A stretch of 36,907 nt of DNA from Sedimentisphaerales bacterium (GTDB lineage: Bacteria > Planctomycetota > Phycisphaerae > Sedimentisphaerales > SG8-4): contig JAFGCA010000393.1 of the NCBI GenBank assembly GCA_016932895.1, positions 1-36,907 of the forward strand, given 5' to 3'. The notes beneath the pieces were generated by a model. The model was not told where the DNA came from and did no database searches. It saw only the letters and a list, made by a program, of their open reading frames with translations. Below, in pieces: positions 1 through 36,907 of the stretch. The position numbers and the translations under genes are program-made. How positions within the stretch are numbered: the first letter of the stretch is position 1; every line of letters begins with the position of its first letter.

Positions 1-1742
1 CCCACCTGGTTGGGGGCGATCCGCTTTCGCATCGCGTCGAGCTTGTCGGCGAAGTCCCCGTCGATCCCCAGCACGCGGGCGGCTTGCGCCGTGTCGGCGA
101 AGAGCTCGCGGATGATCTGGTGGTCCATGGTCGGTCCCATGACCAGCCCGCCGCGTTCGGGCGAGTTGCTCGGCCCGCTCACGAGCCAGCCCTTGTCGTG
201 GACCGGGTCCTCGACCAGGGCATCGACGAAGAACTCGGCGGCGCCCTTCATCAGCGGGTACGCGCGGTCCTTGAGGAACTGTGTGTCACCGGTGTAGAGG
301 TAGTGCCACCACAGGTGCTGGCAGAGCCAGGCGCCGCCGGTGGGCCATATCCCGTGGTTGGAGTGGTTGATCGGGGCGGTGCCGCGCCAGCGGTCGAAGT
401 TGTGGTGAAGGACCCAGCCGCGGGCGTTGTAGTGCTTTTGGGCGGTGCGGCGGCCCGAGTCGGCGAGCTCGGCCAGCGCGTCGAACAGCGGTGCGCCGCA
501 TTCGCTGAGGTTGGTCGGCTCGGTCAGCCAGTAGTTCATCTCGGTGTTGATGTTGTCGGTGTACTTGCTGTCCCACGGCGGGCTTACGCTTTCGTTCCAG
601 AGCCCCTGGAGGTTGGCGGGCTGGCCGCCCGCGCGCGAGCTGGCGATCATCAGGTACCGGCCGTACTGGAAGAACAACGCCGCTAAGTGGGGATCTTCCT
701 CCTTGGCAAACCGCAAGACGCGCTCGTCCGTCGGCATCTCTACCGCCGGGCCCAGGTTCAGCGAGACGCGGCGAAACAGCGCCTGGTGGTCGGCCACGTG
801 GGCGTCGCGCACCTGCCGGGGTGTCTTGCCGGCGACTTTCTTCAGCGCTTCGTCGCACCGCGCCGCCGGATCGGCGGAGATGTCCTTGTAACTCTTGACG
901 CTCGTGGCCATGGCCATCATCAACGTCGCGGCGTTCGCGCCGCTAACGGCGATCTTCTCGTCATCGACCGTTGCGCTTCCGCCGTTGACGCGTATGCGGC
1001 AGCGGCCCTCGAACTTGACGACGCCCGGGATGACGCCGTAATCGCCCCGCGCCTTGTAGTCCCGCGCCCGGCCGCGTATCGCCAGTGTTCGTCCGTCCAC
1101 GGCTTCGGTCTGCACGTCCTGGTTGGGGCTGCTCAACGTGGCGGCGAAGTTCAGTGCCCCGGGCCGGTCGGCCTCGATCCGGAGGAACACGACCTGGTCG
1201 GGATAGCTGACGAATGTGTCGCGGGTGTAGGTCACGTCGCCCACGCGGTAGGTCGTGGTGGCGATGGCGGTGTCGAGATCGAGCTGCCGGTGATAGTCCT
1301 CGGCCTTTTCGTGACCGGGGAAGGTCAGCTTCAGGTCGCCGAAGGGCTGGTAGGGCACCTGGCCCAGCGGCACCGACATGAAGTGTTCCATCGCCAGTTG
1401 CTCGGCCTCGCGCTGCTTGCCCTCGAACAGGAGCCGGCGGATTTCGGGCAAGTACTCGGCGGCGCCGTCGTGGGCGTAGTCATGCGGCCCGCCGCACCAC
1501 AGCGAGTCCTCGTTGAGCTGGTAGCGCGCCTCGGATGTGCCCCCGAACACCATCGCGCCCAGCCTCCCGTTTCCCACGGGCAGCGCCTCGGTCCACTGTC
1601 CGGCCGGCTTGTTGTACCACAGCTTCAAGTTCGACCAGGACTGCCGTTCAGAGCGAGCCGCCGCGCCGGCGCTGTTTGCCAGTGAGCCGCCCATCGCGAT
1701 CAGACAAAGTGCTATAATCGGTTTGCAGGTCAGATTTCTCAT
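1..1742 (-). CDS. GH95-family alpha-L-fucosidase, secreted (3' end beyond window)
   Basis: This is a glycoside hydrolase family 95 enzyme, expected to remove terminal alpha-L-fucose (or alpha-L-galactose) from glycans outside the cytoplasm. Translation from the ATG at 1742 gives a hydrophobic signal peptide (residues about 8-25). The GH95 N-terminal signature follows: WTEALPVGNGRLGAMVFGG, then a Leu-Asn-Glu-Asp-Ser-Leu-Trp segment with a Gly-Gly-Pro. The last residues visible (ADKLDAMRKRIAPNQVG) match the late catalytic region of the family, which usually continues into a 'DGQLQEW' stretch. About 580 residues are present; family members are usually 750-800, so the C-terminal part lies outside the window. 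It begins 12 bases after the nagA stop and is probably cotranscribed with it, linking fucose removal to amino-sugar use. The family call is firm; the exact substrate is inferred. Confidence 0.9.
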   Translation of the reverse strand, partial: MRNLTCKPIIALCLIAMGGSLANSAGAAARSERQSWSNLKLWYNKPAGQWTEALPVGNGRLGAMVFGGTSEARYQLNEDSLWCGGPHDYAHDGAAEYLPEIRRLLFEGKQREAEQLAMEHFMSVPLGQVPYQPFGDLKLTFPGHEKAEDYHRQLDLDTAIATTTYRVGDVTYTRDTFVSYPDQVVFLRIEADRPGALNFAATLSSPNQDVQTEAVDGRTLAIRGRARDYKARGDYGVIPGVVKFEGRCRIRVNGGSATVDDEKIAVSGANAATLMMAMATSVKSYKDISADPAARCDEALKKVAGKTPRQVRDAHVADHQALFRRVSLNLGPAVEMPTDERVLRFAKEEDPHLAALFFQYGRYLMIASSRAGGQPANLQGLWNESVSPPWDSKYTDNINTEMNYWLTEPTNLSECGAPLFDALAELADSGRRTAQKHYNARGWVLHHNFDRWRGTAPINHSNHGIWPTGGAWLCQHLWWHYLYTGDTQFLKDRAYPLMKGAAEFFVDALVEDPVHDKGWLVSGPSNSPERGGLVMGPTMDHQIIRELFADTAQAARVLGIDGDFADKLDAMRKRIAPNQV

Positions 1743-1754
1743 GTCACAGGCTTC

Positions 1755-2762
1755 CTAAGATTTGGGTGGCGATGTCACGTCAAACGCAGCAGGTGAGTCC
1801 GTCCGGACCCGCTCCGGGGAAACGCCGATCAGTTGCAAGGGGTTGTCCCACACCATCCTCGCGATCTCTTCCGGGCTCACGAGGTCCAGGGACGCCAGGT
1901 GGGCAGCGCACGTTCGTATCGTGGCGGACGAGCCGGCCATGTATCCGGTAGCCGGGTTGTGCAGAAGTCCGCTTTCCTCCAGCACGACGCGGGCGCCCAT
2001 CGATTGGTATTGGCCCGCGGGCAGCCCGGCCAGCGGCGAGGCGTCACTGACGACGATGCACTTGTCCGGGCCCTTGGTGCGGAGGATGGTCTTGAGCAGG
2101 GACGGGGGAAGGTGATGGCCGTCGGCGATGATCAGGGCCGCGAGGTCGTCGTTGGCCAGTCCGGCCCAGACGGGATTCTGGTGCCTGCACAGCATCGCGG
2201 GTACGCCATTGCCGAGGTGTGTGAGGGCTCTGGCCCCGGCGTCCACCAGTCGGCTCAGGTCCTCCTCGTCGGCCATGTGGTGGCCGAGTGACACTGTGAT
2301 CCCCTGGCTCGTGGCATAGCGGGCCAGCTCCTCGGCGCCGTCGAGATCGGCCGCAATGGTCAGGAGCCGGACCGTACCGCCGGCCCACTCGAGAAGACGC
2401 GCCAGGGATTCGACGTCCGGATCGCTCATCCACGCAGGATTGTGGGCGCCCCTGGCGCCCTCCTGCGCCGACAGGAACGGCCCTTCGAGATGGATGCCGA
2501 GCACCCGCCCCTGAAACTCGTCCTGCTGCATCACGGCGGCCATGATCGGCAGGTTGCGCTCGTAGAGTTCCATCGGACTGGTAATCAGCGTCGGCAGAAA
2601 GGCCGTGGTGCCGGCCGCCAGCAGATCGCGGCAGCTACGGGCAAAATCCTCCTCCGTCAGCTCCCTGCCGGAAAAATCCACCCCCTTGTAACCGTTGACC
2701 TGCAGATCAACCAATCCCGGAATTCTCGTGCTCTCCGTCGTGCGGTCGGTTTTTGCTTCCAT
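1755..2762 (-). CDS. nagA: N-acetylglucosamine-6-phosphate deacetylase, short form
   Basis: NagA hydrolyses GlcNAc-6-phosphate to glucosamine-6-phosphate and acetate in the cytoplasm, feeding NagB. The 335-residue protein has the amidohydrolase barrel signatures: GLVDLQVNG (residues 16-24, with the Gln-x-Asn seen in E. coli-type enzymes), HLEGPF with metal ligand Glu93, LGHH around His161, THLGNGVP with His182, and VSD with catalytic Asp240. The start at 2762 is chosen because the promoter at 2814-2842 lies inside the longer open frame (which reaches 2891) and an AAAGGA ribosome site precedes this ATG. Typical NagA has about 380 residues. Here the N-terminal strands of the beta-sandwich domain and the usual C-terminal 'adaVVxD' return are missing or minimal. 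The motif Thr-His-Leu-Phe-Asn-Ala-Met is altered to Thr-His-Leu-Gly-Asn-Gly-Val. The family is certain; substrate range could differ. Confidence 0.9.
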   Translation of the reverse strand: MEAKTDRTTESTRIPGLVDLQVNGYKGVDFSGRELTEEDFARSCRDLLAAGTTAFLPTLITSPMELYERNLPIMAAVMQQDEFQGRVLGIHLEGPFLSAQEGARGAHNPAWMSDPDVESLARLLEWAGGTVRLLTIAADLDGAEELARYATSQGITVSLGHHMADEEDLSRLVDAGARALTHLGNGVPAMLCRHQNPVWAGLANDDLAALIIADGHHLPPSLLKTILRTKGPDKCIVVSDASPLAGLPAGQYQSMGARVVLEESGLLHNPATGYMAGSSATIRTCAAHLASLDLVSPEEIARMVWDNPLQLIGVSPERVRTDSPAAFDVTSPPKS

Positions 2763-2783
2763 GGTGTACCGAAATCCTTTCAC

Positions 2784-2798
2784 GGCAGCGTGGCTGCC
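2784..2798. promoter_or_regulatory. Inverted repeat in nagA leader, possible operator
   Basis: A perfect 6+6 inverted repeat with a 3-base centre (GGCAGC GTG GCTGCC) lies between the nagA -10 box and the nagA start codon. Its place just downstream of the promoter suits either a repressor operator or a leader hairpin. No regulator gene is nearby to match it to. Confidence 0.4.
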
Positions 2799-2813
2799 TT
2801 TCAAACCGCACCA

Positions 2814-2842
2814 ATCATAGAGAATCTCGCGCGGGCCGTCAA
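2814..2842 (-). promoter_or_regulatory. Predicted sigma-70-type promoter for nagA
   Basis: On the minus strand a TTGACG -35 box (2837-2842) is followed by a 17-base spacer and a TATGAT -10 box (2814-2819). Five of six bases match the consensus at each box with optimal spacing. It would start transcription about 45 bases upstream of the nagA ATG at 2762, which rules out the longer upstream reading of nagA. Confidence 0.75.
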
Positions 2843-2937
2843 TCCGAGGGCGCGATCCTCTTGCGCGGCGGATGGAATCTGCCGCCGTCACGAATGGGGA
2901 AAACGGAGCGAGACTGTGAGAAAGGCCTGCCGTGCGG

Positions 2938-2943
2938 TATAAT
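2938..2943 (+). promoter_or_regulatory. Possible -10 box for the GHMP sugar kinase gene
   Basis: A perfect TATAAT hexamer sits 70 bases upstream of the kinase start in the divergent nagA/kinase gap (2763-3013). No good -35 box is found at 16-18 bases, so the promoter is either activator-dependent or a chance match. Confidence 0.4.
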
Positions 2944-3013
2944 TGGCTGTGACATGATTGGACGACGGGCTGCTCGTTGCGGTTCGCATCGGTCTATGGA
3001 AAAGGGAGAAGCG

Positions 3014-4666
3014 ATGGCGTCGGGACCTGTTTCGTACCATTCGGCGGCGTCCTGGATTGCGGCGGTGCGCGATCCGGGCAGCGGGTTCAACCGCACGCTG
3101 CGGCAGATCTGCGCCGGCAGAGCGGACCTGCGTGCCGGGGCGGCCGAGATGTGCGTGCGGGCGTTGGAGGCCTTCGCTCAAGCCTACGGACCTGAGACCG
3201 GCGCGCTGGTGATTCGTTCGGCCGGCCGCGTCAACGTCCTGGGCACCCATATCGACCATCGCGGCGGGACGGTCAATCCGGTGGCCGTCAACCACATGTG
3301 GCTGATCGCCGCACCGCGCGACGACGACGTGGTGACGGCGAAAAACGTGGAGTCGGAGGCGTTTGCCGATGAGACGTTTCGCATCTGCGCGTGTCTTCCG
3401 CACGGCCAGAAGGTCCGCGACTGGCACCTGTGGTGTCACGACGAGTTCGAGAAACGGGCCGGCGATCCTTCCATTACGTGGTCGACCTACGTTCGCGCGG
3501 CCGTGTTGTATCTGCAACATCTGTACACCACGGACGAGGGGGCCTTCGCTCCGAGGCTGCGAGGCATGAACATGATGTTCTACGGCGACGTCCCGCGTGC
3601 AGTGGGGCTGAGCTCCTCGTCGGCTTTGGTGGTGGCGGCGGCCGAGGCGGTTGTGCAGCTCAACGGCCTGGCCATTCCGCGAGAAGAGTTGGTGACGCAC
3701 TGCGGCTACGCGGAGCGATACGTCGGGACGCACGGCGGCTGCAGCGATCACGGGGCTATTGTCTTCGGCCGCTGCAACAGCCTCACCCACCTGGGCGCTT
3801 TTCCGCTGGCGGTGAACAGCAGTCCTTTGCCGGAAGGTTACTCGTTCGTGCTTGCCAACAGCCTGGTTCCGGCCGTGAAGCGAGCGGGCGCCCGCAATGC
3901 CTTCAACAGCCGCATCGCTGCGTACAAGCTTGGCTTTATGATGATCCAGAAGAGCTTCCCTCAGTATGCGGCCAGGCTCCGCTATCTGCGCGACGTCAAT
4001 CCGGAGACGCTCGGCGTGGGCGAAGAGGAGATCTATCGTATCGTGCGGTCATTGCCCGTTACCGCCACCCGCGCCGACGTCCTGAGGCTCCTGCCCGACG
4101 CGGAGGCCGAGATTCGCCAGACGTTCAGGATTCACGACGAGCCGGCAAAGGGGTATCCCATCCGGCAAATCTGTCTCTATGGAATCACTGAATGCATCCG
4201 CGCGAACATGGTCCCCGATTGTCTGCGCCGGGGCGACATCAGGCAATTCGGCGAGTTGATGAGCGTTTCCCACGACGGCGACCGCGTGTCGCGCGTCATC
4301 GACGGCGAAAGGGTGCCCACGGATAACTCGTATCCGGACGAGCGCATCGACGCCCTGATCGACGCGCTCCAATCGGGTGACACCGAGCGGGTCGAGCGAG
4401 CCCGCTTGTGGCGACAGGGCGGCGGCTACGACGTCAGTCTGCCCCAGGTCGATACGCTGGTCGACATCGCCCTGGCAACGCCGGGCGTTTTGGGCGCGGG
4501 CCTGGTAGGGGCGGGCATGGGCGGTTGCGTCGTGGCGATCGTGCGATCCGAACAGGCCCGGCAGCTCCTGCGGAACCTCGAAGAGCAATACTACGCCCCG
4601 CGAAGCCTGCGCGTAGCGACCCACGTCATCACGCCCCTCGGCGGCCTGCACACCTTCGCCTTGTAG
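3014..4666 (+). CDS. GalK-type GHMP sugar kinase, long form
   Basis: This is a GHMP-superfamily kinase closest in motif pattern to galactokinase and N-acetylgalactosamine kinase, which phosphorylate the sugar at C1 using ATP. Motif 1 (residues 70-90) reads GRVNVLGTHIDHRGG, compared with the usual GRVNLIGEHTDYNGG. The ATP-binding loop is VGLSSSSALV (about 198-207), and the putative catalytic Asp245 lies in GGCSDHGAIVFG. The C-terminal glycine motif is GAGLVGAGMGGCVVAIV. The usual Gly-Glu-His is Gly-Thr-His here. At 550 residues it is well above ordinary bacterial GalK (about 390), with the extra length between the catalytic loop and the C-terminal motif. The start at 3014 follows AAGGGAGAA; an in-frame ATG at 2996 is less well placed. 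Its position between divergent nagA and convergent nagB suggests an amino-sugar or galacto-sugar substrate, but substrate and symbol stay open. Confidence 0.8.
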   Translation: MASGPVSYHSAASWIAAVRDPGSGFNRTLRQICAGRADLRAGAAEMCVRALEAFAQAYGPETGALVIRSAGRVNVLGTHIDHRGGTVNPVAVNHMWLIAAPRDDDVVTAKNVESEAFADETFRICACLPHGQKVRDWHLWCHDEFEKRAGDPSITWSTYVRAAVLYLQHLYTTDEGAFAPRLRGMNMMFYGDVPRAVGLSSSSALVVAAAEAVVQLNGLAIPREELVTHCGYAERYVGTHGGCSDHGAIVFGRCNSLTHLGAFPLAVNSSPLPEGYSFVLANSLVPAVKRAGARNAFNSRIAAYKLGFMMIQKSFPQYAARLRYLRDVNPETLGVGEEEIYRIVRSLPVTATRADVLRLLPDAEAEIRQTFRIHDEPAKGYPIRQICLYGITECIRANMVPDCLRRGDIRQFGELMSVSHDGDRVSRVIDGERVPTDNSYPDERIDALIDALQSGDTERVERARLWRQGGGYDVSLPQVDTLVDIALATPGVLGAGLVGAGMGGCVVAIVRSEQARQLLRNLEEQYYAPRSLRVATHVITPLGGLHTFAL

Positions 4667-4688
4667 CGGACGTCGCCTCGCCCCGGTG

Positions 4689-5432
4689 TCACTTGCGGGC
4701 GAGCAGCGCGCCGGCCGGCTCGTCGAGGAACATGGAGCAGTTCGCGTGCTCGCGCAGGATCGAGGCGGGACAGTCGGGTGTCACCGGGCCCTCCAGGGCG
4801 TTCCTGACGGCCTCGGCCTTGCGGCGGTCGGGCACGGTGACGACGAGCTGGTTGCTCTTGAGAATCTGCCGGATGCTCATGGAGAGGGCCTGCGCCGGGA
4901 CCTGCGCGAGCGTCTCGAACCATCCCTCGCCGAGCTGTTGTTTGCGGCAGCGCTCGTCGAGCTGTACGACGAGATACGGTTCTTCGGTTTCGAAGTCGGC
5001 GGGCGGGTCGTTGAACGCGAGATGGCCGTTTTCGCCGATGCCGATGCAGGCGACGTCAATGGGATGGGCCTGAATCAGCGCGCCGAGCCTTTCGCATTCT
5101 TGAGCGGGGTCCTCGGCGTCGCCATCGACGAAGTGTGCGGCCTTGAGATCGCCGACCTTCTCCACGAAACGCTCCCGCAGATACTTGCGAAAACTCGCCG
5201 GATGGTCGGGCCCCAGACCGATGTATTCGTCCAGATGGAACATGACGACCTTTGACCAGTCGGTACCTTGGGCCGCGACGAGATTCTCGAGCATCTCAAA
5301 CTGGCTGGCCCCGGTGGCAAGAATCAGGTTGGCCTGCCCCCGCTGCGCGATGGCGTCGCGGATACCGGTCGCGGCCATGTCGGCAGCGGCTTGTCCCATC
5401 TGCTCTTTTGTGGCAAAGATATGTGTCTCCAT
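4689..5432 (-). CDS. nagB: Glucosamine-6-phosphate deaminase
   Basis: NagB converts glucosamine-6-phosphate to fructose-6-phosphate and ammonia, completing entry of GlcNAc into glycolysis. The 247-residue product has the sugar-phosphate isomerase signatures: [13 protein letters not shown] (residues 37-48), the FHLDEY motif with catalytic Asp68 or its neighbour, and [14 protein letters not shown] (131-144) with catalytic His137. Its length fits the family (about 240-266). The frame extends to 5525 and another ATG lies at 5471. However, the promoter -10 box overlaps that ATG, so 5432, preceded by TTGGAG and a 7-base spacer, is the likely start. It converges on the kinase gene with only 22 bases between the two stops. 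It is not in one transcript with nagA but has a similar promoter. Confidence 0.9.
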
Positions 5433-5466
5433 CAGCAAGCTCCAATCCTGAACGTATTTGCCCCAG

Positions 5467-5495
5467 ATCATATGGTTCCCTGCGCAGGCTGTCAA
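5467..5495 (-). promoter_or_regulatory. Predicted sigma-70-type promoter for nagB
   Basis: On the minus strand a perfect TTGACA (5490-5495), a 17-base spacer and TATGAT (5467-5472) form one of the best promoters in the window. The spacer holds a 10-base palindrome, CCTGCGCAGG (5479-5488), a natural place for a repressor. The -10 box covers the alternative ATG at 5471, so the translation start must be downstream. Confidence 0.8.
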
Positions 5496-5612
5496 CGTCG
5501 CGCGTCGCGGTATTGACGCCGACACGGCGTGACGGCCACGAAGAATTCTCTTGCCTCCGTCGGGCGATAACCCTTACAAATTCCCGGGGGAGATGGCAGT
5601 TGGAGGTACGTC

Positions 5613-7472
5613 ATGAAGTATCGGTCTGTGTCAGTGGTTCTGTGTATCGGCTTGCTCTGTTCCAGCGTTGCTGTGGATACGGCCCGCGGCTCTTTGTCTG
5701 TTGACGAGTCGATCCTGTCGGCGCTCGATGCCGCTCATCCGCGGCTCATGCTCAAGAACGAGGACCTGGGGCGATTGAAAGCGTGCTATCCCCAGGATCC
5801 GGCTCTGCAGAAGTGCTGGCGTGACGTGCAGAAAGACGCCGACGCTTGTCTGGAGAGAAAGCCGCTGGTCTACAGGAAAGTCGGTCCTCGCCTTCTGAGC
5901 GTGAGCCGCGATTGCCTGCGGCGGATTTACGCGCTGGCGTTGGCGTACCGGTGGACCGGGGAAGAGAAATACGCGGCGAAGGCCAGGGACAACCTGTTGG
6001 AGGTCTGTTCGTTCCCGGACTGGAATCCGTCGCACTTTTTGGATACGGAGGAGATGTCACACGCCGTCGGCATCGGCTACGACTGGCTGTTTGACTACTT
6101 CGACGGCGAAACGCGTGGGAAGATTAAAGCGGCTCTGATCGAGAAGGGCCTCAAGCCCGGGCTGAAGGTGTACGAGGAGAACGGTTGGTGGGCTCGGAGC
6201 GAGCACAACTGGAACCAGGTCTGCAACGGAGGCATGATCGTCGGCGCGCTGGCGATCGCCGAGACCGACCCGGGCTATGCGCAGCGGATCGTTCCGGCCG
6301 CCGTCAAATCGTTGCCCCGGGCCCTCAAGAGCTACAGGCCGGACGGCGCCTGGGGCGAAGGGCCCGGTTACTGGAGCTACGCCACGCATTACACGGCCTA
6401 CGGGCTGACCGCGTTAGAGACCGCTCTGGGCAATACGTTCGGGCTCCTTGAAATCGACGGTCTCTCCAAGGCCGGCTACTTCCCGATCTACACGACGGGG
6501 CCTACGGGGCTGTATCTGAACCTGGCGGACGTCGGCGAGAGAAGTTCCCGCAGGCCCATGCCCTGCATGTTCTGGCTCGCGCGGACGTTCAACAACCCGC
6601 TCTATGCGTATTGCGAACACGAGCAGATTGAGAAGCGTTCCGCCAGTGCGGCGCATCTGGTTTGGTACACGGCGAAACCCCCGGCGCGGGCGGCCCGGCG
6701 GCAACTCGACCGTTATTTCGACGGCCCGGTGGAGGTCGCCGTCTTTCGCAGCGATTGGGACGATCCCAACGCGCTCTTCGTCGGTATCAAGGCCGGATAC
6801 AACCAGGTCAACCACGGCCACCTCGACCTGGGCAACTTCGAGCTCGACGCCCTGGGCGTGCGCTGGGCGCGCGACCTGGGAGCGGACAACTACAATCTGC
6901 CCGGCTACTGGGACGCAAAGCGCGGCGGCAAACGCTGGTCGTACTATCGACTCAATTCCGCCAGTCACAACGTCCCCATGCTGGGCGGCGAGAATCAGGA
7001 CCCGCTGGCCAAGTCGTCCTTTGTCAAGATCGAGACCAACGGCAGCAGGCCCCTGGCCATCGTGGACCTGAGCGAAGCCTACAGCGCGTTTGCCACATCG
7101 GTTCGGCGCGGCGTCGTTCTTGTGGACCGCAAGGCCGTGCTGGTCCAGGACGAGTTGGAGCTGAAAGGACCCTGTGACATCGCCTGGGGCCTGACGACCG
7201 ACGCTCGAATCACGTTGCGGAAGGAACGGATCGCCGAGTTGGAGATTGGAGACAAGACGCTGGTGGCGCGGGTGCAGTCGCCGTATCATGCGGCGTTCAG
7301 TATCGAGTCGGCGGAGCAGCAGAGCCCGCAGAGGTCGAACAAAGGGGTCAAGCGTCTGGTGCTTCGCGTACCCAAGGCCGAGGGTAACGTGCAGATAGCC
7401 GTTTTGTTCTCGCCGGTCTGGCCGGACGGAACGATCAGCAGCGCGGGGATGAAGCCGCTTGCGGAGTGGTGA
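5613..7472 (+). CDS. Secreted heparinase II/III-like polysaccharide lyase
   Basis: The 619-residue protein has a cleavable signal peptide (residues 1 to about 26) and the architecture of heparinase II/III-like lyases: an alpha/alpha toroid of roughly 330 residues followed by a beta-sandwich domain. Visible family features are EHNWNQVCNGGM in the helical domain, a Tyr-rich stretch around GYWSYATHYTAYGL, and NHGHLDLGNFELDALG opening the beta domain. These carry the conserved Asn/His, Tyr and His of the family. The likely reaction is beta-elimination of uronic-acid-containing polysaccharides such as alginate or glycosaminoglycans; the substrate cannot be read from sequence. An excellent ribosome site (GGAGG, 6-base spacer) precedes the ATG. 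The esterase gene follows after 48 bases, so the two probably form an operon. The long opposite-strand open frames here are high-GC shadows. Confidence 0.85.
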   Translation: MKYRSVSVVLCIGLLCSSVAVDTARGSLSVDESILSALDAAHPRLMLKNEDLGRLKACYPQDPALQKCWRDVQKDADACLERKPLVYRKVGPRLLSVSRDCLRRIYALALAYRWTGEEKYAAKARDNLLEVCSFPDWNPSHFLDTEEMSHAVGIGYDWLFDYFDGETRGKIKAALIEKGLKPGLKVYEENGWWARSEHNWNQVCNGGMIVGALAIAETDPGYAQRIVPAAVKSLPRALKSYRPDGAWGEGPGYWSYATHYTAYGLTALETALGNTFGLLEIDGLSKAGYFPIYTTGPTGLYLNLADVGERSSRRPMPCMFWLARTFNNPLYAYCEHEQIEKRSASAAHLVWYTAKPPARAARRQLDRYFDGPVEVAVFRSDWDDPNALFVGIKAGYNQVNHGHLDLGNFELDALGVRWARDLGADNYNLPGYWDAKRGGKRWSYYRLNSASHNVPMLGGENQDPLAKSSFVKIETNGSRPLAIVDLSEAYSAFATSVRRGVVLVDRKAVLVQDELELKGPCDIAWGLTTDARITLRKERIAELEIGDKTLVARVQSPYHAAFSIESAEQQSPQRSNKGVKRLVLRVPKAEGNVQIAVLFSPVWPDGTISSAGMKPLAEW

Positions 7473-7520
7473 GAGGCAGTAGAGTCAATGGCAGTGAGTT
7501 GAAAGCAAGGAGATGACACG

Positions 7521-8717
7521 ATGGCTCGACGAGTAGGCAATTGCTTGCTGTGTGTATTTGTGGTGGTGGCGATGTGGGGCGGTGCGGCCCGGGCCAATCA
7601 AGCCGACGAGCCTCAGTTGTGTGTGGGCAACTATCAGAGCGAGGAGCAGGCCAAGGCGCAGTTGGCGCGATTCGCCGAGACTTATGCAAACCTCTCCGAG
7701 TGGCAGCAGCGCAAACAACGGATTCGCCAGGGCATTCTCCAGGGCGCCGAGCTCTGGCCTTTGCCTGCGAAGTGCCCCTTGAATCCGATCGTTCACAGCA
7801 GGCGGCAGTACGACGGGTACAGCGTCGAGAACGTGGCTATCGAGAGTCTGCCCGACGTATTCGTCACGGGCAGCCTGTACCGCCCGACAAAAGGGACCGG
7901 TCCCTTCCCGGCCGTGATGTGTCCGCACGGTCACTGGGGCAGCGCCGACGACTACGGACGGTTTCGTCCCGACATGCAGAAACGCTGCGCCGCCTTCGCC
8001 CGCATGGGGGCCATCGCGTTCTCCTATGACATGGTGGGGTACGGAGACTGGGCCAACGCCGGCTGGAAACACCATCGGCCCAAGGTCCTCAAGCTCCAGC
8101 TCTGGAACAGCATTCGCATTCTCGATTTCCTCACCGCGCGCAAGGACGTCGATTCCGGGCGCATCGCCGTCACCGGCGCTTCCGGCGGCGGCACGCAGAC
8201 CTTTCTGCTAACGGCCGTGGACGACCGCGTTGCGGTCTCGGTTCCGGTGGTTATGGTCTCGGCCCACTTCTTCGGCGGCTGCGTGTGCGAAAGCGGGATG
8301 CCGATCCATAAGAGCAGAAACCACGAGACCAACAACACCGAGATCGCCGCGCTGGCGGCGCCGCGGCCGCAGTTGATCGTCTCCGATGGCAAGGACTGGA
8401 CCAAGAACGTCCCGCACGTTGAGTTTCCCCACATTCAGAGCGTCTACGCCTTGTACGGCGCCGAGGACCGCGTCGAGTTCTGGCACCTGGCGGACGAGGG
8501 ACATGACTACGGCCGCTCCAAACGCATTGGCGTCTACAAGTTTCTCGCCAAACACCTGGGGCTCCAGTTGGCCGAACTGATCGACCGCAACGGCGCGATC
8601 AATGAGGATTTCGTGGTCATCGAGGAAAAAGAGAAGCTCTACGTCTTCGGCCCAAACCACCCCAGGCCTTCCCACGCCGTCGATCCCAGCAGCGCGGGAC
8701 TCCCATGGGACCGATAA
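7521..8717 (+). CDS. Secreted alpha/beta-hydrolase, acetylxylan-esterase-like
   Basis: This exported serine esterase is 398 residues with a signal peptide ending near Ala-Arg-Ala (about residue 25). The fold is shown by GPFPAVMCPHGHWG (oxyanion region, about 127-140), the nucleophile elbow GASGGG with Ser221, an acidic residue near SDGKDW (288-293), and His328 in DEGHDYG. It resembles the acyl-esterase/acetylxylan-esterase-like hydrolases common in planctomycete polysaccharide loci. Its partner is the preceding heparinase-like lyase, so it may remove acetyl or other acyl groups from the same glycan. The start follows AAGGAG with an 8-base spacer. It ends 28 bases from the convergent scpB gene. 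The hydrolase fold is secure; the acyl substrate is inferred from context. Confidence 0.8.
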   Translation: MARRVGNCLLCVFVVVAMWGGAARANQADEPQLCVGNYQSEEQAKAQLARFAETYANLSEWQQRKQRIRQGILQGAELWPLPAKCPLNPIVHSRRQYDGYSVENVAIESLPDVFVTGSLYRPTKGTGPFPAVMCPHGHWGSADDYGRFRPDMQKRCAAFARMGAIAFSYDMVGYGDWANAGWKHHRPKVLKLQLWNSIRILDFLTARKDVDSGRIAVTGASGGGTQTFLLTAVDDRVAVSVPVVMVSAHFFGGCVCESGMPIHKSRNHETNNTEIAALAAPRPQLIVSDGKDWTKNVPHVEFPHIQSVYALYGAEDRVEFWHLADEGHDYGRSKRIGVYKFLAKHLGLQLAELIDRNGAINEDFVVIEEKEKLYVFGPNHPRPSHAVDPSSAGLPWDR

Positions 8718-8745
8718 GCGCCCGTGATCGGGCCGCGGCTCGCGG

Positions 8746-9687
8746 TTAGCGGTCGGGGTTTTTGAGTTCTTCGACCTTGGGGAGGTCTTTGAGTGAGTTT
8801 AGGCCGAAGATCCCGAGGAATTTCTTGGTGGTGCCGTAGAGCATGGGTCGGCCGAGGACTTCGGCCCGTCCCACGATCTTGACGAGCCCTTTGTACATCA
8901 GACTGCGGATGACCTCGCCGACGGCCACGCCGCGAATCGCCTCGATATCGGCGCGGATGATCGGCTGCTTGTAGGCGATGATCGCCAGCGTTTCCATCGC
9001 CGCCGGGCTGAGCTTCGTGTCGCTGCGGGCCCGCAGCATTTTCCGGAGCCAGTGGTTGTAGCCGGTCAGCGTGAGCATTTGATAGCCGCCGGCAATCTGC
9101 TCGATGCGGAAGGCGTGGTGGTTCGATTCGTAGCGCGCGTTGAGGTCCTTGATGCTCTGGCGCACCTGCTTGCCCGTGGTCTCGACGATGTTGGCGATAC
9201 GGTTGTGCGTCAGCGGCTCGTCACTGGCAAAGAGAATCGCCTCGATGACCGACTCCACGGTCGCCTCGGCCTCGTCCTCGACGGGTGCTGCGGCGTCGCT
9301 GTGGGGAGTCTGATCCGATGCGACGGAATCGGGTTCTTCCTCGCCCGGCCCCGATGCCCGTTCCTGAGCATCCGCTTGGTCCTCGGTCCCGAGTTCTTCC
9401 TGTTCTTTGGCTTCGGCCTGGGTGTCCTCTTCGTCGAGCGGCTCATCGGGCGCTTCTTCGTCGGCGTCGTCTTCCTGATCGGTCACTTCCGCCGTTTCCT
9501 CCTCGTCCGAGAGCACGGCCTCTTCGGTGCCTGCATCCTGAACGGGTTCCTCGGCGGCGCTTTCGCGATCGATCGGATTCTCCGCCGCTTCGTTTTCGGC
9601 GACAGGTGGTTCGTCCTGCGGCTCGTTTGTCACTTCGACCGCTGCCTCCGGCTCGTCGGTCAGCGTTTCTCTCGGTTCTTGCGTCAT
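8746..9687 (-). CDS. scpB: Segregation and condensation protein B with acidic N-terminal tail
   Basis: ScpB forms the SMC-ScpA-ScpB condensin complex that organises and segregates the chromosome. The C-terminal half has the family's two winged-helix domains: VESVIEAILFASDEPLTHNRI, then KLSPAAMETLAIIAYKQP and IRADIEAIRGV, and a final GRPMLYGTTKKFLGIFGL. ScpB is normally about 180-220 residues; here 313. The extra length is an extremely Glu/Asp-rich, low-complexity tail of about 135 residues at the N-terminus, probably disordered. The ATG at 9687 is chosen because it overlaps the stop of the upstream NIF3-family gene as ATGA and follows GGAAG; an in-frame ATG at 9699 is also possible. It is the last gene of the pabB-pabC-NIF3-scpB run. 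No scpA is in the window. Confidence 0.88.
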   Translation of the reverse strand: MTQEPRETLTDEPEAAVEVTNEPQDEPPVAENEAAENPIDRESAAEEPVQDAGTEEAVLSDEEETAEVTDQEDDADEEAPDEPLDEEDTQAEAKEQEELGTEDQADAQERASGPGEEEPDSVASDQTPHSDAAAPVEDEAEATVESVIEAILFASDEPLTHNRIANIVETTGKQVRQSIKDLNARYESNHHAFRIEQIAGGYQMLTLTGYNHWLRKMLRARSDTKLSPAAMETLAIIAYKQPIIRADIEAIRGVAVGEVIRSLMYKGLVKIVGRAEVLGRPMLYGTTKKFLGIFGLNSLKDLPKVEELKNPDR

Positions 9688-10796
9688 ATGTTCTTCCATG
9701 TGAACGGGTCTGCGTCCTTCTTGCTGATCCTGATAGTTACGCCCTTCGTTCGGTTGCGCAACTGCCGGGCGAGCTTCTTGAGAATAAACCGCTCGGACAC
9801 CGTGTGGCTCAGACAGATACAGGTCAGCCCGGCTTCCTGGGCCGCCAACGCGTGATGGTGCTTCATTTCACCGGTCAGATACAGCTCGGCGCCGGCGGCA
9901 ATGACCGAATTGACGATGGCGCCGCAGGTTCCGGCACAGACGGCCGCCGTTTTGACCAGGCGTTTCGCATCGCCGACGATCCCTACGGCCCGGGCTCCGG
10001 TTTGCCGCTTGATCCGTTCCACGAGCTGCTCAACCTTCGCGGGCCGGCCCAACGGGCCGATGCGTCCCAGCCCGAACCTATTTCCATAACCGAAGAGCTT
10101 GAAAATGTCAAATGCAGGGGTCTCGTAGGGATGGGCGGCTTTCATGGCTTCCACCACCGCATCCAGCTTGTCGGCGGGCACGAGGGTCTCGAAGCGCATC
10201 TCCCGGACCTGCTCCTTCCGGCCCCTCTTGCCGATCGCGGGCTTGGCGCCTTTGAGCGGGATGAAGGTGCCCGTGCCTTCGGTGCGAAAGCCGCACTCGC
10301 GGTAGCTGCTGATCGCCCCGGCCCCGGCGGCGAAAACGGCGTCCGCCACCTCGTCCAGCGCATCAACGGGGACGAAGACGACGAGCTTGTGATTCTCCCG
10401 GGGTGCATAGTTGACGTAATCGCCGAGGGGCTTGCCGTTGTGGATGCCGAGAATCTCGGCCAGGCCGTCGTTGACGCCGCCGACCGCCGCATCGAGCGCC
10501 GTGTGAATGGAAAAAACCGAAATGCCCGCGCCAATCAGCTCGTGGACGACGTAGCTGGAGTCATCCGCCCGGATCCGTTTGAGACCGTCCCAGATGACCG
10601 GATGGTAGCTGAGGATCAGGTCGGTCTTGAGCTTCTTCGCTTCGGTCACGACCGCTTTGGTCACGTCAATCGCCAGCAGCAGATTCTTCACGTCCCGGGC
10701 CGGATCGCCGAGGAGCAAACCCACGTTGTCCCAGTCCTGGGCCAGACCCAGCGGGGCGATCTCCTCGATCGCAGCGGCGACGTCCTGTACCTTCAT
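9684..10796 (-). CDS. NIF3/DUF34-family metal-binding protein with inserted domain
   Basis: This is a member of the DUF34/NIF3 family (also labelled GTP cyclohydrolase 1 type 2-like), conserved dinuclear-metal proteins whose cellular role is poorly settled. The N-terminal half carries QDWDNVGLLLGDP, LILSYHPVIWDGLK (metal-ligand His) and SIHTALDAAVGGVNDGLA. The C-terminal half has AGTCGAIVNSVIAAGAELYLTGEMKHHHAL with the remaining His ligands. Between them lies the roughly 110-residue CutA/PII-like insert of the long form (KLVVFVPVDALDEVADAVFAAGAG to AHPYETPAFDIF). The 370-residue length fits that long form. The ATG at 10796 overlaps the pabC stop as ATGA and follows GGAG with a 7-base spacer, so it is preferred over 10811. 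Translation is probably coupled with pabC upstream and scpB downstream. Confidence 0.88.
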   Translation of the reverse strand: MKVQDVAAAIEEIAPLGLAQDWDNVGLLLGDPARDVKNLLLAIDVTKAVVTEAKKLKTDLILSYHPVIWDGLKRIRADDSSYVVHELIGAGISVFSIHTALDAAVGGVNDGLAEILGIHNGKPLGDYVNYAPRENHKLVVFVPVDALDEVADAVFAAGAGAISSYRECGFRTEGTGTFIPLKGAKPAIGKRGRKEQVREMRFETLVPADKLDAVVEAMKAAHPYETPAFDIFKLFGYGNRFGLGRIGPLGRPAKVEQLVERIKRQTGARAVGIVGDAKRLVKTAAVCAGTCGAIVNSVIAAGAELYLTGEMKHHHALAAQEAGLTCICLSHTVSERFILKKLARQLRNRTKGVTIRISKKDADPFTWKNI

Positions 10797-11656
10797 TTCT
10801 TTCTCCGACACTGTTGCTCGATGGTTTCGGTGAATCTCTCTCTCAACATCCTTGCCACCGGCCCGACCTTCCCGCTGCCGACGGGGTGCTTCTCAACGTT
10901 GGTGACGGGCAGCACCTCCATGACGACGTTCGTGAGAAAGACCTCGTCCGCCTCGAGAACGTCGGCGATGTAGAGGTCCTTTTCGATCAGCGCCATGGCC
11001 TCTCGTCCGGCGATGCGGCAGACGGTCTTGCGGGCGATGCCGGGCAGCACCGGCGTCTCGACCGAAGGCGTGCAGAGCGTATTGTCCTTGACGAGAAACA
11101 CGTTGCTCACACAGCCCTCGGCGAGGCGGTTGTCGGGAGTGAACCACAACGCTTCGGCCGCCTGGTTGCGCTGGGCCAGGCCCAGGGCCAGCAGGCGCGG
11201 GAAGTAGCTGGTGGTTTTGTGTCCGCAGGTCGGCTCCGTATCGTTCTGGCGGTAGGGGCAGAGGATAACGGTGACTCCGGCATCGTAGAATTCCGCTGGA
11301 TAGGGCTGCCACGGTGCGGCGGTGACCAAGAGCGTGGGGTGACGCTGTTGTTTCGTCGCCATCATGGGCCCGCCGGTCAGGGTCAGACGCAGACGCGCGT
11401 CGGTCAGCTCGTTGGCGCGCAGGACCTGGTCGACGGCCTCGCTCACGTACGTTTTGTCATACGGCGGCGTGATGGCCAGGCTGGCGGCGCTGGCAAACAG
11501 CCGGTCCAGATGGTCCTCCAGACAGAATACGACCCCGGCGCAACTGCGCATGGTCTCGAACAGGCCGGCCCCGTACAGAAAACCGCTGTCCGTGACGGGG
11601 AGCGAGGCTTTCTCGGTATCGATCAGCTTGTCGTTGAGAAAAACTTTTTCGGCCAT
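10793..11656 (-). CDS. pabC: Class IV aminotransferase-fold enzyme, likely aminodeoxychorismate lyase
   Basis: This PLP enzyme of the fold-type IV group probably converts 4-amino-4-deoxychorismate to p-aminobenzoate and pyruvate for folate synthesis. Features are SGFLYGAGLFETMR near the N-terminus, an Arg-rich RLRLTLTGG, the Lys in GHKTTSYFPRLLA that would hold PLP, EALWFTPDNRLAEGCVSNVF, and the LPGIARKTV segment. The length (287) matches PabC and the related branched-chain or D-amino-acid aminotransferases, which cannot be excluded by motif alone. The assignment rests on its position 30 bases after pabB. It overlaps the following NIF3-family gene by four bases. The ATG at 11656 has a purine-rich GAAGGAAATGGCC leader. 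Confidence 0.8.
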   Translation of the reverse strand: MAEKVFLNDKLIDTEKASLPVTDSGFLYGAGLFETMRSCAGVVFCLEDHLDRLFASAASLAITPPYDKTYVSEAVDQVLRANELTDARLRLTLTGGPMMATKQQRHPTLLVTAAPWQPYPAEFYDAGVTVILCPYRQNDTEPTCGHKTTSYFPRLLALGLAQRNQAAEALWFTPDNRLAEGCVSNVFLVKDNTLCTPSVETPVLPGIARKTVCRIAGREAMALIEKDLYIADVLEADEVFLTNVVMEVLPVTNVEKHPVGSGKVGPVARMLRERFTETIEQQCRRKK

Positions 11657-11686
11657 TTCCTTCGGTCTTCCGTGCCGCCGCGAGTT

Positions 11687-13126
11687 TCATGAGTCGTTAA
11701 CCGCCCTGATACCTGCCAGCAGCGCTCTTGCCTTGACGACGGTCTCTTGCCATTCCGCCTGCGGGTCGGAATCGGCGACGATCCCGCCTCCCGTATGCAC
11801 GAAGGCATTGGAGCCCGCGATCATAATCGTTCTGATCGCGATGTTCAAGCGGACGGTTCCGTCGATCCCGAGAAACCCGATACTTCCGGTGTATACGCCG
11901 CGGGTCGTAGGTTCGAGCGTGTCGATGATCTCCATGGCGCGAATCTTCGGAGCGCCCGTGATCGAGCCGCCGGGAAACGTCGCGCGCAGAACGTCGCTGA
12001 AGGTGACGTTCGGGCGTAGCGTTCCGGCGATGGTGGCGGCGGCGTGGAACACCGTGGGGTGGGCCTCTATCGTTCGCGGTTGCGCGACGTGTCGCGTTCC
12101 CGGCTCGCAGATCCGGGCCAGATCGTTGCGCTCCAGGTCGATGATCATATTCAGCTCGGCCCGTTCCTTGCTGCTGGTCAACAGCTCCTCTCGATGGGCC
12201 GCGTTGATTTTATCGGCCTCGGGGCCTGCCGTACTGATCCGCGGCCTCGTTCCTTTAATCGGCCTGGTGCAGATGATTCCGTCTTCGATGCTGATGAACA
12301 TCTCGGGCGAGGCGCTCACGACGTGAAAGCTCCCGGCATCGAGATAGGCGGCATACCCACTGGGATTGTAACGGTTCTGCCAGTGGAAAAGCTCGATAGG
12401 CCGGCTTGCGAAGCGCTCCCTGAGCCGCCGGGCGAAATTTACCTGGTACACGTCCCCATCGCGGATGTTGCGCTTGATCCGTTCCACGGCGTCGAGATAC
12501 TGTCCCTTCGTCATGTTGCAGGGGACGTCCGAGAGATCGACACGATCGATATCGACTCGCGGAGGGTTCGCCACCGCGAGTTCCTGCGCCCGGCGCAGGT
12601 GGTGCTCCAGCGCGGCGATCTTCTCGTCCGGGCTTTCCGAGTCATCGGGCATCTCCAGGGCCACGATCCGGAAGGTGTCGCGGTGAGAATCGTACGCGAT
12701 GAAGCGATCGTAAAACGCCAGCCGGATCAGCGGAGTGCCCAACTCCTCAAGCGTGGTTTCGGGCAATTTTTCGATGTACCGGCCCAGCTCGTAGCCGATA
12801 TACCCGATCCAGCCGCCGCAGAACGTTCCTTTCGGTAATCCTGCGGGGCGGTCGCCGGCAAGTCGATACGCAGCCAACGCTTCTTCGAGTTTCCAAAAGG
12901 GCCGGCTTTCGCCCGACCTGAATTCGAGGATCGCCTTGGGCTCGGCTGCCCAGTAGCTCGATCCCTTTCCCCACGCGCTGGCGATATTGCCGCCAAGGAT
13001 CGATGCTGAGGGCAATTGTGAAAACCCCTCACTTACGGCCGCACGGTCCAGCGAAATGCGAATCGTTTTGCAATGGACTCTGCATTGCCGGTGCTTCGCT
13101 GATGCAATCGCTGCTTCCGTTCTCAT
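11687..13126 (-). CDS. pabB: Aminodeoxychorismate synthase component I
   Basis: PabB aminates chorismate to 4-amino-4-deoxychorismate on the way to folate. The chorismate-binding domain shows TRPIKGTRPR, with Lys291 where PabB has lysine and anthranilate synthase TrpE has alanine; this is the diagnostic residue. It is followed by ELNMIIDLERNDLARI, PTVFHAAATIAGTL, FPGGSITGAPKIRAM and the C-terminal GGGIVADSDPQAEW. The N-terminal half contains FCGGWIGYIGYELGRYIE of the TrpE/PabB N-domain. The start at 13126 is preferred because AGGA lies 8 bases upstream; upstream ATG codons in the frame (13156, 13300) lack a ribosome site, and the frame enters the previous gene's tail. The 479-residue length fits. 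No glutaminase partner (pabA) is in the window. Confidence 0.9.
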   Translation of the reverse strand: MRTEAAIASAKHRQCRVHCKTIRISLDRAAVSEGFSQLPSASILGGNIASAWGKGSSYWAAEPKAILEFRSGESRPFWKLEEALAAYRLAGDRPAGLPKGTFCGGWIGYIGYELGRYIEKLPETTLEELGTPLIRLAFYDRFIAYDSHRDTFRIVALEMPDDSESPDEKIAALEHHLRRAQELAVANPPRVDIDRVDLSDVPCNMTKGQYLDAVERIKRNIRDGDVYQVNFARRLRERFASRPIELFHWQNRYNPSGYAAYLDAGSFHVVSASPEMFISIEDGIICTRPIKGTRPRISTAGPEADKINAAHREELLTSSKERAELNMIIDLERNDLARICEPGTRHVAQPRTIEAHPTVFHAAATIAGTLRPNVTFSDVLRATFPGGSITGAPKIRAMEIIDTLEPTTRGVYTGSIGFLGIDGTVRLNIAIRTIMIAGSNAFVHTGGGIVADSDPQAEWQETVVKARALLAGIRAVNDS

Positions 13127-13217
13127 GGCAGCCGTCCTGCCTGGAGTTTCTTCCATTGTCTCAAGCCGCACTGGAAGTGCCGCAGGTTCGTGCCGAGTGC
13201 GGCGTTGGAGTATTCTA

Positions 13218-14318
13218 TTAATGCTGCGCCGCCTGGTCCTGCGTCCCGTACCGTTCCTGGAGGAACGCCACGGCCTCTGCAACGCTCGAGAACAGAGCAT
13301 TGGCCGTTTGGGTCACGAAGACCGAGGGACTCTGGCTGGCAGTCCAGATCACGTAGACCTCCTTGGCTGCCTCGTGCGCGTGCTGGAGCTCGCGCTCGAC
13401 GCCGCTGGAAATAGCAGCCTTGCCGTCGGGCATCGCGGGGATGAAGCTGACGATCATATCGGCCTGATCGATGAGCAGGAAATCGCGGGCGTAGATCTGG
13501 CTGTTGATGTCGCGCTCGATCTGGAGCACCTCGTTGACGTCGAGAGGCAGGGTTCGGCCGGAGGTTGTCACGTCGATGCAGGGGCGTCCCTGCTCGGCGG
13601 CACGGCGTGCTTTCACGGGCAGATACGCTTCTTCCAGGTCGCCCGGATCGAAGCAGACGAACATCCGCTTCATAGTGCGGCGGAATTGCTCGATCTCGCG
13701 GAGCACCGAGTCGATCTCGGCCACCGCCGTCATCGGGAAACTCAGATACGCCTTCTTGCGGTCGCTTTCGAAGGCGAGGCGATAGAAGGTTTCGACCGTG
13801 TCCTGGTCGCCCCCCCGCGCCAGAGAGAAGAAAGGCATGGCCTCGTCGATCCCTTTGCACAGCATCTCCGTGCCGATGATCTCCTCTTCGCGCCAGACGA
13901 TCAGGTCCTTGAGGTTGTGCTCGAGGTGATGTTCTTCCAGCAGCCGCCGGTGCATGGCGACGACGCCGTCGATCAGGCAGACGTATATGTCCGCGTCGAG
14001 CTGCCTCATTTGATCGAAGTCCACGGCCGGAAACAATCCGTGCCGCCAGCGAAACGTGGCGTGCGTGTTGACGATGAGATTCGTCGTCCGCCGGGCCCGC
14101 GCGATGATGTCCTTGAAGACGCTGCGGCGCAGAGAATGCAGACGCTTGAGCGAAATGTCGAGGATGCGCCCCGGCGCCACGTCTGGCGCCTCGGCGTACA
14201 TCATATCACCGACGCTGCACAGCGTGACCTCCGTCCCGTTCTCGGCGGCGCAGCGGCAGACCTTCTCCAGGTACTGCTTCTTGTCTACGCCCACCATTCC
14301 TGTGACGACAACTATCAT
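13218..14318 (-). CDS. P-loop kinase-like / nucleoside 2-deoxyribosyltransferase-like two-domain protein
   Basis: No established function is recognised. Residues 1 to about 160 look like an archaeal adenylate-kinase-type P-loop domain (MIVVVTGMVGVDKKQYLEK, then a parallel beta pattern with NLIVNTHATFRW and DADIYVCLIDG). The Walker A is degenerate: GMVGVDKK instead of GxxGxGK[ST], with Asp in place of the third glycine and Lys in place of Ser/Thr. Residues about 188-345 resemble nucleoside 2-deoxyribosyltransferases: KKAYLSFPMTAV, then ERDINSQIYARDFLLIDQADMIV with a candidate catalytic Asp, and a GVEREL segment with a candidate catalytic Glu. The gene sits between prfA and pabB, where prmC often follows prfA. 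A role in nucleotide sensing or salvage is only a guess. The ATG at 14318 is the first good start in a clean frame. Confidence 0.7.
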   Translation of the reverse strand: MIVVVTGMVGVDKKQYLEKVCRCAAENGTEVTLCSVGDMMYAEAPDVAPGRILDISLKRLHSLRRSVFKDIIARARRTTNLIVNTHATFRWRHGLFPAVDFDQMRQLDADIYVCLIDGVVAMHRRLLEEHHLEHNLKDLIVWREEEIIGTEMLCKGIDEAMPFFSLARGGDQDTVETFYRLAFESDRKKAYLSFPMTAVAEIDSVLREIEQFRRTMKRMFVCFDPGDLEEAYLPVKARRAAEQGRPCIDVTTSGRTLPLDVNEVLQIERDINSQIYARDFLLIDQADMIVSFIPAMPDGKAAISSGVERELQHAHEAAKEVYVIWTASQSPSVFVTQTANALFSSVAEAVAFLQERYGTQDQAAQH

Positions 14319-14381
14319 ACGCCTGCGTCGGGCCTCTTCGTTCGATAACGTTTGCGTCTGAATTCGCGTCCGCCGCGATGG

Positions 14382-15470
14382 TTAGAGATTCCTGAGCCGT
14401 TGCTGCCGGTCGTGGTCTCTCAGGGCGGCGATCAGGTCCCCCATGTCTCCGGTGATGATTCTGTCGAGACTGTACAGCGACAGGTTGATGCGGTGGTCGG
14501 TGACGCGGTTCTGGGGGAAATTGTACGTTCGTATCTTCTGCGACCGGTCGCCGGAACCGATCATGGTCTTCCTTTGCGAGTCTCGCTCGGCTCGGCGCTG
14601 GTTCTCGTGAAGCTCGAAAACGCGGCTGCGCAGGATGCGCCAGGCTTTGGCGCGGTTTTTGTGCTGGCTCTGCTCGTCCTGCATGTTGACGGTAATGCCC
14701 GTGGGGATGTGTTCGAGCCGAATGGCGCTGCTGACCTTGTTGACGTTCTGTCCGCCGGGCCCACTGGATCGGCTCACATGCTCGACCACGTCCTGCGGAT
14801 TGATCTCAACATCCAGATTCTCGGGTTCCGGAAGTACGGCGACCGTGGCCGCCGACGTGTGGACTCTGCCCTGCGATTCGGTCTCGGGCACGCGCTGAAC
14901 GCGGTGGCCGCCTCCCTCGTAGCCCAACTCCGACCAGACGGCCTCCCCCTTAACACCGAAAATGATCTCGCGAAAGCCCCCCCTTTCCGAGGGGCTGAAA
15001 TCGAGCTGCTCCACCCGCCAGTGCCGGTTGTCGGCATATCTGATGTACATATTATACAGGTCTCGGGCAAACAGGGCGGCCTCCTCGCCGCCGGTGCCGG
15101 CTCGAATCTCGATGATAACCGATCCGACGTGCATGTCGTCGGCCATGACCAGCGTATTCTGCATCTCCTGGAGCAGGGCCTCTTCCTGGCCGGTCAACTG
15201 CTCGATTTCCTCCTCGGCCAGGGCTTTGAAGTCGGGCTCGACGCTCTTGTCGCTGACGATCTGCTGGGCATCTTCGATCCCTGCCCTGATCTTCTTGTAC
15301 TGGCGGTACTTCGAAACGACAGACCGGATTTTGCCTTGTTCTTTGGACAGGGCCACGAGCTTGGCGGGGTTTTGGGCCACCTCGGGGTCGGAGATTTCCT
15401 GCTCGATTTCGCAGTATCTTCCGTCGATCTCGTCGAGTTTGGCTAACAGGCTGCTTTGTTCTTCAACCAT
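14382..15470 (-). CDS. prfA: Peptide chain release factor 1
   Basis: RF1 recognises UAA and UAG and triggers peptide release on the ribosome. The 362-residue length is typical. The stop-recognition tripeptide is PET (195-197, within HRVQRVPETESQGRVHTSA), fitting the Pro-x-Thr type of RF1 rather than the Ser-Pro-Phe of RF2. The catalytic GGQ lies at 239-241 in SSGPGGQNVNKVSSAIRL. The N-terminal helical domain and the IEIRAGTGGEEAALFARDLYNMY segment are intact. It starts 143 bases after the rpmE stop, with the rpmE terminator between, so it depends on read-through or a weak local promoter. The P-loop/deoxyribosyltransferase-like gene begins 63 bases after its stop. The usual methyltransferase partner prmC is not adjacent. 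Confidence 0.95.
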   Translation of the reverse strand: MVEEQSSLLAKLDEIDGRYCEIEQEISDPEVAQNPAKLVALSKEQGKIRSVVSKYRQYKKIRAGIEDAQQIVSDKSVEPDFKALAEEEIEQLTGQEEALLQEMQNTLVMADDMHVGSVIIEIRAGTGGEEAALFARDLYNMYIRYADNRHWRVEQLDFSPSERGGFREIIFGVKGEAVWSELGYEGGGHRVQRVPETESQGRVHTSAATVAVLPEPENLDVEINPQDVVEHVSRSSGPGGQNVNKVSSAIRLEHIPTGITVNMQDEQSQHKNRAKAWRILRSRVFELHENQRRAERDSQRKTMIGSGDRSQKIRTYNFPQNRVTDHRINLSLYSLDRIITGDMGDLIAALRDHDRQQRLRNL

Positions 15471-15551
15471 TGCTTTTCCGCATTATGGCAGGGGCTGTGT
15501 CGCCGGCACCGGCCTCTCGGTTCTGTACGTGGCACGTTATCTCCGCACAGC

Positions 15552-15590
15552 AAAAAAGCTCCCATTCCCGGCCCGGCGGGAGTAGGAGCT
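15552..15590 (-). terminator. Intrinsic terminator downstream of rpmE
   Basis: Read on the minus strand, an AGCTCC...GGAGCT stem extends through T-G, A-T, one mismatch and TCCCG/CGGGA around a CCGGGC loop, followed directly by six T residues. It lies 24 bases after the rpmE stop and upstream of prfA, a textbook rho-independent terminator. Confidence 0.85.
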
Positions 15591-15613
15591 GGTGCACACA
15601 AGGAGTAGAGAAG

Positions 15614-15847
15614 CTATTGCTGCTGTTCTTTCTTGGTCTGCTTGATGTAGGACTTGCCGTACTTTTTCTGGAACCGCTCGATCCGGCCGGCGGTGTCGAC
15701 GTATTTCTGCTTGCCCGTGTAGAAGGGATGGCACATCGAGCAGATTTCCGCGTGGATCTCCTTGGCGGTGCTGCGCGTCTCGAACGTATTTCCGCAGCCG
15801 CAACGAACCTCCACCTTATTATATTTTGGATGCACGTCTTTCTTCAT
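15614..15847 (-). CDS. rpmE: 50S ribosomal protein L31
   Basis: L31 is a small protein of the large ribosomal subunit that also contacts the small subunit. The 77-residue product begins [16 protein letters not shown] and has the zinc-binding form: CGCGNTFET with two cysteines, then [10 protein letters not shown] with two more. The conserved [25 protein letters not shown] block and a basic tail follow. The start at 15847 has GGGAG with an 8-base spacer. A good promoter lies just upstream and a strong terminator just downstream, so most transcripts should be monocistronic. The four cysteines mark the zinc-replete C+ type; no zinc-free paralogue is in the window. Confidence 0.96.
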
Positions 15848-15880
15848 AACGTTGACTCCCGTCTATTTCGTAAACTCTGT

Positions 15881-15908
15881 ATTCTACTCCCGCCAGCGCA
15901 ATTTTCAA
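15881..15908 (-). promoter_or_regulatory. Predicted promoter for rpmE
   Basis: On the minus strand TTGAAA (15903-15908), a 16-base spacer and TAGAAT (15881-15886) match the vegetative consensus at five of six positions in each box. The predicted leader is about 25-30 bases. Confidence 0.65.
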
Positions 15909-15956
15909 CAGGATTTTTGCGATTTCAGTGCTTTTGTCGAACGGGGATTCAATTTC

Positions 15957-15985
15957 TTGCCGATAAGCCCCATACCGGCTATAAT
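15957..15985 (+). promoter_or_regulatory. Predicted promoter for the DUF1573 lipoprotein gene
   Basis: TTGCCG (15957-15962), a 17-base spacer and a perfect TATAAT (15980-15985) lie about 45 bases upstream of the ATG at 16037. This may be the promoter of the DUF1573-cytochrome-gspC unit. It is divergent from the rpmE promoter. Confidence 0.7.
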
Positions 15986-16036
15986 ACCCTGCGAGAAAGG
16001 GCCTTAGAGCAGGATTTCTATTTGGGAGTTGGCAGT

Positions 16037-17242
16037 ATGATCAAGAGATGTGCAACGATACGGATGGTTGCCTCCCGCGCGAAGGGGCGTTTGCCCCGTG
16101 TTTTGTTCGTGTTTCTGCTTTGCGGGGCGTTTCTGGCGTCGCAGGCGGGTTGTCATAAGCAAGCCGACGTCGCCGAGGCGCCGGTCGTGGCGGCCGAGCC
16201 GGCAAGGGTCGCCGAAGCGGTGCCGGAACCGGCGGTGGCCGCCGAGGCCGCCGCAACACCGGAAGAAGCGCCTGAGCCACCGGCTGCCAAGAACGGGCCC
16301 AGGATTACTCTGGAAAGCGTCATATGCAATTTCGGTGATATCGGCACGGATACGAAGCACAAAGGACAGTTCAAGTTCAAGAATACGGGCAACCGACCGC
16401 TGAAGATCGTCCAGGTCAAGAGTTGTTGCGGCGTTGCCACCACCGGTGTCAAAGCCGGAGACGTGTACCCTCCCGGCAAGGGAGGCGTTCTGACCATCGA
16501 TTACCGCGCCGGGGCTCACCCGGGAGATGTGAATCGCAAGCTCTATATCCAGAGCAACGATCCCGTGCGGGATGTGGTCACCCTGACGCTGAAGGCCAAG
16601 ATCGTTCGTCGTGTGGAGTACGAGCCCAAGAGGCTGCGGCTCTTTCTGAAGCAGGAAAACGGCGGGGCCGACGCTATCAAGCTGACGAGCGTGGACGGCC
16701 GGCCGTTTTCGATCGAGGGCTTCAAGTGTACCGCCAATTCGATCAAGGCCGAGTTCGATCCCAACATGCAGGCGACCGAGTTTGTTTTGCGCCCCCAAGC
16801 CGATCTGGCCAAGCTTGAGCGGAATCTCAAGGGTCAGATCAGCATTGACCTGAGCCACCCGGAATGTAAGAACGTGCGGCTGTTATACGACGTTCTCCCG
16901 GAATTCACGATCAACCCGCCGCAGATCCTGCTGTTCAACCTGGTCGAGGGCAAGCCGGTACAGCGGGAGGTCTGGATCCTCAGCAACTACTCGGACGATT
17001 TTGATATCTTGTCGGTCACGTCGAGAAAAGAGACCGTGAAGCTGCTGGAGAAGAAGAAGATCAAAGGCACTGCGACCAGCTCGAGTTCCGCCGGAGCGAG
17101 CAGGCCGGGAGTGCGGTATCAACTGAGGATTGAGATCACTCCGCCGCCGGTGGAGGGCGAACGCGCCGTCTTTTTGGATTTCCTGGATGTGAAGATCAAG
17201 GACGGCACCACCCTCTCGATCCAGTGTCGGGGATTCTATTGA
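16037..17242 (+). CDS. DUF1573-domain lipoprotein
   Basis: This is an envelope protein of 401 residues. An N-terminal export signal ends at a likely lipidated Cys39 (SQAGC; the -3 position is unusual). An Ala/Pro/Glu-rich linker covers residues about 45-90. A DUF1573-type immunoglobulin-like domain follows, with ICNFGDIGTDTKHKGQFKFKNTG, KSCCGVATTGV and YPPGKGGVLTIDYRAG. The remaining 200 residues contain two more beta-rich repeats (near VEYEPKRLRLFL and FTINPPQILLFNLVEG). DUF1573 domains are common in Bacteroidetes and planctomycetes without an assigned reaction and may be structural or adhesive. The start has GGGAG 8 bases upstream. The cytochrome fusion follows after 15 bases, so the two are probably cotranscribed and may act together at the cell surface. 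Confidence 0.8.
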   Translation: MIKRCATIRMVASRAKGRLPRVLFVFLLCGAFLASQAGCHKQADVAEAPVVAAEPARVAEAVPEPAVAAEAAATPEEAPEPPAAKNGPRITLESVICNFGDIGTDTKHKGQFKFKNTGNRPLKIVQVKSCCGVATTGVKAGDVYPPGKGGVLTIDYRAGAHPGDVNRKLYIQSNDPVRDVVTLTLKAKIVRRVEYEPKRLRLFLKQENGGADAIKLTSVDGRPFSIEGFKCTANSIKAEFDPNMQATEFVLRPQADLAKLERNLKGQISIDLSHPECKNVRLLYDVLPEFTINPPQILLFNLVEGKPVQREVWILSNYSDDFDILSVTSRKETVKLLEKKKIKGTATSSSSAGASRPGVRYQLRIEITPPPVEGERAVFLDFLDVKIKDGTTLSIQCRGFY

Positions 17243-17257
17243 GAAAGCCGGTGCCCC

Positions 17258-18631
17258 GTGTCAGCAGGAAATGAGGCCGCAACGGTCCGCTTGCGACCGA
17301 GGCCCGAATCCCGATATGCACGTCTAAAGTTAGTGTTGGCAGTCGGTTACGTTCTGGCCGCCGGTTGGTCCTGTCCGGCGCCCGTGTCACGCGGGCCGGC
17401 GGCCTCGGCGGAGCGTGGCGACGACGTCGTGCTTTTCTTTACGGGAAGCGAGCAGGGGGCGTTGAAGCCCTGCGGCTGTTCCGGGGGCCAGTTGGGCGGC
17501 CTTGAGAAGCGAACGAGCATTTTCGGTCGGGTCCCGCCGGGGAGGCGCCTCGTCGTCGATACGGGCGGCCTGGTCGCCGGGGACCGCGAGCAGGATCTGA
17601 TCAAGTTTCGCATTCTTTTCGAGGCCTACGGGCTCCTTGGCTACGATCTGGTCCATCTAACCGCACGCGACCTGGAGATCGCTGCGAGCCTGAACATGCG
17701 AACCGATGCGGAGCGGCCCTTCGATATCATCCGGGCCGGCGCAGCCGAAAAGGGCCGGTCGGGCCCCTTTGTGAAGGAATTCGACACCGCCGGGGGCCAG
17801 CTTGCCGTCAACGTTGCTGCTCTCGATCTGCAGGGGGATCGCATCCGGCAGGCCGGCGACCTTTTCCCGCCGGCAGGGGGGGCAAAGGCCCTCAACATCC
17901 TGATCCTGAGCGACCACGGGGGAATCTCCGCGCAAGACCTCATAGCCGCAGCGCCGGACGCGATCGATTGCATCGTCTACCCGGCGGAATTCGACGAGCC
18001 TCAGCTTCTCTCCGAGCCGGGCGAGAGACCCCTGGTTTTCTCGGTGGGCCGGTTTGGACGCCATATCTGCAAATTGAACGTAAAGGCCGGCGGGCAGGCA
18101 GGGCAGAGCGCCATGCAATTCGAGGACATACCCGTCACGGCGGATCTGCCCGATGACCTGGCTCTCGGCCAGCTCTATCGCTACTACCAGCAGTTCGTCA
18201 AGGACAGCGGTCTCCTGGAAAACTACCCGCGCCTGCCGCTGCCCGACGACCTAACATACGTTGGCTCAACGACTTGCAAGAAATGCCACGAGTACGAGTA
18301 CGAGCGCTGGGCCACGAAGGCCCACGCCGATGCCTTCGCGACGCTGGAGCGGGTGGGCTCCGATTATGACCCCGAATGTGTGGTCTGCCACGTCGTGGGG
18401 ATGGAGTATGCCAGCGGATTCGTGACGTCGGAACGGACGCCGCAGTTCAAAGACGTCGGCTGCGAGAACTGCCACGGGCCCGGCTCCGAGCACACCAGCA
18501 GCTTCGGAGTGACCGGGACGGCAGAGCCGAAAATGACGTGCCTCCAGTGCCACACGCCCGAGCACAGCAGCGGATATGCGGGACACGAAGCCGAGTTTCT
18601 GGAAAAAATCACGCATTGGCGGGAACCGTAG
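17258..18631 (+). CDS. Metallophosphatase-like / tetrahaem cytochrome c fusion
   Basis: The protein joins two parts. Residues about 55-310 resemble the metallophosphatase (UshA/5'-nucleotidase) fold: VVLFFTGSEQGALKPCGCSGGQLGGLEKR, VVDTGG, then GYDLVHLTARDLEI where active enzymes have GxDAxxxGNHExD. The Asn-His-Glu metal motif is absent, so the domain is probably not an active phosphatase. Residues 340-457 carry four haem c motifs: CKKCH (340-344), CVVCH (374-378), CENCH (402-406) and CLQCH (428-432), with spacing like cytochrome c554-type domains. A hydrophobic N-terminal segment (about 24-38) marks export. The start is a GTG with GAGAAAG upstream; it is the weakest part of the model, as later GTG/TTG codons are possible. 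It sits between the DUF1573 lipoprotein and gspC. A periplasmic electron-transfer role is inferred. Confidence 0.78.
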   Translation: MSAGNEAATVRLRPRPESRYARLKLVLAVGYVLAAGWSCPAPVSRGPAASAERGDDVVLFFTGSEQGALKPCGCSGGQLGGLEKRTSIFGRVPPGRRLVVDTGGLVAGDREQDLIKFRILFEAYGLLGYDLVHLTARDLEIAASLNMRTDAERPFDIIRAGAAEKGRSGPFVKEFDTAGGQLAVNVAALDLQGDRIRQAGDLFPPAGGAKALNILILSDHGGISAQDLIAAAPDAIDCIVYPAEFDEPQLLSEPGERPLVFSVGRFGRHICKLNVKAGGQAGQSAMQFEDIPVTADLPDDLALGQLYRYYQQFVKDSGLLENYPRLPLPDDLTYVGSTTCKKCHEYEYERWATKAHADAFATLERVGSDYDPECVVCHVVGMEYASGFVTSERTPQFKDVGCENCHGPGSEHTSSFGVTGTAEPKMTCLQCHTPEHSSGYAGHEAEFLEKITHWREP

Positions 18632-18675
18632 GCTGCCGGCCTTGTCAAAGACTACCAGAAGGTAGGGCAGTCTAT

Positions 18676-19671
18676 ATGATAAGAACATTGCGCATAACGG
18701 GTCTGTTAGTAGTGGTTTTTGCGGTCCTGGTCGTTGGGTCGGTCCTGGGTTTCGTGCCGTTTCTCAACCGCGATACCGCGGGCGAGGAGCAGGCGAGAAA
18801 GGTCCTGAGTTCGCCGGGTGCGGTGGAGAGGTTCAGGACCCAGCACGCCGACAAGGTCCCTGCAACCGAGGACCGGACGCCTCCGTTGGTTCAGCAGGCG
18901 AAGCTTCTTGCGGGAATTCTCAACCCGCCGGTCAAGGTCTCGCCGCCTAATACGTCCTCAAGAACGAGTACGCCTACGATACGGCGTCCCGTCGTCTCGT
19001 CAAGCGCCAAGTTCGACCTCGTGGGCACCAGCTATCTGCCTTCGGCTCCGCAGGAGTCCTTTGCGTATATCCGCTTGCCCGGCAACGAATACCGTTGGGT
19101 CAAGCAGGGCAGCGAGGTGGGGCATCTGGTGATCAAAGAGGTCCGCAGCGGTTCCATCACGTACCTGGACGGTCAGAGTTCTGCCGTGCTGGCGGTGGAA
19201 GCGATTCCCGAGACGTCCAGCCTGCTGACTTCCGGAGCGGCTGCGACGCCGGCGGCGCCGGCGATTCCGGAGCCTTCCCGGCCTGCTACGGTCCGAACCG
19301 TCGACCGCCGCACGACTGCCCGACCCAGTCTTCAACGTCCAACGCCCAGATCCACCACGAAAACTCCCCCGTCCCAAATGGACGAGAAGGACGAAGAGGC
19401 GCTGGGGGAGCTGGTGAACAGGCTCAGGGACATGCAGAAGAGCTTCCGGTCGGACAAGACCGGCTCCCAGGTCGATCCCGAAGATCGAAAGGCCATGATG
19501 GACAAGGTGATCTCGGAGTTCAAATCCTCCTCGCGTGTAAGCGATGAGGAGGCGGAGAAACTGGATGACCTGGGCAAGCAGCTCAACGGGACCAAGGAAG
19601 AATCGATCATCGAAAAGCGGCGCGAGGCGATGAGGCGAGTAAACCGGCCTTCGCCTCCCAAGAGTCGATAG
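18676..19671 (+). CDS. GspC-like type II secretion inner-membrane protein
   Basis: This is a candidate for the GspC component, which links the inner-membrane platform to the secretin. The 331 residues comprise one N-terminal membrane anchor (about 5-29) and a Ser/Thr/Pro-rich linker. A small beta domain (about 112-175: KFDLVGTSYLPSAPQESFAYIRL, EYRWVKQGSEVGHLVIKEV, SITYLDG) has the homology-region pattern of GspC/PilP. A second Thr/Pro linker and a charged, helical C-terminal tail follow. No PDZ domain is seen. The identification rests on that beta domain and on its place directly upstream of gspD. The ATG at 18676 follows AGGG. The frame runs open further upstream, overlapping the cytochrome gene, but that part is unsupported. 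It could be cotranscribed with the preceding cytochrome gene (44-base gap). Confidence 0.6.
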   Translation: MIRTLRITGLLVVVFAVLVVGSVLGFVPFLNRDTAGEEQARKVLSSPGAVERFRTQHADKVPATEDRTPPLVQQAKLLAGILNPPVKVSPPNTSSRTSTPTIRRPVVSSSAKFDLVGTSYLPSAPQESFAYIRLPGNEYRWVKQGSEVGHLVIKEVRSGSITYLDGQSSAVLAVEAIPETSSLLTSGAAATPAAPAIPEPSRPATVRTVDRRTTARPSLQRPTPRSTTKTPPSQMDEKDEEALGELVNRLRDMQKSFRSDKTGSQVDPEDRKAMMDKVISEFKSSSRVSDEEAEKLDDLGKQLNGTKEESIIEKRREAMRRVNRPSPPKSR

Positions 19672-20159
19672 ACCCACCCGATACCGGGTTGCCCGACACA
19701 CAGTTGTCCTTCGGGGCCCGCCTCGCATTTGCAGTCTCCCATCCCGTCGCGCGGTGCGACATCTTTTCTGCGGTCGTCCCGTTGCCCCGCATAGTACTGT
19801 GGATTATCGGCCGTGAAAGGCCTGCTGTAACAGGGGATATATTCTCGCCTCGGACGACCGGCGGGGCGGTTGCATTCTTTTAGGACCAAGTACTTTCCCA
19901 GTACTGAAAGCCCTGTTTTTCATGGTCGCGGTGGGAACTTTTGTGTCTTTGCACTGTCTGATTAGATAAGCGTTGTTTTGCGGCCGAACCGCAGCGTCAA
20001 GGATGGTCGGTTCGGTACTTGCTAAGCCAAAGTCGCTGGCCGGCGAGGCTCGCCGAAGACGGTCGAGCCGGGCTGTCAGCGGTGGATTTTTTTGAGTCGT
20101 AAGATCTGACGTCTTTGAAGTAGTTTGGAGCAGGGTGAATTTGAACGAGGTAACAGGCA
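19672..20159 (+). promoter_or_regulatory. Structured 488-base gap and leader upstream of gspD
   Basis: No coding sequence is supported here. Inverted repeats include ACCCG/CGGGT just after the gspC stop (19676-19689), AGTACT-TTCCC-AGTACT (19889-19905), CCGAACCG/CGGTTCGG (19984-19991 with 20008-20015) and CGGCGAG-G-CTCGCCG (20041-20055). No sigma-70 promoter is convincing. The GAGG of the gspD ribosome site lies about 9 bases before the ATG. The gap is long for the inside of a secretion operon and suggests a separate promoter plus a regulatory leader. Confidence 0.6.
20027..20093 (+). terminator. Possible attenuator hairpin in the gspD leader
   Basis: An imperfect long stem can form: CC/GG, a 3-base bulge, then GTCGCTG with CAGCGGT (20032-20038 with 20077-20083) and CCGGC/GCCGG. 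One base later come seven T residues (20087-20093), only 67 bases before the gspD ATG. The inner CGGCGAG/CTCGCCG hairpin would compete with it. Terminator quality is moderate. Confidence 0.4.
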
Positions 20160-23100
20160 ATGATGGAACGGCGTTTTTTCCGCACGGAGCGTTATCGGGC
20201 GCTCACTGTAGTCCTCCTTGCTATGGCCGTCGTAGGTATCGGGCCCCTATTTGCCTTCGACGGGAATTCTACGGTAGGGGAGGCCGACCATAAGGTCATT
20301 CCTCTGCAGCACATTTCGCCGGCGAAGGGCAAGGCACTTCTGACCCGGCTGAAGATCGGCACGGCCAATCCGCTGCCGGGAACCGACGCTTTGTTGGTTA
20401 CCGGCGCGCCCGGCGAGCTGATCAAGGCCCTGGCCGTCCTGAAGGTGGTGGACGCTCCGGGCGAGTTCGAGGTCAGGGAGCTTGGCGCCGCCTCGGCGGC
20501 GCGGATGCTGCCGTCCAACGAGCAGATTGCCGAGGCGGTGGGCAACCTGTCCATCGGCACGTTCGCCCATCCCCCGCAGATCGGCAGCAAGCCCAAAGCG
20601 CTGATCGACATCCACAACGGGGTCGTGGTGGCCATCGCTCCGATCTTCCAGCTTCAGGACATCAAGCTGGCCGTGGAGCTGGGGCCGGAGATCCTCAGGC
20701 AGCGCAACAAGACGGCCGCCGGGGCAAGCGCCGTGCCTGCTCAACGCACTGTATCTCCAGTGGCAGCGACCGAGACCGTACCGCCGCGTTCGTCTGCGGA
20801 AGCGGCCGGCGCCTCGAGCCGGATCACGGAGCCCGGCGCGGTGCAGCGCGAGTGGGTGGGAGCGCGTCCGCAGCCTGATATCTCCCCCGACGACATTGTA
20901 TTGATGCCTGATTTGCGTCCCGCTCTTGCGACGGCACTGCCTTTCCGACCGGCGAGTATGGACCTTTCTTTAGGCCAGTCCGACAGCAAGATCGTCGAGC
21001 CGAACGGGCCCCGGACGCTGACGACAACAGAGGCCACTCCGGGAGCCTTGCCCCGGGCAGGGAAACTCTCGCCGCCCGAGACCGCCAGGGAAATCACTCT
21101 GGCACCGGGACAGCGCGTCCCGCCCGAGGAGGACAAGGTTGTGGCGCCGCCGGTGGAGGCCGAAAGGATCGGGATCGAGCCCGAGGCGGCGACCCCTCTG
21201 GAGGCGAAACCCCAGCCGATGACCGAGGCAGCGGCCTATCAGCCCGCCCAGTTTGCCAACGGAGACGAGTATGTGGATTTGACCTTGCCGCCCACGGTGC
21301 CGGTCATCCAACTGCTCGATTTAGTGGGAAAGTACCTCAACCTCAGCTACGTATACGATCCGGCCAAGATTACCGGTGAGGTGACCTTGAAGCTCAACGG
21401 CGATCTCAGCGGCAAGATGAAGGTCGAAGAACTGTACCAGTTGCTCGAATCGGTGTTGCAGTTCAAGAATCTGGTCATGACGCGGCACAAGGGCAACATC
21501 GTCAAAATCGTACCGGTCACCGAGGTCTTGAGTCTGGACCCCGATCTGGTCACGTCCGATGACGCCAAGGTCGATGCCGGTGACATCGTGGTGACGCGCG
21601 TGTTCGAGCTGGAACATATCGATACAGGCAGCGCCGAGAACCTGCTCACCGGCATGGGGTTGACCGTCGGTGTGACCGCCATCGCCGAGAGCAACACCAT
21701 CATCGTCACTGCGTACGCCCATCGCATGGGACGGATCGAACGCTTGTTGAAGATGGTGGATAAGCCGGGCGATCCGCGGGAATTCAAGTTCAGGCAGTTG
21801 AAGTACACCATGGCCAAGACACTGGCGGAGAAGGTCCAGGCGCTGGCCGAACAGCTTGAAAGCGTTACGGTGACGGTGGCCGAACAGACGGCCACGACGA
21901 CGCCGACCACGAAGCTCCCGGGCGAGTCAGAGGCGGCCTACCGGACGCGTCTGGCCCGCCTCAAGGCCGCGCAGGCCGCCCGGGCGCGGGCGACCGCCTC
22001 CAGATCCAGGACGCAGCCGCAGGGAGAGGAGGCCAAGCCCGGCGTGTACCTGGATGCCGATGACCGGACCAATCGGATTCTCATGATCGGTGTCCAGGAA
22101 CAACTGGAAGTTGTGGACGGCCTGATCGACGCGCTGGACGTCGAGCAGCAGGATCTGCGCTCGTTGAAGCTCTATCGCATCCGGCATATGGATGCCGAGG
22201 AAGTGGCCAGGAAGCTCCAGGAATTGGGCATCATCAGCCGGGCCCCGGAGTCGGCGTACACGTCCACCAGGATTACCCAGACCACCGGAACTGCCGCTCA
22301 GAGGCAGGCTGCTGCGGCGCAGGCCGCCCGAACGCAGGTGGCGCCCAACGTCGCGACCGCCGCCGAGGTGACTGAGGAAGGATTGGTGGAAGAGCCGCAG
22401 GTTGTCGTGGTCGAATCGACGAATTCGCTCCTGGTAAACGCCACGACCGAGCAGCATAACCAGATCGAGACCATCATCGGCTACGTCGATACTGAAATCG
22501 ACGAGGATGAGATCCCCTACAAAATCTACCCCCTGGAAAACTCGTCTCCCTCTCACTTGTCCGAGATTCTGGAAAGCCTGATCCAGGAGACGGTCGAGGA
22601 CAAGGAAGGCAAGATCGAGAAGATCATCAAGAAGGAAGAAGAAATCACCATCGTTCCCGATCCGAATACGTATTCGCTGATCGTTTACGCCAGTAAGAAG
22701 AATCAGGACTGGATTGCCAACCTGGTCCAGCAGCTCGACAAACGGCGTCCGCAGGTGCTTATCGACGTGACGCTGGTGGAGATCACCGAGACGGACTCCT
22801 TCACGTACGATCTCAATCTTATCCAGAGCTTCCCGGATCTGGTGGCGACGTCGGGTTTGACGGGCGTGATTACGGAAGGCAAATCGAGCGCCGATATCAT
22901 CAGCCAGCTCAACTCGAGCGGTCGAAGTAATTTCGCCGATTTCCAGTCGGACAGCGGCAACTTCCGTGGCTTCTATGGCGACAAGCACATCAATGTCCTG
23001 CTCGACGCTGTTCAGACCAAGAACTACGGGCGCGTGCTGGCCAAGCCCAAGATCCTGGTCAACGACAACGAGCCGGGCTTGATCAAGACCACCGATACGA

Positions 23101-23681
23101 CCTACGTCAAGAAGACCTCGTCGATTCCGGTCAGCGGCGGCGGCGCCGGCACCGATACCACCCTCATCCAGACGGCGGAAGATTACACCCCGTATGAGGC
23201 CGGTATCACGCTGGAAATCACGCCGCACATCAGCGAGGGCGAGTTGCTTCGTCTGGACATCGGCTTGACGCGGTCCGATTTCCTCGAGACCACCGGAGAG
23301 CAGCCGCCCAATACGACCGCCAGCGAGGTGAACACGGCGGTTACGGTTCCCGACGGAAGCACCGTCATCCTGGGTGGCTTGCTGAAACTGAACCAGAACA
23401 AGGGCGGGGACAAGGTGCCGATTCTGGGCGACCTTCCCCTGATCGGCGGGCTCTTCCGGGGCATCAAGAACTCGGACCGGCAGAACAAGCTCTACGTCTT
23501 CGTGAAGGCCGAGATCATTCGTCCGGCCGGCCACGGTCAGGGTATGGCCGATCTCGAAGCCATCTCCGAGAGAAACCGGATGGCGTTTGAAAAGCATGAG
23601 CTGGAGTTCCAGAACTACGAGGACTGGCCCGGCATCAAACCCCGGCCGGTGGATCCCGTAAAAGTTCTCGAAGCCCAATAG
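20160..23681 (+). CDS. gspD: Type II secretion outer-membrane secretin GspD, oversized
   Basis: GspD forms the outer-membrane channel of the type II secretion system. It is 1173 residues against the usual 650-750. After a signal or anchor segment (about 10-32) comes an extra N-terminal region: a small secretin-N1-like module (HKVIPLQHISPAKGKALLTRL to VLKVVDAP) and a Pro/Glu-rich linker to about residue 365. A recognisable N0 domain follows (VDLTLPPTVPVIQLLDLVGK, about 373-465). N1-N3 repeats come next, interrupted by Ala/Thr/Arg-rich inserts near 580-625 and 700-745. The secretin core (about 860-1120) ends with VLAKPKILVNDNEPG, TAVTVPDGSTVILGGLL and VPILGDLPLIGGLFRG. Tandem ATGs are at 20160 and 20163. 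gspE follows after 30 bases. The opposite-strand open frame of about 800 codons across gspD/gspE is a shadow. Confidence 0.93.
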   Translation: MMERRFFRTERYRALTVVLLAMAVVGIGPLFAFDGNSTVGEADHKVIPLQHISPAKGKALLTRLKIGTANPLPGTDALLVTGAPGELIKALAVLKVVDAPGEFEVRELGAASAARMLPSNEQIAEAVGNLSIGTFAHPPQIGSKPKALIDIHNGVVVAIAPIFQLQDIKLAVELGPEILRQRNKTAAGASAVPAQRTVSPVAATETVPPRSSAEAAGASSRITEPGAVQREWVGARPQPDISPDDIVLMPDLRPALATALPFRPASMDLSLGQSDSKIVEPNGPRTLTTTEATPGALPRAGKLSPPETAREITLAPGQRVPPEEDKVVAPPVEAERIGIEPEAATPLEAKPQPMTEAAAYQPAQFANGDEYVDLTLPPTVPVIQLLDLVGKYLNLSYVYDPAKITGEVTLKLNGDLSGKMKVEELYQLLESVLQFKNLVMTRHKGNIVKIVPVTEVLSLDPDLVTSDDAKVDAGDIVVTRVFELEHIDTGSAENLLTGMGLTVGVTAIAESNTIIVTAYAHRMGRIERLLKMVDKPGDPREFKFRQLKYTMAKTLAEKVQALAEQLESVTVTVAEQTATTTPTTKLPGESEAAYRTRLARLKAAQAARARATASRSRTQPQGEEAKPGVYLDADDRTNRILMIGVQEQLEVVDGLIDALDVEQQDLRSLKLYRIRHMDAEEVARKLQELGIISRAPESAYTSTRITQTTGTAAQRQAAAAQAARTQVAPNVATAAEVTEEGLVEEPQVVVVESTNSLLVNATTEQHNQIETIIGYVDTEIDEDEIPYKIYPLENSSPSHLSEILESLIQETVEDKEGKIEKIIKKEEEITIVPDPNTYSLIVYASKKNQDWIANLVQQLDKRRPQVLIDVTLVEITETDSFTYDLNLIQSFPDLVATSGLTGVITEGKSSADIISQLNSSGRSNFADFQSDSGNFRGFYGDKHINVLLDAVQTKNYGRVLAKPKILVNDNEPGLIKTTDTTYVKKTSSIPVSGGGAGTDTTLIQTAEDYTPYEAGITLEITPHISEGELLRLDIGLTRSDFLETTGEQPPNTTASEVNTAVTVPDGSTVILGGLLKLNQNKGGDKVPILGDLPLIGGLFRGIKNSDRQNKLYVFVKAEIIRPAGHGQGMADLEAISERNRMAFEKHELEFQNYEDWPGIKPRPVDPVKVLEAQ

Positions 23682-23711
23682 CAGACGCTTTCTGGCAGGC
23701 CATAGGCGAAC

Positions 23712-25418
23712 ATGAAAGAATTGCTGGTACAAACCGCAGAGAGAACGGGTCTGGTCGACGCCGAGCGTCTGGCTCAGTTCATTGAAGAGAACAAGGGTCG
23801 GGGACGCCTGGACGAAGTCCTGCTTACCTGTCCGTATTTCACGGAAGACGTGGTGTTGAAACTCTTCGCCGAGGCGCTCGGGTGGGAGTATCTGCCGGAC
23901 GTGTCGGAGAAGCTGGTTCCGCAGGAGTTTGTGGAGGCGGTGCCGGCCCCCTACGCTCAGCATCACTACCTGATCGGTATTCGGCCGGAGGGGGACAACG
24001 GCGAGCTCACTGTGGTGCTGTCTCGTCCGCTGGATGCCAACGTTCTGGACAACGTCTCCAAGATGACGCGGTTGGCCGTCAAGCCCGCCGTCGCCACGCG
24101 GGCGGCGATTACCGCCGTTATCGATATGGCCTACGAGCAGCGCAACACCGTGATTGAGGAAGTGGCCGAGGAGTTGGATTCCCAGAACCTCGATCAGTTG
24201 GTCGATGAAGTGGCCGCTTCCGACGACCTGCTCGACGTCGTGAACCGGCCCCCGGTCATCCGGCTGGTGAATGACGTTCTGTTTCGCGCCTTGCAGCTTC
24301 GGGCCAGCGACATTCACGTCCATCCCTACGAGACGAAGATTCAGATCCGCTATCGCATCGACGGGATTCTCTACGATGTGTTGACGCTGAACCGCAATGT
24401 CCTGCCTCTGATTACCTCGCGTATCAAGGTGATGGCGGGCATGGATATTGCCGAACGCCGGCTACCGCAGGACGGGCGCTCCAGCGTTCGCCTCGGGCAG
24501 CGGGAGGTGGATCTGCGTGTCAGCACGGTGCCGACCAGTTTTGGCGAGCGCAGCGTGCTGCGTATCCTGGACAAGAGCACGGGCGTGTTCGCTTTGGAAG
24601 AGTTGGGCCTCTGGGAAGACGACCTGAAGAAGCTCGATGCGTTGTTGCACCGGGCCCACGGCGTGATCTTTGTCACCGGGCCGACCGGCAGCGGCAAGAG
24701 CACCAGCCTCTACGCCTATTTGAATCGAATCAACTCCGCCGAGAAGAACGTTCTGACGATCGAAGATCCCATTGAGTATCAGCTCGAGGGGATCAGTCAG
24801 ATTCAGGTGGCCAGCAAGAAGGGCATGACCTTTGCCACCTCGCTGCGGCACGTTCTGCGCCAGGACCCCGACGTCATCATGGTCGGCGAAGTGCGCGACG
24901 TGGAAACCGCCCGGATGGCGATTCAGTCGTCGCTGACCGGCCACCTGGTCTTCAGCACGCTGCACACGAACGATTCGGCCGGAGCGGTGAGCCGGCTGCT
25001 GGACCTGGGCGTCGAGCCCTACCTCGTCAGTTCTTCGTTGATCGCCATTATCGCCCAGCGCTTAGTGCGCCGGGTTTGTCCGAATTGCAGGAAACCGGCC
25101 GAGCCGCAAGCCCACGAGCTCACGGCCCTGGGGCTGGACTCTTCGAAGGAAGCCCGCGATGCGACCTTCTACGTGGGAGAAGGTTGCGAGAGGTGCTTCC
25201 AGACGGGCTATCGCGGCCGGACCGGTATCTATGAAGTGATGCTGATCAGCGACGAGATTCAAGAGCTTATTTACAAACAGGAAACCGCCGGCGCGATCAA
25301 GAAAATGGCCCGGGCGGCCGGGATGCAGACCCTGCGCATGGACGGGGCCCGTAAAGTCCTGACCGGTGTCACCACGGCCGCGGAGGTCTTGCGCGTGACC
25401 CAGGCCGACGTCCGATAA
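23712..25418 (+). CDS. gspE: Type II secretion assembly ATPase GspE
   Basis: GspE is the cytoplasmic ATPase that powers pseudopilus assembly. The N-terminal domain (about 1-150) is a GspE_N/MshEN-type module (ERTGLVDAERLAQFIEEN, LFAEALGWEYLPDV). Residues about 175-560 form the ATPase: RASDIHVHPYETKIQIRYRIDG, Walker A GPTGSGKS (about 323-330), Asp box LTIEDPIEYQLEG, Walker B VIMVGEVRD and the His box STLHTNDSAGAVSRLLDLG. A CPNC (about 456-459) and CERC (about 493-496) pair forms the zinc-binding C-terminal motif. The length of 568 is normal. It lies between gspD and gspF in the standard order. It could be confused with PilB, but the surrounding GspC-M cluster settles the assignment. Confidence 0.95.
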   Translation: MKELLVQTAERTGLVDAERLAQFIEENKGRGRLDEVLLTCPYFTEDVVLKLFAEALGWEYLPDVSEKLVPQEFVEAVPAPYAQHHYLIGIRPEGDNGELTVVLSRPLDANVLDNVSKMTRLAVKPAVATRAAITAVIDMAYEQRNTVIEEVAEELDSQNLDQLVDEVAASDDLLDVVNRPPVIRLVNDVLFRALQLRASDIHVHPYETKIQIRYRIDGILYDVLTLNRNVLPLITSRIKVMAGMDIAERRLPQDGRSSVRLGQREVDLRVSTVPTSFGERSVLRILDKSTGVFALEELGLWEDDLKKLDALLHRAHGVIFVTGPTGSGKSTSLYAYLNRINSAEKNVLTIEDPIEYQLEGISQIQVASKKGMTFATSLRHVLRQDPDVIMVGEVRDVETARMAIQSSLTGHLVFSTLHTNDSAGAVSRLLDLGVEPYLVSSSLIAIIAQRLVRRVCPNCRKPAEPQAHELTALGLDSSKEARDATFYVGEGCERCFQTGYRGRTGIYEVMLISDEIQELIYKQETAGAIKKMARAAGMQTLRMDGARKVLTGVTTAAEVLRVTQADVR

Positions 25419-25456
25419 GGCGTGCGGCGGCCCACATTCGTGGATCGAGCCGGACG

Positions 25457-25485
25457 TTGAAAGAGTTTCGGTATTTTGATATTTA
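25457..25485 (+). promoter_or_regulatory. Possible internal promoter immediately upstream of gspF
   Basis: TTGAAA (25457-25462), a 17-base spacer and TATTTA (25480-25485) sit in the AT-rich 76-base gap before gspF. The -10 matches only three of six bases. The predicted start would fall almost at the gspF ATG, which has no visible ribosome site. Confidence 0.3.
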
Positions 25486-25494
25486 GATTCTTCT

Positions 25495-26709
25495 ATGCCA
25501 AGATACGAATACACGGCGATAGCCAGCACCGGCAAGAAGGTGAAAGGGGCCATCACGGCCGAGAGCCCCTACGCGGCGCGCAAGCAGTTGCGGATGCGCA
25601 GCGTCCATCCGGCCTCGCTGACCGAGGTCTCCGCCACCGATGAACGGGGGGGCTTCTCCCTCCGCCTGCGCAAGGCAGGAAAAAGCCAGATTATCGATTT
25701 CACGAAGCAGTTGGCGACGCTGCTGAACTCGGGGATCAAACTCACCGAGTCGCTTTCGGTCCTGATGCTGCAGACGTCGGACCATCGGTTCAAGGCGGCC
25801 CTGGCCGAGATTCGCGACCGCGTCGTAACGGGCGAGTCGTTCACCGACGCGCTGAAGGAGTACGGAGACTATTTCGACGTCGTGTACGTCGCCATGGTTC
25901 GGGTCGGTGAGGTTACCGGTTCGCTGGGCCAGACCCTCCAAACCGTCGCCGGCTTCATGGAGAAGCGTCAGCGCGTCGAATCCAAGGTCATGACGGCGAT
26001 GATCTACCCGCTCGTCCTGGTGGCCTTTTGTCTCGTCGCCATCTTGATCCTGACGACGAAAGTGATTCCGACGATCGGCGCCCAAATCGAGAGGGCGGGA
26101 CAGGAACTGCCCTGGATTACGCAGCAGTTGATGACGTTCAGCCATATCCTGACGAGCTGGTGGCTGGCGGTCCTGATCGCGGCCATCCTGCTCATCGTGG
26201 GCCTGTTCCGGCAGTTCTTCCGGACCGATCGCGGGGCGTATTTGCGCGACCGCTTCATCCTCTCGTTGCCCGTGTTCGGATCGCTCATCCGGCAGCGCGT
26301 GGTGGCGCGTTTCGCCTCGACGCTGTCGACCTTGATCGGCTCGGGACTGGCGATGGCCGAGTCGTTGCGTGTCGTGGCCGAGACGACGGGGAACATGCTG
26401 ATGAAACGGGCGGTCCAGCAGGCGCGCGAGCGCATTCTGGCGGGCGCCGATATCGCCACGCCTCTGCGTGACAGCGGTGTGATCGATCCGGCCATTGCCC
26501 ATATGGTGGCCGTGGGAGAGAAAAGCGGTGAACTCGAGGTCATGCTCAAGAGCATCAGTGAGAATCTCGAATCCTCCACCGACGTTGTCATCGAGCGTCT
26601 TAGTGCGGCGGTTGAGCCGGTTATTATCATTTTCATGGCAGCGGTCGTGGGCGTGATCGCCTATGCGACCATTCTGCCGATCCTGCGCATCTCGGTCGTG
26701 GGATTCTAA
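25495..26709 (+). CDS. gspF: Type II secretion inner-membrane platform protein GspF
   Basis: GspF is the polytopic inner-membrane core on which GspE acts. The 404 residues show the family start MPRYEYTAIASTGKKVKGAI, two GspF helical domains (about 65-190: IDFTKQLATLLNSGIKLTESL; about 270-390: VARFASTLSTLIGSGLAMAESL) and three hydrophobic segments, near 172-192 (PLVLVAFCLVAILIL), 223-240 (LAVLIAAILLIVGLF) and at the C-terminus (PVIIIFMAAVVGVIAYATILP). The length is standard. It starts 76 bases after gspE without a clear ribosome site. gspG follows after 23 bases. Confidence 0.95.
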   Translation: MPRYEYTAIASTGKKVKGAITAESPYAARKQLRMRSVHPASLTEVSATDERGGFSLRLRKAGKSQIIDFTKQLATLLNSGIKLTESLSVLMLQTSDHRFKAALAEIRDRVVTGESFTDALKEYGDYFDVVYVAMVRVGEVTGSLGQTLQTVAGFMEKRQRVESKVMTAMIYPLVLVAFCLVAILILTTKVIPTIGAQIERAGQELPWITQQLMTFSHILTSWWLAVLIAAILLIVGLFRQFFRTDRGAYLRDRFILSLPVFGSLIRQRVVARFASTLSTLIGSGLAMAESLRVVAETTGNMLMKRAVQQARERILAGADIATPLRDSGVIDPAIAHMVAVGEKSGELEVMLKSISENLESSTDVVIERLSAAVEPVIIIFMAAVVGVIAYATILPILRISVVGF

Positions 26710-26732
26710 GCGTTGTTGGGAGTGAAAGGATT

Positions 26733-27173
26733 ATGAAGGAGCACAAGAAGCGACTCGGAAGAAGCGGTTTCACCATGGTTGAGCTGATGGCGGTCCTGAT
26801 CATTCTGGGCCTGCTGGCAGGCGTCGTGGTCAAGAATTTCGTCGGCCAGGTCGACAAAGGCAAGATGACTACGACCAAAGCCAACCTCCGACTTCTGCAC
26901 AGCGCCGTAAATCAATTCTACATGGACCAGGGCAGATATCCGAGTGAAGACGAAGGCTTGTATGCCCTGATCGACGCGCCGGCGGAGGTGGAGAACTGGC
27001 CTCCGGGTGGTTACCTGGAAACGACCGACATTCCGACGGACGGCTGGGGTCGGGACTTCATTTACGAGCTGTATCCCGAGAGCGGCAAGCCGTTCGTGAT
27101 CAAGAGCCTCGGCGCCGACGGTCAGGAGGAAGGCGAGGGCTACGATGCGGACCTGCTCAGCACCGACCGCTAA
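26733..27173 (+). CDS. gspG: Type II secretion major pseudopilin GspG
   Basis: GspG is the main subunit of the periplasmic pseudopilus. The 146-residue precursor has a short basic leader (MKEHKKRLGRSG) ending at the prepilin peptidase site Gly|Phe-Thr-Met-Val-Glu, with the conserved Glu at +5, followed by the hydrophobic helix. The globular part shows the GspG pattern MTTTKANLRLLHSAVNQFYMDQGRYPSEDEGLYALI and DGWGRDFIYELYPESGKPFVIKSLGADGQEEGEG, the last being the calcium-binding loop region. The C-terminal end overlaps gspH by 29 bases. No prepilin peptidase gene lies in the window, so processing must use one encoded elsewhere. Confidence 0.94.
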   Translation: MKEHKKRLGRSGFTMVELMAVLIILGLLAGVVVKNFVGQVDKGKMTTTKANLRLLHSAVNQFYMDQGRYPSEDEGLYALIDAPAEVENWPPGGYLETTDIPTDGWGRDFIYELYPESGKPFVIKSLGADGQEEGEGYDADLLSTDR

Positions 27174-27747
27174 GGCCGCTCGTTCCCGGCGTGACGGCGC
27201 CGCTTCCACACGCACGCGCCGACACGGCTTCACGCTCGTCGAGATGATCGTTGTTATCTCGATCCTCGCGCTGTTGGTCATGGTGGCTCAGGTGAATCTT
27301 TTTGGCGTGTTGCGCCGGAGCCAATTCCAGGCAGACGTGCAGGAATTCGTTTCCGCCATGCAAATGGCGGCAGCGGCAGCGGCCGAGAAGGGACGCCGGT
27401 ACGAAGTGATTGTCGACATCACCGAGCAGGCCTTCCTGCTGCGGGAGATCAGCTCGTCGAACCTGTCCGAGATCCTCGACGAAGAGATCATCATGCAGGG
27501 GTATTTCGGCGAGAACTGCAAGGTCGTGTACGTCGAGTTTGATGACGGCGCCTATACGAACGAGAGCGCCGCGAAATTTCGAGCCGGCCACGCCGGCTGG
27601 CACTATGGGGGCAAGATCGTGTTCCTCGACGACAGCGAGCAGGCCCACAGCGTGCTCGTCAGCCGGCTCTCGCCGATGGTGAGACTGGTGCAGGGCGATC
27701 CGGTTCTCATGACGCCCAAAGGCAAAGATGAGGTCCCGTTTCTTTAG
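27145..27747 (+). CDS. gspH: Type II secretion minor pseudopilin GspH-like
   Basis: This 200-residue pseudopilin has an unusually long, arginine-rich leader of about 28 residues before the cleavage site in RRHGFTLVEM, then the hydrophobic helix IVVISILALLVMVAQVNLF. GspH is inferred from order (after GspG) and from FQADVQEFVSAMQMAAAAAAEKGRRYEVIVD, the typical 'early helix then strand' pattern of GspH/FimT. The start at 27145 lies inside the end of gspG, with GAGGG 6 bases upstream. The 29-base overlap implies translational coupling. The start codon of gspI follows 30 bases after the stop. Confidence 0.82.
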   Translation: MRTCSAPTAKAARSRRDGAASTRTRRHGFTLVEMIVVISILALLVMVAQVNLFGVLRRSQFQADVQEFVSAMQMAAAAAAEKGRRYEVIVDITEQAFLLREISSSNLSEILDEEIIMQGYFGENCKVVYVEFDDGAYTNESAAKFRAGHAGWHYGGKIVFLDDSEQAHSVLVSRLSPMVRLVQGDPVLMTPKGKDEVPFL

Positions 27748-27777
27748 CGCGTCCATACGTTTGGATTGCAGGCGACG

Positions 27778-28617
27778 ATGCAAGACAGAAGGACATACAA
27801 TTCGGGCATGGGGCACCGGCCGGCTCGGCCGTTCGGGCGCGACGGCTTCACCTTGCTGGAGGTGTTGACGGCCCTGGCGATTCTCGCGTTCGTCAGCTCC
27901 AGCGTGCTCGTTGTCATCGATCGCTGCGTCGTTGCCGCCGCGGACTCGACGCTCCGCATGGAAGCCTTTACGCTCGCCCGCGAGAACATGGAGAAAATCC
28001 TCGTCTCGAACTCGGTCAGTGAAACCGTCGAATACGGGGTAAGTGACACGAATCCCAATATCTCGTGGCAGACCGTGATTGAGGCGTTTTCCGAGCCGGT
28101 GGACGGTACCATGTGGGTGCGTGCGGTTTGTTCGGCGGAATTCCCGGACACCACCGGCGAGACGCAGACAGTCAAGCTCGAGCATTGGCTCACGGAACTG
28201 ACCGAGCAGCAGGCCGGCCAGCTCGCGGGGCAGGAGGATATCGAGCAGCTTGCGGTCGAGCAGTTGATCGAGACGCCGGCAGAGGCCGCCGAGTACGCCG
28301 GCGTCAGTGCCGAGACGATCGAGGAGTGGGTCGAAAACGGGCTGCTGACCACCGAAGATGGTCTTTTCATCAAGTACAATCTGGATATCTACAAGCGAAC
28401 CCAGGGCAACCCCTCCGAGCAGGACAAGGCCGACCAGGTCGAATCCATCGAGGATCTGGCCCTGTCGTTGCGATCTGGGCAGGAAGGGGAAACGGGCCGC
28501 TCCGACGCCGAGCAGGGCGCCGACGGCATCGACCCGCTCACGGGTCTGCCCTACGAAGAATTAGAGAAGAAGGACGTGCGAGAGGTCATGGAGTTGTTGC
28601 AGAAGCGACAGAAGTGA
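27778..28617 (+). CDS. gspI: Type II secretion minor pseudopilin GspI-like with C-terminal helix-turn-helix
   Basis: The N-terminus is a pseudopilin: a basic leader, cleavage site RDGFTLLEVL with Glu at +5, and the helix LTALAILAFVSSSVLVVIDRCV. The ARENMEKIL stretch after it is typical of GspI (A-x-x-x-x-E). GspI is usually about 120-140 residues; this one is 279. After the pilin domain (to about 140), residues about 164-207 read as a MerR/excisionase-type winged helix-turn-helix: an Ala-rich helix with AAEYAGVSAETIEEWVENG, then a short strand pair ending in IKYNLDIYKR. The tail is acidic and helical. The start could be TTG at 27766 or ATG at 27778. The ATG is chosen because AGGCG precedes it. 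gspJ follows after 39 bases. The GspI assignment rests on order and the N-terminus. Confidence 0.8.
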   Translation: MQDRRTYNSGMGHRPARPFGRDGFTLLEVLTALAILAFVSSSVLVVIDRCVVAAADSTLRMEAFTLARENMEKILVSNSVSETVEYGVSDTNPNISWQTVIEAFSEPVDGTMWVRAVCSAEFPDTTGETQTVKLEHWLTELTEQQAGQLAGQEDIEQLAVEQLIETPAEAAEYAGVSAETIEEWVENGLLTTEDGLFIKYNLDIYKRTQGNPSEQDKADQVESIEDLALSLRSGQEGETGRSDAEQGADGIDPLTGLPYEELEKKDVREVMELLQKRQK

Positions 28618-28656
28618 AACGTACCGACATGAAGGCATGAATCCGAAAAGTCATTT

Positions 28657-29496
28657 ATGAAACAGCCAACGGCCCGGACAAATCGTTTTGCGGGATTCTC
28701 CCTGGGGGAGATGCTCGCGGCCCTGGTGATCGGCGCGATGGTTCTCACCGCCATCCTGGGTGTTTATGCCCGGGCCAACCGCGCCGCCGACGCGGTCCTG
28801 GCGAAGGTCGAGAGCCCGTCGCTGGCGACCGAAGTCCTCCATCTCCTGGCCGAAGATCTCGACCGCCTGTTAGGTGCAGAGGAGGGCGAGACCAGTATCA
28901 AGATCGAGCCCGGTTTCGACAACGGTTTCGCCCGCTCCCGGTTGACGCTGCGCCGGACGTACCGCGACGCGAAGAACGAGGAGAAGGCGTTTGAAGAAAT
29001 CACGTGGCTGGCCGGATACGATCACGAAGGCTCCGTGCCGGGACTGATGATCTATCGCGGCCATGAAGGGATGAACCTGGAGGACAAGCTTCTCGACGCC
29101 AAGCGGGAAGGCTGGGAAGACAATTATCCCCTGATCCCGATCTGTCGCGGCGTGACGTTCTTTCGGATCGAGGTGCCCAAGGACAAAGAGGACGAATTCG
29201 TCGATCGCTGGGCGGCCTCTTCGTTGCCGCCGGGCGTGAGGGTCACGATCTCGTTTGCCGAGCCCTACGAGACCGTCCGCGGCACGTGGGATGTGCTCGA
29301 CCAGGAGAAGGTCAGTCGAACCATCGCCATCGACCGGACGCGCGCGATCAAGTTCACCGCCGCCAAAATGACCCTGCCGGGTCCGGGCGGTGAGGAAGAC
29401 GAGAAAGACGAAGCCGCTGATGAGGATGAGAAAGCGGCTCAGCCAACAGAACAAAAAGCTGATGAGAAACCGACCCCATCGACAAGGCGAAAGTAG
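28657..29496 (+). CDS. gspJ: Type II secretion minor pseudopilin GspJ-like
   Basis: The 279-residue precursor has a leader ending at AGFSLGEML (cleavage after Gly, Glu at +5 kept although the usual T-L is S-L-G) and the hydrophobic helix ALVIGAMVLTAILGVYA. The following SLATEVLHLLAEDLDRLLG and the long beta domain suit GspJ. The last 45 residues or so are low-complexity, alternating Glu/Asp and Lys (GGEEDEKDEAADEDEKAAQ and on) and should be disordered. The end of the gene overlaps the start of gspK. No clear ribosome site precedes the ATG at 28657, so translation may be coupled to gspI. Confidence 0.8.
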   Translation: MKQPTARTNRFAGFSLGEMLAALVIGAMVLTAILGVYARANRAADAVLAKVESPSLATEVLHLLAEDLDRLLGAEEGETSIKIEPGFDNGFARSRLTLRRTYRDAKNEEKAFEEITWLAGYDHEGSVPGLMIYRGHEGMNLEDKLLDAKREGWEDNYPLIPICRGVTFFRIEVPKDKEDEFVDRWAASSLPPGVRVTISFAEPYETVRGTWDVLDQEKVSRTIAIDRTRAIKFTAAKMTLPGPGGEEDEKDEAADEDEKAAQPTEQKADEKPTPSTRRK

Positions 29497-30766
29497 CGAC
29501 CCGTTTCGTCCGGGCGTGGTCCTGCTGATCACCCTGGTGATTCTGGTCATCCTGGCGACGCTGGGCTATACGCTCAGCGCCCGGGTGGCCGCGCGCCGGC
29601 ACCGGGATCAATACATGATCGACTACGGGCAGGCGCAATACGCCTGTGCCTCGGCGCTGAAATACGCGTTGGCTTCGGCGGGCAATATCGAAGCCGAGCC
29701 GATCAGCCGCCCCAACGATCCGGATTTTTCCGACGTGTTTGCCATGAGCGAGCTGGAATACCAGGAGCTTCTGATCGAGTACGGTTTGAGCACCGAGGCA
29801 GGCGAGGAAAACCTTGACGCCGGCCGGGACGATCCGGACTGGGAAGACACCAGCGATTCCAACGAGTTTGGTTTCGATCGCACGCTTGCATCCGATGCGG
29901 AACTGCCGACCATACGAGGCCCCTACGGGCCCCCATGGCCGTTGGTCAGCAGTCCGCTCGAATTTGAAATCGGCTCGGCCCGCGTGAAGATCGAGATCGA
30001 GGACGAGAACGCCAAGTACCCGCTGGGCTGGGCGCTGATCGAGGACGAGAAGCTACAGCCCCTGGCCGATGTGGGCTTCGTGACGTTTTGCGAATGGATG
30101 GCCTATGGGGACAAGGAGATCCGGTCGTTGCGGGAGGATCTGGCCCGGATTGGTGAGATCAGGACGTTCAAGACGGAATTCAAACCGGTGACCGAGACGG
30201 TCAAGCCGACGCAGAGCAGTCTGCGGAGCCGGGCCTCGGGCGCGAGCTCACGCAATACCCCCGTCCGGCGTTCGGCGACCCAGAAGAAGACCATTTCCGC
30301 CGCCGACCAGATTGCCCAGCAGAGCACCGCGTTGGCGAAGCTCTTTCACAGCTCGTTCATCGATGCGGAGCTGTTGTCCCGGCCCAGTGTGGTCGCCGAG
30401 AGCCGCCAGGAGTCCGCCATAAAGTATCTGGGACTGTGGGCAGCCCGGAAGGTCAACGTCAATTCGGCGCCGCGTCACGTGCTGGAGGCCGCCCTGACCT
30501 TCGGCAGTGTCGCCGACGCGCCCAAAATGGCCGAGGCGATCATACAGCAACGGCGCGAGAAGCCCTTCACCGACATTGAAGAGTTGAAAACCAACGTGTT
30601 CGAATATTCGGACTCCATCGACAAGTGCAAGGACTTTCTCACCACCGTGAGCACGGATTTTGTCATCCGGGCCACCGCCACGAGCGGCGTGGCGACGGTC
30701 ACCGCCGTGGCCGCCGTCAGCAAAGAGGGGGACAAAGTAAAGGAGATCGGTGTAATTTCCGACTAA
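29462..30766 (+). CDS. gspK: Type II secretion tip pseudopilin GspK
   Basis: GspK caps the pseudopilus tip. After a basic, Asn/Arg-rich leader, the prepilin-like site RPGVVLLITLVILVILATLGYTLS lacks the +5 glutamate, which is normal for GspK. The 434-residue length and the helical SAM-like region near the end (VNVNSAPRHVLEAALTFG, QQRREKPFTDIEELK), which contains helix-hairpin-helix-like motifs, match the family. The start is uncertain. The frame is open from a GTG at 29390, and ATGs lie at 29420, 29426 and 29462; the last gives a leader of normal length. It overlaps gspJ by 35 bases from this start. The gene is followed by tandem hairpins before gspL. Confidence 0.85.
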   Translation: MRNRPHRQGESSDPFRPGVVLLITLVILVILATLGYTLSARVAARRHRDQYMIDYGQAQYACASALKYALASAGNIEAEPISRPNDPDFSDVFAMSELEYQELLIEYGLSTEAGEENLDAGRDDPDWEDTSDSNEFGFDRTLASDAELPTIRGPYGPPWPLVSSPLEFEIGSARVKIEIEDENAKYPLGWALIEDEKLQPLADVGFVTFCEWMAYGDKEIRSLREDLARIGEIRTFKTEFKPVTETVKPTQSSLRSRASGASSRNTPVRRSATQKKTISAADQIAQQSTALAKLFHSSFIDAELLSRPSVVAESRQESAIKYLGLWAARKVNVNSAPRHVLEAALTFGSVADAPKMAEAIIQQRREKPFTDIEELKTNVFEYSDSIDKCKDFLTTVSTDFVIRATATSGVATVTAVAAVSKEGDKVKEIGVISD

Positions 30767-30768
30767 AG

Positions 30769-30791
30769 AAGGGTGGCTTCGGCCACCTTTT
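30769..30791 (+). terminator. UUCG hairpin with T-tract after gspK
   Basis: A 9-pair stem, AAGGGTGGC against GCCACCTTTT, closes a TTCG tetraloop and ends in four T residues, three bases after the gspK stop. It is an intrinsic-terminator-like structure inside the operon; the T-tract is short, so partial read-through is likely. Confidence 0.65.
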
Positions 30792-30806
30792 CACAGGCCA
30801 AGCAGC

Positions 30807-30824
30807 GTGGCTGCTGCCACTTTT
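30807..30824 (+). terminator. Second GTGGC/GCCAC hairpin with T-tract before gspL
   Basis: GTGGC-TGCT-GCCAC followed by TTTT repeats the preceding hairpin's stem sequence about 36 bases later. It ends next to the GGAG ribosome site of gspL (30825-30828), so folding could affect both transcription and translation of gspL. Confidence 0.5.
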
Positions 30825-30838
30825 GGAGATGATTCGAC

Positions 30839-32305
30839 GTGGAATCTCGAAACTACTTGGGGATCTACTGGGCCCGTGACCGGGCCACGGTGGTCGCTCT
30901 GGCGGCGCAGGGACGGGACCGCAAGCTGCTGGATGCGTTTTCCGTTTCGGTCGCGGACGAGCAGGAGCCGGGCCCTTCGGCTCTGGCCGAGCGCATTGGG
31001 CGGGCCTGTTCCGAGCGGAACGTGAAGTCCGCAGCGGCCGGAGTGGCCCTGGACTGCGAAATGTTCATGCAGCATAGCGTCCGCAGCGCGTTCCTGGACG
31101 AAAAAAAGATCGCCGCCACCGTTCGTTTTGACACGGAAGAAGCTCTGGCCACGGATATCAGCGAAGTGGCCGTGGCGTTTCGGGTCACTGCGAGCGATGA
31201 GGAAGGCGCCACTCTCGACGTGTACACCGCCCAGCGAAACGACTTGTCGGAGCTGCTGTTTTCTTTGCAGGGCCACGGCATCGATCCGGTGACGGTGGAT
31301 CCCGACGTGTATTGCCTGTCTCGGTATCTGCGGACCTACGGCGGCGGCGAATCGTCGGAAAGGCGGGTGCTGTACGCGTTTCTTTCCGATTCGCGCGGTT
31401 ATCTCGTCTCACCGGCGGAATCGTCGCAGCGCTCGCTGATGCGTGCATTTCCGGTGGGTCCGGCTCAGCAGCGGGACCAGTTGCTCTCGCGGGAGATCCT
31501 CGTTACGGCCGGTTTGGCCGAGAGCGTCGGCAAAGTGGAGCGGCTCTGTGCTTTCGATGCCAGGAATGAAGTCAACGTGGCAGAGCTTGGCACGCGAACC
31601 GGGCTGCGAGCCGAGAGGTGCAATCTCGCCGGGATGGCAGGTCTGGTGCCGGCGGATTGGGGCGATTGTTCGGGACCGGTGGATGTGGCGCTGGCCTACG
31701 GCGCCGCCCTGGCGGTTCCGCAGGAGAAAAGCGTCAACTTTCGCACCGATCATATGCCTTACCAGGGCACGAAAGCCCGCAAACGCCGGGCCCTGAAGTT
31801 CTTGAGCTTCGCCGTGACTCTGCTTCTCCTGGCCGTGGGCGTGTACTTTCACACCCAACTGCTCGAAATCAAACGGGACCAGGAGGCCTTACGAAGCAAG
31901 TTCGAGCCGGATTACCTGGCCGTGATGCCCGGGGAGGAAATGCTCCCGGAGAAGATGAAGACCGCAGTCAATAATTTGGACAGGGCTCTGCGGCGGCTTC
32001 GCGCCGAGACCACGGGCGTCGGCGCCGAGAACTCCATCTCCGCCAAGCTGGTGCGGGTCCTGCAGGCGGTCAATAGTTGTGCGGCAAAGACCGATCTCAA
32101 TATCGATTCGGTGACCATTACCGAACGGAGCATCCTGGTCAACGCCGATACCTCCAGCCGGCGTAACACGCTCAGCGTCTTCGACGCCATGAAGAAAGCA
32201 GGCCTGGAGGTCCAGGACCACCGGCTCAGCACCGAGGGCGGGCGAGACAATTTCTCTGCGACCATGGAGCCGAAGAAACAGGTAGCAAAGAAGGAGCAAC
32301 CATGA
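30839..32305 (+). CDS. gspL: GspL-like type II secretion platform protein
   Basis: GspL bridges the ATPase GspE and the inner-membrane platform. The 488 residues comprise a cytoplasmic actin-like (PilM/GspL-type) region (YLGIYWARDRATVVAL at the start; AGLAESVGKVERLCAFDARNEV; ALAYGAALAV near 290), a single membrane span at about 320-340 (LKFLSFAVTLLLLAVGVYF), a coiled coil (LLEIKRDQEALRSKF), and a periplasmic ferredoxin-like PilN/GspL_C domain (KTDLNIDSVTITERSILVNAD). The start is GTG with GGAG 10 bases upstream. The stop overlaps the next ATG as ATGA. GspL identity is inferred from architecture and order; primary-sequence similarity is weak. Confidence 0.72.
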   Translation: MESRNYLGIYWARDRATVVALAAQGRDRKLLDAFSVSVADEQEPGPSALAERIGRACSERNVKSAAAGVALDCEMFMQHSVRSAFLDEKKIAATVRFDTEEALATDISEVAVAFRVTASDEEGATLDVYTAQRNDLSELLFSLQGHGIDPVTVDPDVYCLSRYLRTYGGGESSERRVLYAFLSDSRGYLVSPAESSQRSLMRAFPVGPAQQRDQLLSREILVTAGLAESVGKVERLCAFDARNEVNVAELGTRTGLRAERCNLAGMAGLVPADWGDCSGPVDVALAYGAALAVPQEKSVNFRTDHMPYQGTKARKRRALKFLSFAVTLLLLAVGVYFHTQLLEIKRDQEALRSKFEPDYLAVMPGEEMLPEKMKTAVNNLDRALRRLRAETTGVGAENSISAKLVRVLQAVNSCAAKTDLNIDSVTITERSILVNADTSSRRNTLSVFDAMKKAGLEVQDHRLSTEGGRDNFSATMEPKKQVAKKEQP

Positions 32306-32802
32306 AAGAGGTCTTAAGGAACCCGATGCTGTACTACGTGCTGGCTCCTTTGCTGGTGGCGCTCTGGCCGTTGCTGGTCTGGGCCGTCTATCTGCCGCAG
32401 ACCCAGGAGGACTGGGATACCGACAGGTTGCTTTTCGACGACGGTCAGGTGCATATCCTCGATATTCTCCGCCTGGATCCCGATCGCCTGGATTATGCCG
32501 GCGACAGCGAGGTCTCCGGGGAGTTTTCCTATGCCAAGGAGATCGACCGCGTGGCCAACCTCTGCCAGATACCTGCCGGTAAATGTGATTACAGTGCCGG
32601 CAGTATTGTTCCTTCCGGGAACAAAAGAAAACAGCAGGCGAGGGTAAAGTTGACGGACGTCGATATCGTCCAGGCCGCCATGTTCCTTTCCCGGATTCAG
32701 TCGACCTGGGTCAAGCTCACGTGCGACAAGGTGAAGCTGACCAAGGACAAGGGGTTGCCCGATCAATGGGATGTGGACTTCACCTTCTGGTACTATTACT
32801 AA
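32302..32802 (+). CDS. GspM/PilO-like small membrane protein of the secretion operon
   Basis: The 166-residue protein has one N-terminal membrane segment (MLYYVLAPLLVALWPLLVWAVYL) and a periplasmic domain ending in WDVDFTFWYYY. The alternating pattern late in the protein (QARVKLTDVDIVQAAMFLSRI, then VKLTCDKVKLTKDKG) resembles the C-terminal ferredoxin-like fold of PilO/GspM. It overlaps gspL by four bases (ATGA), the expected place for gspM, but the family match is distant and no symbol is given. It is the last gene of the operon; a weak terminator-like hairpin follows. Confidence 0.65.
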   Translation: MKEVLRNPMLYYVLAPLLVALWPLLVWAVYLPQTQEDWDTDRLLFDDGQVHILDILRLDPDRLDYAGDSEVSGEFSYAKEIDRVANLCQIPAGKCDYSAGSIVPSGNKRKQQARVKLTDVDIVQAAMFLSRIQSTWVKLTCDKVKLTKDKGLPDQWDVDFTFWYYY

Positions 32803-33185
32803 ACTCACCGCCTCAGGCCTCGTCGGCCTTGTTTTACCGGAATATCCCCGGTTGTCAGGAGCGCACGGTGCGGTATTACTATATGTAGTATGTTTCCCAT
32901 CTTGACACCGGTTGGGTTGAAGCGGCGCAGGCCCGGCGGTTGCAGGGTCGAAGAGATACGCGCGGATCGGCCTTCATGAGGCTGTCAGAGGCGTTTTGCG
33001 GCGTAGCGGAGGCGATATCAAGCCGAGCCGGGCAGATTACTCGGAGCCAAATTCTTCTAAAGTTTTCGCGCGAGTTGTGTCGATATCAATGTTGATTTGG
33101 CCCCAGTGGTGATTTTGGGGCATACAAGATGTAGTGGTTTGAAGTTCTGTTTCGTACGCGGAACTGCTTTGGCAAGGTGAGTCGG
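32803..33185. other. 383-base intergenic region after the secretion operon
   Basis: No gene is supported. Just after the gspM stop, AGGCC-TCGTC-GGCCT with TGTTTT (32815-32834) is a weak terminator candidate. Next are ACCGG/CCGGT (32836-32852) and an AT-rich TACTA-TATG-TAGTA palindrome (32877-32890). The remainder holds the 9-base repeat CGATATCAA twice (about 33013 and 33081) and the sigma-28-like element at 33058-33086. A GCCCCA/TGGGGC inverted repeat lies near 33099-33120. Confidence 0.6.
33058..33086 (+). promoter_or_regulatory. Sigma-28-like promoter upstream of the FlgM-like gene
   Basis: TAAAGTTT (33058-33065) equals the sigma-28 -35 consensus, and GTCGATAT (33079-33086) matches the -10 consensus GCCGATAA at six of eight positions. 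The spacer is 13 rather than 11 bases, so the call is tentative. Sigma-28 control of flgM is a known arrangement. Confidence 0.4.
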
Positions 33186-33467
33186 ATGCCGGACTCTGGT
33201 TCGAGCACATTTGGACGCGGATGCGACCGCTGGATCAATCCTCTTGAGGGCGAAGTCTCCCCGAACGAGGATTTGGTGATGGAGCAAATCCTCGAGAACA
33301 TCCACAACACGCCCCTGGGGCGGGTGTTGAAGAGGATCGCCTGCCTCCCTGAGATTCGAAGGGAGAAGGTGCTTCGCGTGCGTCAGGAAATCACCGAGGG
33401 TCGGTACGATCTGACCGGGCGGCTCGACCTGGTGCTGGACAAGGTGCTGGAAGAACTGACCGCCTGA
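33186..33467 (+). CDS. FlgM-like anti-sigma-28 factor
   Basis: The 93-residue protein matches FlgM-domain anti-sigma factors in its C-terminal part: a helix around VLKRIACLPEIRREKVLRVRQEI, the GRYDLTGRLDLVLDKVLEEL repeat-like helix, and a short acidic end. The N-terminal 40 residues are variable and probably disordered, normal for FlgM. FlgM binds and inactivates sigma-28 until the flagellar hook-basal body is complete and FlgM is exported. The ATG at 33186 has AAGGTG 7 bases upstream; a GTG at 33177 is less likely. No flagellar gene is adjacent, so it could serve another sigma factor. A perfect 8-pair GGGTAACC/GGTTGCCC hairpin follows the gene. Confidence 0.65.
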   Translation: MPDSGSSTFGRGCDRWINPLEGEVSPNEDLVMEQILENIHNTPLGRVLKRIACLPEIRREKVLRVRQEITEGRYDLTGRLDLVLDKVLEELTA

Positions 33468-33490
33468 GGGGCAGGATACCGGACGTTTCC

Positions 33491-33509
33491 GGGTAACCCG
33501 CGGTTGCCC
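33491..33509. terminator. GC hairpin between convergent FlgM-like and spoVG genes
   Basis: GGGTAACC-CGC-GGTTGCCC pairs across eight positions (one G-T) with a 3-base loop. No T-tract follows on either strand, so it is only a possible rho-independent or pause site serving both convergent genes. A second small stem, CCCTC/GAGGG, lies just beyond. Confidence 0.4.
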
Positions 33510-33595
33510 TCACACCGTTGAGAGGGCCCAAAGCAGGATTCTTCGATGCAGAGGCTGTCAGGGTTTTTTGCCGGGTGCCGGCCTGCCTTTCGAAT

Positions 33596-34036
33596 CTACC
33601 CGGTCACGTCGCAAACGTCGTCGTCAGGTTCATCCATTTCCACCGGTTTGTAGTCCGGCTTCTTGGATTTGCTCACTTCATCGTTGAAGGCCGCGATCAC
33701 CGTTCGCTGGATCGTCTGCCGGCACCGCGTGTTGATGGGATGGGCGATGTCGGCGTGGACTTTCATTCGGCCTTTGGGATCCTTCTTTACGCGGTTCTGC
33801 GGAAGGGCCTGCGCACAATTGTTGCAGTATTTGGCCCTCAAATGGTTCTTGCCCCCGCAGTTTTCGCAGTGGTCGCTCATCTTACGCGAGGGCATGGCGA
33901 CGAAATAGCCCCCGACGCCCTCGATGACCTTGATGTCGCGAACCACAAACTCGTTGTCGAGGGTTAGGGAGCAGAAGGCCTTCAACCTGTCATCCCTGTT
34001 CCTCACAAGTTTGACTCGGACCTCGGTGATCTTCAT
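33596..34036 (-). CDS. spoVG: SpoVG-family protein with inserted zinc ribbon
   Basis: SpoVG is a small nucleic-acid-binding regulator found widely in bacteria. The N-terminal half (MKITEVRVKLVRNRDDRLKAFCSLTLDNEFVVRDIKVIEGVGGYFVAMPSRK) and the segment DIAHPINTRCRQTIQRTVI after the insert are clear SpoVG. Normal SpoVG is about 84-100 residues, running from MPSR straight to DIAHP. Here about 40 residues are inserted (about 53-93) with Cys57-x2-Cys60 and Cys71-x2-Cys74 (CENC...CNNC), a zinc-ribbon pattern, and a Lys/Arg-rich stretch after it. The acidic tail is also longer. It starts 20 bases after ispE and is cotranscribed with it, the same neighbour relation as ispE/spoVG in Bacillus. Confidence 0.9.
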   Translation of the reverse strand: MKITEVRVKLVRNRDDRLKAFCSLTLDNEFVVRDIKVIEGVGGYFVAMPSRKMSDHCENCGGKNHLRAKYCNNCAQALPQNRVKKDPKGRMKVHADIAHPINTRCRQTIQRTVIAAFNDEVSKSKKPDYKPVEMDEPDDDVCDVTG

Positions 34037-34056
34037 TTGTCTGCCTCGCTCAATCT

Positions 34057-34959
34057 CTACAACCTACAGTTCCTCACGACGATGCTCTCGCAACCCGCCT
34101 TCTCCGTTATTTCGTCTCGTACCTGTCCAAGGCGTTCCATATCATGGTGATCCAGGATAGAGAACAGTGTAGAGCCACTCCCACTTAGGCACACCGGCCT
34201 TACGCCGAGCGATTCAATGGTTTTCTTTAGCTGGCCAAGCTCCTGAAAGAGGGAAAAGCACGTTCCACTGAGCATATTTGCGCACATTTTTACCACGAGA
34301 TCAATTCTGTTTTTTTCCAGATGCATGCGGATCGGTTTGCTGAGCCGCTCGTACCGATTCTGGTTGTGGGTGTAGTTTTTGTAAATCATTTCTGTGGAAA
34401 CACTTATATTCGGTGTGATGAGCAGGGCGGTGAAGTTGAACTCGGTGGGCAATTTCGTGATTTTTTCCCCTTTTCCCGTGCACATGGCGAGGGGTCCGTC
34501 CAGAAAGAAAGCGACGTCACTGCCGATCTCGGCGGCCGCTTCCATCAGATCGCGTTTGGACAGGCCGAGAGTGAGATACTCGTTCAATCCCATGATGGCG
34601 GCGGCGGCGTCGCTGCTGGCCGAGCCCAGCCCGGAGCCGGCCGGCACGTTCTTTGTCAGCGTCAGGCGGAGCCGGGCGGTCCTGCCGGCGCGCGACAGAA
34701 TCCGCTCGGCCGCCCGGTAGACGAGATTCTCCGGGCCGGTGGGTGCCCACTGCGGACCCTGGCACACCAGCTCGATACCGCTTTTTCCTCCCGGCTCTAT
34801 AAACAGTTCGTCATACCAGTCGATTTTGGCCATGACGGTTTCGATCTCGTGAAAGCCGTCGGGACGTTTGCCCGCGATCAACAGGCTCAGATTCAGTTTG
34901 GCCGGCGCCAGGACCTTCAGACCCTCGCCGAGACGCTCGAATTGACGAACACGTGTCAT
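34057..34959 (-). CDS. ispE: 4-diphosphocytidyl-2-C-methyl-D-erythritol kinase
   Basis: IspE is the GHMP kinase of the MEP isoprenoid pathway. The 300-residue protein has VLAPAKLNLSLLIAGKRPDGFHEIETVM at the N-terminus with the catalytic Lys, the ATP loop VPAGSGLGSASSDAAAA, the Asp in IGSDVAFFLDGPLAMCTGKGE, and the C-terminal glycine motif VCLSGSGSTLFSI. The ATG at 34959 has an excellent GGAGG ribosome site. The frame continues to 35037, but the promoter -10 box at 35036-35041 excludes that start. It is transcribed with spoVG and away from the YqaA-like gene. Confidence 0.93.
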   Translation of the reverse strand: MTRVRQFERLGEGLKVLAPAKLNLSLLIAGKRPDGFHEIETVMAKIDWYDELFIEPGGKSGIELVCQGPQWAPTGPENLVYRAAERILSRAGRTARLRLTLTKNVPAGSGLGSASSDAAAAIMGLNEYLTLGLSKRDLMEAAAEIGSDVAFFLDGPLAMCTGKGEKITKLPTEFNFTALLITPNISVSTEMIYKNYTHNQNRYERLSKPIRMHLEKNRIDLVVKMCANMLSGTCFSLFQELGQLKKTIESLGVRPVCLSGSGSTLFSILDHHDMERLGQVRDEITEKAGCESIVVRNCRL

Positions 34960-35030
34960 GTTTCCTCCGGGACTACGATCGCAGGTTGATTGTACGCGCT
35001 TCTCTGGAGCCGGCTCATCTGACTGGCTTG

Positions 35031-35059
35031 TTGACATTATACCGTCATGTGCGTATGGT
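35031..35059 (+). promoter_or_regulatory. Predicted promoter for the YqaA-like gene
   Basis: A perfect TTGACA (35031-35036), 17-base spacer and TATGGT (35054-35059; four of six) lie about 45 bases before the ATG at 35103. It overlaps the divergent ispE promoter. Confidence 0.65.
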
Positions 35060-35064
35060 GGGTA
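35036..35064 (-). promoter_or_regulatory. Predicted promoter for ispE-spoVG
   Basis: On the minus strand TATAAT (35036-35041) is perfect, with TACCCA (35059-35064) 17 bases upstream as a weak -35. The predicted leader is about 70 bases. Its -10 box touches the -35 box of the plus-strand promoter. Confidence 0.55.
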
Positions 35065-35102
35065 CCCGCGGCAGAGGTGGCGGTTTTCAGATAAGGGTGG
35101 TT

Positions 35103-35738
35103 ATGGGCGAATCGGAAAGCAAGACGGCGGTGGCCAGGTGGCATTGGCACAGGCGGCTGTACGATTGGGTGATCCATTTCTCCGAGACCCGTCACGGCGT
35201 GACGGCATTGTTTGCCCTGAGCTTCGCCGAATCGAGTTTCTTTCCGGTTCCCCCCGACGTGTTGCTGGCGCCGCTGGCCCTGGGTTCGCCGCGTCGGTGG
35301 CTGCGATTCGCTCTGGCCTGCTCGGTCGCGTCGGTTCTCGGCGGAATCCTGGGCTATTGCATCGGTGTGTTTCTCTGGTCGGCCATCGGGCCGTGGGCCT
35401 ACGCCCACCTCGGCCCCATCGGCCTGACGGAAGAGAATTTCGGCAAGTTTCAGGGCTGGTACGCGAAGTACGATTTTTGGATTGTCTTCACCTGTGGCTT
35501 TACGCCGCTGCCCTACAAAGTATGCACGATTTCCGCCGGGGTGGCCCGCATCAACTTCTTCGGCTTTCTGCTGGCTTCGGCGGTCAGCCGCTCGGCGCGG
35601 TTCTTCATCGTCGCCGGGCTGATGGGCTGGAAGGGCGAGAGCATCAAGCCCGTCATCGACAAGTATTTCAACTGGTTCTCACTTGCCTTCGTCGCGCTCT
35701 TGATAGGCGGGTTCCTGGTAATAAAATGGGTGCATTGA
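35103..35738 (+). CDS. YqaA/DedA-type VTT-domain membrane protein
   Basis: The 211-residue integral membrane protein has the VTT (SNARE-associated, DedA-superfamily) pattern: ALSFAESSFFPVPPDVLLAPLALG near residues 37-57, a glycine-rich helix VLGGILGYCIGVFLW, and FTPLPYKVCTISAGVARINFFGFLLASAVSRSARFF in the YqaA-type arrangement. DedA-superfamily members move or scramble lipid carriers and affect envelope stress responses; the individual role here is unknown. The ATG at 35103 follows AAGGGTGG. The open frame to 34953 runs over the promoter and is not used. The AMMECR1-domain gene begins 19 bases after the stop and is probably cotranscribed. Confidence 0.82.
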   Translation: MGESESKTAVARWHWHRRLYDWVIHFSETRHGVTALFALSFAESSFFPVPPDVLLAPLALGSPRRWLRFALACSVASVLGGILGYCIGVFLWSAIGPWAYAHLGPIGLTEENFGKFQGWYAKYDFWIVFTCGFTPLPYKVCTISAGVARINFFGFLLASAVSRSARFFIVAGLMGWKGESIKPVIDKYFNWFSLAFVALLIGGFLVIKWVH

Positions 35739-35757
35739 TCCTCGGATCTCTGCCTGC

Positions 35758-36333
35758 ATGGTGACAGCCGATATGAATGACCAGCAACGACAGGGACTCC
35801 TTCGCGTCGCCCGGGACGCCGTCCGGGCCGCTGTGGAGGGCACGCCGCCGCCTGCGCCGGAGAGCGACGATCCCGAGCTGAACGCGCCCTGCGGCTGTTT
35901 CGTTACGCTCAAGAGCGCCGACCGGCTCAGGGGCTGTATCGGCCAGTTCACTTCGGACCAGCCGCTGATTACCCTGGTTGTGCAGATGGCCAAGGCGTCA
36001 GCCACGAGCGATCCGCGTTTCGCTGCCAGCCGCATCACACCTGCTGAAATCGACGGCCTCGATATTGAGATCTCCGCCCTTTCCCCGTTGGAGCCGACAG
36101 ACGATCCGTTGAGCCTCGAGCTCGGCAGGCATGGGATCTACATCCGGCAGGGTTCGTTCTCCGGGTGTTTTCTGCCCCAGGTGGCGACCGAGACGGGCTG
36201 GAGCAAGGAGCAGTTCCTCTCGTACTGCTGCTCGCACAAGGCCGGACTTGCCCCGGACGCCTGGCAGGACCCGGAGACGCAGGTCTATCTGTTTACTGCC
36301 GAAGTTTTCGGCGGTGCCGTCAAAGATCTGTGA
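35758..36333 (+). CDS. AMMECR1-domain protein
   Basis: The 191-residue protein matches the AMMECR1 family across its length: APCGCFVTLKSADRLRGCIGQF near residues 44-65 (the family's LRGCIG hallmark), ASATSDPRFAASRITPAEIDGLDIEISALSPL, and GRHGIYIRQGSFSGCFLPQVATETGWSKEQFL with a late Cys. AMMECR1 proteins are often fused or adjacent to Memo and radical-SAM proteins in bacteria; here neither is visible. Two ATGs are possible, 35758 and 35773; neither has a strong ribosome site. The biochemical function of the family is not established. Confidence 0.85.
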   Translation: MVTADMNDQQRQGLLRVARDAVRAAVEGTPPPAPESDDPELNAPCGCFVTLKSADRLRGCIGQFTSDQPLITLVVQMAKASATSDPRFAASRITPAEIDGLDIEISALSPLEPTDDPLSLELGRHGIYIRQGSFSGCFLPQVATETGWSKEQFLSYCCSHKAGLAPDAWQDPETQVYLFTAEVFGGAVKDL

Positions 36334-36482
36334 GAGGCGGCGCGGCCTCGGTGGCACCTGCCCCGGGACCAAAGACGGATTGGCCCGCTGCCCAGCCTGA
36401 AACTTCCGGTTTTATAGGTCTCTGCCGGAGGGTGCCCGCGCTTTCGGGGCGAAAAAGCGTGCGGTGCCGGGCGCGGGTTTGT

Positions 36483-36488
36483 TATACT
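36483..36488 (+). promoter_or_regulatory. Possible -10 box for the downstream lipoprotein gene
   Basis: TATACT within TTGTTATACTTTG matches five of six bases. No good -35 box is found at 16-18 bases. It lies about 120 bases upstream of the ATG at 36609. Confidence 0.3.
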
Positions 36489-36533
36489 TTGATAGGCCTT
36501 GGCAGCATGGCCGGTAGGCCCTGAGCGTTTTTC

Positions 36534-36547
36534 CCGGCGTACGCCGG
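36534..36547. promoter_or_regulatory. Perfect 14-base palindrome upstream of the lipoprotein gene
   Basis: CCGGCGTACGCCGG is perfectly self-complementary and flanked by TTTTT on the left and AAAAA on the right, 61 bases before the ATG at 36609. It could be an operator. No T-tract supports termination on the plus strand. Confidence 0.4.
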
Positions 36548-36608
36548 CGTTTCAAAAAGGGCCCGGTTCTAATTGATGGAGAAGTATACGGACATGGAGG
36601 AGGGACGT

Positions 36609-36907
36609 ATGACCCGCAAGCTCGCATGGGTTCTCCTGGTGTGGGGTATCTGTGTGGCGGGGTGCGGTCGGGCTCACAAAGCCTGGACGGACGCTCCCGT
36701 CGAAGATGTTCCCACCGTCATCATGGAGCGTTTGCGCGCCGAGCGCCTGCCGGTTCTCGATTCCGTGGAGTTGTGGGACAACCAGTACGGCCCGGGTCTC
36801 AAGCTCACCACCAGCCACTACGAAATCTACACTACCTTCCTGGAGCCGCTGATGCTCCGCACCGTTCCTGGTTTCATCGAGAGCGCCTACTGGGGCTATA
36901 ACGACCA
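36609..36907 (+). CDS. Lipoprotein of unknown function (3' end beyond window)
   Basis: About 99 residues are visible, starting at ATG 36609 after a strong GGAGGAGGG ribosome site. The leader MTRKLAWVLLVWGICVAGC ends in a lipobox-like Val-Ala-Gly-Cys, predicting a lipoprotein. The mature part begins with charged residues and continues as LKLTTSHYEIYTTFLEPLMLR and VPGFIESAYWGYN. This faintly recalls the 'object or sample displaced, then a peptidase-like domain' start of planctomycete DUF1570-type proteins, but that is not enough for a family call. The gene is cut by the window end. Confidence 0.7.
   Translation, partial: MTRKLAWVLLVWGICVAGCGRAHKAWTDAPVEDVPTVIMERLRAERLPVLDSVELWDNQYGPGLKLTTSHYEIYTTFLEPLMLRTVPGFIESAYWGYND

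Follow-up and report, generated by a model that had tools for sequence, protein, structure and literature searches.

The gspI-position gene of a type II secretion cluster in a Sedimentisphaerales bacterium is predicted to encode a pseudopilin with a helix-turn-helix (HTH) module between its pilin core and its C-terminal tail. The window, that is, the whole stretch of DNA analysed, is 36,907 nucleotides long. On balance, and with modest confidence, we regard the product as a modular minor pseudopilin whose HTH was gained once, was altered in charge and serves as a protein-binding adaptor at the tip of the pseudopilus. The ORF occupies the gspI slot of a gspD-E-F-G-H-I-J-K-L cluster and lies between the gspH- and gspJ-position genes; GspH and GspJ are identified largely from where their genes lie. 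The other members of the cluster are:

20160..23681, + strand: gspD secretin (PF00263, 1.3e-36)
23712..25418, + strand: gspE ATPase (TIGR02533, 637.6 bits, cut-off 630.25)
25495..26709, + strand: gspF (PF00482, 2.3e-50)
26733..27173, + strand: gspG major pseudopilin (TIGR01710, 123 bits, cut-off 88.85)
27145..27747, + strand: gspH-position pseudopilin (PF07963, 5e-8; gspH model below cut-off)
28657..29496, + strand: gspJ-position pseudopilin (by position; N_methyl 17.4 bits, below cut-off)
29390..30766, + strand: gspK-like (NF037980, 4.2e-10, below cut-off)
30839..32305, + strand: gspL-like (TIGR01709, 2.4e-11, below cut-off)

The secretin of the window is 1173 aa long and has four Secretin_N stretches. 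Its N0 match, which is below cut-off, begins only at residue 384, and the first ~380 residues (20160-21308) include a signal-like start and Pro/Ala-rich stretches.

The preliminary description had placed in the gspI-position gene a protein with a normal pseudopilin N-terminus and about twice the usual length, and both points held up. The HTH residues that it quoted (28267-28398) correspond to codons 168-211 of the ORF 27766-28617 (+ strand), or to residues 164-207 when numbered from the likely ATG at 27778. In the alignment, P0003 and other relatives begin at this Met as well. Translation from it gives 279 aa, and GspI proteins are typically roughly half of this length. The N-terminal methylation motif PF07963 (E 1.2e-5, 25.1 bits, cut-off 21.2) and TIGR02532 (25.3 bits, cut-off 16.3) both scored over their cut-offs, and a type III (prepilin) signal with the motif G/F-T-L-L-E is present, from which we take the cleavage point to be G27/F28. 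The NCBIfam gspI model, TIGR01707, scored 24.4 bits, under its cut-off of 44.35, and for this reason we call the protein GspI-like and GspI-position. The best match of the predicted pilin core was XcpV/EpsI (GspI), consistent with a GspI pilin-core fold. The window protein thus shares with GspI (XcpV, EpsI) the prepilin motif, the gene position and the predicted core fold, and differs from it in its length, its gspI-model score and the presence of an HTH module and a tail. The parts of the protein, with residues counted from 27766, are:

27778..28617, + strand: whole gene, a minor pseudopilin in the GspI position that carries the HTH insert (start probably ATG 27778; the frame is open from 27766)
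27778..27846, + strand: leader up to the prepilin-peptidase G (PF07963 and TIGR02532 matches)
27847..28005, + strand: pilin long helix alpha1, residues 28-80 (helix 30-80 in the AF2 model)
28006..28197, + strand: GspI-like pilin beta-sheet, residues 81-144
28198..28260, + strand: linker helices, residues 145-165 (predicted models)
28261..28413, + strand: helix-turn-helix module, residues 166-216 (profiles, predicted structure)
28414..28524, + strand: short helices and variable acidic linker, residues 217-253 (predicted models, alignment)
28525..28614, + strand: C-terminal helical tail, residues 254-283 (AF2 model, alignment)

Apart from the oddity of the protein itself, nothing speaks for an assembly chimera or a wrong gene call. 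The frame of ORF 27766-28617 is unbroken, as had been described before, and the same architecture recurs in the listed homologues and in 22 other operon loci from independent genomes, making this explanation vanishingly improbable.

To judge from profiles and models, the module belongs to the HTH class that the earlier reading, an embedded excisionase/MerR-like HTH, had named; profile matches, five invariant residues and the predicted fold of the isolated segment support that reading. On the window protein, the matches to HTH_17 at residues 170-194 (E 3.9e-4, 21.1 bits, cut-off 27 bits), to the TIGR01764 excisionase model (E 1.6e-4, 22.0 bits, cut-off 28.8) and to MerR (E 0.014, 15.6 bits, cut-off 28.2) were all below cut-off. 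HTH_17 (PF12728) appears in the precomputed annotation of 5 of the 120 listed relatives. At E<=1, HTH_17 matched 20 of 23 diverse module segments and the 'MerR-like' family phrog_2474 matched all 23. Structure prediction of residues 166-216 alone gave an HTH with a mean pLDDT of 87.6, and the predicted structure, a check proposed with the first reading, shows the HTH followed by a wing and a further helix. A search of solved structures with the segment profile gave nine matches at E<=1, the best with an E of only 0.26 (RppC); two of the nine were FAM96A entries, which are functionally unrelated. Collectively, the predicted fold of the module is that of the MerR/excisionase/terminase HTH superfamily.

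The module probably derives from a phage-type HTH. When its profile was run against 28 genomes, it found 22 pseudopilins and a single other protein, a 196-aa ORF in genome G153 (E 1.9e-11). Next to this ORF lie a Clp-type protease gene and one for a terminase large subunit, matched by PF05876 (5.7e-59) and PF20454, and because of these neighbours we read it as a prophage terminase small subunit:

L238:4552-7625: prophage packaging genes, comprising a putative terminase small subunit (HTH), a GpA-type large subunit and a Clp-type protease

The G153 ORF was also the only copy of the module seen outside the pseudopilin gene in the six module-less genomes of the clade described below (1/6). The G153 protein and ten relatives scored 23.5-51.3 bits against the module profile and small Streptomyces-type HTH proteins up to 35.0 bits; the 30 HTH_17 proteins drawn from the same genomes yielded three matches in all, the best at 14.8 bits. 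In pairwise hhalign comparisons the module aligned with the terminase small subunits over 72 columns (E 4.6e-11) and with the Streptomyces-type proteins over 41 columns (E 4.8e-12), both sets being biased in that they were gathered by searches with the module or from its match. By these scores the two sets appear about equally near to the module. A tblastn search of phage records with the window segment gave a best E of 0.9, and its matches were mostly HTH/excisionase genes, plus tail spikes and a helicase. These comparisons suggest that the donor was likely a phage-type DNA-binding HTH, the nearest proteins found being terminase small subunits and small excisionase-like proteins, and a terminase small subunit is a plausible donor. 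In absolute terms the module's structural comparison scores are low, and the window protein does not reach the HTH_17 cut-off, as might be expected of a non-homologous small helical domain of the protein-interaction type that resembles an HTH. We consider such a domain improbable, since the match to the terminase small subunits extends over those 72 columns into the wing and following helix, and the HTH_17 annotations and MerR-like PHROG matches recur in relatives.

A search of 5.8 billion proteins returned 1031 relatives, and the best 120 of these were aligned with the query (121 rows); P0001 and P0002 among them are both the window's own protein. A174, W188, G192, N205 and D207 were invariant in 121/121 rows. 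The HTH held 3.14 bits per column, compared with 3.34-3.50 for the pilin core and 1.74 for the second linker, in a sample that, as the nearest relatives (best 120 of 1031), is biased towards module-bearers. Among these listed homologues conservation of the module comes close to that of the pilin core. No stand-alone copy of it was present among the 50 matches of a database search. By eye, P0122-P0140 look like pieces of GspI with internal Met starts or contig ends, and one of them, named 'helix-turn-helix domain-containing protein, partial', is an annotation trap. P0141-P0143 look like similar but shorter pieces, and P0144 like part of a GspI that continues into other sequence carrying the PF05598 annotation.

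We surveyed 298 genomes belonging to the same class as G002, scoring at most eight candidates in each. GspI-family matches that were strong (E below 1e-30) occurred at 56 places in 55 genomes, and 19 of the 55 had the module. We gathered 60 operon loci including the window, 23 with the module and 37 without. In a phylogeny built with IQ-TREE from the GspE+GspF sequences of 56 loci (970 columns), with L213/L214 chosen as the root, all 22 module-bearing leaves fell within one clade of 28 leaves with an ultrafast bootstrap of 95, and the listed nodes inside it had supports of 71-100. Outside the clade the module occurred in 0/28 leaves. The expectation that relatives would conserve the module was therefore borne out, on this tree, within one Phycisphaerae clade and not beyond it, and even there six leaves (L182, L183, L184, L185, L186 and L189) are without it. 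The most parsimonious history took five changes, in its simplest form a single gain followed by four losses, suggesting that the module was gained once in this clade and lost several times afterwards; several independent gains would be a formal alternative. Genome G117 has two very similar gsp regions (L108/L203 and L111/L192), one of which stops at a contig end; mixed strains or a duplication made in assembly may account for the pair.

Some module-less relatives have a tail resembling that of the module-bearers, which suggests that the module was inserted between the pilin core and the tail. The resemblance, judged by eye, is seen in GYTREEL (L182) and GYTMEEL (L002); the tails of other module-less relatives look different. 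Without the module, the pilin core is followed by low-complexity sequence, by TPR-like repeats or by a helical repeat lacking a family match. TPR-like repeats, with all TPR matches below cut-offs, lie at the same place of GspI in:

L007:13090-14295
L117:1935-2981
L122:1939-2955

The helical repeat, 'GLDxxAYE...', was seen by eye in L110, L111, L115, L116, L120, L121, L123, L124, L126, L127, L129 and L133, and Pfam gave weak matches only on the three or four of these loci that were searched. The low-complexity segments that replace the module in relatives and the repeated losses inside the clade would suit a module that is a passive spacer or ornament, acquired by fusion and tolerated in a permissive slot between core and tail without specific binding. 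Its conservation near that of the pilin core, unlike that of the second linker, and the invariance of W188, N205 and D207, some of which may serve the fold only, make this unlikely, but it is the strongest of the competing explanations. A broader and more tentative reading, which we regard as possible rather than probable, is that the GspI C-terminus of Phycisphaerae is an exchangeable slot for lineage-specific tip modules. In one clade this slot would have captured a phage packaging-type HTH of the terminase small subunit kind, which, charge-inverted, would act as a putative receptor at the secretin, either presenting particular exoproteins or docking the tip there. The GspI tails of L206, L208, L209 and L211 are cysteine-rich and end in CQLTGCCCN or CQLTGCCCD.

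Terminase small subunits (Nu1, RppC and the G153 prophage protein) and excisionase/MerR HTH proteins share with the module the HTH, the wing, the following helix and sequence similarity. In contrast to them, the module is acidic and sits on a pilin that faces the periplasm. Its mean net charge is -6.4, compared with +3.6 for 30 HTH_17 matches from the same genomes, and the basic residues of the terminase recognition helix (RxxRRxxK) are mostly acidic or neutral in the pseudopilin module. The charges that contact DNA thus appear to have been mostly swapped, and since a basic DNA-contacting surface is missing, we do not class the module as a DNA-binding HTH. Pilin topology puts the C-terminal domain in the periplasm, which supports a periplasmic location of the module. 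Its kinship in fold and sequence with DNA-binding HTH proteins, and the basic terminase positions 203 and 221, retained in 18/23 and 19/23 modules, would be in keeping with DNA binding in the periplasm or outside the cell, as in DNA capture, biofilm or eDNA contact. This is very improbable given the net charge and the lost recognition-helix residues; moreover, the operon is of the protein-secretion type, and known DNA-receptor pilins use electropositive patches (PMC12153270). Of the two functions first proposed, the charge inversion, seen in the module as a whole and at its recognition-helix positions, therefore speaks against contact with extracellular DNA, and a repurposed protein-binding fold is favoured.

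As judged from known GspI, the module would project towards the periplasm beside GspJ/GspK at the pseudopilus tip, where it would most probably serve as a protein-binding adaptor, its partner being an exoprotein, the secretin or the assembly platform. A possible precedent is CbpM, a cytoplasmic protein that, unlike the pseudopilin module, stands alone and forms a coiled-coil dimer. CbpM is reported to have a MerR-type fold without the DNA-binding residues and holds a basic partner through an interface with acidic residues (PMC4063869), a mode that the pseudopilin module might share. Modular pilins have been described before: in PMC8179133 they are defined as pilins that join the pilin module to a domain not restricted to type 4 filaments, 264 architectures are reported, a non-pilin domain is grafted C-terminally on the pilin in PilB/PilC of Streptococcus sanguinis and in CofB, and GspI and GspJ are termed non-modular. 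The window protein, with its predicted pilin core and HTH, falls under that definition, but its pilin part is of the GspI type and comes from a type II secretion cluster, and its module is a putative binding HTH. In the literature searched, which took in few subscription papers, no description of an HTH-bearing pseudopilin came up, and there this is a new combination; the architecture table of PMC8179133 may hold an HTH row. The means by which type II systems recognise their folded substrates have long been debated as an open problem. A clade-specific tip module with apparently one gain and repeated losses offers a natural comparison of sister-genome secretomes, and a 50-residue domain can be excised, mutated and used as bait. 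It also appears to be a DNA-binding fold converted for extracytoplasmic work, whose ancestral charge pattern can be read in phage relatives.

GspK in the module clade (29390-30766 in the window, and relatives) often has a very basic Arg/Lys/Ser/Thr-rich stretch of up to +16 per 40 residues. A basic GspK loop was rejected as the partner of the acidic module, since GspK basicity does not track the presence of the module. As a rough gauge, which in some cases picked the N-terminus, we took the best net charge over 40 residues; its median was +9 in 23 module-bearing loci, +14 in five module-less loci of the clade and +8.5 in 28 loci outside it.
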